A DNA stretch of 47,596 nt from a virus, in the IMG/VR virus record IMGVR_UViG_3300050821_004236, positions 1 through 47,596 of that record. One strand, written 5' to 3'. Of this stretch, positions 1-47,596 are shown in pieces. The position numbers and the translations under genes were made by a program. The first letter of the stretch is position 1. The number at the start of each line of letters is the position of its first letter. A model generated the notes under the pieces. The model was not told where the DNA came from. It searched no databases and saw only the letters and a list, made by a program, of their open reading frames with translations.

Positions 1-340
1 GGCGCATGATGGGGATTGGCTTGCGGTACTTCTCTACGGTGCGGACAGCTATGGCATATAGCTTCTTGGCGTCTACAGAGCCTTTGTGGTAGTCAAACCT
101 GCTCGGCCTAGCGTTTACCCTTGGGAAGCAGCGCTTGACCTCCACAACGCCTAGGATTGCGTTCTTCTGTAGCGCATCGGGGTCGTACTCGAACTCCTTG
201 CACTTCTCTCGATTGATTACGTGTGAAGCATGGATGGCGTATTGCTCACCTGGCTCTACGCTCCAGTTCTTTATGATGACATGCCGACGACGATCTACGA
301 TGAGCTGCGCCCACGGCTGATGGATAGTTATGACTCTCAT
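1..340 (-). CDS. ASCH-domain protein (3' end outside window)
   Basis: The reading frame begins with ATG at 340 and stays open to the window edge (113 codons), so the C-terminus is missing. The first residues, MRVITIHQPWAQLIV, followed by a KNWS segment, match the start of ASCH domains (typically I-x-QPWA-x-LI then an NRSW-like stretch). ASCH proteins have a beta-barrel related to PUA domains and bind RNA or modified nucleosides; some act as RNases or deaminate modified cytidine. Its ATG overlaps the TGA of the upstream HNH gene (ATGA), so the two are probably translationally coupled. It is the most distal visible gene of the leftward early operon. The fold is read from motif only; the activity is unknown. 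Confidence 0.75.
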   Translation of the reverse strand, partial: MRVITIHQPWAQLIVDRRRHVIIKNWSVEPGEQYAIHASHVINREKCKEFEYDPDALQKNAILGVVEVKRCFPRVNARPSRFDYHKGSVDAKKLYAIAVRTVEKYRKPIPIMR

Positions 341-684
341 CTCCCCGCTGCTCCACGGAGTAGATTGCAACCGTGACACACAGGAACAACATCTAGGGGT
401 TTGGAGTAGTCTCTGTGATCATATCGTGTTGCCCTCTTGTCGCAGTCAGAACACTTCACAAACTCAACTTTTAGATTTGGCAGTTTGCCAATCTTTACGG
501 CATACTGAACCGCTTTGTGCGCTCGATTTGCTCCGAGCAGCGTCTTTTGCTTGCGCCTTACGGAAGGCGTGCGGACCTGCTTGATACCAGGCAAAAGAAC
601 CCTGCCCTGCCAACTCACTGCCTGTGGGCATGGAACATCATGAGATCGTTCGCCTACGACCGGCCTGACGCGATTTTCGCTCAT
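337..684 (-). CDS. HNH-like zinc endonuclease, possibly degenerate
   Basis: 115 aa with a basic N-terminal half. The C-terminal zinc/HNH core is CSDCDKRATRYDHRDYSKPL followed by CHGCN (about residues 78-110). Two CxxC pairs that would hold zinc and the first His-Asp of the beta-beta-alpha-metal fold are present. The last His of the usual C-x-x-C-H-x-x-x-H tail is replaced (CHGCNLLRG), so catalysis may be weak or lost. The ATG at 684 has an AGAAGGAAG ribosome-binding site upstream. It overlaps both neighbours by ATGA, which suggests it is now an operon member rather than a recent insertion. It is related to the HNH proteins at 7551, 24464 and 37033. Confidence 0.75.
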   Translation of the reverse strand: MSENRVRPVVGERSHDVPCPQAVSWQGRVLLPGIKQVRTPSVRRKQKTLLGANRAHKAVQYAVKIGKLPNLKVEFVKCSDCDKRATRYDHRDYSKPLDVVPVCHGCNLLRGAAGR

Positions 685-830
685 TTTGGCTTCCTTCTAC
701 GCTCTGCGCGTGCCTTGCGATGCACTTGGCAGTAGCCGCTAACAACTTGCTTCTTCCCGCAGATTTGACAACATCCTGACGCTTGCTTTTTGATTTGCCA
801 GAGTCTTTGTCGGCTGAGTTTGTTTGCCAT
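681..830 (-). CDS. 49-aa basic zinc-ribbon miniprotein
   Basis: ATG at 830, TGA at 681-683 overlapping the ATG of the HNH gene. The sequence contains a C-C-x-x-C-G-K-K knuckle and a second C-x-x-H pair about ten residues later, giving one plausible zinc site, then a strongly basic tail ending in AERRRKPK. It could bind nucleic acid. A TAAAAT hexamer lies 8 nt before the ATG and may be a -10 box, but no convincing -35 is visible. A longer TTG-started frame on the same strand (638-922) covers this region but lacks both a ribosome-binding site and domain signals, so this shorter gene is preferred. Confidence 0.7.
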   Translation of the reverse strand: MANKLSRQRLWQIKKQASGCCQICGKKQVVSGYCQVHRKARAERRRKPK

Positions 831-946
831 GCGAAAGATTTTACAAGATTGCTCTTGACAAGTCTCACTTTGACCTTCGCGGCCCCTCTGCTACTCGTTC
901 TGAGTGGCTCTCCGGGCCGCAAGCGTGAAGCCTAATCAGCTACCAC

Positions 947-969
947 GAGGCAGTACGTCAAGCTGCCTC
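947..969. other. Perfect 7-bp hairpin between small genes
   Basis: GAGGCAG and CTGCCTC form a perfect inverted repeat around a 9-nt loop, directly after the stop of the gene at 972-1187 (minus). There is no T-run on the minus side, so it is not a classical intrinsic terminator; it may be an mRNA processing or stability element. The rest of 831-971 shows no further gene. Confidence 0.4.
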
Positions 970-971
970 AC

Positions 972-1187
972 TCAAAATAATTTCGGATTCATCCGGTCTT
1001 TCTCTGCGCGTTCTTCCTCTTCGATCCCTCGCTTGATTCGCTCGAACTCGTTTTTAATTTCTAGTTTTCGGATGCACTCTAGGCAGGGTCCGCGCCGTAC
1101 ACCGTCTACTCTGTGTTGCGTGTCTTTCGCACAGCGGAGGCAATAGGCTGTGCATTCAAGCGTTGCCTTTGTGTAGTGCTCTCCCAC
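972..1187 (-). CDS. Zinc-ribbon protein with charged helical tail
   Basis: 71 aa, GTG start at 1187. Two CxxC knuckles (CLRC and CLEC) sit 14 residues apart and make a single zinc-ribbon site, with an extra Cys nearby. The C-terminal 35 residues are highly charged (KNEFERIKRGIEEEERAEK) and probably helical. No family name is recognised. Short single-ribbon proteins with a charged tail recur in this operon (681, 1470, 1651), so a shared nucleic-acid or host-protein binding role is possible but unproven. Confidence 0.7.
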   Translation of the reverse strand: MGEHYTKATLECTAYCLRCAKDTQHRVDGVRRGPCLECIRKLEIKNEFERIKRGIEEEERAEKDRMNPKLF

Positions 1188-1219
1188 GTCTCACGCTCGC
1201 CTCGCTGCAAACCTGCCGA

Positions 1220-1468
1220 TTACAGCTTTTCCAACTCTTCTTTGATCTTGAAATACTGCGTTTTGTCGCAGAGAATTAGTCCGCCGATGAACTTTCCATC
1301 ATAGATTCCCATGAGCACATTTCCGCCAACGCCGATAGTGACCTGCGTATCGCGGTCTTTGTGGACGAGTTTCATGTGTGTCACGTTGTCGAGCGGAGAC
1401 AAGCGAATATCCATGTTGCGCTCGCACATCGCTTTGAGAATATCGAAATGTCCAGCCTTGTCGCTCAT
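1220..1468 (-). CDS. Hypothetical protein, 82 aa
   Basis: Begins MSDKAGHFDILKAMCERNMD. The ATG at 1468 is preferred over an in-frame start at 1489 because a GGAGGG ribosome-binding site lies about 8 nt upstream of it. The TGA of the upstream zinc gene ends one base before this ATG, so coupling is likely. Predicted secondary structure is a helix followed by strands (THMKLVHKD, TQVTIGVGG, VLMGIYDGKFIGGLIL). It has no motif I recognise. Confidence 0.7.
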   Translation of the reverse strand: MSDKAGHFDILKAMCERNMDIRLSPLDNVTHMKLVHKDRDTQVTIGVGGNVLMGIYDGKFIGGLILCDKTQYFKIKEELEKL

Positions 1469-1469
1469 C

Positions 1470-1646
1470 TCACGCCCTCCGTGCTGCAAACCTGTTCTCC
1501 AACGTACCCCAAAGTTTCGCCACGCGCACGCGGATAGCTTCGTTGAGTGCCTTGCAGTCGCCGCACAGGAACACGCCTATGCGTCCACATCCGCAGCACG
1601 AAGTTAAGCGCGTCCGCTTGATCGGAGCTACGTGGGTGATCTTCAT
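1470..1646 (-). CDS. 58-aa zinc-binding miniprotein
   Basis: ATG at 1646, TGA at 1470-1472. An N-terminal CCGCG and a later CGDC make two cysteine pairs about seven residues apart, enough for a zinc knuckle; a short helix (LNEAIRVRVAKLWGTLENRF) follows. It begins right after the stop of the 59-aa zinc protein upstream and ends just before the next ATG, as expected in a compact phage operon. No strong ribosome-binding site is visible, so translation may depend on coupling. Function unknown. Confidence 0.65.
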   Translation of the reverse strand: MKITHVAPIKRTRLTSCCGCGRIGVFLCGDCKALNEAIRVRVAKLWGTLENRFAARRA

Positions 1647-1650
1647 CTGG

Positions 1651-1830
1651 TCACATAAAGTATTTGAACTTGTCCACCAACGCTTGCTTTGCTCGGCCCT
1701 TCTTGAAAACTTTCTTACGTGTACGCGGAGGCAGCTCCCTCAACATCACGCAGGCTGGGCAGTAACGGCCCTCGAAATACACGCGCTTGGGGTGGCGACC
1801 ACACCATTTAGGCTTTTGTCGCCGCTGCAT
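1651..1830 (-). CDS. 59-aa zinc-finger-like basic protein
   Basis: ATG at 1830, TGA at 1651-1653. The sequence has a CGRH pair, then CPAC about 14 residues later: a C-x-x-H / C-x-x-C arrangement that could bind one zinc. The tail is strongly basic (RTRKKVFKKGRAKQ). It overlaps the end of the upstream gene by 23 bp, normal in this operon. A small nucleic-acid binding protein is the likeliest reading, by inference only. Confidence 0.65.
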   Translation of the reverse strand: MQRRQKPKWCGRHPKRVYFEGRYCPACVMLRELPPRTRKKVFKKGRAKQALVDKFKYFM

Positions 1831-2005
1831 CGTCTCTCCGCTGCTGTCCTTGGAGTTTTCTGTTCATGTCTTCGTGCCAGCGTCTCACCATCGCCTCATC
1901 TCCAGAGCTGTAAACTTTGCAGAACTTGCTTACCATGCGATGCGCCTTTGGGTCGTACTCGTCTATGCGGATCTGCTTTGGGTAGCCATCGTTGAGGCAG
2001 CTCAT
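1808..2005 (-). CDS. Hypothetical 65-aa protein
   Basis: ATG at 2005, overlapping the stop of the upstream 40-aa gene by ATGA. The protein is polar, with a likely beta start (QIRIDEYDP) and a C-terminal helix rich in Arg and Gln (VRRWHEDMNRKLQGQQRRDD). There is no recognised domain. It is supported by tight packing between two other small genes. Confidence 0.6.
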   Translation of the reverse strand: MSCLNDGYPKQIRIDEYDPKAHRMVSKFCKVYSSGDEAMVRRWHEDMNRKLQGQQRRDDAAATKA

Positions 2006-2124
2006 CGCGGTTTTTCCTGTTCCATTTTCTTAACTACTAACTTCGGGAGGTCGTGCAGGATTTTGCGGATGTGTCGAATCTCCCAAAGTGGACAATCAAC
2101 AAATCTAAAATTGTCGGCCTTCAT
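2002..2124 (-). CDS. Hypothetical 40-aa protein
   Basis: ATG at 2124, TGA overlapping the next ATG (ATGA at 2005-2002). It starts MKADNFRFVDCPLWEIRHIR and ends in a basic helix (LVVKKMEQEKPR). Support comes from the start-stop overlap downstream and lack of room for another gene. No function can be assigned. Confidence 0.55.
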   Translation of the reverse strand: MKADNFRFVDCPLWEIRHIRKILHDLPKLVVKKMEQEKPR

Positions 2125-2196
2125 AATTCTACAAGCACACGCCGAACTTCCCTCACCCAAGTCCTAGTAGTTCTAGTTCTTGAAGGGTGGGGTGCA

Positions 2197-2215
2197 GGGG
2201 CACCGTAGGTACCCC
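2197..2215. other. 8-bp hairpin downstream of a small gene
   Basis: GGGGCACC and GGTACCCC pair (one G-U) around a 3-nt loop. On the minus strand this follows the stop of the 78-aa gene at 2231 by about 15 nt, suggesting an mRNA 3' structure. No T-run follows, so it is not a textbook terminator. The remainder of 2125-2230 shows no clear gene. Confidence 0.4.
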
Positions 2216-2230
2216 GCACTAGCCCTGAAT

Positions 2231-2467
2231 TCAAAAAGACTGACACCGCTTGAGACAGTCGGACACTCTCTTCGCTGGGCGTTGCAGCGGAGTCACCGGC
2301 TTGCCTGTCTCTTTTCTTCCTGCGGAGCGAGGAATAGCTGGCTCTTGATTCGCCTTGTGAGTTAGGCGAATCAGACTTGCTTGTAAAACGTAACAGTTCA
2401 TGGGAACGCGCTTCGCGGAGTGAACCTGGTAGACCGTGTGTGGAGGGATAATCTTCGGTGATTGCAT
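2231..2467 (-). CDS. Hypothetical 78-aa basic protein
   Basis: ATG at 2467 with an excellent ribosome-binding site (AGGGGGAACAG immediately before the start). The product begins MQSPKIIPPHTVYQVHSAKR and is basic throughout (RKETGKPVTP, RPAKRVSDCLKR). An overlapping frame on the same strand (2121-2540) is longer and abuts both neighbours, but its start lacks a good ribosome-binding site. I prefer this one because of its start signal and the hairpin after its stop. No domain is recognised. Confidence 0.5.
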   Translation of the reverse strand: MQSPKIIPPHTVYQVHSAKRVPMNCYVLQASLIRLTHKANQEPAIPRSAGRKETGKPVTPLQRPAKRVSDCLKRCQSF

Positions 2468-2532
2468 CTGTTCCCCCTACAAGGAACAGGGGCAGAGTGT
2501 GTAGGCACTCCACCCCCAAAAGCTGCGCAGAC

Positions 2533-2865
2533 CTAACCATTTTCTACCACTTCACTCCGATTTTTGTCAAGCGGAGCCTTTAATTTCCAATTTCTGATCA
2601 TTCTTGCGTGAGATTCCGCTCTTTTTGAGCGAATAAACCCTGCAAGTTCCCATTTGTCGCGGGTAAAGATCGAACCCATTGCGTTGTGGATTTTTAACTC
2701 GCGCTGATAGTGATCAAAGAAAGCCTTTCGCACATCGTCAGAATTTACCAGCGCTCCACCGTGGCCGAGTACTTCCGCCACCATCTGGGCGCGAATTAAA
2801 TCAGCTTCGTACTTCTTGGCAGCGCGTTCCATTCCCGACATTTTTAGTTGCTCCGCTACGTTCAC
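2533..2865 (-). CDS. Hypothetical helical protein, 110 aa
   Basis: GTG start at 2865 preceded by AAAGGTG. The protein is mostly helical and charged (GMERAAKKYEADLIRAQMVAEVL, then DDVRKAFFDHYQRELKIHNAMG). A segment near residue 65 (IFTRDKWELAGFIRSKRAESHARM) could be a small DNA-binding helix pair. It lies just downstream of the disrupted gene at 2879-3034. No known family is recognised. Confidence 0.7.
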   Translation of the reverse strand: MNVAEQLKMSGMERAAKKYEADLIRAQMVAEVLGHGGALVNSDDVRKAFFDHYQRELKIHNAMGSIFTRDKWELAGFIRSKRAESHARMIRNWKLKAPLDKNRSEVVENG

Positions 2866-2878
2866 GATTCACCTTTCA

Positions 2879-3034
2879 ATGTTGAGAGCTGACTCCGACA
2901 ACTGTTTCAAACTGCAACGCGTGTTCCCTGAAACATGGCGCGAACTGACACAACGATACAATGCCCCTGGTGGCAGATTAAGGTTCATCCTCTTTGAACA
3001 TTTCTATACTGCGCTGATAGTCAAACAGGCTCAT
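2879..3034 (-). pseudogene. Small phage gene broken by an internal inversion
   Basis: On the minus strand an ATG at 3034 gives MSLFDYQRSIEMFKEDEP and then a stop at 2978-2980. This resembles the N-terminus of a small phage protein family that I recall as starting MSLYDY..S....D.PF and continuing ADSDN..KL...FP..W.EL..RYNAPGG. That second half is present here, but on the plus strand (2879-2980: MLRADSDNCFKLQRVFPETW, then RELTQRYNAPGGRL). The simplest reading is an inversion of about 100 bp plus loss of about 8 codons. Imperfect inverted repeats (GATGAACCTT-AAT versus GATTCACCTTTCAAT) flank the segment. The family match is from memory; the opposing strands are seen directly. Confidence 0.5.
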
Positions 3035-3344
3035 CGCAAGATCTTCCCAAGTGATGGAATACGGTCCCAGTCTCCGCGCACGTTTTAGCGTATTCCTCTA
3101 AAGCGAAGCGCAGTTCCATCTTGGCGGTATTTTTACCGAAGACCGCCTCCCAGTCATAGGGCGACACCTGCGGCGAAGTCTCGCGAGCTTCTTGGTAGAC
3201 AGTATAGATTACCTCTGCAAGTAATTCTGGGTCGCAAACAATCTGGACTAAATCGCGCAGGTGTTTTTCGATCTGCGCTTCATAGATTGATTGTAGGTCG
3301 TTGGTTAGCCGCGAACCTTCCTTAATTGGCTGGTATTCCATCAT
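3021..3344 (-). CDS. Hypothetical 107-aa protein, first gene of leftward operon
   Basis: Starts at 3344 with a strong AACGGAGGGG ribosome-binding site; a second ATG follows at once. It is acidic and helical (SIYEAQIEKHLRDLVQIVCD, then PELLAEVIYTVYQEAR). It is the first gene after the leftward promoter at 3486-3514, from which it is separated by a structured leader of about 135 nt. Its last codons overlap the ATG of the broken gene at 3034. Function unknown. Confidence 0.75.
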   Translation of the reverse strand: MMEYQPIKEGSRLTNDLQSIYEAQIEKHLRDLVQIVCDPELLAEVIYTVYQEARETSPQVSPYDWEAVFGKNTAKMELRFALEEYAKTCAETGTVFHHLGRSCDEPV

Positions 3345-3365
3345 CCCCTCCGTTTGATTTGAAAC

Positions 3366-3469
3366 CTTCCACTGGGAAGCTAGCTAGTTTGCATCCAGTC
3401 TGACCGCGGCAGGGGGATAATCCTGCGCGGCACGCCCTTTAGCGTTCTGGCTAGCTCCCGAGTGGGAAG
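3366..3469 (-). promoter_or_regulatory. Structured leader with ~19-bp inverted repeat
   Basis: CTTCCACTGGGAAGCTAGC (3366-3384) and GCTAGCTCCCGAGTGGGAAG (3450-3469) are near-perfect reverse complements with a bulge. They enclose about 65 nt and lie inside the 5' leader of the leftward transcript (start predicted near 3479). Such a stem close to the first gene could control readthrough, mRNA stability or protein binding. No riboswitch class is recognised. Confidence 0.5.
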
Positions 3470-3485
3470 TTTCGGACATGGGCAG

Positions 3486-3514
3486 AGAATACGCGTATGA
3501 CAAAAGTCTGTCAA
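3486..3514 (-). promoter_or_regulatory. Leftward sigma70-type promoter
   Basis: Read on the minus strand: TTGACA (3514-3509), a 17-nt spacer, then TATTCT (3491-3486). The -35 is perfect. Transcription would begin near 3479 and cover the genes from 3344 to the left edge. Its -35 box is one arm of the palindrome shared with the rightward promoter. Confidence 0.75.
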
Positions 3515-3555
3515 GCAAAATATCGCTTGACAAGTAAAATACTTTTGCTTATGCT
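3509..3555 (+). promoter_or_regulatory. Rightward sigma70 promoter with 8-bp palindrome over both -35 boxes
   Basis: TTGACA at 3527-3532, 17-nt spacer, TATGCT at 3550-3555; start predicted at about 3562, one base before the ATG at 3563. TGTCAAGC (3509-3516) and GCTTGACA (3525-3532) form a perfect inverted repeat with an 8-nt spacer, so the -35 boxes of both divergent promoters are the two arms. A dimeric repressor bound here would block both directions; that is inference. No repressor gene is identified in the window. Confidence 0.75.
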
Positions 3556-3562
3556 CCCAAAC

Positions 3563-3727
3563 ATGAAACGCCAAGCTGAAATGGAGATAAGAAGGTTGAA
3601 AGCGGGAATGTGCGCCAAGTGCGGCAAAAGGAAGCGTAGGCCGGGCCGCAGACATTGCGAAGAGTGCGCTGTAAAAGTGTCCAATGCAGCACTGGCACGG
3701 TACTACGAAAAAAAGGCGAGCGTATGA
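3563..3727 (+). CDS. Zinc-ribbon protein, first gene of rightward operon
   Basis: The start MKRQAEMEIRRLKAGMCAKC at 3563 is chosen because the promoter's -10 box ends at 3555, ruling out an in-frame start at 3497. The mRNA would be leaderless; alternatively translation begins at an internal ATG (residue 16). CAKC and CEEC, 15 residues apart with a basic loop (GKRKRRPGRRH), form a zinc ribbon, followed by a short helix. Its TGA overlaps the next ATG. Proteins of this CxxC-GRRHCxxC type are common and poorly known in phages. Confidence 0.7.
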   Translation: MKRQAEMEIRRLKAGMCAKCGKRKRRPGRRHCEECAVKVSNAALARYYEKKASV

Positions 3728-4203
3728 ATAGGCGGTTTACAGAAAGACAAGTCATTCGCGCTTTCTGGAAGCGCGTGAATAAAAATGGTCCTTTGCCACT
3801 TGACAGACCAGAGCTTGGGCGATGCTGGTTGTGGATGACAGGAATTAAGGGCGATGGATACGGGGCGTTTACGGCTAATGGCAAAAGCCTTTTGGCTCAT
3901 CGGTTTAGTTACACTATTCTTATTGGCCCAATTCCTGATGGGCTAGAACTTGACCACCTGTGCCGCCGTACAGGATGCGTTAATCCTTCCCACCTTGAAC
4001 CCGTAACTAGCCTTGAAAATACGCAGCGCGGAGAACGCGCAACAAGAACACATTGCCGACGTGGGCATCCATATTCTGGTTCTAACCTCTACTTGCTCCC
4101 GCACGTAAAGGGTCGTGACTGCCGTACATGCAGGAAATTGGCTAATCAAAAGCGTAAGAAAGCGAAAAATGAACAAAAAATCGCCAACTCAATTATCGCT
4201 TGA
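3724..4203 (+). CDS. HNH endonuclease (HNH_3 type)
   Basis: 159 aa, ATG at 3724 (ATGA overlap). Family signs in order: GRCWLWMTGIKGDGYGAF, AHRFSYTILIGPIPDGLELD, HLCRRTGCVNPSHLEPVT and a following N. This is the classic core of HNH_3 homing-type nucleases; the LDHLC His, the N in CVNPSHLEP and its His are the expected metal and catalytic residues. The C-terminal part has a second Cys/His group (HCRRGHPY, CRTCRKL) that probably binds zinc and DNA. It nicks or cuts DNA and may be mobile, though it fits the operon perfectly. Confidence 0.9.
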   Translation: MNRRFTERQVIRAFWKRVNKNGPLPLDRPELGRCWLWMTGIKGDGYGAFTANGKSLLAHRFSYTILIGPIPDGLELDHLCRRTGCVNPSHLEPVTSLENTQRGERATRTHCRRGHPYSGSNLYLLPHVKGRDCRTCRKLANQKRKKAKNEQKIANSIIA

Positions 4204-4471
4204 TTACCTAAACAAATCAGGCTACACATGTGCGATTGTGGAGCATTGGAATTCTTTCGCTGGCATTCGGCAGGACGTTTTCGGATTCGCTGACATTCTC
4301 GCCTACGGTCGGCACGGGATCGCCCTCATCCAAACTACGACGCAGAACAACTATGAAGCACGCAAAAAGAAGGTACTCGCAAGTCCGCACTTCGAGGGCT
4401 GGAAAAAGGCAGGCGGGATAGTACTGCTCCACGGTTGGGGTAAGGACGGTCTACGAGGGGAGCAATTATGA
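4169..4471 (+). CDS. PD-(D/E)XK-like nuclease family protein
   Basis: 100 aa from MNKKSPTQLSLDYLNKSGYT; this start is favoured because it leaves a short overlap with the HNH gene. The order helix, then VFGFADILAYG with a conserved Asp, then GIALIQTTTQ and a later helix (EARKKKVL) follows the D...(E/Q)xK-type core found in small resolvase-like and restriction-like nucleases. The Glu of the E-x-K is a Gln here, so activity is uncertain. It may process phage DNA or RNA, or be structural. Its TGA overlaps the next ATG. Confidence 0.55.
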   Translation: MNKKSPTQLSLDYLNKSGYTCAIVEHWNSFAGIRQDVFGFADILAYGRHGIALIQTTTQNNYEARKKKVLASPHFEGWKKAGGIVLLHGWGKDGLRGEQL

Positions 4472-4689
4472 GCAAGAGTATTGACCAACTCATCGAAGAA
4501 ACCCACCTAGAAGGCGCTACGTTGCGCGAACTGGAAAATCTGGCCCTACGACGCAAAGCCGAGAGGGAACGCTGCCAAGCGGTCGCTGCGCTGCGAGCGG
4601 AGCGGGCTGTGGGCCTAGGTCTGCGTCTTGCGGCCCTGATAGTCGGTGCAGGGGCAGTACTGTGGGTACTGTCCACTTTTCACTTTTAG
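4468..4689 (+). CDS. Small membrane protein with N-terminal charged helix
   Basis: 73 aa. ATG at 4468 with GAGGGGAG upstream and ATGA overlap with the preceding gene. Residues 1-45 are a charged helix (LEGATLRELENLALRRKAER), and 50-70 form one membrane segment (LRLAALIVGAGAVLWVLSTF). The arrangement suggests a C-tail-anchored inner-membrane protein with its helix in the cytoplasm. Function unknown. Confidence 0.7.
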   Translation: MSKSIDQLIEETHLEGATLRELENLALRRKAERERCQAVAALRAERAVGLGLRLAALIVGAGAVLWVLSTFHF

Positions 4690-4723
4690 ATCGGTCGGGG
4701 CAGTCTGGAGGGTGTGTAGCCAC

Positions 4724-4966
4724 ATGGCCAAAAAATCTGATTTCGTGCGGGATAGTCGCTTTGAATGCCCAGTGCATCGGACTTCGACTTGCGATTGCAT
4801 GACCGCTTACAAACTTTGGTCGCTGATTATGAACCTACCAAGCTACGGCTTGATTGCAGGCGATAGCGATAATCCGATGATTTCGCGCAAGGACGTGGTG
4901 GCGCTGCTTTATCGCCAGAAGCCCAAGCAGCCGACAGCGGAAGAATTGGGCGAAGGATTTTGCTAA
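4724..4966 (+). CDS. Hypothetical 80-aa protein
   Basis: Starts MAKKSDFVRDSRFECPVHRT at 4724, chosen for the GGAGGG 11 nt upstream. Cys and His residues near the N-terminus (CPVH, CDC) may bind a metal. The rest is mixed (SYGLIAGDSDNPMISRKDVV, then ALLYRQKPKQPTAEELGE). No domain recognised. Confidence 0.65.
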   Translation: MAKKSDFVRDSRFECPVHRTSTCDCMTAYKLWSLIMNLPSYGLIAGDSDNPMISRKDVVALLYRQKPKQPTAEELGEGFC

Positions 4967-5016
4967 AGCGCGTCCGGCCCCGCGCCGGGGATAGCGCCTC
5001 GAAAGGAGAAAGGGAC

Positions 5017-5190
5017 GTGAGAAAAAGTGTTTGGATTGGCTACACGAAGTATCGTTGGAGGAATCATTATCGCTGGGAGTTCTCTGGTGCGTTCAAAAGT
5101 TACAAGGAAGCTGCCGAGTGGGTAAGAGTACAAAATGACCGGACAATGCCTGTTAGCGATAGGAGGATATGGCGCTATGACCGAGCGTAA
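5017..5190 (+). CDS. Hypothetical 57-aa protein
   Basis: GTG start at 5017 with AAAGGAGAAAGGGAC directly upstream; longer in-frame starts would read through this ribosome-binding site. The product begins VRKSVWIGYTKYRWRNHYRW and is rich in aromatic and basic residues, ending with a helix (YKEAAEWVRVQNDR). It looks like a compact alpha/beta protein. No family recognised. The 3' end overlaps the next gene by 14 bp. Confidence 0.6.
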   Translation: MRKSVWIGYTKYRWRNHYRWEFSGAFKSYKEAAEWVRVQNDRTMPVSDRRIWRYDRA

Positions 5191-5344
5191 GTGCCTATCT
5201 TGCTTGCGGATTCCCTGTGTGTGCGGGAAATATCCGGGCATGAAGATTGATGATGAAACGCTAATTGATTTTGCGACTACGTGTAGCAACAAAGGGCTTC
5301 GCCTAAAAGCAGAAGTTATTTTGCGACGGCGGGGCCGGGGATAG
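5177..5344 (+). CDS. Small zinc-knuckle protein, 55 aa
   Basis: Starts MTERKCLSCLRIPCVCG at 5177 with a TAGGAGG ribosome-binding site about 11 nt upstream. CLSC and CVC in the first 17 residues are a likely zinc site. A helix-rich remainder follows (DDETLIDFATTCSNKGLRLK). The stop lies inside the first copy of the GC-rich intergenic repeat. Function unknown. Confidence 0.6.
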   Translation: MTERKCLSCLRIPCVCGKYPGMKIDDETLIDFATTCSNKGLRLKAEVILRRRGRG

Positions 5345-5352
5345 CGGGGGAG
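5330..5352 (+). repeat. GC-rich 23-bp intergenic repeat, copy 1
   Basis: GCGGGGCCGGGGATAGCGGG plus GGA is repeated almost exactly at 6034-6056. Both copies sit at the 3' end of a small gene. A shortened relative (GCGCCGGGGATAGCGCCTC) lies at about 4983-5001. They look like spreading intergenic modules or shared translation/stability signals. Confidence 0.6.
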
Positions 5353-5370
5353 AAAAAGGCTTAAGAGTTT

Positions 5371-5637
5371 GTGGCTGGCAGCATAAAAAGTGCAAGCGAA
5401 AGTCGGTGCCCCGTGGCTGACAAACCGGACGTGGACTTGGAGAGGGCGCGGGTGTTCATCAAGGCGCAGAATTTCCAGGAGGATGCTGATGGCGATTTCC
5501 TGGAAGATTTTGAGCAGGAGCTTGCCGCAGAGTTCCGGGCCGTGCGGCTACGTGCACATCAAGATTGCTGCGCCAATTCTGGCGGCTGTCAATTTTGCCA
5601 GCGAGAATTGGATAATGAAAGGGGGCCACGGATATGA
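5371..5637 (+). CDS. Hypothetical acidic protein with Cys motif
   Basis: 88 aa from a GTG at 5371; another GTG at 5413 is possible. Residues 20-60 are acidic and helical (VDLERARVFIKAQNFQEDAD, then FLEDFEQELAAEFRAV). Near the C-terminus CC-x5-C-x-x-C (CCANSGGCQFC) may bind metal. The stop overlaps the ATG of the next gene. No domain recognised. Confidence 0.55.
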   Translation: MAGSIKSASESRCPVADKPDVDLERARVFIKAQNFQEDADGDFLEDFEQELAAEFRAVRLRAHQDCCANSGGCQFCQRELDNERGPRI

Positions 5638-5864
5638 GCACCAAACAACCAGCGGGCGGGCGGGAGGCGAAGATAGCGGGAAAGCGTAAGGCGAAGTTTC
5701 GATTAGGCCAAGTGGTATTCGACAAGTCCGATGGCACTTACTGCCGGATAATCAAAGTCCTTAAAGATGGAACGGTGTGGGGCCGAATGGAGCGCGAGGG
5801 TACTAGCTGGACGTTCTTGCAAAAGCACCTACGCCCCCTCACTCGCCGGGAGCGTGGCGTATGA
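5634..5864 (+). CDS. Small SH3/tudor-like beta protein
   Basis: 76 aa, ATG at 5634 with AAAGGGGG upstream. A basic tail of 20 residues is followed by a beta-barrel-like pattern: KFRLGQVVFDKSDGTYCRII, VLKDGTVWGRMEREG, TSWTFLQKHLRPLT. This resembles SH3-like or KOW-like small barrels that bind nucleic acid or proteins. That is pattern-level inference. Its TGA overlaps a following ATG. Confidence 0.65.
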   Translation: MSTKQPAGGREAKIAGKRKAKFRLGQVVFDKSDGTYCRIIKVLKDGTVWGRMEREGTSWTFLQKHLRPLTRRERGV

Positions 5865-5896
5865 CCCAGCCGAGCAAAGCGGGAAAGGAGAGCGGG

Positions 5897-6034
5897 ATGA
5901 AGGCAAAGCGCACTCTCATCGGCACATCTTTCGAGGATGGGCCATTCGGCAAGGATAGGAACAAGTGGGTGACCTGCAAATACCGCTACGCGAAGCTGAC
6001 GGGACTGGAATTGATCGAAAAGATTGATGCGTAG
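5897..6034 (+). CDS. Hypothetical 45-aa protein
   Basis: Starts MKAKRTLIGTSFEDGPFGKD at 5897 with AAAGGAGAGCGGG just upstream. An in-frame ATG at 5861 overlaps the stop of the preceding gene and would give 57 aa. It ends YAKLTGLELIEKIDA then TAG inside the second GC-rich repeat. No function. Confidence 0.55.
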   Translation: MKAKRTLIGTSFEDGPFGKDRNKWVTCKYRYAKLTGLELIEKIDA

Positions 6035-6056
6035 CGGGGCCGGGGATAGCGGGGGA
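6034..6056 (+). repeat. GC-rich 23-bp intergenic repeat, copy 2
   Basis: Matches the copy at 5330-5352 base for base over its core (GGGGCCGGGGATAGCGGGGG). As there, it begins at a gene's stop and is followed by a similar AAGAGTTT tract before the next gene. Confidence 0.6.
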
Positions 6057-6107
6057 AGACCCACAAGGGGAGCAAGAGTTTTTGGGGGTAACAAAAAGGA
6101 GATGAAC

Positions 6108-6605
6108 ATGAAAAAGGTAATCGTCGGTGCATTAATCGCTGTTTTCGGGCTGGCGGCTTTGGCGCAACAGGCTAGAGTGATGTCGCTTTCATCTGATGAC
6201 GCGAGCGACGTGAAGAAGGCATGGGAGCAACTACAAGACGCCCAGCGCCACTGGGACTTCGTTCAAAAGAAAGTACGCTACCACTATCTTACCGTTCCCT
6301 ATGGAAGCCCCGAGGCAACAAGTTCGGTAGTCACGGATGACTTTTACGAGAACGGAATGGGAATCGGTTTCACGGTAGCGACCTGCTTTTATACCATCGG
6401 CGGCGATTCACGCGAATCAGAAGCCTGCAAAAAGGAACGTGCAGAGCGCGAAGAGTTGGCAAAGAAATTGCGCTATCTACGGCAAGGCTGGAGCGACGGT
6501 TTTGAGTTCACGGACGATTTCAAGTATATCGTTCCGAAGGCTCCCGCGCCTCTCCCTAAACAGTGGAATGGAATCATGCTCAACCCTGCAACGACAGTGA
6601 ATTGA
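6108..6605 (+). CDS. Secreted hypothetical protein with Sec signal peptide
   Basis: 165 aa. The start at 6108 (MKKVIVGALIAVFGLAALAQ) gives a textbook signal peptide: two lysines, hydrophobic core, LAALA before QQ as cleavage site; AAAAGGAG lies upstream. The mature part begins with charged helices (DASDVKKAWEQLQDAQRHWD), has two Cys (ATCFY and SEACKK) that could form a disulfide in the periplasm, and ends in a Pro-rich stretch. No known family. A periplasmic role in host takeover or superinfection exclusion is possible but unproven. Confidence 0.75.
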   Translation: MKKVIVGALIAVFGLAALAQQARVMSLSSDDASDVKKAWEQLQDAQRHWDFVQKKVRYHYLTVPYGSPEATSSVVTDDFYENGMGIGFTVATCFYTIGGDSRESEACKKERAEREELAKKLRYLRQGWSDGFEFTDDFKYIVPKAPAPLPKQWNGIMLNPATTVN

Positions 6606-6664
6606 CGCGATAGCCATGATGCTAGTGAGCCGGGCGGCCCTAGCCGGGAGCGAGGAGAGCAAAG

Positions 6665-6853
6665 ATGACTGACAAGCAACGAGAATTGGCGAGACACGCT
6701 TTGGGTTTTCCGAATAAGCGGAACACGTCCTATCGCAATCACTTTTGCACTGGCCCAGGCGACACAAATTTCCCTAAGTGGGAAGCGATGGTTGCTTCTG
6801 GCGAAGCAATCAAGCAGGAAAAACGGTTTAGAGAATTGAAGAACGACAAGTGA
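6665..6853 (+). CDS. Small conserved phage protein (RHALGFPNK...SYRNHF type)
   Basis: 62 aa, ATG at 6665 with GCGAGGAGAG upstream. ARHALGFPNKRNTSYRNHF, then GPGDTNFPKWEAMVASGEA, matches from memory a short protein widespread in phages and prophages in which ARHALG, SYRNHF and W..MV..G are conserved. No function is established for that family that I can cite. It sits alone between two small gaps of about 50 nt. Confidence 0.75.
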   Translation: MTDKQRELARHALGFPNKRNTSYRNHFCTGPGDTNFPKWEAMVASGEAIKQEKRFRELKNDK

Positions 6854-6903
6854 AAGATTTCTAGGCTTGAATATATTGGCTGAATGCTAAAGGGGCGCGA
6901 CGA

Positions 6904-7332
6904 ATGAGATTGCAAAAAACTAGCGAACACAACTTGCAGATTTGGATGCGGAAGTGCCGTCACTTTACGGGCGTCCAGTACAAGGTCTGCAAGGCTGGTG
7001 TGAACTATGACGATGTAGTGCCAATCCCCTGTATCGGTTTGGACAACACGACGGTCAAGCAGGCGGTCTGCGAGAAGAAATCTTGCTGGACACGCGAAGA
7101 GGCCATTGGGATTGAGAAGGAAAAAGCCGAGAGTATGAAGCGGTTCTTTCTCGCGCTGGGAGCGGCGAGCGATGACGCGGAGGCGAAGGGCTACAAGAAG
7201 GGCAACGGTGGGAAGGATTCGCTGCCATGCCCGGTCTGTAAAACAGGAACCTTGCATTACTCGGTGGCAAGCTACAACGGCCATCTGTGGGGCCAATGCA
7301 CGACGAAGGATTGCGTAAGTTGGATGCAGTAA
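6904..7332 (+). CDS. Zinc-ribbon protein, 142 aa
   Basis: ATG at 6904 behind AAAGGGGCGCGACGA. The N-terminal half has CRHFTGVQYKVCKAGVNY and further Cys (PCIGL, CEKKSC), forming a first Cys cluster. The C-terminal half is a clear zinc ribbon: LPCPVCKTGTLHYSVASYNG, then C-x4-C (CTTKDC) before VSWMQ. Between them lies a charged helix (EKEKAESMKRFFLALGAA). Similar two-cluster proteins occur in metagenomic phages, as I recall. Role unknown; nucleic-acid binding is plausible. Confidence 0.75.
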   Translation: MRLQKTSEHNLQIWMRKCRHFTGVQYKVCKAGVNYDDVVPIPCIGLDNTTVKQAVCEKKSCWTREEAIGIEKEKAESMKRFFLALGAASDDAEAKGYKKGNGGKDSLPCPVCKTGTLHYSVASYNGHLWGQCTTKDCVSWMQ

Positions 7333-7358
7333 TGGCCCGTCGAGTTGCTGGCGAGGAC

Positions 7359-7372
7359 GCGGAAAGGGTGAC
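7359..7372 (+). repeat. GCGGAAAGGGTGAC module, copy 1
   Basis: The 14-mer GCGGAAAGGGTGAC precedes the ATG at 7375 and recurs at 7532-7545 before the ATG at 7551. Each copy contains the ribosome-binding site (GGAAAGGGTG), so a whole translation-start cassette appears duplicated. Confidence 0.55.
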
Positions 7373-7374
7373 AG

Positions 7375-7521
7375 ATGAGCGATTGGCACATTTTTGAGGG
7401 TGTAGTGCTGATAGTTTTCGGGCTGTGGGTCGCCAGTGTCGAGCTGCGCTTGAAAGCGGCACAAATTCTTGGCGAAATCGTCAAGGATGACTTCAAAGAA
7501 CGTGGCTTGATTGAGAAGTGA
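7375..7521 (+). CDS. 48-aa membrane protein
   Basis: MSDWHIFEGVVLIVFGLWVA at 7375: one N-terminal membrane segment (about residues 6-24), then a charged helix (LRLKAAQILGEIVKDDFKER). A GGAAAGGGTGACAG ribosome-binding site precedes it. The topology resembles small phage membrane accessory proteins. No family recognised. Confidence 0.6.
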   Translation: MSDWHIFEGVVLIVFGLWVASVELRLKAAQILGEIVKDDFKERGLIEK

Positions 7522-7531
7522 CGCCAGCGGC

Positions 7532-7545
7532 GCGGAAAGGGTGAC
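7532..7545 (+). repeat. GCGGAAAGGGTGAC module, copy 2
   Basis: Second exact copy of the 14-bp start cassette at 7359-7372; here it serves the HNH gene at 7551. Confidence 0.55.
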
Positions 7546-7550
7546 GGGAG

Positions 7551-7943
7551 ATGGCACTTATCAAGTATGAGACGGTGCGCCGAGCTATGGGAATCTGCGT
7601 TAACCATGACGGCAAGAGAGCCTTACCAAATCGCAGGCTTTGCGAAGAGTGTTTAATAAAACACAGGAAAGCTTGCAGGGCATACAAGTTAAAGCATCGT
7701 GCAGAACTTAAGGCTATCAGTAGCAAGTGGAAGAAATCAAATCCGCTTAAAGTGTCGGCTCATCAGTATGTCTACAGGGCAATTAGTGCCGGAACTTTGG
7801 TACGCCCCGACAAATGTAGCCGTTGTGGGAAACTAGGAAGACCGCAAGCTCACCATCCCGATTATAAGAAACCGCTAGAAATCATTTGGCTTTGTTACCC
7901 ATGCCATAGAGTAGTACACGGAGCGAACGATGCCGATACGTGA
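7551..7943 (+). CDS. HNH endonuclease with zinc core
   Basis: 130 aa, ATG at 7551. N-terminal CVNHDGKRALPNRRLCEEC resembles the small zinc ribbons of this phage; a basic linker follows; then the HNH core CSRCGKLGRPQAHHPDYKKP (about residues 91-110) and the tail LCYPCHRVVHG. The AHH pair and the C-H-x-x-x-H end are the expected metal and catalytic residues. The same architecture occurs at 37033. It likely nicks DNA and may be a homing gene that has joined the operon. Confidence 0.85.
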   Translation: MALIKYETVRRAMGICVNHDGKRALPNRRLCEECLIKHRKACRAYKLKHRAELKAISSKWKKSNPLKVSAHQYVYRAISAGTLVRPDKCSRCGKLGRPQAHHPDYKKPLEIIWLCYPCHRVVHGANDADT

Positions 7944-8148
7944 AAAGTTTTTGCGAACGATAGCTGATGTGCTAAAAGACCTAAAGCCCGGCGACGACGA
8001 GGATACCGTATTCCAGCGCGATGCAGCAGAAGCGCATATTCGAGAACTCGCCGCCCTCGCGGAGAAGCCAGCCGAGCGGCCAACGGACGAGTTGGGGCCG
8101 GAGGGCCAACTCCGAAAGCCGAAGCGAAAAGCGGCCATCTGCCGTTGA
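7930..8148 (+). CDS. Hypothetical 72-aa charged protein
   Basis: ATG at 7930 overlapping the HNH gene by 14 bp. First half helical (MPIREKFLRTIADVLKDLKP, then DAAEAHIRELAALAEKPAER), second half low-complexity and basic (RKPKRKAAICR). Its TGA shares bases with the TTG start of the next gene. No domain. Confidence 0.6.
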   Translation: MPIREKFLRTIADVLKDLKPGDDEDTVFQRDAAEAHIRELAALAEKPAERPTDELGPEGQLRKPKRKAAICR

Positions 8149-8561
8149 GTGACCGCCATAAGCAGAGCGTTGATAGCCCCTTACTTAACTCATTGAAGCC
8201 AGTATGCACTTGGCCAGCGGGCGAAAGAGATTGCCGTTTAGTGGAAATTGGCAGAGCCGTGCGTATCCCAGACAGGCCAGAAGATGTTCTCAGAAATAAA
8301 GAATTGCTGAGTTGGGTACTAGCGCAGCTTGGATATGCGCGTGGACAGTTAAGACACCGTAAAGTGCGGCGTTTCGTGGAACAAACTATGAGGATTGTGA
8401 TGATTGATAGGCAGCTCAGGGCGGAGAAGCCAGGGCCAGCAAGGTTACATCCAACGTATTACGTGCGTCATCCCGATGAGACTTACAGTGTTGCGGACCC
8501 ACAGCCCGTCGCCGAGCGGCCACAGCAGATCGCGTTCGAGAAGGCGGCGCAGGCAAATTGA
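8145..8561 (+). CDS. Hypothetical 138-aa protein
   Basis: A TTG start at 8145 overlaps the upstream stop (TTGA). The product has two helix-rich blocks (RPEDVLRNKELLSWVLAQLG and RHRKVRRFVEQTMRIVMIDR) and a polar tail. No motif is recognised. The frame is open and uncontested. Confidence 0.6.
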   Translation: MSDRHKQSVDSPLLNSLKPVCTWPAGERDCRLVEIGRAVRIPDRPEDVLRNKELLSWVLAQLGYARGQLRHRKVRRFVEQTMRIVMIDRQLRAEKPGPARLHPTYYVRHPDETYSVADPQPVAERPQQIAFEKAAQAN

Positions 8562-8571
8562 TGGCTTGGGC

Positions 8572-8667
8572 GTGTTTGAGCACGAAATAAACCATTCGCA
8601 TCGTTTAGCAGCCGAAATTCGTGCGCTGGGCGGCGGGAAGCAGGAGAAGCGAGAGGGGGAGAAGTGA
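8572..8667 (+). CDS. Possible 31-aa peptide
   Basis: From a GTG at 8572: VFEHEINHSHRLAAEIRALG followed by a charged tail. It fills the only gap between two genes and its TGA overlaps the GTG of the next gene, as elsewhere in this operon. No good ribosome-binding site is seen, so this is tentative. Confidence 0.3.
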   Translation: MFEHEINHSHRLAAEIRALGGGKQEKREGEK

Positions 8668-8816
8668 TTGGCATCATTTTAGCAGGATTGCTGGCAATCA
8701 ACATCTTGCTTATCCGTTGGACTGAGAAATTGGAGAAGCGTATCGAAAAGTTAGAGCAGGGAAATGGTACCGTGGCCGCGCCCCGCTCCGGCGAGCGGAA
8801 GGGCGAACAGAAATGA
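8664..8816 (+). CDS. 50-aa membrane-anchored coiled-coil protein
   Basis: GTG at 8664 with GAGGGGGAGAA directly upstream. Residues 2-17 are hydrophobic (IGIILAGLLAINILLI) and the next 20 form a heptad-like helix (TEKLEKRIEKLEQ). A short Pro/Arg tail follows. The form suggests a tiny inner-membrane protein, perhaps oligomeric. The TGA overlaps the next ATG. Confidence 0.6.
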   Translation: MIGIILAGLLAINILLIRWTEKLEKRIEKLEQGNGTVAAPRSGERKGEQK

Positions 8817-9238
8817 GAAAATGGTTTTCCACTGTAATCATTGTGACGATGTGCGTCGGACTACTGTGGGGCCGTTGGCTTGGCCATTCTGAAATGAAGC
8901 GGTGGCAAGATGGCTACTACGCCCAGCGTGTCAAGGATGCGTGGGTAGAAGGCTGGAAAGCGGCACCAACAGACTGCCCACCAGTTGTCCAAGCTCCTGC
9001 CACGAAGTCCAACAAGGGGAGCAAACTGTCGGACGATTTAGCCAATAAACTGCGAAAGATTGCTTATCTTAAAGGATATAGTGACGCGACCGATTATTGC
9101 ATAAGCAGCATAAAAAAGAGATTTGGCGGTTCGGCTCAGTCACGACCGGACGCACGGGTAAAGTTGGCTCCATGTCCAAGCGGAATCTACACGCTTACTA
9201 ACGATTGGACTATCATCCAATGCGAGGGCGAGCCATAA
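8813..9238 (+). CDS. Signal-anchor protein, 141 aa
   Basis: ATG at 8813 (ATGA overlap). Residues 4-20 (WFSTVIIVTMCVGLLWG) form a signal anchor. The outside part has a helix (WQDGYYAQRVKDAWVEGWKA), a linker, a second helix (SDDLANKLRKIAYLKGYSDA) and four Cys (DCPP, DYCISS, APCPS, IQCEG) that could pair in the periplasm. No known family. It leads into the lipoprotein/peptidase genes and may act with them at the envelope. Confidence 0.65.
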   Translation: MRKWFSTVIIVTMCVGLLWGRWLGHSEMKRWQDGYYAQRVKDAWVEGWKAAPTDCPPVVQAPATKSNKGSKLSDDLANKLRKIAYLKGYSDATDYCISSIKKRFGGSAQSRPDARVKLAPCPSGIYTLTNDWTIIQCEGEP

Positions 9239-9294
9239 AGTTTCCGGTTGTAGCTATCGGGCCAAAGGAGTACAAGTTTAATCAAGGAGAATCT

Positions 9295-9852
9295 ATGAAT
9301 CGCAGACAATTTACAGGCCATTTGGTAGCGGGTTCGCTAGGTGTTGCGCTCGGCGGTGCCACGATCTCAATGTCCGGTTGCAGCGCAATATCGGACTTGG
9401 AATCATGGGTACCAGTCGGTCTTGCGGCATTTGACGGGGTTGCCGCTGTTGTAGACAGTATCTTTACGAACGTCGCTACCACAGTGGATGATCTCTGGGC
9501 AGCGGTGAATTCTGCCATCGCCAACTACCAACACTCAACCGACCCTGTAACAACGCGACTTGATAAACTCATTGCCGCGCTGGACGCATTGGCGAGTGGT
9601 CTGACACAAGCATTATCGGCTCTGCCTGTCAGTATCCCGGCAGGCGTTTTGACGGCGGCAAAAGCAATTCTGGCGCTTACCATCGCCACACTAAAAAGTA
9701 TCCAAGCTCGCCTTGAACCGACTCCAACGCCTGTTCCTGCCAAGGTAAAGCTGGCAATCGGTGGTGCTGCGCCAGCGAAGTCCAAGCGCGATTACGTCAA
9801 GCAGGTCAACGCCATCTGTGCGGCGAATGGGCTTGCGCTGAGAGTTCAGTAA
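9295..9852 (+). CDS. Tat-type lipoprotein
   Basis: 185 aa from MNRRQFTGHLVAGSLGVALG at 9295, with AAGGAGAATCT upstream. NRRQFTG is a twin-arginine motif; the hydrophobic stretch ends in a lipobox (SMSGC) at about residues 27-31, so the mature protein would be Tat-exported and lipid-anchored. The mature part is rich in Ala/Thr helices (RLDKLIAALDALASGLTQAL) with a Pro linker and a basic end. Phage lipoproteins often block superinfection; that role is inferred. It directly precedes a papain-like peptidase. Confidence 0.75.
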   Translation: MNRRQFTGHLVAGSLGVALGGATISMSGCSAISDLESWVPVGLAAFDGVAAVVDSIFTNVATTVDDLWAAVNSAIANYQHSTDPVTTRLDKLIAALDALASGLTQALSALPVSIPAGVLTAAKAILALTIATLKSIQARLEPTPTPVPAKVKLAIGGAAPAKSKRDYVKQVNAICAANGLALRVQ

Positions 9853-10577
9853 TGAAATTCGGCAAACTACCAGCAAAGCATTCGCTCAAAACGGTGGCAT
9901 TCTCGAATTACACCAAGATGAGCGCTATCGCTTTCCCTCCTGTTTTGGCGTGGGAACGTCCGATAGACCTCGGGATGCTCGGGAATGACTCAGTAGGGGA
10001 TTGCACTGTTGCTGGTTTCTACCACATGCAAATTACCGAGCGCAGCGTGGCTCAGGCGGGCAATCCGCTGGTCGTAACGACCGAGCAGGCTATTGCAGAC
10101 TATAGCGCCATCACAGGCTACGACCCCACTACCGGAGCGAACGACAACGGAGCCTACTGCGCTGACGTTCTCACCTACTTTCAGAACAAGAACATGATTG
10201 CTGGCAAGGCGAGCGTGGACTATCACAACGTAGATATGGTGAAAGCAGCTATCTTCCTATTTGGTGGACTGTACACAGGATTCACGGTTCCGCAATCGAC
10301 CGTGGATGAGATGAATGCTGGCACTGACCCGACTTTCAACTTCGTTGCAAGCGACACTGCGACAAATGAAGGGCATTGCGTCAACTTCGTGGGCTATGGT
10401 CGTAGTGGCTGTGCGTTCGATTCGTGGGGCAAGGTCTATCACATGGGCTGGGATTACTTCCTCCAGTGGTTCACAGAGGCTTGGATTGCTCCAAGTCCCA
10501 ACTGGATAAAGGCCAGTGGGAAGTCGCCTAGCGGCCTCGACCTTCAAGGGCTAATCCAAGACATGACGGTGGTGTAG
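9852..10577 (+). CDS. Papain-like cysteine peptidase
   Basis: 241 aa, ATG at 9852 overlapping the stop of the lipoprotein (TAATG). Catalytic signatures: NDSVGDCTVAG with Cys51, NEGHCVNFVGYG with His175, and AFDSWG around residue 190 as the third site. The order and spacing fit papain/C39-like peptidases or transglutaminase-like enzymes; the second half (HMGWDYFLQWFTEAWI) resembles the end of such domains. No signal peptide is seen. Possible roles are virion or host protein cleavage, or amide-bond cleavage in the wall. Substrate unknown. Confidence 0.75.
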   Translation: MKFGKLPAKHSLKTVAFSNYTKMSAIAFPPVLAWERPIDLGMLGNDSVGDCTVAGFYHMQITERSVAQAGNPLVVTTEQAIADYSAITGYDPTTGANDNGAYCADVLTYFQNKNMIAGKASVDYHNVDMVKAAIFLFGGLYTGFTVPQSTVDEMNAGTDPTFNFVASDTATNEGHCVNFVGYGRSGCAFDSWGKVYHMGWDYFLQWFTEAWIAPSPNWIKASGKSPSGLDLQGLIQDMTVV

Positions 10578-10578
10578 T

Positions 10579-11004
10579 ATGTTTGGAGACAACGACGAAA
10601 AGCGCCTACTGCACAAAATATTGGCTATACTTGAGCGGGCTTTCGCGGTCACTGACTTTCAGTTATTTCAAAGAACAGGAGACTTTGTAACCATGATTAC
10701 CGGAGTTCAAGCAGGAGCAACGGGAACCTTTCAGATCGGATTTGTTCCACCGAATGGAGTTCCTCTAACATCAGGCCCTAGCGTCACAGTGGACGATACG
10801 CTCGTCACGCTCGGCCCTGTCTCAACGGATGGACTGTTCACATTCACCGCCGCAGTATCAGCGACGGATGTGGCAGCGTCATTCAACGTAACTGTATCGG
10901 GTGTAAACGGTGCGGGGACGCCAGTATCACACACGTTCAACATTCCGATTCTCGCAGCGCCGAAACCTCAGATCACAGACTTTTCTTTGAACCAACTTTC
11001 GTAG
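10579..11004 (+). CDS. Ig-like-domain protein
   Basis: 141 aa. The N-terminal 35 residues are helical and charged (MFGDNDEKRLLHKILAILER); from about residue 45 the sequence is a beta-sandwich pattern (ITGVQAGATGTFQIGFVPPN, TDGLFTFTAAVSATDVAA, FNVTVSGVNGAG). That is typical of Ig-like or invasin-like adhesive domains on phage surfaces. It starts one base after the peptidase stop. A surface decoration or adhesion role is inferred. Confidence 0.65.
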   Translation: MFGDNDEKRLLHKILAILERAFAVTDFQLFQRTGDFVTMITGVQAGATGTFQIGFVPPNGVPLTSGPSVTVDDTLVTLGPVSTDGLFTFTAAVSATDVAASFNVTVSGVNGAGTPVSHTFNIPILAAPKPQITDFSLNQLS

Positions 11005-11048
11005 TCGCAACTTGGGCTACAGGGAAGGAGAGCGTACACCACGTTAGG

Positions 11049-11090
11049 GGCCAGCGGCACAAAGCTGGGTGGGAACCTCCGCTGCTGGCC
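11049..11090. other. Large imperfect hairpin before the endolysin gene
   Basis: GGCCAGCGG (11049-11057) pairs with CCGCTGCTGGCC (11079-11090) with one small bulge; flanking G and C runs extend the stem. It occupies the 103-nt gap between the Ig-like gene and the lysin ATG and could attenuate readthrough or delay lysin translation. No T-run follows. Nothing else is seen in 11005-11107. Confidence 0.5.
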
Positions 11091-11107
11091 TCCCCCACCG
11101 AATCGCC

Positions 11108-11593
11108 ATGAATCCTTCCACGATAGCTCGGCTCAACCAACTGTTTCCACCACTTGCTCAAAAAGGGTACGCACTGATTCGCCAACTCGCAGCACAAGGC
11201 ATTGATGTAGAAGTATCGCAAGGGCTTAGGACATGGCCAGAGCAGGAGGCGCTTTATGCAAAAGGCCGGACAACGCCGGGGCCTATCGTTACGATGGCAT
11301 CTCCTGATAAATCTTGGCACACTTTTGGGTGTGCTTTTGATGTGGACATTGTTACTGCCGGGGGATTGGACTGGAGCGGAAATAGTCCAGCTTGGAAACT
11401 TACTATTGATTGTGGACAGTCCTTGGCTCTTGTGGCTGGGGCTGAATTTCGCACTTTTCCCGACAAGCCCCACTTCCAACTAACGGGAAGATTCCCGGTA
11501 ACGCCTGATGATGAAGTCCTGATTCTTTTTAGAGGGGGTGGTCTACAGGCTGTTTGGGATGAAATATCCAAATCCTTGCCATCGCAGCAATGA
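11108..11593 (+). CDS. Endolysin, M15 (VanY-like) peptidase
   Basis: 161 aa from MNPSTIARLNQLFPPLAQKG; this ATG is preferred over a GTG at 11069 because lysins of this family begin this way and the GTG lies inside the hairpin. Zinc and catalytic residues: SQGLRTWPEQEALYAKGRT (residues 37-55), SWHTFGCAFDVD with His71 and Asp78, and DKPHFQL with His122. The enzyme should cleave peptide bridges in peptidoglycan during lysis. No signal peptide, so a holin is needed; holin-like genes lie opposite on the minus strand. Its last 65 bp overlap a minus-strand gene. Confidence 0.88.
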   Translation: MNPSTIARLNQLFPPLAQKGYALIRQLAAQGIDVEVSQGLRTWPEQEALYAKGRTTPGPIVTMASPDKSWHTFGCAFDVDIVTAGGLDWSGNSPAWKLTIDCGQSLALVAGAEFRTFPDKPHFQLTGRFPVTPDDEVLILFRGGGLQAVWDEISKSLPSQQ

Positions 11594-11792
11594 AAAGCCA
11601 GTAGGACCCCATATCGCGCCAAGTCTCCCATTCAGGCTTCCACAGCAGGGAAAAGTCAAAGAGGGCCATCCCAAGCCATAATATTCCGAGAGTGAGTAAA
11701 GTGCCTTGCCTTGCTTTTGCGAGTGCTAGCGCTGCCAGGATTAGCGTGGCTAGGCCTTCTGATGCGATTGAGACATCTTCCAGGCTTCCCAT
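11529..11792 (-). CDS. Membrane protein, 87 aa
   Basis: Last gene of the late operon. Two or three hydrophobic segments (LATLILAALALAKARQ, TLLTLGILWLGMALFDFSLL, GSYWLFIAAMARIWIF). The stop at 11529 lies inside the 3' end of the endolysin gene on the other strand, so the two mRNAs are complementary over 65 nt. Placed with other small membrane proteins, it may help in holin or spanin function. No family recognised. Confidence 0.7.
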   Translation of the reverse strand: MGSLEDVSIASEGLATLILAALALAKARQGTLLTLGILWLGMALFDFSLLWKPEWETWRDMGSYWLFIAAMARIWIFHPKQPVDHPL

Positions 11793-12004
11793 ACGACTCC
11801 CGCAGAAGCGATGAAGGCCGCTATGGTGAAAATGTCGTAGATTACAGTGTAGAGTCTAGATTGCCAGCCGAGCAGGAGATTGCACACCTCGATTGTCACA
11901 GTGGCAATCAGTTGCACATCGAACCAGCGGCTAATTGCTGGGCTGTGGCTCTGGGTTTTCTTGGCCAGCCAGATCGCTGCCAGTAGCAACAGAGACAAGA
12001 ACAT
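11750..12004 (-). CDS. Membrane protein, 84 aa
   Basis: ATG at 12004. Starts with a hydrophobic stretch (MFLSLLLLAAIWLAKK), then QLIATVTIEVCNLLLGW and TVIYDIFTIAAFIASAGVVW, giving about three membrane spans. It overlaps the next gene by 43 bp and the previous one by 74 bp, in different frames. It looks holin-like by topology only. Confidence 0.65.
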   Translation of the reverse strand: MFLSLLLLAAIWLAKKTQSHSPAISRWFDVQLIATVTIEVCNLLLGWQSRLYTVIYDIFTIAAFIASAGVVWEAWKMSQSHQKA

Positions 12005-12158
12005 AATCGGTGCCCACCTTATAGTACTCCGCTTTTGCGGGAGACGAAAAGATGTATGTCACCATAACTTCTGTCCCCTCGAAGGTGACGCGAGTACCAT
12101 CGTTTGAGGTACATTTGACTGCATAGACTTCCCCCGGTCGGTGACCGCCTGTACCCAT
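11931..12158 (-). CDS. Hypothetical beta-rich protein, 75 aa
   Basis: ATG at 12158. Alternating strands (GEVYAVKCTSNDGTRVTFEG, TEVMVTYIFSSPAKAEYYKV, TDYVLVSVATG) suggest a small beta-barrel. Its 3' end overlaps the following membrane-protein gene by 74 bp. No family recognised. Confidence 0.65.
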   Translation of the reverse strand: MGTGGHRPGEVYAVKCTSNDGTRVTFEGTEVMVTYIFSSPAKAEYYKVGTDYVLVSVATGSDLAGQENPEPQPSN

Positions 12159-12166
12159 AAACCCTC

Positions 12167-12451
12167 CTAGTCGTGCCCGTTCCTTCCGAATCTCTTCGCA
12201 AATTCTACCTTGAGATCGTTGAATTCATCGTAAAACTTTGCCAATTTCTCATCCTGCTTGTCACCCTTCTCTGAGAGCTTCTTGATGTCCTCGGCGATGC
12301 GGTCGAAGCGGTAACCGAAGTATTCTTTTAGTCGTATTTCGAGGGCGGCAGTTCCATTTGTTTCTTTCGGCACTGGGGCTTTGAATTTAAGGACGATGTT
12401 TCCGCCACCTGCGAGTGCTACGGCTAAAGCCAGCCATCCAGTTGGCTCCAC
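12167..12451 (-). CDS. Membrane-anchored coiled-coil protein, 94 aa
   Basis: N-terminal membrane segment (GWLALAVALAGGGNIVL), then a long charged helix (AEDIKKLSEKGDKQDEKLAK, then FNDLKVEFAKRFG). This is the topology of inner-membrane spanin or antiholin-like components. It is paired with the next upstream gene, which has the same design. A spanin role is inferred from lysis context only. Confidence 0.65.
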   Translation of the reverse strand: MEPTGWLALAVALAGGGNIVLKFKAPVPKETNGTAALEIRLKEYFGYRFDRIAEDIKKLSEKGDKQDEKLAKFYDEFNDLKVEFAKRFGRNGHD

Positions 12452-12459
12452 ATGGCCCC

Positions 12460-12729
12460 CTAGTGCCTCGGTATCAAACGCTCTAATTCGTGCATCTCCT
12501 GACGCATTTGCTCAAGCTGCTTTTGCATGTCCTCGTGGCGGCGCTCGTATTCTTCTCGCGCAACAGTGCGTTCCTCGGCACGCTTTTCAATCGAATCCAG
12601 ACGCCGTGAATGGTCTGAAAGTGTTGCATAGCTTATGCCCCACTGAACAAGGCCTTGCCCAACGACTAAAATCACTGTAACAGCGACTACTCTCCAATCG
12701 AACTTCCCGTTCTTTGGTTCGTCGCTCAT
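12460..12729 (-). CDS. Membrane-anchored coiled-coil protein, 89 aa
   Basis: Cytoplasmic N-terminus, one membrane span (VVAVTVILVVGQGLVQWGIS), then a continuous coiled coil (RLDSIEKRAEERTVAREEYE, then RRHEDMQKQLEQMRQEMHEL). It resembles i-spanin or T7 gp18.5-type proteins in form. It sits right after the holin-like gene in transcription order, as spanins often do. Confidence 0.65.
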   Translation of the reverse strand: MSDEPKNGKFDWRVVAVTVILVVGQGLVQWGISYATLSDHSRRLDSIEKRAEERTVAREEYERRHEDMQKQLEQMRQEMHELERLIPRH

Positions 12730-12746
12730 TGATGTTGAGTGTACGG

Positions 12747-13082
12747 TTAACTACCCTGTGGCGCAACAGGAGTTTTGTCCTTGATGATCTGATGAAGCGT
12801 CTCTTGCATGGCATATTGGTTCAACCAATGCCAAAGGCCGAGGCCGAGAGCGGCCAATGTTGGGATTTGAAGTGTAAGTGTGTGCCCGCCTGTAGTATCA
12901 GATGCCCATGTATAGTGAATGCCGATGGACACGGCGAACGCAACGAACATGCTGAATCCCCTATTAATCCACGTCCAGTCCTTTTGAAGCAGCGGAAACC
13001 ACTTTGCGGCCTTCAGCTTATTTATCGCATACACAACAATTGCTGCGCTCGTAAAATGAGTTACTCCAATGCTTGCGTCCAT
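12747..13082 (-). CDS. Holin-like membrane protein
   Basis: 111 aa with three hydrophobic stretches: FTSAAIVVYAINKLK, RGFSMFVAFAVSIGIHYTWA and LTLQIPTLAALGLGLWHWLN, and a charged C-terminus. Size and topology are those of class I holins, which open the inner membrane so that endolysin reaches the wall. It is followed by two coiled-coil membrane proteins and lies within 1.5 kb of the endolysin, though on the opposite strand. Family not certain. Confidence 0.7.
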   Translation of the reverse strand: MDASIGVTHFTSAAIVVYAINKLKAAKWFPLLQKDWTWINRGFSMFVAFAVSIGIHYTWASDTTGGHTLTLQIPTLAALGLGLWHWLNQYAMQETLHQIIKDKTPVAPQGS

Positions 13083-13091
13083 CGTTCCTCC

Positions 13092-13436
13092 TTACTGAAT
13101 TGTCGTCGTCGTGCTCGAAACCGCTTTTGTCGGAATCGTTAGCACCACAGGCCCCGTCTGCGGCGTACCACCATTCACGGTGATCGAGGTCACGCCTGTT
13201 GTAATCGGCGCCGACCCCGCTGGCCAAACAACCGTGTACGGTGCACCGTTGGCCGATATCTGGAACTTGTCAGATCCTTGGCAATAGATCGTATAGCCAA
13301 CTGATGGCGCAGGGCATCCAGACGCAAGAGCGGTGGAGGCAACGGCCAGATAGCTGACTACAGTGGGTGAAATCTGAGCACGCAGTACCCATCCAACTAA
13401 AAGTGCGAGGAGTGCGACCACTAATAGTTTTTTCAT
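13092..13436 (-). CDS. Secreted protein, 114 aa
   Basis: Start MKKLLVVALLALLVGWVLRA at 13436 (GGGG about 8 nt upstream) gives a signal peptide, with possible cleavage near LRAQ. The mature part has two Cys (SGCPAP, IYCQG) and beta strands ending in a Thr/Ser-rich tail (VTSITVNGGTPQTGPVVLTI). It continues the run of exported proteins upstream. Function unknown. Confidence 0.65.
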   Translation of the reverse strand: MKKLLVVALLALLVGWVLRAQISPTVVSYLAVASTALASGCPAPSVGYTIYCQGSDKFQISANGAPYTVVWPAGSAPITTGVTSITVNGGTPQTGPVVLTIPTKAVSSTTTTIQ

Positions 13437-13489
13437 TGAATTCCCCATGCTATAATGCGGCTGAAGCACACCCTACGTGGAGGTAGGAT

Positions 13490-14014
13490 ATGCCTAAGCT
13501 TCATGTTCGTAGACACGAAGTCATTCAGCCGCTGGACCAATCTTACCGTCTGATTCCACTTACACAAGGCCAAAACGCCATCGTAGATGCTGCTGATTTT
13601 GAGTGGCTTTCGCAATGGAATTGGTATGCTCATTGGTCCCCAGGTACAAAAACATTTTATGCCGTTAGAAATAAAAGCCCAAACATGCATCAGTTGATTC
13701 TCGGTTGCGGCACAGATGATGACATTGATCATAAAAATAACGATACTTTGGATAATCGGCGAAACAATCTCAGGAAATGCACTCATGGTCAGAATGCTGC
13801 GAATACAAAACGAAGAACTAAATGGGGGTACAAGGGCGTAGTTTTTTATCCAACTGCAAGAAAACATAAATGGAGCGCCCGTATTGTGAAGGATGGTAAA
13901 CACATTCATCTCGGAATGTTTTTGACAGTAGAAGAGGCTGCTAAAGCGTATGATGCGGCTGCAAAGATTTATCATGGGGAATTCGCGCAAACTAATTTCC
14001 CTGAGCACTATTGA
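13490..14014 (+). CDS. HNH homing endonuclease with AP2 domain
   Basis: 174 aa, ATG at 13490 with GTGGAGGTAGGAT upstream and a TATAAT box at 13451-13456 (no good -35). Core: MHQLILG, DIDHKNNDTLDNRRNNLRKC (about residues 77-97) and a TKRRTKWGYKGV linker; then an AP2 DNA-binding domain with KWSARIVKDGKHIHLGMF, TVEEAAKAYDAAA and NFPE. HNH+AP2 is a standard homing-nuclease architecture. It lies on the opposite strand to the late operon, between the secreted protein and the fibre gene, overlapping the latter by 7 bp: a clear mobile insertion. Confidence 0.92.
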   Translation: MPKLHVRRHEVIQPLDQSYRLIPLTQGQNAIVDAADFEWLSQWNWYAHWSPGTKTFYAVRNKSPNMHQLILGCGTDDDIDHKNNDTLDNRRNNLRKCTHGQNAANTKRRTKWGYKGVVFYPTARKHKWSARIVKDGKHIHLGMFLTVEEAAKAYDAAAKIYHGEFAQTNFPEHY

Positions 14015-16071
14015 TTCACCTGTGTCCCTATCTTTACGGTTCCACCTAAAATCACATGCGTAATGCCACTGGTGTTGATGGTGTAGACTGCGCTCGCCAC
14101 AGTCGAATCTGAAAGCGTTGCTGAACCTGCCACCGCATAAACCGTCTCCGAGGAACTGACGGTAATGTCTCCGCATACCGTGTGGCTGGCTACGCAATTC
14201 GTGCCCGAATTCGTTGTTATCGCCGTGCCCGTGGTGCAGCTAGATCCGTTTCCCGCTGTTACGGGAGAACCCGTGGTATTCCAGCAAAGAACAGTGCCTA
14301 AGGGCGAAGAGATCGTGACAGTCTGCGCGCCCGCATAAGTGCCAGCACCAGGATTAAACGTTGGAGCTGTGGCGAGGCCCTGCAACGGATCAGGATAAGT
14401 GTAGAAGGAATACCCTCCCGGCAATGACCCGATGTTGAGACACGGTGTTCCTGTCGCCGGAATGTTTGTGGCGCACAGGCTGGTTATGCCTCGATCGGTC
14501 GTGTCCGCAATCATGATCGGTGAAGGTGCGCCAGCCCCACTGTTGCCTGAGGCCCAGTTACCGTAATACACCTGATTGTGAGCACAGCCAGGGAAGTCGC
14601 GGTAGACGCAGCCTGTGAGCCGAGGATCGAAATAGAGCGTGCAGGTCCCTACTCCAGTTGTATTGCATGGCGTATCTGGGGCGGTGGAAAGGAAAGCCCC
14701 TGTGGTGAACGGGCTTGCTCCTGTAGAGCCGCCCACATTCACCCATACCACGCCACCGCTGTCCGTGACGCTTCCACCGACTCCAGGACATGCTGGAGCG
14801 GACCCGGTAGATGTTCCCCCTGCCGCCGTTTGTAAGTTACATGGACCGCCATTTGAACTCACCACTGCCGCACCCGCTGAATAAGTCGTCGCTGCCCAAG
14901 CTGGAGCGTTCAGGGTGTTGTTATTGCCGCCAAGCGTGATGGGGATGTAGTTCAGTCCTGGGTTGGCGCAACCCCAAACCGTACACTTGGTTGGGGCATC
15001 GGTTGCATTCCCATAGGTCTGGTAGCGAAGGTACTGCATGAACGACGATCCGCAATGTCCCCCGGTGGCATTCGTGAGCACGTTGTTTGCGATGATCGTG
15101 ATTCCACCGCGACTGTTATAGAATCCACCGCCGTTGTTGCCACAGGAAATTGCGTTGTTGTACTCCTCGATAAGGACAGTGGACCGCTGTGCTCCCGAAT
15201 CGGTACCGTGATTCCCGCTTCCGTTTTGATTGGTAACTTGATTGTGACGGAAAGTAAACTTTGCTCCGTAATAGGTGTCGAACGTGCCATCGCCAGTCGT
15301 GCCTACCACAAACGAAATTGCATTGTCCTCCGCGATGACGCCTTCGGCGGTGCCGGGATTGGTGGCGTCCTCCCAGTTCAAATACCCCGCAGTAGGAAGA
15401 TCCCCACCAACGGAAATAGGTTCGCCCGCGGTAGTCGAGGCCGAATCCGCATAAAGAACGTGGTCAATGAGTCCGTAGCCGTTGTAGGCATACGTCATCA
15501 CGGTAGAATTGGCGGAATTAAGTATATGATTGTGGTCGAAGCGAAAAGAAGCGCATCCTGACCCGCAACCCGCTGCAACGTGCGTCCCTTCTAATGCGAT
15601 ATTTCCGTTGCTGTCCGTAGAAGCCGTGTCTATAAAAGTAAACCCTGTCACGCGGCAGAAAGAAGTGTTCGAGCATTGGCCTACGAAAAGGGTGTGGTTG
15701 GACCCGTTGTTCTCAGTGATACAGGTGCCCACACTTGAACAGGTTCCGGCATTGTCAGCAAAGGCAAGGCCAATTCCTTCTGAACCTGGATTACATCCGC
15801 CAGTGCAAGCCGTCGCCCCTTGCAGCGTAACCCCTTGATTTGAGGCACAGCCAGTTGGGGGAGTAACAGTAACTTGTGTTGCCCAAGTCGCGGAACCCGC
15901 TGGGACGATGATGGTATCGCCGCAATGCAAAGTCTGCGAAAGACAAGCGGCTACATCGGTGGAAGACGGCGAGGCCGCTGTCCACGTCGGAGACCCGCCA
16001 GAGCAAGCTCCATGCGCCTGCGAGGGAGAAAACAAAAACAACAAAAGCAGTAAGGGAATGAATTTTCTCAT
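14008..16071 (-). CDS. Exported beta-helix protein with chitobiase-type C-terminal domain
   Basis: 687 aa from MRKFIPLLLLLFLFSPSQAH at 16071, a clear signal peptide. The middle (about residues 20-560) is a beta-helix-like repeat: CLSQTLHCGDTIIVPAG, GVTLQGATACTGG, FRFDHNHILNSANST, GITIIANNVLTNA. Near the C-terminus (PTFNPGAGTYAGAQTVTISS, then ITVSSSETVYAVAGSATLSD) is a chitobiase/beta-hexosaminidase C-terminal-like module. This is typical of carbohydrate-degrading or fibre proteins, but catalytic residues cannot be assigned. A Sec signal on a would-be tail fibre is odd. ATGA overlap with the gene before it. Confidence 0.75.
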   Translation of the reverse strand: MRKFIPLLLLLFLFSPSQAHGACSGGSPTWTAASPSSTDVAACLSQTLHCGDTIIVPAGSATWATQVTVTPPTGCASNQGVTLQGATACTGGCNPGSEGIGLAFADNAGTCSSVGTCITENNGSNHTLFVGQCSNTSFCRVTGFTFIDTASTDSNGNIALEGTHVAAGCGSGCASFRFDHNHILNSANSTVMTYAYNGYGLIDHVLYADSASTTAGEPISVGGDLPTAGYLNWEDATNPGTAEGVIAEDNAISFVVGTTGDGTFDTYYGAKFTFRHNQVTNQNGSGNHGTDSGAQRSTVLIEEYNNAISCGNNGGGFYNSRGGITIIANNVLTNATGGHCGSSFMQYLRYQTYGNATDAPTKCTVWGCANPGLNYIPITLGGNNNTLNAPAWAATTYSAGAAVVSSNGGPCNLQTAAGGTSTGSAPACPGVGGSVTDSGGVVWVNVGGSTGASPFTTGAFLSTAPDTPCNTTGVGTCTLYFDPRLTGCVYRDFPGCAHNQVYYGNWASGNSGAGAPSPIMIADTTDRGITSLCATNIPATGTPCLNIGSLPGGYSFYTYPDPLQGLATAPTFNPGAGTYAGAQTVTISSPLGTVLCWNTTGSPVTAGNGSSCTTGTAITTNSGTNCVASHTVCGDITVSSSETVYAVAGSATLSDSTVASAVYTINTSGITHVILGGTVKIGTQVNQ

Positions 16072-18104
16072 GGCAACGGTATCGCTCCGGTGAAGTCTAA
16101 CTGCATGGGGCCAGGAACGGCCATCCATGCGCCATTCGTCATCACGACGCTGTTTCCACCTAAAATGTTGAAGCTGTAAATCGGGAAAATGTTGCAGCCA
16201 GTGACGGAGACAGGACTGCCAGTAATGTCGGTGTTCGTGTTGTCCTTGACGTGAAGGGTGGCCGAACCCGTGCCTACGCCAGGGGTGACGGTAAGAGAAA
16301 TGTTATATAGTACTGTACCGCTTCTATCCACGTTGATGCTAGCGCTGTTTCCGCAAGATCCGCCCGTACCCTGCGCCGCCTCAATTCTCATATACGGTTG
16401 GGTCCCAGTGGTGTAAGCATTGATCGCCGCTACCGTCTGGGAACTGCCCCCGTTATAGGTTGCGGAACTGACCGATGCGAAGTCGATTGAGTTCGAACCG
16501 CTGCCGGCATTGCTAATCCACGGAAACGTCATTGTCATGGGCGTGTTGACGGCTACCTTGAAGGTGAATTTCAAAGAATCGAAGCCGACACCGCCAGTCC
16601 CGAGAAGGTAGATGCCATTGCTGAGCGTGTGCGGACTGCTATTCGAGTGCGTAACGCCGTCGCCGTAGAAACGTGGCGTGGTGTTCACTAAGCCTACAAA
16701 TGGAGTAGGATTAGCGCCTCCAAATCCAGTCGTGGAGTTGAAGTAGTAAACCTTATTGGCAGCGCCGGTGTTGACGCCCCCAGTCCAAGTTCCAGGCTGT
16801 GCGCCAAATGTATCATTCTGAATATCCGCTAAAGCGATTTCGTTTCCGGCAGTACCGGCTGACCAATCCACGATCACGCGGTGCACGCCAGCCGTAGGAT
16901 TATAGCTAAAGCACACTTCATACATCGCCGCGGTTAGCGATGAGCCATAGGTCCACGTTGGTCCGGTACCGGTAACCGAAGCGGAAGAGTCCGCGTAAGA
17001 AAGACCCCAATCGGTTCCTTGAAACAAATGTGTGATAAACGGCGCAGTGGTAAAGGGGGTAGAGAGATTCGAAAACGTGCTGGCGCTGAACGTCGAAGGA
17101 ATACAAGCTGGACTGGTGCCGGTGAGCGTCCCCGAAGGTCCCGCTGGCGTCGTAGTCGCGGTGTAGTTGAATAGCGCCATAGCCAAATCCAATCCCACAT
17201 TCGCTGGATTAGCACTTGGATGAATTTCCACAAACACGCAGGCCGACCCAGTAACCGCTGGCCAGCTAAACACACAGGTGAGCGGAGAGGTAGCGCCTAG
17301 ACTGGTGGACGGTAAGACGTAAGAAATCCCGGACAGCATGGAGGTATTGGTCTGCCCAGAGATCATGGGCGGCGTCACCAACGTTCCAATCGATGTACCG
17401 TTGTTGTTGGCCGTCACTGTATAGATCGCTGCGCCAGGGTTTGCTGGCACGGTGAATCCGGTTGCGCCAAAGACGTATAGGTTACCCGACGTCAACGAAT
17501 TCGCAATGTTGCAACTAGCTAGCTTTGCGGTCCCAGAGAAAGACTCAGCTACACCGTTAGGATTTTTCAGTGTGATAGAAGTCCCTGCCGAAACCGCCGT
17601 TGCAATCCACGGCCCGCCGTTATTGACGTTGATCGAAGCGGTTCCGGTGGTGTCAATGACTCCTTGCGCGTTGTCCACGGTGAGCGTGGTAGTGGTGGAT
17701 GCGGAGATTAGAAAGATTCCATTGTTAGCGCCCTGCGCGAATGCGCTGAACGTGACGAGGAATCCGGCGTAAGCGTTGGAACCGCCAGCCGGGAAGATGC
17801 CGGTATAGACTGTGGTTGCACCAGAGGCCGCTGCTACCGAAGTAACTGAATTTGTGTCCCCAGCAACGATGTAATACTGACCAACAACGCCAGTACCCGT
17901 AGTGGAGTAAACCGTCGCTCCGCCGCTAGCAGTGGCTGCCGCCGTTAAAGTTAACGAAGTCGTCGTGACGCCGCAGGACGTAGGGCCTTGAACAAGGGAA
18001 AGCGTGCCCGTTCCACCTGATGCAATGGGAAAGGCGGCGTTGATGGTCTGGCTTTGGCCCATAGCTACCGAAGCCCAAAGCAAAAATGGAATTAGTCGCT
18101 TCAT
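16068..18104 (-). CDS. Exported beta-rich fibre-like protein
   Basis: 678 aa. MKRLIPFLLWASVAMGQSQT is a signal peptide with cleavage around AMGQ. The remainder is low in charge and rich in Gly, Ser, Thr and Ala, with beta repeats (TSVAAASGATTVYTGIF, TTTTLTVDNAQGVIDTTGTA) and a concanavalin-like stretch late on (YGDGVTHSNSSPHTLSNGIY). No catalytic motif is recognised. It is the second in a row of four giant exported proteins and shares the compositional bias of tail fibres. Confidence 0.7.
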   Translation of the reverse strand: MKRLIPFLLWASVAMGQSQTINAAFPIASGGTGTLSLVQGPTSCGVTTTSLTLTAAATASGGATVYSTTGTGVVGQYYIVAGDTNSVTSVAAASGATTVYTGIFPAGGSNAYAGFLVTFSAFAQGANNGIFLISASTTTTLTVDNAQGVIDTTGTASINVNNGGPWIATAVSAGTSITLKNPNGVAESFSGTAKLASCNIANSLTSGNLYVFGATGFTVPANPGAAIYTVTANNNGTSIGTLVTPPMISGQTNTSMLSGISYVLPSTSLGATSPLTCVFSWPAVTGSACVFVEIHPSANPANVGLDLAMALFNYTATTTPAGPSGTLTGTSPACIPSTFSASTFSNLSTPFTTAPFITHLFQGTDWGLSYADSSASVTGTGPTWTYGSSLTAAMYEVCFSYNPTAGVHRVIVDWSAGTAGNEIALADIQNDTFGAQPGTWTGGVNTGAANKVYYFNSTTGFGGANPTPFVGLVNTTPRFYGDGVTHSNSSPHTLSNGIYLLGTGGVGFDSLKFTFKVAVNTPMTMTFPWISNAGSGSNSIDFASVSSATYNGGSSQTVAAINAYTTGTQPYMRIEAAQGTGGSCGNSASINVDRSGTVLYNISLTVTPGVGTGSATLHVKDNTNTDITGSPVSVTGCNIFPIYSFNILGGNSVVMTNGAWMAVPGPMQLDFTGAIPLP

Positions 18105-18115
18105 TCACCTAACCT

Positions 18116-20029
18116 CTAGTACGTATATTCGATCAGCAGGGCAATAGAAGTTCCCGTAAGGGTTCCGCTCATCGCTGGGTCAATGCCTGTGCCAGTAGTC
18201 CAACTGGCGTTGGAAACCGTCCCGCTCGCGCTGTAGGCATAGCTATTGCCACAGGTCAAGGCCCCAGAAAGAATAGTGGTCCCCGTTCCCGCTGACCCGA
18301 AAGTTGGGTTTACCGTAGTGGTGTTGGCAGCATTGTCGCTGCGGCACTTCACCGCCGTGATCGTTCGTGTAACACCGGAATCGTTGTAACAGGTATTGTT
18401 CACTACGGCATCGTCGCCGGAAGCAAGCGCATGAGCCGCCCCAGAGCCGCCCCACGCTTCAGTGCAGGAACCCTTGGAGTATTGCGCTGCCAAGTCAGCG
18501 GCCACAACCAAGGAGATACTTTCTGTATCAACGTTAGAAGAATTGGTGCGATGCACCACGCCTGTTGCTGACGCTCCAGGCAATACAATCTCGTAGGCTG
18601 TAACTGCCGCTGGAGCTTCTAAGGTTAGAGTGCTCGCTGTCCCATGCCCATTGGCACTACCTGCGGTAAACACATCGGCACCCGCAGTTGAGCCGCTAAT
18701 TTTCACTGGCCCAGAAAACGCCGCTCCTGCTGTATCAGAGCATGTGAACGTATTGGCGGTGGTAATTCCGCTATCGCAAGTTCCGTTTGCCAGTGAGTGC
18801 GAGCCGCTGAACTTTGTGTAAAAGCCAGTTGTCCCGGATGCGCTTAAACCTACATCGTTCCCGCTCTGTCCCTGCATCTGCCAGTTTGTGCCGTCGAAAT
18901 CGAAATCTACTTGCTGACTGGCGAGTAAATCGTTAGCGATGAGATTTGCAACTCCGCCTTGTTTTTTAAGAGGTGCCGCAGACGTTGCATTCACGTTCAA
19001 CGTTGGTGAAGCTCCGCTGGCCACGTCCACTTGCAACGTGATCTTGCTTCCCGCTATCGGCGTGAAGGTTGGTGAAGTTGAGCATGTGTATGCTGTCCCA
19101 GACCCAGATGCTGCTGGGCAGTATAGGCGAGCCGCAACTTCACGGCCAAGCGCAGCCACAATTTGACTGCCGCCATTAGTACTGAGTATCCCAGTGCTAG
19201 CTGGTAGCACTGCTCCGTTTACCCTTACTACAGTCGTAGCGCAAGATCCAGCCGATGTCGTGGCATCTCCGGTTAGCGCTGGAATGGCCGCACAAGGAAC
19301 CGTCCCGCTATTAATCTCTGAACCGTTGATGCTCTTGTTTGTAAGCGTTTGCGTGTCGGTAGTACCAACGATTGTCCCAGTCGGAGCTGGTACAGAAGAA
19401 GTCAAGGTTGTTGCACTCCCGGCGATTGGGATTTGTGTAGCAGTAAGTCCAGAGATGCCACTCGACCCAGCGCCTCCATTGTTCGCCCATGTGGTGCAAG
19501 CATTCCCTGATACTGCCGTGCAGACGCGCTGAACGCTATTTGTGAGATTGAAATACGTCGCTCCGAGCACTACCCCTGTAATTTCCGAGTCTGCATAGGC
19601 AGAAGTATTTGCTGGCGAATTTGACAGGTTAATTAGGATGGCCGGAGGAGTCAGCGTAACCGTTTGCGAGGCTCCAGAAACAGTAAGCCCTTGCGTGTAG
19701 CATGGCGCGGTTGCTTGAGGACACACAGTAAAGGTCCACGAAGATCCGACTGGAGTAATCGCGGCATTCTGACCCAATGAAAACGATGCGCCTCCGCTAG
19801 AGTTCAGTGCTCCCGAGAGTTGCAGTTGCGAAGGCGTCATCAGGACGCCGCCCAAATAAAAGGTGGGATTCACAACCCCTGCTGGAGCGGCAAGAGTCGC
19901 GGTGTAAGTTCCGTTATTCCAACTTTGCCCTCCACCGTCCGTAGTTTGGAGCGTGATAGAAGTTGTCTGCGCGGAAGCTGAGCCAGGCAGCGCCGCGATT
20001 AGGATAAGAAGTAGAAGTGCTCTTTTCAT
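18116..20029 (-). CDS. Exported tail-fibre-like protein with duplicated N-terminal module
   Basis: 637 aa. ATG at 20029 with GAGG upstream ([20 protein letters not shown] is a signal peptide cut before Q). Residues about 25-195 form a beta module shared with the next upstream protein ([40 protein letters not shown]). Then comes a phage fibre pattern: [39 protein letters not shown]. The C-terminus is a beta domain. Fibre-type adhesion is the best guess, but the signal peptide implies export from the infected cell. Confidence 0.75.
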
Positions 20030-20037
20030 CGTATGCC

Positions 20038-23000
20038 TCAATTGTGACCAACTGAACAGTCGAATGACGTGTAGCTTGCTGCGGCCGCTGTCAAGTTATT
20101 CAATGTGATCGTGAATGTCGCGTTGGATTTCGTGACCGTTTGAATTTGCGGAAATTGCGTTGGGCTTAGCCCGGTGCAGGACACCCGGTAGTTCGTATCG
20201 GCATAGCCAACTGGCAGAGTAATTGCTGCGGTCGTGCATGGCGTGTTGATCGTCGCCGCTGTCGTGCAGGTGGTAGTGGTGTTGAAGAGTTGGAGACCGG
20301 TATTGTTGGTGAGGCCGAAGAATCCGGGCTTGGTAAAATAGCCATCCAGTCCACAGCATCCCTGTACGCTGTAGTCTGTGATGACAGCGGAAGCTCCTGG
20401 GGAAATTGTCCCGCGTCCTGCGTTATGGTCATTGATGCCGTTGCCGGAAATGCCACCAAGTTCGATGTTGTGGGCGATAAGCGATGAACCGCTAGCAATG
20501 TCAATCATGTAGCGGGTTGAACCACCTTCTAAGTCTGCCCCGAGGGTCAAATGGTCAATCACGTCCGCAAGGCCCGAACTTCCGGTCACGCCTACTACGG
20601 TGGTGTTATCGTTAGAATCCGCTTCTGTGTAAATATCATGATAGTGCGCCGCCGCGCTGCCGGAACTTGATTGGACGATGGCAACCTGATTCGCGCCCGT
20701 CCCTCCACCAGTGCAACTTATCGGCCCGATGTCGGCACCACTGTTTGCAGGACCCAAGGTGCATGGAACGTTGGTGCTCGTTAGATTGCCGTTTCCCTTT
20801 ACCCGCTCCACATGTGCGCTGCAACAAACTCCATGAATATAGAGAGCTTTGGTAGTTGTGCTCGATGCCCCCGATTGGAGGTCGCTGACCCATGAATTAT
20901 CAAAGAGTGCTTGAATATGAATCACAGCGCCGGATACGGTTGCGCCGCTTACGGAAGCGCATCCCATCCCTGTCCAGTGAATATAGGAGCCGCCTACAGC
21001 GGGCGATGGCTCTGTGCCGCACACATCTACGACATTCGCGGTCGCGCTGGCGTTGACAATGAAAGGAGTTCCCTGGCCTCCGCTTGCTCCAATTACTGAA
21101 CCAAGATTAAAGACTTGAAGGCATCGGTTTGTGCCACCCGTGACGTTGCAAGTCCATGTGCCAACCGGAGGAACAAGCAGCGTGACCGCAACCGCCGGAC
21201 TGTGCTGCCCAACATCAATTTCCGTGCTCGTCGTGTAAGTGTAAAGCGTCCGCGCATCGCACGTCCCGCCGCCGAGCGCCACCACCACCGTGTTGCAATG
21301 TTGCGGCGTGGCAAACGCCGTTCCGGGTGAGAGGCCATCGTTCGAGTCGCTACCCGCCCCGTCCACATAACGGTAGGCGGATGCGGAAGTGTATTTGATG
21401 CCCACATTCCCCGCCGTCCCGTTCCCGTTGGCGTTTAGTGCTCCGGTGACGGTTAGCGAGGATACGGTTCCTCCTCCCAACCCAAAGGCGCTGCAATTTG
21501 TCCCGTTACAGGAAACGTGGACGCCTTGATTCGCTGGTATCGGGCAGCTTCCTGTGCTACCTATGCACGACAGTGTGCCACTAGAAATTGCCAATGTGAC
21601 TGTACCGGAGGATATGTTGTAAACATTCCATTCCTGACCGGCGAGAGCGGAGTTTGCAGTGATCGTTGTGCCCGAACCTGTTTCGTATACCGTGCCTTCT
21701 GAGGCGTTGAGTGTGTGGCTTATTGAATAAGTTGCTGGTGGGATATTTAAACTGGGGATTTCGCATCCCGTATACCCAGGGACAAGGACGGCAGGTTGTC
21801 CAGCACACATCGTGATGTCGTGATTCATGCCGGTTAGGTTGGGAGCTAATGAGGCCGTAAACGTTACCAAGGCTCCACCAAAACGTTGATTACCGCTGAT
21901 GGTTGGCTGATTCCCTCCAAGCGGAGTACCGGGATCTTTTCCAGGGCCATTCGTCCCGTTTATAATGAGCGAGGCAGCATCTCCGTTCTGGCTTACGAAA
22001 ATAGGCTCTGAACCGGAATCCTGAATGATGTGTTCCATGTAGATGAAGCCATACTTATTCCCATTCACTGTAAGTATGGGAGTGATCGGTCCTTGCCACT
22101 CTTCTCCCATCTTCATGGTAATGAGAAATCCACAGGAATTGGGCGGATTGATGGTGCATTCAAAATAGAAAGCTCTCTGCGACCCTGTTATGTAATCAAA
22201 ATTCACCTGATTATCATCTTTGTTGATATAGGTCGGAGTATCGACTAGTCCAATCGTTTGCGGTCCACCATTCGTAAAACTAACATTGCGGAACATCCCT
22301 CCAAATCCTGCCGCATACGAGTAGTAAGCAACTCCAATTTCATCCGGGATATTGAATTGCACGTTTTCTGTCAGCTCGGGAGCATTGGCGGTACTATCAA
22401 ACACCAACAATTGTCCAGGTCCAAGGGTCTGAATATATAAATTTTTAATCTGTGGGCCCTTTCGCCAGATGCAGGGGTTGGCTCCATCGCAACGAAATCT
22501 CTGCAGGGTCTGCATGCTGAAACTAGCGTTAACGGAGTTGACGCTATCTTCATCAGTTCCAAGTAGCGCTGCGGATGTCCCGTTCAATTCGACCGTGGCT
22601 CCAGCACTTAACGTACTACCGAGCCTGAAAATTGAATTGACAACGAGATATGAGCTTGTCAGGTACACCAATGGGCCAATCCCGGTCTGCGCTATAGGAG
22701 GAAAGTGTACGGCTCCTCCGCCGCCCGTTGCTTGTATGTTCGATGTGGTTTGGGCAAGATTTATTGCCGGTACATTGTCGAAACGAACTGGGGCAGACGA
22801 AGTGCTGTTCGTAGCATTCGCCGCTAGGGTGAAAGTCGTGCCCGCTATGTTCGAGATGGTCGTAACAAGCATGTCGTTGACGTTGGCCGCTGGGGGTGTT
22901 GTAGGGATAAACCACGGAGTGCTGAATTGGTTTATGGTGGTCAACGTTCCAAGATCATCCACCATGCCATAAGAAGCATCTATATATCCCAGCGAGAGCG

Positions 23001-24438
23001 GATAACTCGCGTAAATCAGCGAATAGCTGGCGGCGTTTGCAGGCAAAGCGCACGATGCCCCAGTGCAACGATACAAAAATTCCTGGAACATGTTCGTTCC
23101 TGCCGGAAGCGCTGGCAGCGCAATGCTATTTTCAACCCAGAAGTATAAAGTCCCTCCTGTGGCTGTTGTGCTTTTCATCGTATAGATACTGCTCTCATTG
23201 CTGGGGTAGGTGAACTGGGTTCCATTGATGATGGTGATGTTATGACGACCTCCAAACTCGGTGTCGTCGTTCGTGCCACCTATGCGTACCCACATCCCAG
23301 TCGCTAATCCTGTCGTTGACCCAACCGTGCAAGTCACAAGTCCGGCCAAGTTCGAGCAACTAGTGATCGGGATATTTGTCGCTCCGAGCGTGGAATTTCC
23401 GTTGGAGATAGTTGTGACAGGACTTGCCGCCGTATAACATCCACCCTTACTAACGGCAATAACGGCGTAACTGTACGATGTTGAGCCAGTTGCACCCGCA
23501 ACAGCGTGCCCTGTGCCTGTCATCGAAGCGGCTAGCGATGCCGTGACAGTTGGTGCAGATGGAGGAGTACCGCAGTTCGTTGCTCCGCCGCCAATCAGGG
23601 CGAGGCCATCATTCTGTTGCCATCCTGAATTGCTCGCCACAACCAGAGAGTTCGTCCCTCCTGTGATCGTCCCGGTTGTCAGCGGAATCGCAGACATACT
23701 CACGAAGCGTGCATTGAAAGGCGGGGCAGTAATATCAACGCTGGGATTTGGCCCACGATTGGAGTTGGTGTCGCCATTCGTAAGCACACCTCCAGATTCA
23801 GAAAGATTGGAAGCCTGAAAACTCCCAGGTGAACCAGCATTGTTTTTCTGCAAAGAATTTACTGGATTTTGCGCAGCGCCTCCGCCGCCAGTGATTGTTG
23901 TCCATCCGCAAGGTAAGCTAGAGCAAACGCGAATCACGCTACTGCTCAGGTTGAAGTACTGCTGTCCAAGCAATCCTGCGACAAGTTCTGTGTCTGTGTA
24001 AGCTCGCGTTACAGGCGGCGGACTCCCCATATTTATGCGTATGCTCGGTGGAGTAGGGCTTACCGTAAGCGTAGCCCCCGTGACTATCACGCTCTGCTGA
24101 GTGAAGCAGGGAGAGGTGGCCTGTGGGCACACAGTGATATCCCACGAACTCCCTGCTGGAGTAATCGAAGAATTGGATGGTACGCTAACGCTGTAGTGTG
24201 CGGAACCGTCGAGAGAACCAGAGATGGTTTGGTTGATTGAAAACGGAGCGCCTCCCCAGAAGTAGGGGCCAGTGGGGGAACTTGGGCTAACGCGAAAAGT
24301 GAAATAAAACGTCCCACCGAACCAAGCCTGACCGTCTGGCACATCCAAAATTGTTCCGCTCACGGTCGTCGAGGTCTGCGACAGGGCCAGCGGACACAGC
24401 ACAAGAGCGAGAAGGGCGAGAGCGAAGGTACGCCACAT
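20038..24438 (-). CDS. Giant exported beta-helix fibre-like protein
   Basis: 1466 aa, the largest product here. [20 protein letters not shown] at 24438 is a signal peptide; an in-frame TTG at 24474 is less likely. Residues about 20-190 carry the same module as the gene at 18116 ([40 protein letters not shown]). A long pectate-lyase-like beta-helix follows, and near residue 1060 a second starts with [20 protein letters not shown], a motif common in beta-helix enzymes and adhesins. It may recognise or depolymerise surface glycans. TTGA overlap downstream. Confidence 0.75.
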
Positions 24439-24463
24439 GCGCCTGATTGTAGTACGGGTACGT

Positions 24464-24874
24464 CTAGGACTCAATGGCCTTCTTTGAGTTCAACCTTCTC
24501 TTTTTGCAGGTTCGACATACCATTTGAGGGTGTCTTGTGTGACTCCCACTATAGTAGAAATCGTGACCGACATGCTCGCTGGCAAACAGTTGCCGCTTCA
24601 CTTCTACTGCACGCTCTCTAGCCCTAATGATTTTTCGAGAATTAGCTGTTCTCATTTTTTCCGTAAATCTTTTTTCACCGAGCGCCCAACCCACCCTTGT
24701 ATGGCAAGAAGTGCAAAGAGGTAAAACCAGCAATTCAGTCCCTTTGCTGTAACCACGAAAATGATGGTATCCACTAGCTTTTTCGCCACAATGAAAGCAT
24801 GTTAGCTCGCTTGGATGCTCTAGGACCCCAAAATTAATCAGTACATGTATTCTTCTGTTATGAAGTCTATTCAT
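24464..24874 (-). CDS. HNH endonuclease
   Basis: 136 aa from MNRLHNRRIHVLINFGVLEH at 24874 (GGAGGAG about 12 nt upstream). Core: TCFHCGEKASGYHHFRGYSK followed by LCTSCHTRVGW, with two CxxC pairs and the YHH metal ligands. A second zinc pair near the end (MVCRTCKKRR) may bind DNA. It is in the same direction as the late operon, its ATG overlapping the stop of the acidic small gene, which makes it a well-integrated or long-resident HNH gene. Confidence 0.85.
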   Translation of the reverse strand: MNRLHNRRIHVLINFGVLEHPSELTCFHCGEKASGYHHFRGYSKGTELLVLPLCTSCHTRVGWALGEKRFTEKMRTANSRKIIRARERAVEVKRQLFASEHVGHDFYYSGSHTRHPQMVCRTCKKRRLNSKKAIES

Positions 24875-24977
24875 CTTCCACTTCTCCTCCCATTTCGGGA
24901 ATGTCGTCGTCCTCTGCGGATTCGTCCTCTTGCAAGATGTCCTCATCGCCATCCCCAGTTATCGCCTCGGGCATCAT
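24867..24977 (-). CDS. 36-aa highly acidic protein
   Basis: MMPEAITGDGDEDILQEDES then AEDDDIPEMGGEVEDE, TAG. About half the residues are Asp or Glu. Its ATG overlaps the TGA of the ATP-grasp gene and its stop overlaps the ATG of the HNH gene, which supports reality. Such acidic peptides may mimic DNA or bind basic partners; function unknown. Confidence 0.55.
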   Translation of the reverse strand: MMPEAITGDGDEDILQEDESAEDDDIPEMGGEVEDE

Positions 24978-26242
24978 TTCAGCAACCCCGCCTCTCTCAA
25001 CTGCCAGTAGCGCTTGCAGGCGGCATCGCAAACATCTGTGCGATACTGAGCGTTGGGAACTCGAACTTCCTTGAGCATTTCGTATGCGCCATCAAAGGCC
25101 GCGCCGGGTGTCTCGCCAACCGCCAGCGGTGAGCCAATCCATCCACACAATCCAGCAGTTTCCAACTCATCCGATTCTCCGCGCTTGCGGGCGTCGTATA
25201 AATAGAAGCGGTCCAGATTCTTTTCGTGCAGCCCTTCGATCGGAATTCCGGCTTTGTAGAACTTTTCCGGTAGACCTTCGCACGGATATGGCGGTACAGA
25301 CAATCTAACGGAAGCACAGAACGGATGCTTTGCCGTGAGGTCCGGTGGCACTTGGTCCGAAGCAATCGAGAAAAGAAATTCTCCGAATCCTATCGGGAGG
25401 AGCCGGGTGAGCAGAGCTTCTGAGTCGTAGCCGAAGCGGGGGGTAAATTCTAGCGCCCAAGTCCCCTCGCTGTTCGTGATCGTATTGAGGTCGATTGGCC
25501 CCACGTAGCCGAGTTCCTGTAGTGGCGCCACGCATTTTTTTAATCCCTTCTCAAAAAGAGGATTATCCCGTTTCACCATCCATATCAGTGAACCGCTGCA
25601 TCCGGTATTCGGACCAAGATCGTTGTTGAGAAATTTCTTCGTCTCGATTGTGTGGTTAAGTGCGTAGTATCCGGTGGAATTTATGTAGACTTCAGTGCTC
25701 GCTTCGACGCCTTCCACGAAGTCTTGCAAGATGTACTCGGAAACTTTAGCAGAACGAAAGAGCACGTCGAAGTAGCGGAGCATGTCTTTAGCATCACGTG
25801 AAACGTATGTAGTGGATTTGTCGTCCTGCTCGCCAATCGGTTTAAATACCAAGCGCTTATCGCGCTTCTTGATATGGCGTATGCCGTCCGCTGGATTATC
25901 GAATGCTTCCCACGGTGCAACAAGGAGTCCGCATTTCTGCATGAACTCCAAGCCAAACAGTCTGTCCTCTTCCAGTTGGTCCGCTAACGTGGAATCGCCA
26001 ATGGTGGGAACTTTTTCGCGGGCGTAGTCGGCATCTTTGCCCATCCCCGTAGCGTCGAATACCACACAGTTATATCGCTCCGGGTAATAACTCTCAGAAC
26101 CGGGCATGATTGTGATTAAACCTCCGAGAGCCTCTGCATATCTCTCTTCTTTCACAATCATGCTTACATCGTGGCCCTCTGTCTGGAGCTTATGAGAAAT
26201 CCACGCGCCTTCCGCAAATTGAGACGCTACACAGATTCGCAT
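24974..26242 (-). CDS. PurD-like ATP-grasp ligase
   Basis: 422 aa, close to PurD (phosphoribosylamine-glycine ligase) length. N-terminal Rossmann-like start MRICVASQFAEGAWISHKLQ; ATP-grasp elements follow: VFKP with Lys134, YILQDFVEGVEASTEVYI (170-187), NDLGPNTGCSG (207-217, PurD has D-T-G-P-N-T-G-G-M-G) and WALEFTPRFGYDSEA (262-276, PurD E-x-N-x-R-F-G-D-P-E). PurD joins glycine to phosphoribosylamine in purine synthesis. Here the GMG is GCS and the acidic motif differs, so another carboxylate-amine substrate is possible. It sits between virion genes and the fibre cluster. Confidence 0.82.
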   Translation of the reverse strand: MRICVASQFAEGAWISHKLQTEGHDVSMIVKEERYAEALGGLITIMPGSESYYPERYNCVVFDATGMGKDADYAREKVPTIGDSTLADQLEEDRLFGLEFMQKCGLLVAPWEAFDNPADGIRHIKKRDKRLVFKPIGEQDDKSTTYVSRDAKDMLRYFDVLFRSAKVSEYILQDFVEGVEASTEVYINSTGYYALNHTIETKKFLNNDLGPNTGCSGSLIWMVKRDNPLFEKGLKKCVAPLQELGYVGPIDLNTITNSEGTWALEFTPRFGYDSEALLTRLLPIGFGEFLFSIASDQVPPDLTAKHPFCASVRLSVPPYPCEGLPEKFYKAGIPIEGLHEKNLDRFYLYDARKRGESDELETAGLCGWIGSPLAVGETPGAAFDGAYEMLKEVRVPNAQYRTDVCDAACKRYWQLREAGLLK

Positions 26243-26257
26243 AACTCTCCAGAAATT

Positions 26258-26333
26258 TGGTCGGGGACCTCGGATTTGAACCGAGAATCTCTTGCTCCCA
26301 GGGCAAGCGGGTTAGCCGTTCCCCTAGCCCCCG
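26258..26333 (-). tRNA. tRNA-Pro (UGG)
   Basis: 76 nt with encoded CCA (26258-26260). Acceptor CGGGGGC/GTCCCCG with C1-G72 and A73, the bacterial proline identity set; D-arm with GG; anticodon stem CTTGC/GCAAG; loop CCTGGGA (anticodon UGG, G37); T-arm CTCGG-TTCAAAT-CCGAG. Position 33 is C instead of the near-universal U. It lies in the late operon upstream of the ATP-grasp gene. Confidence 0.9.
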
Positions 26334-26339
26334 AAGAAA

Positions 26340-26585
26340 TTACTTCGCCGAACCCCCGGAAACTCCTTCGCTTGGATATTCCCGGCGCATGGAAGTCCGA
26401 TTTGGCTTCCAGTTAGGCCGCGTCCGCGAATGCGAAAAAGAGTTAGCGCCTTGCATCGGTGCCATCCCTGCGCTCGATCCGCCGTGCAGCACCGGAGACG
26501 TGTTCTCCGGTGAATTGCCGTCGATCTGAATGTCCGCAGCCGCGCAGTCTTTCTTAGCATCTTCCATCCGGCCAAAATAGCTCAT
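26340..26585 (-). CDS. Hypothetical 81-aa protein
   Basis: ATG at 26585 with GTGAGGATGT upstream. Starts MSYFGRMEDAKKDCAAADIQ; the rest is polar, low in structure and rich in Ser, Gly and Asn. It fills the space between the tRNA and the hairpin. A competing frame (26324-26575) is less likely as its start lacks a ribosome-binding site. No domain. Confidence 0.55.
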   Translation of the reverse strand: MSYFGRMEDAKKDCAAADIQIDGNSPENTSPVLHGGSSAGMAPMQGANSFSHSRTRPNWKPNRTSMRREYPSEGVSGGSAK

Positions 26586-26607
26586 ACATCCTCACTTTCA
26601 AATTTGA

Positions 26608-26641
26608 GGGGCGCAACCCACTTGGGAGAAGATTACGCCCC
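26608..26641. terminator. Hairpin in the gap between virion genes and tRNA-Pro
   Basis: GGGGCG (26608-26613) pairs with CGCCCC (26636-26641), with an inner CCCA/TGGG pair. On the minus strand the stem is followed by TCAAATTT, a weak T-rich tract. It could attenuate late transcription or mark the 5' processing point of the tRNA region. Otherwise 26586-26676 shows nothing. Confidence 0.4.
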
Positions 26642-26676
26642 GTGCCCAACGCTTCTACGCAGAAGAGTACACCAAA

Positions 26677-27834
26677 TCAAGGCGCAGGGGTAGAACCTTT
26701 TCCGCCGAACACCGCTCGGTAAATTACGTAAGCGGCACCAGCCCCCAGACCGCCTCCTATCCCCTGTGAAATTCTGGGTACTACGTGCTTTTTGAACATC
26801 TTTCGCAACTCTGACTCAGGGGCCTTTGTAGCGAACTTCTGCGCTCCACGTCGCGCCGCTTTTTCTGCGCCCATCAAGTCCTGATAGTCGCGCATCACAT
26901 CTTTCGCTTCTGGGACTGCTTTCTTGATGCCCTCAGAGATACCGCGGTAGAGTTGCTTTCCTACTTCGCCGCTATCCCACAAATCTTGCTTCAATGCCTG
27001 CGCTTGCGCTGGCGTCAATTTATCCAACTGCGCGATGTCGATTCCGTGCTTGGCCATTCCCTCTTGCAATACCTTCTCTGCCTTAGCAACTTCCGTTGCA
27101 TCGAACTTTGAGAATGCTTTGGTGATGATCGAGTAGGCGTCTACTGTTTTCCCCTGTTTTCCTGCTTGGTCAAGAAGCTGGCCCAGTTGTTTCCCGGTGG
27201 CGTCTTTCGCTTTCGTCATCGCGTTGTAGCGTTCGATGTCATCCAGTTTTGCGAGTTTCTTCTCGTCAAAGCCAGCTTTCAGCGCCCCTCGTGCAGGATT
27301 AACTTCAAACTCATCTAGGGAAGCAGGCAATTTACCGGGTTTTATTTCTCCCATCTTTACGCCAAGTGCCTCATTAACTTTTTGCAATTTGCTGGCCTGC
27401 TTAGCAGCTAACGCCTCTCCCTGCGCTATCTCCGCTTCAGGACCAAGTATGCCAGCGCCTCCGGTAATTCCGAGAGTAGTCGCCAGCAATTCTGCGTAAT
27501 CCTTGCCAGCCTTGGTCACATCTCCGACACGCGACAGCACGGGGTGCTCTTTGCGTCCTTCTTGCGTGTAGTTCTCGATCCCCGACGTCATGGAGCCGAT
27601 AGCGGAAGGCAGGTTGAATGGGTCCATCGCAACGCTCTTGGCACCCGACTTTATTTTCTGGAACATCGAAGGTTGGGCGCTTATCGTTCCTTGGTCCGCA
27701 ACGCTCTTTGCTGTCGAGGATTCCGCTTCTTTTTTGGAGAAAAAGTCCGAGGGAAGCGTTTCAGGTGGAGTTGCACCTTGCTTCTTGGATGAAAAGAAGT
27801 CGGCAGGCAACGTTTGTGGAGTGTCATTCGGCAT
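26677..27834 (-). CDS. Probable internal virion/ejection protein
   Basis: 385 aa. N-terminus has a duplicated motif (LPADFFSSKK and LPSDFFSKKE), then a Gly/Ala-rich hydrophobic stretch around residues 110-135 (ATTLGITGGAGILGPEAEIA) and long helices rich in Lys, Ala and Gln. The C-terminus has a glycine-rich membrane-like segment (ISQGIGGGLGAGAAYVIYRA). Together with the two upstream genes this is the composition of podovirus internal proteins that form a DNA-ejection channel. Role inferred from position and composition. Confidence 0.6.
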   Translation of the reverse strand: MPNDTPQTLPADFFSSKKQGATPPETLPSDFFSKKEAESSTAKSVADQGTISAQPSMFQKIKSGAKSVAMDPFNLPSAIGSMTSGIENYTQEGRKEHPVLSRVGDVTKAGKDYAELLATTLGITGGAGILGPEAEIAQGEALAAKQASKLQKVNEALGVKMGEIKPGKLPASLDEFEVNPARGALKAGFDEKKLAKLDDIERYNAMTKAKDATGKQLGQLLDQAGKQGKTVDAYSIITKAFSKFDATEVAKAEKVLQEGMAKHGIDIAQLDKLTPAQAQALKQDLWDSGEVGKQLYRGISEGIKKAVPEAKDVMRDYQDLMGAEKAARRGAQKFATKAPESELRKMFKKHVVPRISQGIGGGLGAGAAYVIYRAVFGGKGSTPAP

Positions 27835-29708
27835 CAGTTAGTAGTAGCAGGTTTGAGTACCCACGGATCACTTGAACCCTTTTTCCGCTGGTACGTGTGG
27901 CCTTGATATTCTTGCGTTTCCATTCCTGAATCTTTTCCAGGATGCGCTATACCAGACCTCAAAATCTTAACTTGATTGTCGAACGCATCTAGCTGCTTGT
28001 TCATCATTTGTTTATTCCCACTACGTACTCCGGGGATCATGTCGCGGATAGCGTTACGCAAATCCTGCGCTCCCGTTCCCATGCCAGCGACATTTCGCAA
28101 ACTCATTGCTCGTTCGTTCAGTTGCTTCACCCACACAACGAAGTCCTGCTGTTTATCTGTAAGGTTCTGTGTCGCCAGAGTAGTTAGTTCCGCGTTTGCA
28201 ACGGAATCATCTGGTGTCGTGATAGCCAGATGCAGCTTTGCAATCTGTTCTGGCGAAAACGGTTTATCCAGAGCGTTGATTGCATCCCGTGTTTGCTTCG
28301 ACGCTACCTGAATATCTTTCATCTGCGCTTCACGCGGTTTCAGTTTAACGCCCTCGGATGCGCTCGCCATACCGCCTTCAATAGCATTCTTGGCGGTTGT
28401 CCAATAGACATTGCCATCCGCGTCCATCGCTTGAACAGGCCGGTATTCATTGAACGCTTTTGCTCGCGCCTCGCCACTGACCGCAGACATACGATTTTTA
28501 ACCTGCTCTGCCTTCTGGCCGTACTCTTTAAGTGCCTTCGCGTACTCTGGACTAGACCGGGCCTTCTCGTACTCTTTAGGATTCGGCGGTTCTCCAATTT
28601 GGTCCGCGATGATCGGGTCAATTCGGAGTTGTTGTTTTTCCTTCGCGGAACCTAGTGCAGCATTGAATAGTGTTTGGTCCTCTTTCGTCCAATCCGGGCT
28701 TTCTGGCGTGACAGTTAATCCTCCACGGGTAACCGCGTAAGGAACTCCACCATTCGCTACAACTTTGGGAGCCTGAGAACTTTTCGTCTGCCCAGTAATT
28801 TCTTTCCCAGTGGCAGCATCTTTCAGGCGGTACGCGTCTTTCGGATTTGACTTGTTGTACGCCCACACTTCTCCATTCGGAGAAGTGATTACAGCGTAAG
28901 TCTCACGCGCATCTTTGCTCGCCTTTTCAATGTCAAGAAGCGATTTCGGGTCTAATCCGGGTGTAGCTGTAGGCGCTTTCGCTTGTACCTCTCGCGCCAT
29001 CGCTGTGCGCTGTTCGTCGCTCAACTGCGGTTTCGGTCCACCCTGTGCTTTCTGGATAAGGTGTTGGAACATCGCTTTCAATCCCGTAGCTGCCTTTTCC
29101 TTTTGGGCGTTCGTTTGGTCGGCTTGCTGCTGCTTGCGCGTGACGTTTTTCAGCGCTTCCCCGTACACGGTGGTCTTCTCCGGGTTTAGCCAGTCTTGGT
29201 TCAGCGCCTTCGCCATATTTTTCAGTTTCTTCGGATCTCCGGTTACCGCGTCTACTTTCTTTTGCGCTGCCGCGATTGCTTGAGGGTCCCGGGATTGGTC
29301 AGCTTGAAACTTCTCGTTTAGCGCTGCTTGTAGATAGGTCCAGTCGCCTTCGGCCTGTAGGAGTTGCTTTTCCTTGTGCTCCCGCACTCCGTTCTTGATG
29401 CTCGCCCCGAGCGAAGCTAGAAACCGCTGCGTCCCCCATGCGTGCGGGTTGGCCGTGTTCATTCCGATTTTACGGGCAGATTCTACATCTCCCCCGGCAG
29501 GGATGGACATAGGGACCGCTGTATTTGCCACTTGCTTGCGCTGGGCAGCCTGCTGGATGAGCGAAATAATCTGCTTAACCTTGTCGTTGGGATCTCCGGT
29601 TTGAGGGGCTGGAGCGCCTCCCTGTGGGGCTGCAGGAGGTATAACAGGCACACCCCCACCGCTACCGATGCCCGGTATGGTCCCCGGCAAGAATGGAGGG
29701 GTAGCCAT
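27834..29708 (-). CDS. Probable internal virion protein, 624 aa
   Basis: N-terminal Pro/Gly linker (PPFLPGTIPGIGSGGGVPVI), then mostly amphipathic helices (DDKVKQIISLIQQAAQRKQ-like, KKLKNMAKALNQDWL, KEYGQKAEQVKNRMSAVSGE) and one small beta patch (GEVWAYNKSNPKDAYRLKDA). It ends with a beta motif (YQGHTYQRKKGSSDPW). Large helical proteins here in podovirus order (after head-tail genes, before fibres) are ejection proteins. ATG/stop overlap with both neighbours. It could also be a short tape measure. Confidence 0.6.
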   Translation of the reverse strand: MATPPFLPGTIPGIGSGGGVPVIPPAAPQGGAPAPQTGDPNDKVKQIISLIQQAAQRKQVANTAVPMSIPAGGDVESARKIGMNTANPHAWGTQRFLASLGASIKNGVREHKEKQLLQAEGDWTYLQAALNEKFQADQSRDPQAIAAAQKKVDAVTGDPKKLKNMAKALNQDWLNPEKTTVYGEALKNVTRKQQQADQTNAQKEKAATGLKAMFQHLIQKAQGGPKPQLSDEQRTAMAREVQAKAPTATPGLDPKSLLDIEKASKDARETYAVITSPNGEVWAYNKSNPKDAYRLKDAATGKEITGQTKSSQAPKVVANGGVPYAVTRGGLTVTPESPDWTKEDQTLFNAALGSAKEKQQLRIDPIIADQIGEPPNPKEYEKARSSPEYAKALKEYGQKAEQVKNRMSAVSGEARAKAFNEYRPVQAMDADGNVYWTTAKNAIEGGMASASEGVKLKPREAQMKDIQVASKQTRDAINALDKPFSPEQIAKLHLAITTPDDSVANAELTTLATQNLTDKQQDFVVWVKQLNERAMSLRNVAGMGTGAQDLRNAIRDMIPGVRSGNKQMMNKQLDAFDNQVKILRSGIAHPGKDSGMETQEYQGHTYQRKKGSSDPWVLKPATTN

Positions 29709-30553
29709 TACAAGCCTCCGAGGGATGCAATCGCGTCAAGAATGCCAGTATCCGCTCCGGGGTTCAGAGATGAAATGCCCTGCGATAGCGCCCCAGCTCC
29801 GCCTCCGATAATCGGGATTGCGGACGTAAGCGAATCCAAGAAACTAGGGCTGTTCGCCAGCGTTTGCTGAGTCCCCTTTGAAATCCCCATCAGCACATCA
29901 AGCGAATTCTGAATCGACTGCTGGTACAACTGCGCCTCAATCTCTCCCATGTTCAACTGCTCTTGCGACATCAGGTCAGCAAGTCCGATCTGCGCTCCGC
30001 TTCCAAAGCGGTTTCCGCTGGTAGAAAACTGCTCTATCAAATTCTCTTGCGCTCTCTCGAATCCCGGCTGTAAGCCAGCGAAGATGTTGTTGATCGCTGC
30101 CTGATTGAATCCTCCGCCACCTTGCAAGAACTGCATGATAGCCGCTGCTACGCCATTGCCGTAGGTGTTTCCGAGTTCGTCGTGAAGGCGCTTGAGGTCC
30201 TGCGGCGACATCCCTGCCAAAATTCCGCCAGAGGCCGCACCTGTTCCAGTACCGCCACCTCCCCCACCTCCCGGTAATAGCCCACCACCACCTGGAACTA
30301 AGCTAGTTGGCGTGTATCCGCCTCCCGTGTTCGCTCCAAAACTCGGTATCACTCCCCCACCGTAAGGATTTGGTGCGGGTGCGCCAGCTGGCAGATTTGT
30401 AGGCGGCAATACGGGATTCTGTCCGCTACTCGAACCAGTGGAAGGTACGGATGATACGCCAGCGCCTTGCGAACCAGTTGGGTTACGTCCCGGTAGCAGG
30501 GCAGCATAATTCGGATTCTGCATGGCGAGGACGGGATTGCCGATGGATGCCAT
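29708..30553 (-). CDS. Virion-associated protein with glycine-rich linker
   Basis: 281 aa. First 115 residues are Pro/Gly/Ser-rich (PNPYGGGVIPSFGANTGGGY; LLPGGGGGGGTGTG) and probably disordered; the rest is helical (PQDLKRLHDELGNTYGNGVA, FERAQENLIEQFSTSGNRFG, EIEAQLYQQSIQNSLDVLMG). Likely the first of three internal virion proteins encoded in series. No named family. Confidence 0.6.
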   Translation of the reverse strand: MASIGNPVLAMQNPNYAALLPGRNPTGSQGAGVSSVPSTGSSSGQNPVLPPTNLPAGAPAPNPYGGGVIPSFGANTGGGYTPTSLVPGGGGLLPGGGGGGGTGTGAASGGILAGMSPQDLKRLHDELGNTYGNGVAAAIMQFLQGGGGFNQAAINNIFAGLQPGFERAQENLIEQFSTSGNRFGSGAQIGLADLMSQEQLNMGEIEAQLYQQSIQNSLDVLMGISKGTQQTLANSPSFLDSLTSAIPIIGGGAGALSQGISSLNPGADTGILDAIASLGGL

Positions 30554-30564
30554 ATCTCAGTTCC

Positions 30565-31374
30565 TCAATAACGGTCGTATCCGACTTGCAGTGTTACCGG
30601 CGAGAGTCGCTTGTCCCTTTCTGGCTGAAGTATACGCGCCGCGATTAGTCCGGGTCTACCCTTTTCTCCCCCGCTTTCTTGGTACTCAGGGTCACCATAC
30701 AAAATGGTGTGGATATAACTACTTTGGTCGTTCCATCGCAGATAAAGTGCCCCTCTCTCTGCCGCCGCAAACGCAATGATGTCGTACCAATCAGCGGGGA
30801 CTTTTATGATGGTCTGCGCAAGGGTGCTGGAAAATTGATGTCGTACTTGATACGGAAGATAAACGTTGTAGTTTTGCCCTGGCTGGGAACCGAACCAGAA
30901 CATATTCCCGTAACGAGTATAGCGAAATGGCACTCCACCAGGCGTGAAGAGAATTGTCTGGATAGATTTCGGCGTCATGTAATCCATCGGATATGCGGTT
31001 CCGTTGTTTGCCGTTGCCACTAATCCAACGGATGCCGCTTGAAGCGGCGTCAGGAAAATAACTGGGTCCTCGGTAATCGTTACATCGTCACCCTTTTCCA
31101 AAAACCTTGCTACGGGATACATGTAGTTGCTACCCTGCCAGCCTAGTCCTGGACCGATTGTTACAAGTGGTCCTGGTTTCTGCAATTCCGTGAAAGGATA
31201 GTTGGCAGTAATCTCGCGCAACGCATCGCGTATCCATGCGCTCGGTCGCATTTCGGGGTTAGGTTGCTTGGTTGCGTCTTCTGTAACGTCAGAGCGATTC
31301 TGCAATGCTGCCGCAACCTTATTCGTGAGGTCGCTGATTCGCAGAGTCGTGCTTGATGGCTGTTCTACGCTCAT
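30565..31374 (-). CDS. Probable head-tail connector/adaptor protein
   Basis: 269 aa. An early helix region (SAWIRDALREITANYPF) is followed by beta-strands (YNVYLPYQVRHQFSSTLAQT) and a closing helical block (WYDIIAFAAAERGALYLRWN). This is the layout of adaptor proteins such as P22 gp4 or T7 gp11-like factors, inferred from pattern and position. Its ATG overlaps the stop of the gene upstream. Confidence 0.5.
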   Translation of the reverse strand: MSVEQPSSTTLRISDLTNKVAAALQNRSDVTEDATKQPNPEMRPSAWIRDALREITANYPFTELQKPGPLVTIGPGLGWQGSNYMYPVARFLEKGDDVTITEDPVIFLTPLQAASVGLVATANNGTAYPMDYMTPKSIQTILFTPGGVPFRYTRYGNMFWFGSQPGQNYNVYLPYQVRHQFSSTLAQTIIKVPADWYDIIAFAAAERGALYLRWNDQSSYIHTILYGDPEYQESGGEKGRPGLIAARILQPERDKRLSPVTLQVGYDRY

Positions 31375-31784
31375 ACCACCACCAAAACGGATGCAGAAAC
31401 CGTTCCACCAACACCAAAAAGTGTAGCTGCTGTAATCCCTTGTCCTGCTTCGGACGGGTCAAAGTAGATGAACACTCCACCCGGACCAACGGTGACCGGC
31501 GCGGGGAGTCCCGCTGCGGGCGTGTACTGGACCGTTAGGTTTGACGTGGCGCTAAGGTTTTTAATCAGCAGACCAAATATTTTTGCTGCTGGCAACGGGA
31601 CAACAACCCCTCCTACTGTCGCCTGAAAATAAGGCTCCCAATACACGCCAGTGCCGCCAGTTGCAGCGCTCGGTAAAGTTGGATTCTGGAAATCGAAACT
31701 CGCAATTTGAGGGAAGTTGGTAGTGTTCTGGTCCGTGACCACGGCTAGGGCTTGGAGGATACAGTTGATGTTTGGTGTGGACAC
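31371..31784 (-). CDS. Beta-rich virion protein, 137 aa
   Basis: Low charge and strongly beta (VYWEPYFQATVGGVVVPLPA, FGLLIKNLSATSNLTVQYTP, GGVFIYFDPSEAGQGITAAT). It resembles head or tail decoration proteins with a jelly-roll or Ig fold. ATGA overlap with the next gene. No family named. Confidence 0.6.
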   Translation of the reverse strand: MSTPNINCILQALAVVTDQNTTNFPQIASFDFQNPTLPSAATGGTGVYWEPYFQATVGGVVVPLPAAKIFGLLIKNLSATSNLTVQYTPAAGLPAPVTVGPGGVFIYFDPSEAGQGITAATLFGVGGTVSASVLVVV

Positions 31785-31793
31785 GCCTTCCTC

Positions 31794-32147
31794 CTACGCA
31801 ACAATCAGATTGTACACCATTGAGGCCGTGGTGCAGCGGAGTGTTATTGTGGTTTTACTCCACGCAACTGAGCCGCGGTACAAAATTCCGCCGTTATTTC
31901 CATCTTGCCCGACAATAGTTAGCGGTATTCTTCCCAAAGAATGCGTGATGGTAAAGTCTGTGTTAGCAGCTCCCGGCGTGGTTCCTGTAACTTTCCAGCA
32001 ATTAATGTTCTTGTCTTTGTCCGCATTGGACATTGTGGAGCCGAAGTTAACATTCCCATTTAAGACTAGTGCAATTCGCTCACTCCACCGCGCTAGGTTC
32101 CGTGGAACCTTCTCATCGCCCAAACATGTTGGTTGCGCTCTGCTCAT
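31794..32147 (-). CDS. Hypothetical virion protein, 117 aa
   Basis: Basic N-terminal 30 residues (RNLARWSERIALVLNGNVNF), then a beta pattern (DFTITHSLGRIPLTIVGQDG, GILYRGSVAWSKTTITLRCT). The segment ITHSLGRIP-x-x-I is common in short tail/fibre-associated proteins that carry a trimeric beta domain. Likely a tail or fibre-base component. Confidence 0.6.
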   Translation of the reverse strand: MSRAQPTCLGDEKVPRNLARWSERIALVLNGNVNFGSTMSNADKDKNINCWKVTGTTPGAANTDFTITHSLGRIPLTIVGQDGNNGGILYRGSVAWSKTTITLRCTTASMVYNLIVA

Positions 32148-32148
32148 C

Positions 32149-33105
32149 TCAGTACACCGTAGTTTCTACCCTTCCTTCGAGTCGTACTTTAGTAATGGAC
32201 AACGGGCCGGAACCTGGCACTCTCGAAACTGATACTTGAAGATTCTGACCTGTCAGCGCAAGGCCGACTACTTTAGAACAAATCCTGCCTGTGGCTGAAG
32301 CAGTCCCAACTGAGACCGGAGTGGAGTTGCTTACTGTGGCTCCCGAATCATCTGTACCTGCTAGATTTAGCGTGAACGTCGCTACGCCTAAATTGCGGTA
32401 AGAGATAATTACCCGGCTCACTGTCGGAGTGCGCCCTGCAATCACATCCTCTTCTTTCCAGAAGTAGAATCCGCCCATTCCTGCATCGTCAAAGTTTGTC
32501 GGGTCCAGCGTCCAGATTGCAGGCGTAAGGAAGTTCATTCCTAGAATTAGGAACAGATTCAAGGGCTGCGCTGTTCCTCCGTTCGAGGGAGTGGTGACTG
32601 TGAATAGAAGGCCGTTACTCGCCACTCCACCAACCGTCACAACGACATTCCCAGTGCTCGCCGTGGCTGGTACGGATGCAGTGATGGACGTTGAACTCCA
32701 ACTGGATACCGAAGCCGCTATGCCGTTGAATGTTACTGTGCTCGTGTTTTGGGAAGATCCGAAATTCGTTCCGGCAATGATTACGGTAGTCCCAGTTGGA
32801 CCACTATTAGGCGTGAGCGATGAAATAGTTGGCGCAGGCCCCGAAGCGCTTACGGTGAATAGCACACCGTTGCTGGACGAACTGCCATTGTTGACCACGA
32901 CATTTCCGGTAGTCGCGCCAACGGGAACTTGCGTATAAATCTGCGTTTGGGAAGCTGATAAAACTACTGCCGATACGCCGTTGAACGTTACAACTGGGGT
33001 TTGCGGAAAGATCAGGTCAATGAATCCGCTTCCGTTGATGATCACGCCCGTACCGATGGGTCCATTGTTGGGAGTGAGCGAAATTATTACGGGGTGGCTA
33101 GGCAT
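32149..33105 (-). CDS. TIG/IPT-repeat virion protein
   Basis: 318 aa. Two TIG/IPT Ig-like repeats: residues 5-90 (VIISLTPNNGPIGTGVIING, VTFNGVSAVVLSASQTQI) and 93-175 (ISSLTPNSGPTGTTVIIAGT, VTFNGIAASVSSWSSTSI). The last 140 residues form a different beta domain. TIG repeats are common on phage surfaces and in soil acidobacterial secreted proteins, and may have been picked up from such a host. Weak binding to cell-surface glycans is a usual proposal for such domains. Confidence 0.85.
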   Translation of the reverse strand: MPSHPVIISLTPNNGPIGTGVIINGSGFIDLIFPQTPVVTFNGVSAVVLSASQTQIYTQVPVGATTGNVVVNNGSSSSNGVLFTVSASGPAPTISSLTPNSGPTGTTVIIAGTNFGSSQNTSTVTFNGIAASVSSWSSTSITASVPATASTGNVVVTVGGVASNGLLFTVTTPSNGGTAQPLNLFLILGMNFLTPAIWTLDPTNFDDAGMGGFYFWKEEDVIAGRTPTVSRVIISYRNLGVATFTLNLAGTDDSGATVSNSTPVSVGTASATGRICSKVVGLALTGQNLQVSVSRVPGSGPLSITKVRLEGRVETTVY

Positions 33106-33109
33106 GGCT

Positions 33110-34408
33110 TCACACTAAATTGGGAGCGCAGGTCAGCGCATACTGCACTGGATTCCCAGTAATCGGCAAATCCCAAGTCGCCCAGTTCTTTTCCTCGAAC
33201 GAGTACACGTACATCCGCACAAAGCCATTCATCGGGATGAGAATGACGTAGGTTAGGTAAATATACCCTGCCTTGAATTTTGGCGTGATGTTTGCGAAGG
33301 GAGAAGCCACTGCGTTAGCAATGTCAGAATAGATTGCATCACGCGCAGTCCCACCGATGGGATTAGCGCTCGTAATGCTAAGCGAGTAGATGTTGTCCTC
33401 TGCCACGAACGCTGCGCTCGGCCCGTATTGTGCGATAGACCACGGCTGCACGTTGCCGATTCCATGTTCGGAGGACCACATGTGATCGAATTGGAAGGGA
33501 GCAACCGCGCTGCCAGTGGGCGCGAATTGCGTGATTCCGTTTGTGCGGAAAATGTACCCCGCTACTCCCATCGTAGCCATTCCAGTAATCAAGTCAGGCA
33601 CATCCAAGAATGGGTTGAATCCTGCGCTAGTGTTTACCGTTGGGTCCCACTGTAGCGGAAGTCCATTCGCGCTCCACCAGATTAGATTCGGGAACTTGAA
33701 GATCGTTCCCTTGCCTTCGTCTTTTACGCTGATATTCGCAAGTATGAGTTGGTTGTTCAGTTCACCAATGAACCCCGCTCCGATGTCAAGCGGACCAACC
33801 ATAGTTGGCCCACCCGGAAGCGAACCGCCAACGGTAGGTGAATTCGTTCTGGAAATTCCAGCAGCCGACTGAGATACAGATGCGTCAGAGAATACCGTTG
33901 TGAACACTGGTGCCGCTGCGATACCATCCCAATACCCCATGAACGGTGTAATCACTGGAGGCTTGCCTGCTCCACCTGGCCGATGTGGGGGAGATGCAAT
34001 AAACGCTACGTTGGTGTAGTAAATTGTGTTGGCAAAGGCCCGATACGCCACTGGGTTTGTTTGCATGTTCCCAGGTGAGGCTTGTCCAACGAGTGCCCAA
34101 GGATTCCCCGGCAGCAGTGCCGGATTGTACTGGTAGAGATTAAATCCTGACCAACCTACAGTGTGATAGGTTCCGTTGATGTCCAGAAATGAAGTAACGC
34201 CAAGCTGCCATGTCCCGATGCCGCCAAACGGTTGAACTAGCGCAGGGCGTGAGCGTATCTCCGCGTTGCGAAGCATGAAGTTATTGAATGAAGGGGAAGC
34301 GTTATCGGGGATGTTTGTTTCTGGGGCTTGGACGTGCAGACCTGCGTAAGTCGGATTGCCTACGTACTCAATTGAAAATGTTCCATCGCCCTTGATCTGG
34401 ATTGCCAA
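33110..34408 (-). CDS. Probable tail accessory/stabilisation protein
   Basis: 432 aa, strongly beta with repeated short blades (HTVGWSGFNLYQYNPALLPG, NTIYYTNVAFIASPPHRPGG, LNNQLILANISVKDEGKGTI, YGPSAAFVAEDNIYSLSITS). Such a propeller-like layout resembles packaged-DNA stabilisation or tail-hub proteins (for example P22 gp10). That comparison is by pattern only. A 12-nt gap separates it from the gene upstream. Confidence 0.5.
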   Translation of the reverse strand: MAIQIKGDGTFSIEYVGNPTYAGLHVQAPETNIPDNASPSFNNFMLRNAEIRSRPALVQPFGGIGTWQLGVTSFLDINGTYHTVGWSGFNLYQYNPALLPGNPWALVGQASPGNMQTNPVAYRAFANTIYYTNVAFIASPPHRPGGAGKPPVITPFMGYWDGIAAAPVFTTVFSDASVSQSAAGISRTNSPTVGGSLPGGPTMVGPLDIGAGFIGELNNQLILANISVKDEGKGTIFKFPNLIWWSANGLPLQWDPTVNTSAGFNPFLDVPDLITGMATMGVAGYIFRTNGITQFAPTGSAVAPFQFDHMWSSEHGIGNVQPWSIAQYGPSAAFVAEDNIYSLSITSANPIGGTARDAIYSDIANAVASPFANITPKFKAGYIYLTYVILIPMNGFVRMYVYSFEEKNWATWDLPITGNPVQYALTCAPNLV

Positions 34409-34420
34409 CTCATCTCCGCC

Positions 34421-34918
34421 TCATACAGAAATCTGCAAAAGTCCGCTAGTGATCGTATTAAGCACAAGCCCTGCAACCGGGAATGCCTTCATGTACGTCA
34501 ACGTGCCACTGAATGCAGGAGAAGAGGGATTCCATACCGTTGTACCGGACAAGTCAGTTACCAAAAGACTGCCAGTCGTTGCTCCGTCCCACAACATCTG
34601 CGTTACTTCGATATTCCCCATGTATTCGGCGGTTAGCACGTTTCCGTTCGCGCCATTGTTCGCCAGCGTAGATTGCTGTGGCGTAATCCCTACTAGCAGC
34701 GTCGTTGCGCTCGGAACCATCAGCACTCGGTATCCGCCCCGCCAGCCTACTACGGTGGTCCCCTGAACAGAAATATACTGGTCCACAGCGATGCCAGCAG
34801 TGCTGGCGACTGTAATCAGCGCAGAGCCTTGACCATTTCGCACAATCGAAGTGATTGCGGTGGAAGTCGCTTGGTCAGTACTTGTGAAATTCCACGGATT
34901 GCCTGTTTTATCGCTCAC
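34421..34918 (-). CDS. Hypothetical beta-rich virion protein, 165 aa
   Basis: Repeated strand-turn pattern (GSALITVASTAGIAVDQYIS, VQGTTVVGWRGGYRVLMVPS, LLVTDLSGTTVWNPSSPAFS). It is close in style to the head-side protein at 35472 and may be a head or tail fibre protein. No family recognised. Confidence 0.6.
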   Translation of the reverse strand: MSDKTGNPWNFTSTDQATSTAITSIVRNGQGSALITVASTAGIAVDQYISVQGTTVVGWRGGYRVLMVPSATTLLVGITPQQSTLANNGANGNVLTAEYMGNIEVTQMLWDGATTGSLLVTDLSGTTVWNPSSPAFSGTLTYMKAFPVAGLVLNTITSGLLQISV

Positions 34919-34921
34919 TAG

Positions 34922-35188
34922 TTACAGTCCTCCGCTGCTTGCAGGCAAGTTAAAAAGTTGCTGGCTAGGGTCAACCGGATTGATAATTTTGGGGTCGGGT
35001 ACAAGTTCGTGCCGATCCTTAGCGGCCTCGATTGCAGTTCTGAATTCAAACGAACCATTGATTGCTTGGTCCTTCGCCCAATTGCAAACCAATTTCCCGT
35101 CGTCCCACGACATATCGTCCACGGGCCACTTCATATTCGTGCGCTGGCATGTGAAATATACATGCTCCATGTACCCGCGCCAAATCAT
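34922..35188 (-). CDS. Hypothetical 88-aa virion-operon protein
   Basis: ATG at 35188 with AGGTGACGC upstream. FTCQRTNMKWPVDDMSWDDG then LVCNWAKDQ: a C-x-x-x-x-x-x-W/C pattern that may bind a metal. The C-terminus is Pro-rich. ATGA overlap with the gene upstream. Function unknown. Confidence 0.55.
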   Translation of the reverse strand: MIWRGYMEHVYFTCQRTNMKWPVDDMSWDDGKLVCNWAKDQAINGSFEFRTAIEAAKDRHELVPDPKIINPVDPSQQLFNLPASSGGL

Positions 35189-35463
35189 GCGTCACCTAGA
35201 GTTTCAGTTTGAAGAGGAGCTTCGTTTTTTTTTGTACCCTCAGTCCCCGGCTTCCCCGAAGGAAGAGAAGCTGGGGCTGAAGGTGTGGGGGCAGAGGAGA
35301 ATTCTCCGTAGGCAATGCCGCTCAGTTTCGCAAAGTGTTTTACCTGCATCCAATCGCGTGCTTCGGATTCGCTCGCAAAGTCCCCCGCCACTCCACAGGA
35401 GCATTCAATGTGGAAAGGATTGCGCTCGAACTTTCCTTCGGAAAGAGTAGCCAAATGCCGCAC
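35185..35463 (-). CDS. Hypothetical 92-aa protein
   Basis: First half compact (FHIECSCGVAGDFASESEAR) with a CSC pair, second half a Pro/Ser/Ala linker (APTPSAPASLPSGKPGTEGT). It lies in the head-to-tail gene block. No domain recognised. Confidence 0.55.
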   Translation of the reverse strand: MRHLATLSEGKFERNPFHIECSCGVAGDFASESEARDWMQVKHFAKLSGIAYGEFSSAPTPSAPASLPSGKPGTEGTKKNEAPLQTETLGDA

Positions 35464-35471
35464 GCCGCACC

Positions 35472-36005
35472 TCAGAAGAGTGGAATGATCGTATATTCCA
35501 AGAACAAATTCACCGCGCCATTGCCAAGAGTAAGGGCAGGGGTTGTCCCAATCAGCTTAACTTCGAGGCCGAGGTTAGCGCAATTTGCGAGCGCGATCTT
35601 AGGTCCAGGAGTTGTCACGGAGTTAACGGCGATGGTCGAAGCGCTTTGGTCAACCAATCCGGTCACTAGCATGGACAGCAGGGCGGTAGACTTTCCCACG
35701 TACTCGATCTGGAAAGCGTTGTCGGCATTCGCAATCGTGAATGCAGTGGAATTGAAAATGTACTCGGCCTTTAGCCGTGTTGGATAGTAGGCGAATCCCG
35801 CAGGAGGCGTAGAGATACCCCCGCCTGTAACCGGCGCTGGGACAAGCGTAACGGCTGTAGTCTGTAGGGCGAGAAGTTGGGCTGTGGTCAACTGATACTT
35901 TGTTCCGCGATAGACCTGACCGCTAATCACTAAGCCGCTGGGAAATCCAGTTATCGCAAACTGTTCCCACCACGGATTGAGCGTTTCCTCGAAGATAAGA
36001 GCCAT
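35472..36005 (-). CDS. Head-associated beta protein, 177 aa
   Basis: Directly downstream of the major capsid gene. Beta-rich with low charge (GFPSGLVISGQVYRGTKYQL, AEYIFNSTAFTIANADNAFQ, GLEVKLIGTTPALTLGNGAV). Position and composition suit a head decoration or head-closure protein. No catalytic motif. Confidence 0.55.
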   Translation of the reverse strand: MALIFEETLNPWWEQFAITGFPSGLVISGQVYRGTKYQLTTAQLLALQTTAVTLVPAPVTGGGISTPPAGFAYYPTRLKAEYIFNSTAFTIANADNAFQIEYVGKSTALLSMLVTGLVDQSASTIAVNSVTTPGPKIALANCANLGLEVKLIGTTPALTLGNGAVNLFLEYTIIPLF

Positions 36006-36017
36006 CAGTTCACCTGT

Positions 36018-36980
36018 TTACGTTCCGTAAGACCAAAAAGTCCCTCTCCAGGTTGTCGCGCCAACACTGAAGCGCATCGTAGACTTGAACAGCAAAACTT
36101 CCGTCTTGAAATCGTCATCGGTCGCGGCCATGAGCGGCTCCCGATTGTATTTCTTGAGCTGATGTCCTTCTTTGTCGGTCAGCAAGCCCCATCCAAAAGG
36201 TGTGGTCAGGTAGTTCAATTCAAGGCCAGTCAAGTGCTCGCCCTGAATCCAGTTCAATTCGTTGTTTGCCGATCCAGGCACGCCGCCAGAGCCAAGCAAC
36301 TCGCGCACGTTGCGGCGATTTTGCTCCGCGTGAACAAGATACTTCGGCTTTACGTGGGCCGGAATCCCTCGATCATCGGGTTGCAGCGCAATCATTGTGA
36401 TGGCTTGCTGCAACGCAGTGTTCGTCAAATCTGAATCGGGGGTTGGGCGATTCGGGTATGTGCCGGCAGAATTGATGATGGTAGAAATGTTAGGCGCAAG
36501 AGTCGTTGCCTGTGAGCCGCCCATCAAAGGCTGCGCGGTATTGAACAGCGTAACGCCGTTCGTGGTAGTGATGGAAGTTCCGCCAAGGTTGAACAGAGAG
36601 CACGATACCGCTTCTTCCGCGTACAGTGCGGAGCGTGCATGGGACTTGGGAACATTATTGATGATTCCATACTTGTCATCCGCAATCAGTTGCCGCGTGG
36701 CCTCGGTCAGCAGTCCGTACTGAATGTGGACATACTTCCGCGTGCCGCCCTGAATGATGCCATCAGCGGCGGGCGCAGATCCTTCTTGCATCATCGGCAT
36801 CGGCCCAGTGCCCGAGAGTTCGTAGTCGATCTCGTAGGCATCTTCCGACTGCATCTCGTTGATGTAGTGGGTGAACTGTGGAGCGTGCTCCTTGAGGTCG
36901 GTGGCCTGCCAGAAAATAAAACGTAACCCAGGCGCAAGAAGCGGGGGGAAGGTATTGCGCAGTAAAATGTTTCCTGGCAC
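36018..36980 (-). CDS. Major capsid protein (Mu gpT/HK97-like)
   Basis: 320 aa. Characteristic blocks: YINEMQSEDAYEIDYELSGT, a P-domain-like RKYVHIQYGLLTEATRQLIA, then ARSALYAEEAVSCSLFNLGG, VTLFNTAQPLMGGSQ (typical of Mu-like capsid LFNTxHP), and AHVKPKYLVHAEQNRRNVRE. These suit the Mu gpT-type HK97 fold. It follows scaffold-like and decoration-like genes in the usual order. A mobile HNH gene on the other strand sits just beside its start. Confidence 0.85.
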   Translation of the reverse strand: MPGNILLRNTFPPLLAPGLRFIFWQATDLKEHAPQFTHYINEMQSEDAYEIDYELSGTGPMPMMQEGSAPAADGIIQGGTRKYVHIQYGLLTEATRQLIADDKYGIINNVPKSHARSALYAEEAVSCSLFNLGGTSITTTNGVTLFNTAQPLMGGSQATTLAPNISTIINSAGTYPNRPTPDSDLTNTALQQAITMIALQPDDRGIPAHVKPKYLVHAEQNRRNVRELLGSGGVPGSANNELNWIQGEHLTGLELNYLTTPFGWGLLTDKEGHQLKKYNREPLMAATDDDFKTEVLLFKSTMRFSVGATTWRGTFWSYGT

Positions 36981-36997
36981 GGCTATTCACCTCTCTC

Positions 36998-37026
36998 TTG
37001 AGTAGAAAAGTATTTCATGATACATT
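36998..37026 (+). promoter_or_regulatory. Promoter of the HNH gene at 37033
   Basis: TTGAGT (36998-37003), 17-nt spacer, TACATT (37021-37026). Predicted start at about 37033 is the A of the ATG, so the mRNA would be leaderless; no ribosome-binding site is visible. Confidence 0.6.
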
Positions 37027-37032
37027 CCCTCT

Positions 37033-37551
37033 ATGCCCTACAAAGACCCCGAAGTTCAAAAACGGTATGATCGTGAAAAGTACCAACGCAACAAAGAAAA
37101 GATTAAGAAGCGGAGCAAAGTCCGCTACCATGCAAACCCAGAGAAATCTCTTCAAGCAAACCTCGAATGGCATCGAAACAACCGCGAGCGATACAATGCC
37201 TACCATCGCGAGTGGCGCAAAAAGCAAACTGAAGAACAAATTGCTCGGAACAGCAAAATGTCGCGTGAATGGTGCAGGAAAAATGCGGGGAAAATTAGAG
37301 CTAAAGTCCGTCTTTATCAAAAACAGAACCCTGAGAAGACTATTGCCCATGCTGCTGTCAGAGCTGCTCTTTATGTCGGGTTCCTTGTGAGGCCGAAGGT
37401 TTGTGACATCTGCGGAAAGCCGTGCAAGCCACATGCACACCATGCCGACTACTCCAAAATGCTTGAAGTAACATGGCCATGTCCGCGTTGTCATAAACTC
37501 CTTCATATAGCTAAAAAGACTCCTAGTCGAAAATCTGAGCAACCGCGTTAA
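37033..37551 (+). CDS. HNH homing-type endonuclease
   Basis: 172 aa, strongly basic N-terminal half made of Lys/Arg helices (EVQKRYDREKYQRNKEKIKK). C-terminal zinc HNH core: CDICGKPCKPHAHHADYSKM, then PCPRCHKLLH. It lies on the opposite strand between the capsid and decoration genes and has its own promoter, like a mobile element. Its last 29 bp overlap the end of the decoration-like gene. The core closely resembles that at 7551. Confidence 0.88.
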   Translation: MPYKDPEVQKRYDREKYQRNKEKIKKRSKVRYHANPEKSLQANLEWHRNNRERYNAYHREWRKKQTEEQIARNSKMSREWCRKNAGKIRAKVRLYQKQNPEKTIAHAAVRAALYVGFLVRPKVCDICGKPCKPHAHHADYSKMLEVTWPCPRCHKLLHIAKKTPSRKSEQPR

Positions 37552-38158
37552 GTACAACAAACAAAACGTGTCCGCCGACTGTGCCGACTGCTTCCAGTTG
37601 GCCAAGGCCGACTACGCGAACTGCCGCGCTGCCGCCAGTCTTGTTTACGTCCACGTACCAGAATCCGGTGAGCGTGTCCTTGGTCAGCCCGTATGCTACG
37701 CCGACTTGCTGGTTTGTCGTTGCGACCGGACCGGGGTTTGTCAAGCTGGTGCCGATCTTCCCGATGAAAATGGTTTCTGGAGCGGCTACTGCGAAAGCTG
37801 CAAGTCCAATGGAGATTGGTACGCCAGGAGGCGAGATTACTGCGCTTGCCTGTGTTGAGTTTGGCGAGTAACTCCCTACGTTGGAACCTGCGCCAGTAAT
37901 CGGGCCAAATGGTGCAGCGGCACCTGCGCCTGTCGTCCCAAGATTCTGCGCTGCGACAACCGAGAATCCAGCAATGCCAGCGGTCAAAGTGGTTCCGTCC
38001 CAAATCTGCACACCGCCGTCTGTTCCGTTCACCTGAACTGGCACGCCAATGGGAAAGGTTTGGCCGGACTCTTCTGGTAGCCAGTTAATAGGGAATGATT
38101 TCGCTCCCCCATCATCGCCGTATGCTTCAATCGCGTCTGCGAATGCGGTAGCAGCCAT
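37523..38158 (-). CDS. Probable capsid decoration protein
   Basis: 211 aa with low charge, mostly beta and Gly/Ala/Val rich (TFPIGVPVQVNGTDGGVQIW, TAGIAGFSVVAAQNLGTTGA, AVISPPGVPISIGLAAFAVA). It lies between the scaffold block and the capsid gene, normal for head decoration proteins. The HNH gene overlaps its 3' end by 29 bp. No family name is certain. Confidence 0.55.
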   Translation of the reverse strand: MAATAFADAIEAYGDDGGAKSFPINWLPEESGQTFPIGVPVQVNGTDGGVQIWDGTTLTAGIAGFSVVAAQNLGTTGAGAAAPFGPITGAGSNVGSYSPNSTQASAVISPPGVPISIGLAAFAVAAPETIFIGKIGTSLTNPGPVATTNQQVGVAYGLTKDTLTGFWYVDVNKTGGSAAVRVVGLGQLEAVGTVGGHVLFVVLNAVAQIFD

Positions 38159-38162
38159 GTGT

Positions 38163-38759
38163 TTATCGCTCCTTTGCCATTACGGAATTGGAAGGATTTG
38201 CCTGCCGGCGAGTTTCGGCAATAGCCGCAGGGTCCATCAGTTCCGTTTTGAATCCGGGAATCAACGAGGCCGCTTCCATCGGTCGGCCCGAATTGCCAAA
38301 TGCCTGCGGGTAAGACTGCTGAAACGCAGCCATGAGTTGCGCCTTTTTGTGCTTGCGCCAAATATTCATCGGGAGTTTCATCAGGCGACGGTCGCCGCTG
38401 CGGATTTCATCGGAGAATCCTTCGCCGCCATCTTTGGAGGGTTTGTCTTTCTTGCGGGCAACAACGCTGGATTCGGTACACATCTTGACATCGTTCGTGG
38501 TTGCGAATTCCCAGCCGGCGAACCGCATTTCTTCCACACGCTCGTGGCGTCCCGCGTAATCGAAGGCGAAGAAATAGTGGTAATCAGTGTTAAAGAATTT
38601 GTCGATCTTGCCAGAGATGGGAGTGGAAACTAGTTCCGGTTCGATGGTCGTGTCGAACAAGTCTCGTAGTTCTTGGTTCCACTTTGACGGATCGGTCCCG
38701 TTGTTCTCGACAATCGTTTCCAGCAACTTGCGAGGGATGCCTTTTACTGAGATTGCCAT
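38163..38759 (-). CDS. Hypothetical head-module protein, 198 aa
   Basis: Begins MAISVKGIPRKLLETIVENN. Mixed alpha/beta with HYFFAFDYAGRHERVEEMRF and a basic patch (GDRRLMKLPMNIWRKHKKAQ). Its start overlaps the stop of the scaffold-like gene (TAATG). Possibly a capsid assembly or maturation factor; no protease motif found. Confidence 0.6.
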   Translation of the reverse strand: MAISVKGIPRKLLETIVENNGTDPSKWNQELRDLFDTTIEPELVSTPISGKIDKFFNTDYHYFFAFDYAGRHERVEEMRFAGWEFATTNDVKMCTESSVVARKKDKPSKDGGEGFSDEIRSGDRRLMKLPMNIWRKHKKAQLMAAFQQSYPQAFGNSGRPMEAASLIPGFKTELMDPAAIAETRRQANPSNSVMAKER

Positions 38760-39445
38760 TAGACCATCCCCCTCTTCTGCATTTCTGCGAGGTCCTTGGC
38801 AGACAGGCCCATTTTCGCCAACTGCTCAGAGCCAGTGATTGTTCTGCCTGACCGTTCATCGGTCCAGTCGTAATCGCCATTGGCGAGAGGATTCACATCT
38901 CCATTGCCGTGTGCGCCAGCATCTTCGATCACAAACTTTTCTGTCTGCTTCTGGTAGCGAAGCCCGCCCTTGCGAGCTTCGCGGCCAATCAGCGAGTCAA
39001 TCGCGTTCATGCACTGTTGCTTGTAGTTGGGAAGTGCTTTCACTTTCCAATCAGTGTTCGCGCACATCTGCAAAAACTCGGGAATCAACTTCGGGAAACT
39101 TTCCTTGAGTTCGGCTACGCACTCACCTTCCGTGATGCGTGCGTTCGTCAACACGGTTTGCGCGAAAAGTCCTTGGCGCTCTTTCTCGGCTTTCTGCTCG
39201 GGAGTTAGGTCGGAATCTGCGGCAGCGGCGGCGCGGCGGCGTGCTTCTTCAGCTTCAGCGGCTCCCGCATTTTCAATCTCAGTCCACTTTGTCGTGAGGG
39301 TTTTTACTTCAGCGGCTTGCGATTCGATCTTTTCGTTGATGGGCTTGAGGGCTTCCGCTACAACGGAACTGAACTTTGCGATTAACTCATCTTGCGGCGT
39401 TGGCGTGTTGTCTCCCTCGCCCGGTTTCTTGTTCCAAAGTCCCAT
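38759..39445 (-). CDS. Scaffold-like protein
   Basis: 228 aa from MGLWNKKPGEGDNTPTPQDE at 39445 (GAGG upstream). Strong coiled-coil content (LKPINEKIESQAAEVKTLTT, EAEEARRRAAAAADSDLTPE) and acidic helices suit capsid scaffolds; position between portal and capsid supports it. A later block (ELKESFPKLIPEFLQMCANT) is helical too. Overlaps the gene upstream by 59 bp. Confidence 0.65.
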   Translation of the reverse strand: MGLWNKKPGEGDNTPTPQDELIAKFSSVVAEALKPINEKIESQAAEVKTLTTKWTEIENAGAAEAEEARRRAAAAADSDLTPEQKAEKERQGLFAQTVLTNARITEGECVAELKESFPKLIPEFLQMCANTDWKVKALPNYKQQCMNAIDSLIGREARKGGLRYQKQTEKFVIEDAGAHGNGDVNPLANGDYDWTDERSGRTITGSEQLAKMGLSAKDLAEMQKRGMV

Positions 39446-39659
39446 TACTCTCAGTACCTCTAACAGAGATAATAGGGCTACCGCTGGGGTGCGTGTCAAG
39501 CACTATCTTGTCTGCCAGAACTTGCTCCTTGGGGGTCAATGGGATTTTGAGTGCCACGGCCTGAGACAGAAGAAATCGGTCCCACCATCGCTGGCTTACA
39601 ACCTTCAGTTCGTCGTTACATGTTGGCCAATCGCACAATCTTAGGACAACTGGTTTCAT
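39387..39659 (-). CDS. Hypothetical 90-aa protein
   Basis: MKPVVLRLCDWPTCNDELKV at 39659. Mixed alpha/beta (SQRWWDRFLLSQAVALKIPL, KIVLDTHPSGSPIISVRGTE). Its last 59 bp overlap the start of the scaffold-like gene in another frame. No domain recognised; likely a small head-module factor. Confidence 0.55.
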   Translation of the reverse strand: MKPVVLRLCDWPTCNDELKVVSQRWWDRFLLSQAVALKIPLTPKEQVLADKIVLDTHPSGSPIISVRGTESNGTLEQETGRGRQHANAAR

Positions 39660-39940
39660 TTGTTTTCCGCCTTCCACTTTCGATACTCTTCTTCGAGTCC
39701 CAATAAATCTTCCATTACCAAGCAGGCTCCGCGTTGAACATTTTGCACTGCTATCTGCTCTGGCGTGTACGGCACGTTGTGTACGATCTCATCGCTAGAC
39801 TCTTCGTTCTTAGCGCGGAGGTCCGCCAGCAGTTCCTTCCATCCCTCCGCCGAGAATAGGGATTCCGCCTTCTCCGGGTCGCTGAACAGGGAGGGCCATC
39901 GGAGAGATTGGTTGGGGTTGCTTTCCTTGCGCCGCGCCAT
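39656..39940 (-). CDS. Hypothetical 94-aa protein overlapping the portal gene
   Basis: ATG at 39940 inside the portal gene (131-bp overlap, different frame) and ATGA with the next gene. Basic start (MARRKESNPNQSLRW), then acidic helices (AEGWKELLADLRAKNEESSD, VMEDLLGLEEEYRKWKAENK). It may assist portal or scaffold assembly. The long overlap is unusual even here. Confidence 0.65.
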   Translation of the reverse strand: MARRKESNPNQSLRWPSLFSDPEKAESLFSAEGWKELLADLRAKNEESSDEIVHNVPYTPEQIAVQNVQRGACLVMEDLLGLEEEYRKWKAENK

Positions 39941-41777
39941 TTGTTGGTGCCTCCTCCGGTAACTTGTATTCGATATTCGGCACGTACTCTACTGGGTTGT
40001 CCGACACCTGGAAGTTTTTGAACGTCTCCTGCATGATCTTCGTTCCCGCTTTTATCCAGCTCAACAATGCCTTGCGGTATTCTATCGGCAGGGTTTCATT
40101 CATAACTGCTTGCATCTGCGAACTCGTCTCTTTAACGTAAGCGGAATACGCTTGCTTCAAGATGATTAAATTCTGCTTACTAATTTCCCTGTTGAGGCTT
40201 GCGGACGCGGCGCGTGTGGGAATTCGCATCTTGCGCTTGAGGTAATCGTCAAGCGCCTCTTCCAGAACTTCATCATCGAGGCCGAAAGAATTCCCTTTGC
40301 GTCCTAGTCCAAGGAATCCGTAGAAGTCTGTAAGCAGGGACATCGCTGATACGTGCGAGTGGCGGAAGTCCGATGTCCTGTGGTCGTTGCGCGAGTTTCC
40401 GTCTTGCATTACGGATAGCGTACCCATTGCTGAATACGCGCCTTTTTTGTTTGTTCCTCCCGCTCCTGCTCCAGAGATAGCAGGTCCTACACCAGCGCGT
40501 TCCTTTGCCTGCATAATCATTGCCTGCTCGTTTTGCAGCGACAATCCTGCGAACGCAACGTTGCCCACATCGTAGTGTGCGAACTGGTCTTTCTTCACGG
40601 GTAGGAATACGTTTGGAGCGAGGCGGAAGTTTGGACCGAGGTTTTTGTTTTGCGGGTCTACTGTGTTGATTCCCCACATTGAGACAGTGATTGTGTCGTT
40701 GCGCTGGTTCTTGGCTGTCGAGATTTCTTCCTGGTAGTGCTCCAGCAAGTCAGGGAATCCGCGGCCATCCACCGTTAAGCGTGTTTCAAGAATCGGAATC
40801 TGGTTGTCAGGGATGAAGTTGTAAACGCAGTTCAGAATCTTTTTCGTTTTCAGGTGATACCAAGCCATGAGGCGATGCTTCTTGCCGTGGTGCCACCACG
40901 AGAAGTAGCACTCCCATATTTCCCACTTGGCCGTTGTCTGGTCGCCAGTAGATTCTTGCGTGATTCCCTTCTTCTGCTTCTCCCGCTGCTTCACTTCATT
41001 GGGCTGGTCAGGTTGCGCCATGACCTCTTCCGCTTCGGACCTGCGGTATGTTCCCTTGAACACCCGCTCACGAATCTTGCGAATGTCTAGCGTGCAGCGG
41101 CGAAAGAGTGGGTCTGTCTCCTCGAATACTTTTACGTCAGGGTCGTAGAGAATATCTTCGTAGTCCGCGTTGATTAGCTTCGGACCTTCGTAGAGTGTTC
41201 GGTTTTCAAACTGTGCTTTCTTGTCGCGGTAGCCGGTGTAGACCGCTTCGATTCTGCTCTCGGGTGCTACGATGAGCCATGATCTCCCGCACACTGCCCC
41301 GTCATACCACCACTTGTTTTCTCGTGGATAGAGATTCAGTTCACGCGGGTCATACGCTGCATAGTCCATGAACTGCATCAGCGTCTCTGCTCGGTGGGCG
41401 TACTTCTCTGCGAGTTTCTGCTCCACGGTCCCTGTGAAGTAGCGGTACAGCACAATCGGAGAAGTCATCCACGTGAGCTGCAACACTCGGGCTGCAAGGT
41501 CGTCAATAGCTTCGCCGGCAGTTTGGTGAACTAGATTGCTGGCTCCCTCGAACGGGAATGAGCGGTTCTTTTGGAGCGGCCTACCTTCTGCGATGCGCTT
41601 CCACTTTGGAAGTAATGACGTGTGGATGTTGCGGAGTTGGGCGATGCGGGAGTTTAGATGGCGTTCGAGAAAGTGATTGATTGCCTCTTCAACATCTTTC
41701 CCAAACTCTATAGTGCAGGGGGCGAACGACTCTGACTCAACTGCGTCAATCGATGTCGTTACCGCTGGACTGGCCAT
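39810..41777 (-). CDS. Portal protein
   Basis: 655 aa, the right size for podovirus-type portals. N-terminal helices (VEEAINHFLERHLNSRIAQL), GRPLQKNRSFPFEGASNLVH with the capping loop seen in portals, a beta core (RRCTLDIRKIRERVFKGTYR), then FIPDNQIPILETRLTVDGRG, a long stem helix region (LEEALDDYLKRKMRIPTRAA) and Pro-rich tail. It forms the dodecameric channel at one capsid vertex through which terminase pumps DNA. It follows terminase in the operon. Confidence 0.85.
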   Translation of the reverse strand: MASPAVTTSIDAVESESFAPCTIEFGKDVEEAINHFLERHLNSRIAQLRNIHTSLLPKWKRIAEGRPLQKNRSFPFEGASNLVHQTAGEAIDDLAARVLQLTWMTSPIVLYRYFTGTVEQKLAEKYAHRAETLMQFMDYAAYDPRELNLYPRENKWWYDGAVCGRSWLIVAPESRIEAVYTGYRDKKAQFENRTLYEGPKLINADYEDILYDPDVKVFEETDPLFRRCTLDIRKIRERVFKGTYRRSEAEEVMAQPDQPNEVKQREKQKKGITQESTGDQTTAKWEIWECYFSWWHHGKKHRLMAWYHLKTKKILNCVYNFIPDNQIPILETRLTVDGRGFPDLLEHYQEEISTAKNQRNDTITVSMWGINTVDPQNKNLGPNFRLAPNVFLPVKKDQFAHYDVGNVAFAGLSLQNEQAMIMQAKERAGVGPAISGAGAGGTNKKGAYSAMGTLSVMQDGNSRNDHRTSDFRHSHVSAMSLLTDFYGFLGLGRKGNSFGLDDEVLEEALDDYLKRKMRIPTRAASASLNREISKQNLIILKQAYSAYVKETSSQMQAVMNETLPIEYRKALLSWIKAGTKIMQETFKNFQVSDNPVEYVPNIEYKLPEEAPTNGAAQGKQPQPISPMALPVQRPGEGGIPILGGGMEGTAGGPPR

Positions 41778-41796
41778 AGGCGGATACTAGCACAAA

Positions 41797-42027
41797 TCAG
41801 TCCGATTCGCGGGTAGTTAAATTCATCAGCCACCACTTTGCCATGTCAATAAGCCAGTTCATTTGGGAGAGGCTTGCACTATCCTGCGTTAGCACTCCGC
41901 CAGTTGACGTTTTGTTGTCCTCGTAGGTTTCGTAGATGATGATTACGGTTTTCATCTTGTCCGCATTTTCCATAGCCTTAGCAATCGTATCGGTTACATC
42001 GGAAAAGTTTTCTCGCGTGAATTGCAT
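41797..42027 (-). CDS. Hypothetical 76-aa protein
   Basis: MQFTRENFSDVTDTIAKAME at 42027, TGA-G-ATG after the terminase stop. Strand-rich middle (KTVIIIYETYEDNKTSTGGV) and helical end (SQMNWLIDMAKWWLMNLTTR). It sits between terminase and portal. No family recognised. Confidence 0.6.
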   Translation of the reverse strand: MQFTRENFSDVTDTIAKAMENADKMKTVIIIYETYEDNKTSTGGVLTQDSASLSQMNWLIDMAKWWLMNLTTRESD

Positions 42028-42028
42028 C

Positions 42029-43735
42029 TCAATACCCCGCAATCCCTGATTGCCTGCTCGCAAAGGCTGCCATCTGTTCCCGTAAGAACTCTCGCGCTTG
42101 TTTGTTGTCGCCAATCTCTACGATCTTGGAGTAGTGTCCCAGAACGTCCAGAGCGTCCAGTTTTCCCGCTGGATAGTTCTCGTAGTCCTCGACGAACTCT
42201 TTCTGCTGGCCTTGCTCTGGATTGCACCAGATTTGTCCCGCCTTGAAGGTTGGCTCTAGGGATTCGATTCTGTTCTTCATCGCTGCTAACGAATCGTCGT
42301 CCTCGAATTCGATGGGGTCTAGCGATATTTTCTCCCGCTTGTCGCGCTCGGTCAGGTAGAACGCAAGCAATTCTTTCGCAGTCTGTCCCATGTACACCGT
42401 TGGCGTCCTTACCTGCTTCAATCCATTCCGCATCGTCCAGTTGCCGTATTGCTTGTACATCTCTTCGACAAGCGTGGAGTAGGTACAGTCTTTCTGCCAC
42501 AACCCGAGCAAATAAATGCGCGAACTCTCTGGGTCGAACCCAATACTCCAAATCACATGCTTCTCGCGCTTTACCTTACGAGCGTGCATCGGGTCCACGA
42601 TGATCGTAATTTCCAACACGCCAGCCATGATGTCTTTGACGGCTGTGCCTTCGTAGACGGCGTGCTCGATCATCAGAGCGTTTCGCAAGTCGTCTTTCCC
42701 GAATCGTGGGTCTGCTTCTTTGAAACGGAAGTTTCTCAGCCATGCCTTGTTGAAAATGCACTCTTCCGGCAGCATGCTTAAATTGCGGTAAAAGTGGGCG
42801 TAGTCGTAAGGTGGATTGTCAATCTTCTTTTGCTCTAGGACTTCCCATGAGAACTCTTCTGGAAATATCGGCACTCCAGGCTCCGAATGTAGCTTGCAGC
42901 ACCCACCCTGGGCGTCGTGCGTCTGAAACTCAAATTGCGGTTGGTTCTTGCGAATCCAAGAGTTTAGGTCCGCGTGGCCCCAGCGATTGCCTACAACCAG
43001 CTGCCGCGTAGCCTTTCCACTTGCTGTGTCCATTCGAGTAGTCAACTGCCGGTGCCAGCGAATTGTGTCCTGAACAATGGAACCATCGCCGGTCAGCATA
43101 GACTTCTGTGCCTTGCGTCCAAACAGGTCGTCCTCGATTGTGTTGTCTGCTCGCACACCTTGTAGCGCGTGCCCTACGCCACAGTAGGCGTAAGTTGGGT
43201 TTGTAGGGTCAATCATCAAGTCGCGGTTGCGCTTCTGATATTTCGCGTGATCGTTCCACTCGCAGTTTCTATCTGGCAAGATTCCTGCGAACACCTGCCG
43301 GAATAAATCGTTGTCATGGTAGGCGAAGTCAACTTCCTTGCCGATGTCTACAGCTCGCTTGTCAATTTCGTGTGCTACCAGCGTGCGCGTATTTGGATTG
43401 TGTACGCTTCGCATGTACTGCATCCAGCGCTTACCGAATCCCAACTTCGACATTTCGTGCTCATCGTCGGGGGTCCAATTCAAAGCCCACCAAATAGAAA
43501 GGGCTGTTGAAATTGTCGTTTTGAACATTCCCATCGGGACTTCGAGCACAAGACGGAGATCATCGGACTCAAGGGAAGCGCACAGGTATTTGTGGAAGGT
43601 AGTTAGGCGAGCCTTGCCGAGGACGTGCTTGGCGAACCAGTACAGAGAGCCGAGACTGTTGAGGCGGACGGCGCGGAAGTGACCTTCGTAATCTTCGGCT
43701 ACATCTGGAACTGTTAGTATTTTCCACTTGCTCAT
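42029..43735 (-). CDS. terL: Terminase large subunit
   Basis: 568 aa from MSKWKILTVPDVAEDYEGHF at 43735. ATPase: Walker A variant EVPMGMFKTT (about residues 65-74), Walker B TIEDD (199-203), and a VVGNRWGHAD coupling stretch. Nuclease: IIVDPMHARK and IGFDPESSRIYLLGLW (near residue 400), followed by acidic DPIEFEDDD. It packs DNA into the prohead through the portal and cuts it. The start lies 7 nt from the tRNA-like gene's CCA end, and no ribosome-binding site is visible there. No small terminase subunit was identified. Confidence 0.88.
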   Translation of the reverse strand: MSKWKILTVPDVAEDYEGHFRAVRLNSLGSLYWFAKHVLGKARLTTFHKYLCASLESDDLRLVLEVPMGMFKTTISTALSIWWALNWTPDDEHEMSKLGFGKRWMQYMRSVHNPNTRTLVAHEIDKRAVDIGKEVDFAYHDNDLFRQVFAGILPDRNCEWNDHAKYQKRNRDLMIDPTNPTYAYCGVGHALQGVRADNTIEDDLFGRKAQKSMLTGDGSIVQDTIRWHRQLTTRMDTASGKATRQLVVGNRWGHADLNSWIRKNQPQFEFQTHDAQGGCCKLHSEPGVPIFPEEFSWEVLEQKKIDNPPYDYAHFYRNLSMLPEECIFNKAWLRNFRFKEADPRFGKDDLRNALMIEHAVYEGTAVKDIMAGVLEITIIVDPMHARKVKREKHVIWSIGFDPESSRIYLLGLWQKDCTYSTLVEEMYKQYGNWTMRNGLKQVRTPTVYMGQTAKELLAFYLTERDKREKISLDPIEFEDDDSLAAMKNRIESLEPTFKAGQIWCNPEQGQQKEFVEDYENYPAGKLDALDVLGHYSKIVEIGDNKQAREFLREQMAAFASRQSGIAGY

Positions 43736-43741
43736 AAAAAT

Positions 43742-43873
43742 TGGCGGCTGGGGATGGAATCGAACCACCTACGCTGGCCCTTGAGTGTATTCGCCCGTCG
43801 TCCATACATAGGCGGTACGCTTATAGGGAAAACCCACTCGGGGGCCACGCTCTACCAGTGAGCTACACCAGCC
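43742..43873 (-). tRNA. tRNA-like gene with a ~56-nt anticodon-loop insertion
   Basis: Full tRNA framework on the minus strand: acceptor GGCTGG.. paired with CCCAGCC, one bulged T, G73 and encoded CCA; D-arm GCTC/GAGC with TA at 8-9 and GG in the loop; variable loop 5 nt; T-arm GGTGG-TTCGATT-CCATC. Anticodon stem TGGCC/GGCCA is perfect but encloses 63 nt (43780-43842) instead of 7. The insertion forms GAGTG/CACTC near its base. Depending on the junction the loop reads anticodon UCA, CCA or CGA. It may be an intron-bearing, broken or regulatory tRNA. Confidence 0.7.
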
Positions 43874-43879
43874 GATTGT

Positions 43880-44536
43880 CTATTCCGAAGTATATAACGC
43901 CTGCGTTCCCTTGAACGAGCGCATTTCCAACTCGCCGTAAAGCTGCGCGATCACGTCCCCGTCCTGGATAATCCGCACGCGCACTTCTTCTTTGCGCCCT
44001 GTCTTTTTTTCGGTTGCTGTAAGCGTGGAGCGATTCCCTGCGTAGGACGGAAACATCACACGGTCTCCGAGATGATACGATTTTGCGTCCGGTCCTACGC
44101 TTACTACTTCTCCGGTCATTGGTTCGCTTTTCTGATTATCAGGGATGATGATGCCAGTGGAAGTTCCTTTTCCCTTGCATTCGGGACAAGGTATAAATCC
44201 ACGGCCCTCGCAGTCGGAACATTTCACGGTAAGCTCTGCGTTCCCGGCCTTCGGTCGTTTCCCAGATCCCTTGCACTCTTCGCAGGTGAGCACAGACACT
44301 TCTTTGCCTTCTATTGTGTGATGCTCTTTATCCATACACTTCAAGCATTCGTATCCGCTACGGTGCTCGTCTTCACGAATAATCACCCGCTCGCCGCGTG
44401 CCTCGAATCCTGTCGCGCCAACCCAGAAAACGTTTCCTTCCTGTCGTACTAGTGCAAGTGAAAAGGCGATAGCTTTTGCTTCCTCTTCGTTTCGGGCTGG
44501 AATAAAACTTCCTGCTTTAGTTTCAATCGGTGGCAT
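43880..44536 (-). CDS. GroES-like co-chaperonin with inserted DnaJ-type zinc finger
   Basis: 218 aa, ATG at 44536 with GAGGGAGCC upstream. GERVIIREDE (about 48-57) looks like the first strand of GroES. Then four CxxC pairs follow: CLKC (64-67), CEECKGSG (85-92), CSDCEGRG (106-113), CPECKGKG (117-124), the DnaJ zinc-domain pattern. After this GroES resumes: GIIIPDNQKSEPMTGEVVSV (128-147), LGDRVMFPSYAG and EVRVRIIQDGDVIAQL. So the zinc finger lies at the place of the GroES mobile loop, which normally contacts GroEL. It may couple host chaperonin to virion protein folding. No GroEL is encoded here. Confidence 0.85.
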   Translation of the reverse strand: MPPIETKAGSFIPARNEEEAKAIAFSLALVRQEGNVFWVGATGFEARGERVIIREDEHRSGYECLKCMDKEHHTIEGKEVSVLTCEECKGSGKRPKAGNAELTVKCSDCEGRGFIPCPECKGKGTSTGIIIPDNQKSEPMTGEVVSVGPDAKSYHLGDRVMFPSYAGNRSTLTATEKKTGRKEEVRVRIIQDGDVIAQLYGELEMRSFKGTQALYTSE

Positions 44537-44548
44537 GTCTCGGCTCCC

Positions 44549-44827
44549 TCACATTTTCAGCGTGGATTCTACAATTCCCTCTACTTGCGCTTTGGTATCC
44601 AAGCGCACAATGAACGGCTGATTTCCGCGTGGGTCGCCGCCCAGTGGAATCGTAACCTGGAGCACGATCACATCGGGAGTGATTTGCTGCTGTCCGTTTT
44701 TCTGCGTTGGGTTGGCGATGCCGAGCGACAATCCTCCGCTTTGCACTTTGGCGAGCACGCCGCGGATCCACTCGTTGCCGTACTTCACGTGCACCAGGTC
44801 GCCAGCGGCCAACTCGTTGCCCAGCAT
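44549..44827 (-). CDS. SH3-like small protein
   Basis: 92 aa from MLGNELAAGDLVHVKYGNEW at 44827. A small-barrel pattern: LAAGDLVHVKYGNEWIRGVL, SGGLSLGIANPTQKNGQQQI, VIVLQVTIPLGGDPRGNQPF. It resembles SH3-like ligand-binding barrels. Beside the co-chaperonin and small proteins it may modulate assembly. Other in-frame starts to 44863 overlap the gene upstream. Confidence 0.6.
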   Translation of the reverse strand: MLGNELAAGDLVHVKYGNEWIRGVLAKVQSGGLSLGIANPTQKNGQQQITPDVIVLQVTIPLGGDPRGNQPFIVRLDTKAQVEGIVESTLKM

Positions 44828-44828
44828 G

Positions 44829-45047
44829 TCACGCACTTTCCACCACATTCTCCACCGTAACACCTGCGTCCGCGCTCACGTAGAACACGGCTACGGATTT
44901 TCCTTCGCGCATGATGCGGAGCAACTTCGGATCATCTTCCATCGCTCCCGTGAATTTGTCCATTAGCCGCTTACCGCACTCCACGCGCTCACCGGATACG
45001 CGGCCTACTTCGGAGCCGTCAACTTTTATGGAGTAGGTGTCGCTCAT
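44829..45047 (-). CDS. Hypothetical 72-aa protein
   Basis: MSDTYSIKVDGSEVGRVSGE at 45047, then a helix (VECGKRLMDKFTGAMEDDPK) and a strand pair (KSVAVFYVSADAGVTVENVV). Compact alpha/beta. It ends one base before the start of the next gene. No domain recognised. Confidence 0.65.
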   Translation of the reverse strand: MSDTYSIKVDGSEVGRVSGERVECGKRLMDKFTGAMEDDPKLLRIMREGKSVAVFYVSADAGVTVENVVESA

Positions 45048-45048
45048 T

Positions 45049-45222
45049 TCACCGCCAACACACTACGAGCTTAATTCCGAAGTTTTCTTTCCAAAATACT
45101 ACCTGCTTTGTCGGCTCGGGAAAAAGTCCAGCAAGTCTGTAGTATCCCCACTCCAAGCATTTCAGAGTAATGGGGTGAACATCGTACAGGTTAAAATCTT
45201 TCCTGTGCCAGCCGTCGTTCAT
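45049..45222 (-). CDS. Hypothetical 57-aa protein
   Basis: ATG at 45222 behind GAAGGTGAGCAA. MNDGWHRKDFNLYDVHPITL, then LEWGYYRLAGLFPEPTKQVV and a short strand. Aromatic-rich and compact. Its stop overlaps the next gene's region by a base or two. No function. Confidence 0.55.
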   Translation of the reverse strand: MNDGWHRKDFNLYDVHPITLKCLEWGYYRLAGLFPEPTKQVVFWKENFGIKLVVCWR

Positions 45223-45226
45223 TTGC

Positions 45227-45472
45227 TCACCTTCGCCCCGCGCCCGCCGCCGCCCGCCACTTTCCGGTTTCTGCTTCCGCGAAGTCCGCTATCTCCCTCA
45301 AGCAAGAAACGTCGTAAACGTGAAGCGGGCTAGCCGATGGACTAAAAACATAGTCATTCCAAGCGCTCCAAAACTCGATTAAGCCAATAATGGAGTCACT
45401 CCCAACGTTAGACACTTCCCAGCTTCTGCGCCCTTCGTTGTTTATTTCGGCAAAGTGCAATCGTCCACTCAA
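45227..45472 (-). CDS. Hypothetical 81-aa protein
   Basis: TTG start at 45472 overlapping the stop of the gene upstream (TTGA). Two short aromatic stretches (GLIEFWSAWNDYVFSPSASP) and an Ala/Arg-rich C-terminus (AEAETGKWRAAAGAGRR). Supported by packing only. Confidence 0.5.
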   Translation of the reverse strand: MSGRLHFAEINNEGRRSWEVSNVGSDSIIGLIEFWSAWNDYVFSPSASPLHVYDVSCLREIADFAEAETGKWRAAAGAGRR

Positions 45473-45984
45473 CGTGCTTCCCGTCCTTCAAATGTCGGCT
45501 CATCCCACGCTTCAATGTACCAGCCATACCCATTGTGCATCACAAAAAGAAACGGGTCTCCTTCTTCGTAGTGGTAGATAATAAATTCCACTTCCGGCAA
45601 TTTCTCTTTGATCTGGATGGCCTTATTGAGCACATGCACAGGAATCTCGTAACGATACTCCGTGAACTTGTAGGGGATGAAATTCTTTCGCCCGATCCCG
45701 TGCCCCTGATTCTTGGAATCCATGTACGCTTTGACCTGCTTGGAGTCGAGCGTCTCTATCTCTAATTCCGCGAGAACATTTCCGAGGAGAATGTCGCGTG
45801 GCTTATAGCCGAGAAGTTGCTTGGCTTGATTGAGCACTTCGCGGTGCGTATCCGGCTTTGGGTCTGGAATCTCTCGCTCTATATCTTCCAGTGTCAGGAC
45901 CTGTGCTTTGGCTTGCACCTCGACCTCTTCAGGGTCAGCGACTTCTGCAATTAGCTTCTGTTTAGTTTTGTTTATCGGCCACAT
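45469..45984 (-). CDS. Hypothetical 171-aa protein
   Basis: MWPINKTKQKLIAEVADPEE at 45984 with GGGAGGAAAGTG upstream; the frame remains open to 46638 but this start is the only one with a ribosome-binding site and does not run over the promoters. A charged helix (ADPEEVEVQAKAQVLTLEDI) leads to beta/alpha segments (KFTEYRYEIPVHVLNKAIQI, FIIYHYEEGDPFLFVMHNGY). No family recognised; it could be an early-late regulator or small terminase, but no motif proves this. Confidence 0.6.
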   Translation of the reverse strand: MWPINKTKQKLIAEVADPEEVEVQAKAQVLTLEDIEREIPDPKPDTHREVLNQAKQLLGYKPRDILLGNVLAELEIETLDSKQVKAYMDSKNQGHGIGRKNFIPYKFTEYRYEIPVHVLNKAIQIKEKLPEVEFIIYHYEEGDPFLFVMHNGYGWYIEAWDEPTFEGREAR

Positions 45985-46211
45985 CACTTTCCTCCCTTTC
46001 CGTTTTTCGCGCTCCCGCCCTTCGCCGCAAGCGCGGATTCCCCGGCCCGCCGTTTTCCGTACAAGATTGCGCCGTTCTTTCCACGTCTGCCGAGGTCGTA
46101 CTCGATACAGTCGAGAACCGCACGTTTCAGGAAAGCGCTCAGTGGAATTAAGCCAGCGGCGTCCTTGATTGTTGCGTACTCTGTATCGCTCACTATTACT
46201 GTAATTCTCAT
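45984..46211 (-). CDS. Ribbon-helix-helix protein, first gene of late operon
   Basis: 75 aa, ATG at 46211. RITVIVSDTEYATIKDAAGL then LSAFLKRAVLDCIEYDLGR gives a beta strand and two helices, as in ribbon-helix-helix DNA-binding proteins; the tail is Gly/Lys-rich. It may autoregulate the late promoter directly upstream. The -10 box ends about 11 nt before the ATG and no ribosome-binding site is visible. Confidence 0.7.
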   Translation of the reverse strand: MRITVIVSDTEYATIKDAAGLIPLSAFLKRAVLDCIEYDLGRRGKNGAILYGKRRAGESALAAKGGSAKNGKGGK

Positions 46212-46222
46212 CGTGAGCAGAC

Positions 46223-46250
46223 ATTATCACTTGTGCGCCGCGCTTGTCAA
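46223..46250 (-). promoter_or_regulatory. Late-operon promoter (leftward)
   Basis: On the minus strand: TTGACA (46250-46245), 16-nt spacer, GATAAT (46228-46223). Transcription would start near 46216, about 5 nt before the RHH gene ATG, and cover the late operon down to 11529. Confidence 0.72.
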
Positions 46251-46259
46251 TGCTAAACT
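46231..46259 (+). promoter_or_regulatory. Methyltransferase promoter (rightward)
   Basis: TTGTGC (46231-46236), 17-nt spacer, extended -10 TGC-TAAACT (-10 at 46254-46259). Predicted start near 46266, next to the ATG at 46267. Its elements interleave with those of the leftward late promoter, so the two cannot easily fire together. Confidence 0.55.
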
Positions 46260-46266
46260 TCCTCAC

Positions 46267-46971
46267 ATGAAACCGTACTACCAACACGCCGGCATCACCA
46301 TCTACCACGGGGATTGCAGAGAAGTACTGCCCTCGCTGCCCGCTTCTGGCGTGGTGGTTACGGACCCACCGTACAACATTGGCTATCACTATGACGGGTA
46401 CAAAGACAATCTTTCCGAGGATGAATACCGCGAGTTGATCTCGAGCACGGTTCGCTTGCCCAGCGTTGTGTTGCACTACCCGGAAGATTCTGTGGGTATT
46501 TCTTTCGCGCTTAACGAACTGCCTGAAAAGTGTGTCGCATGGACGTACAACGCAAATACGCCGCGTCAGTGGCGCATGATTTCGTGGTTTGGAATTACGC
46601 CCGACTTCTCGCGTATGAAGCAGCCGTACCTCAATCAAAACGACCGACGGATCCGCGCCTTGATGGACGGCGGTTCACTTGGAAGAGACCTCTACGATTG
46701 GTGGCATGAAGAGCAAGTCAAGAATGTCTCGGAAGAAAAGACAGAACACCCCTGCCAGATTCCGCTTTCCGTAATGCTAAAGATCTGTGGCGTTACACAT
46801 TGCGGACTCGTGATTGACCCGTTTGCGGGAAGCGGTACAACGCTGGCGGCAGCACGAGCGCATGGCATAACGGCCATCGGCATAGAAATCGAAGAGAAGT
46901 ACTGCGAGATAGCGGCGAAACGTCTCAGCCAAGAAGTTCTTGATTTTTCTCCTAATATCGTTCATCCTTGA
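46267..46971 (+). CDS. DNA methyltransferase (beta-class N6-adenine/N4-cytosine)
   Basis: 234 aa from MKPYYQHAGITIYHGDCREV; longer in-frame starts overlap the promoter. TDPPYNIG (DPPY at about 33-36) is the catalytic motif; LVIDPFAGSGTTLAAA (about 182-196) is the SAM-binding motif; order DPPY then FxGxG marks the beta class. IGIEIEEKYCEIAAKRL follows. It modifies A or C in phage DNA, likely against host restriction, or serves regulation. Target sequence not deducible. No partner restriction enzyme is seen. Confidence 0.9.
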   Translation: MKPYYQHAGITIYHGDCREVLPSLPASGVVVTDPPYNIGYHYDGYKDNLSEDEYRELISSTVRLPSVVLHYPEDSVGISFALNELPEKCVAWTYNANTPRQWRMISWFGITPDFSRMKQPYLNQNDRRIRALMDGGSLGRDLYDWWHEEQVKNVSEEKTEHPCQIPLSVMLKICGVTHCGLVIDPFAGSGTTLAAARAHGITAIGIEIEEKYCEIAAKRLSQEVLDFSPNIVHP

Positions 46972-46979
46972 TTCGGGAA

Positions 46980-47058
46980 AAAACTCTTTGACGAGTGCGC
47001 GGTCTTCCCAACTGTAGCATCGCAGCTCCAGACTAGGCCGCGCAACTCGTCGAGTTTT
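46980..47058. other. Long stem-loop downstream of methyltransferase
   Basis: AAAACTC-ttt-GACGAGTGCGCGG (46980-47002) pairs with CCGCGCAACTCGTC-GAGTTTT (47038-47058): about 20 bp with two small bulges and a 35-nt loop. It ends in TTTT on the plus strand, so it may end methyltransferase transcription; it could also be an operator or origin element. It fills most of the gap before the next gene. Confidence 0.55.
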
Positions 47059-47081
47059 GAAGTCTGCGAGTCAGGTGCTCT

Positions 47082-47596
47082 TTGTCACCAGATGAACTAT
47101 TTTGGGTTGGCGCAAAAGGCGGCTTAGTCCGCGAGAAGCATTGGAGAAAGATGGGAGAGTCAGTGTGGCTCTTTCTCTGGTTCCTCTTAAAACAAACAAG
47201 TGTGAGTGAGAGTGGAGAAGGTGTGGTTTGTTACGGCCACCCATTCACGCGAAAGGAGATAAGCCTAGCTACAGGGTTCCCTGAGTATCAAATAAAACGC
47301 TGGACCGCTAGGTTACGACAACACAAGTACATTAGAACCGCAGAAGTCAATCCTCACGGCGTAGTGATATTCATCCAAAAAGCAAAACACAAAAACAAGA
47401 GACGCGGTACAAAGATGCACCGGGCTACTTGGCTACCCGGTACAAATATGCACCAGGTACCCGGACAGAATGGACCGTATTACCGTGAGTACAATGGAGT
47501 TAAGGTGCTCGACAAAACTCCTATTCCTAAAGACCTTTCTTACTACAACAAAGATGCGGCGGCAAAAGCTGCCGCCGTACCCAATTTCCCCGAGAT
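47082..47596 (+). CDS. Replication-type winged-helix protein (3' end outside window)
   Basis: TTG at 47082 (AGG 7 nt upstream) gives LSPDELFWVGAKGGLVREKH, then GESVWLFLWFLLKQTSVSES, GEGVVCYGHPFTRKEISLAT and GFPEYQIKRWTARLRQHKYI. This matches, from memory, helix-turn-helix proteins of phage and plasmid replication or regulation with WLFLW..L..QT, GxPxTxxEI and RW...L....YI. An ATG at 47151 is an alternative start. The C-terminal visible part is Lys-rich and may be a linker. It lies after the methyltransferase, so replication genes may continue beyond the window. Confidence 0.7.
   Translation, partial: MSPDELFWVGAKGGLVREKHWRKMGESVWLFLWFLLKQTSVSESGEGVVCYGHPFTRKEISLATGFPEYQIKRWTARLRQHKYIRTAEVNPHGVVIFIQKAKHKNKRRGTKMHRATWLPGTNMHQVPGQNGPYYREYNGVKVLDKTPIPKDLSYYNKDAAAKAAAVPNFPE

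Follow-up and report, generated by a model that had tools for sequence, protein, structure and literature searches.

A putative GroES-type co-chaperonin with a predicted DnaJ-type zinc finger in its mobile loop, from an uncultured phage lineage

Introduction

The co-chaperonin GroES docks on GroEL through its mobile loop, and DnaJ-type zinc fingers are known binders of unfolded chains. HspA of Helicobacter pylori is a GroES with an added metal-binding segment, a C-terminal tail that binds nickel, and alcohol dehydrogenases display a GroES-like fold with an inserted structural Cys zinc lobe. Both differ from the family reported here, in which a finger is placed in the mobile loop: the metal segment of HspA is a C-terminal tail, and the zinc loop of alcohol dehydrogenases, which are not lid proteins, is found elsewhere, after the GDxV strand.

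In GroES, the tripeptide that binds GroEL makes its contacts with helices H and I of the apical domain (PMC3514286). In bacteriophage T4 the GroES homologue gp31 serves the major capsid protein together with the host GroEL, has no roof loops and possesses a longer mobile loop (22 versus 16 residues) (PMC6318259). DnaJ-type fingers are also found without a J domain in the plastid proteins BSD2 and ZnJ2, which have a chaperone activity of their own; ZnJ2 prevents aggregation, and a cysteine-deficient mutant retained this activity (PMC5818400).

Here we analyse a gene from an uncultured virus, IMG/VR virus record IMGVR_UViG_3300050821_004236, whose 47,596 bases are the window referred to throughout. 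Like gp31, its product is a phage-encoded GroES homologue with a lengthened mobile loop and a short or absent roof, but it differs from gp31, for which no zinc finger has been described, in carrying a folded finger insertion of about 60 residues. The beta-1 strand, the tripeptide and the GEV..VG and GDxV strands follow in the same order as in bacterial GroES/Cpn10 (PF00166), whereas the family is set apart by its short roof, by an extra C-terminal segment (GxLELR...) and by the finger that its mobile loop carries in the N-terminal arm. With the cysteine-rich domain of DnaJ (PF00684) the protein shares four CxxC motifs in the same order and with similar spacing; unlike DnaJ, it has neither a J domain nor C-terminal substrate domains. 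A DnaJ-type finger without a J domain is shared with BSD2 and ZnJ2, which in contrast are not fused to GroES. A GroES with a DnaJ-type finger in its mobile loop appears to be undescribed, as the original prediction for this locus had supposed: searches of Pfam, PHROGs, NCBIfam, 50,697 phage records and open-licence papers, together with the listed BFVD matches, yielded no protein built in this way.

Results and Discussion

GroES segments on both sides of a DnaJ-type finger

The gene and the parts of its product are as follows.

43880..44536, minus strand: gene for the putative zinc-finger co-chaperonin; intact ORF with an ATG start, 218 aa, Cpn10 match at E 3.6e-10
44366..44395, minus strand: GroES beta-1 strand GERVIIREDE, residues 48-57; same-offset match in 61 of 65 relatives, predicted strand 50-55
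44165..44347, minus strand: DnaJ-type finger, C64 to G124, with four CxxC pairs; hhalign of the family to E. coli DnaJ 142-204
44144..44152, minus strand: putative GroEL-binding tripeptide III, residues 129-131, 13 residues before the conserved G
43937..44119, minus strand: rest of the GroES barrel, residues 140-200, with a short roof hairpin; Pfam and hhalign to GroES 23-96

From the N- to the C-terminus the protein comprises a leader, GERVIIREDE, four CxxC pairs, TGIIIPDNQKSEPMTGEVVSVGPD, GDRVMFPSYAG and a C-terminal segment. The Pfam profile Cpn10 covers residues 123-174 (E 3.6e-10; 40.2 bits, above the cut-off of 21.1) and DnaJ_CXXCXGXG (PF00684) weakly covers residues 78-124 (E 1.2e-4; 22.7 bits, below the cut-off of 32.7); likewise, a search of NCBIfam returned GroES models and, more weakly, DnaJ models. 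On the N-terminal side of the finger, 61 of 65 dereplicated relatives have their best match to a plain GroES beta-1 strand at one and the same offset, with its start precisely 19 residues ahead of the first cysteine; this is a count over related sequences and not over 65 independent tests. Judging from these alignments, the N-terminal GroES segment is real, and the claim that a single frame carries GroES segments flanking four CxxC pairs stands.

The four pairs of the window protein are C64/67, C85/88, C106/109 and C117/120, and all except the first are followed by a GxG tail. When the family was compared by hhalign with residues 142-204 of E. coli DnaJ, all four CxxC motifs aligned in order (36% identity, E 4e-7). 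The remainder of the protein aligned with GroES 23-96, and the four pairs, originally described as typical of DnaJ, are confirmed as such by sequence. Among 34 relatives, 25 matched the Pfam DnaJ finger at E <= 0.01 (best 6e-8), 24 matched the BSD2 finger PF25436 at the same threshold and 33 matched Cpn10. The block is a predicted two-zinc finger, and its motifs suggest that it would bind zinc.

The Pfam matches of the window protein include no J-domain profile and its sequence has no HPD; as far as sequence can tell, it is not a member of the Hsp40/J-domain proteins. The "Hsp40 activity" originally attributed to the hybrid was consequently too strong, and the J-less fingers of BSD2 and ZnJ2 offer the nearer analogy. 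Since ZnJ2 is active without its cysteines (PMC5818400), the finger may here be structural only, and tying its function to zinc calls for caution.

The AlphaFold2 model of the window protein (mean pLDDT 83.6, pTM 0.63) includes a finger block with pLDDT 92-96 over residues 71-120, and a relative with a short finger, L050, was modelled with a mean pLDDT of 77.5 and a pTM of 0.66. In Foldseek searches of the PDB, the top matches of the window model were GroES, Cpn10 of M. tuberculosis and T4 gp31 (1g31), and those of the short-finger model were GroES/Cpn10 structures. The alignments of the window model span 165-172 columns against targets of 94-107 residues, too long for one side of the finger, so that the GroES segments on both sides appear to be included; the alignments of the short-finger model are likewise too long for a single side. 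TM-scores of the GroES matches were about 0.57-0.71 by target and 0.27-0.43 by whole query, with a high rmsd, and coverage of both sides is judged from alignment length. Among the listed matches to viral models in BFVD the best were Cpn10s with a query TM of at most 0.34, and hence none of these covers the whole architecture.

The finger extends the mobile loop

Alignment with plain GroES places the insertion approximately between E18 and G23/G24 of the E. coli protein. The tripeptide III of the window protein aligns with I25-V26-L27 of E. coli GroES and keeps the same 13-residue spacing to the conserved glycine, and in 72 of 76 relatives at least two of the three residues are I, V, L, M or F, a hydrophobic tripeptide being absent from the other four. 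By this alignment, the finger is inserted into the N-terminal arm of the loop, and the docking tripeptide comes directly after it. The original prediction was therefore right about the position and wrong in taking the loop to be replaced: with the tripeptide at its native spacing, the loop is extended. Replacement by the finger was ruled out, as the GroEL-binding half of the loop is kept. As far as sequence alignments go, the homologues keep the CxxC block inside the loop position, and the expected barrel formed by GroES segments from both sides is only partly borne out, by Foldseek alignments that span the finger at the low query TM-scores given above.

The roof hairpin is shortened, the roof gap measuring 7 residues in 60 of the 76 relatives. 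A full GroES-type hairpin is not required of phage co-chaperonins, because gp31 is also devoid of it (PMC6318259).

This placement bears on what the finger may do. One tentative reading, which we consider possible, is that the finger makes no contact with clients and serves as a rigid arm, stapled by zinc, which prolongs the mobile loop and touches further sites on the apical domain of the host GroEL, enabling the phage lid to outcompete the host GroES or to fit a particular chaperonin. The co-chaperonin part of our preferred explanation, set out below, is retained in this reading, and the two differ in the role of the finger only. The finger immediately precedes the docking tripeptide, gp31 lengthens the same loop too (22 versus 16 residues, PMC6318259), and finger length varies from 21 to 95 residues across the family while the flanking motif is nearly fixed, as might be expected of a host-matching element. 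Against it, in some relatives the roof, which is remote from the GroEL contact, bears a second module, and the four-motif finger is homologous to the DnaJ type, whose members bind unfolded chains.

Relatives, variants and distribution

Protein scans of viral contigs yielded two loci, then three, then 35, and terminase-centred scans added more. The search for homologues with the same insertion, suggested at the outset, gave 76 non-redundant, parseable relatives from viral contigs after removal of near-copies, all with the cysteine cluster at the same place inside the loop. The insertion contains exactly eight cysteines in 62 of them, 9-11 in 12 and four in two, and four CxxC motifs are present in 69. 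Every fully read Cpn10 match of the lineage has the cluster at this site; as the recruiting profiles included a finger-free core and Pfam Cpn10, this constancy does not merely result from searching with the finger. With these two profiles no fingerless relative was seen in the lineage, some contigs having no Cpn10 match (six of 15 in one deeper search), and each of 19 contigs had exactly one.

The architecture is unusual, and an artefact, either a chimeric assembly or two genes joined by a sequencing error, could be imagined. Such an origin has practically no chance of being correct, given the 76 non-redundant sequences from many contigs and a dN/dS of 0.05-0.15 between close relatives, which indicates strong purifying selection where tested; the relatives refute it, and a one-off chimera is ruled out with it.

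Half-finger variants with two CxxC motifs only are found in L050 and L200 (near-copies L202-L204), and a second two-CxxC module occupies the GroES roof position in three separate lineages, L047, L059 and L082. On a tree of the finger-free core the roof-module state requires three changes, at least two of them forced by supported branches; this tree is based on 109 columns with many forks open, and the three changes could also represent one gain and two losses.

At terminase-centred loci the gene is present in 64 of 80 cases. The remaining 16 include 11 with less than 1 kb of upstream sequence, four with 1.7-1.9 kb and one (L125) with the gene elsewhere on the contig. A deeper scan placed the gene near the terminase or elsewhere on the contig, and in about a dozen contigs it does not adjoin the terminase. 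No member of the family was recognised among isolated phages in 50,697 phage records, whose matches comprise GroES-only ones, plain GroES genes wherever they were read, and the finger-only H14 and H15. Scans of cellular genomes requiring short exact peptide patterns returned no members.

Genome context and proposed function

In the window the gene is followed by head genes.

42029..43735, minus strand: terminase large subunit, downstream neighbour; phrog_38, E 8.5e-29
39810..41777, minus strand: probable portal protein, from synteny with terminase in relatives, position and size; no PHROG match
36018..36980, minus strand: major capsid protein, candidate client; phrog_371 major head protein, E 2.4e-8

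The late-operon site before terminase and capsid, already pointed out in the original prediction, is corroborated, as both follow in the same direction. In the family the gene is usually upstream of terminase and portal and in the same direction; among the loci of the first set, the terminase follows in this direction in nearly all (L049 being the exception), and a probable portal gene comes after it wherever the contig reaches far enough. No Cpn60 was found in 13 contigs, which makes the host chaperonin the natural partner.

We propose that the protein is probably a phage co-chaperonin that works like T4 gp31, a GroES-type ring capping the host GroEL so that head proteins fold, with a finger that holds clients or strengthens GroEL binding. 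Having no J domain, and with no phage chaperonin found, it is read as a gp31-like co-chaperonin for the host GroEL. The homology to GroES before and after the finger, the tripeptide in 72 of 76 relatives, the short roof, the synteny with head genes and purifying selection make a gp31-like lid the best-supported reading of these sequences. Counting against it are the low whole-query TM-scores with their high rmsd, the four relatives that lack a hydrophobic tripeptide, the dozen or so contigs in which the gene does not adjoin the terminase, and the activity that ZnJ2 retains without its cysteines. During infection, the ring would cap the host's own GroEL, and phage head proteins would then fold. 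In every subunit the mobile loop would carry, on its N-terminal arm and just before the tripeptide expected to dock in the apical groove of GroEL, a two-zinc finger of the DnaJ type, and the ring would bring seven such fingers to the GroEL rim. There they would most likely keep phage clients (capsid or portal protein) in place or in the right orientation at the mouth of the cage, or else make the binding to GroEL stronger and more specific. A bolder version, which we regard as somewhat doubtful, is that a single ring, through client-binding fingers, would collect phage head proteins at the opening of GroEL and then close over them, making the hand-over from the host DnaJ/DnaK to GroEL unnecessary; in some lineages, the extra roof modules would provide further tuning.

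The neighbourhood of terminase and portal could also be taken as a sign that the protein has retained a GroES fold and no longer caps a chaperonin, acting as a head-assembly or regulatory factor whose finger binds protein or nucleic acid. GroES folds have been reused elsewhere, for instance in alcohol dehydrogenases, and there are weak PHROG matches to head morphogenesis (phrog_931) and, confined to the CxxC region, to Q-like antitermination. Nevertheless, we consider this unlikely, since 72 of 76 relatives retain the GroEL-docking tripeptide with its native spacing and the phrog_931 match is limited to the GroES segment. An inhibitor or decoy, a lid with fingers that would block the host GroEL and stop host folding, is a still fainter prospect: the fingers would indeed sit at the GroEL rim and no phage chaperonin was found in the 13 contigs, but the phage itself needs its large head proteins folded, the gene is in a late-operon position and the features of a lid are conserved.

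A large natural family with a predicted zinc module folded into the GroEL-docking loop, including half-finger and double-finger variants, lends itself to experiments on the way in which lid, chaperonin and client come together. It also suggests that phages may remodel the chaperonins of their hosts more deeply than is seen with gp31, and the architecture serves as a marker for recognising an uncultured phage lineage.

The surroundings of the gene present some further features. Between the co-chaperonin and terminase genes of the window, a tRNA-like gene at 43743-43874 (minus strand) contains a 54-base insertion in the anticodon loop; it was detected by ARAGORN with introns, scores 27.1 bits with the Rfam tRNA model, just below the gathering score of 29, and its anticodon varies with the cut point chosen for the insertion. 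The terminase gene itself is enlarged in some relatives: in L015 (2456-5197; same in L016 and L020) the ORF encodes 913 aa versus 568, an intein-like segment being inserted close to the Walker A region, and in L026 (6553-8997) and L040 (1835-4201) about 0.7 kb, possibly an intron or intein, interrupts the coding sequence. Far from the terminase, a MazG-like small protein, recognised by eye, is encoded next to the co-chaperonin gene in L130 (2361-2702) and L128 (1230-1571). In the head-gene cluster of the window, an HNH-endonuclease-like ORF, also recognised by eye, lies antisense at 37033-37551 (plus strand), and further HNH-like ORFs were noticed in the same manner at 3655-4203 and 13490-14014.
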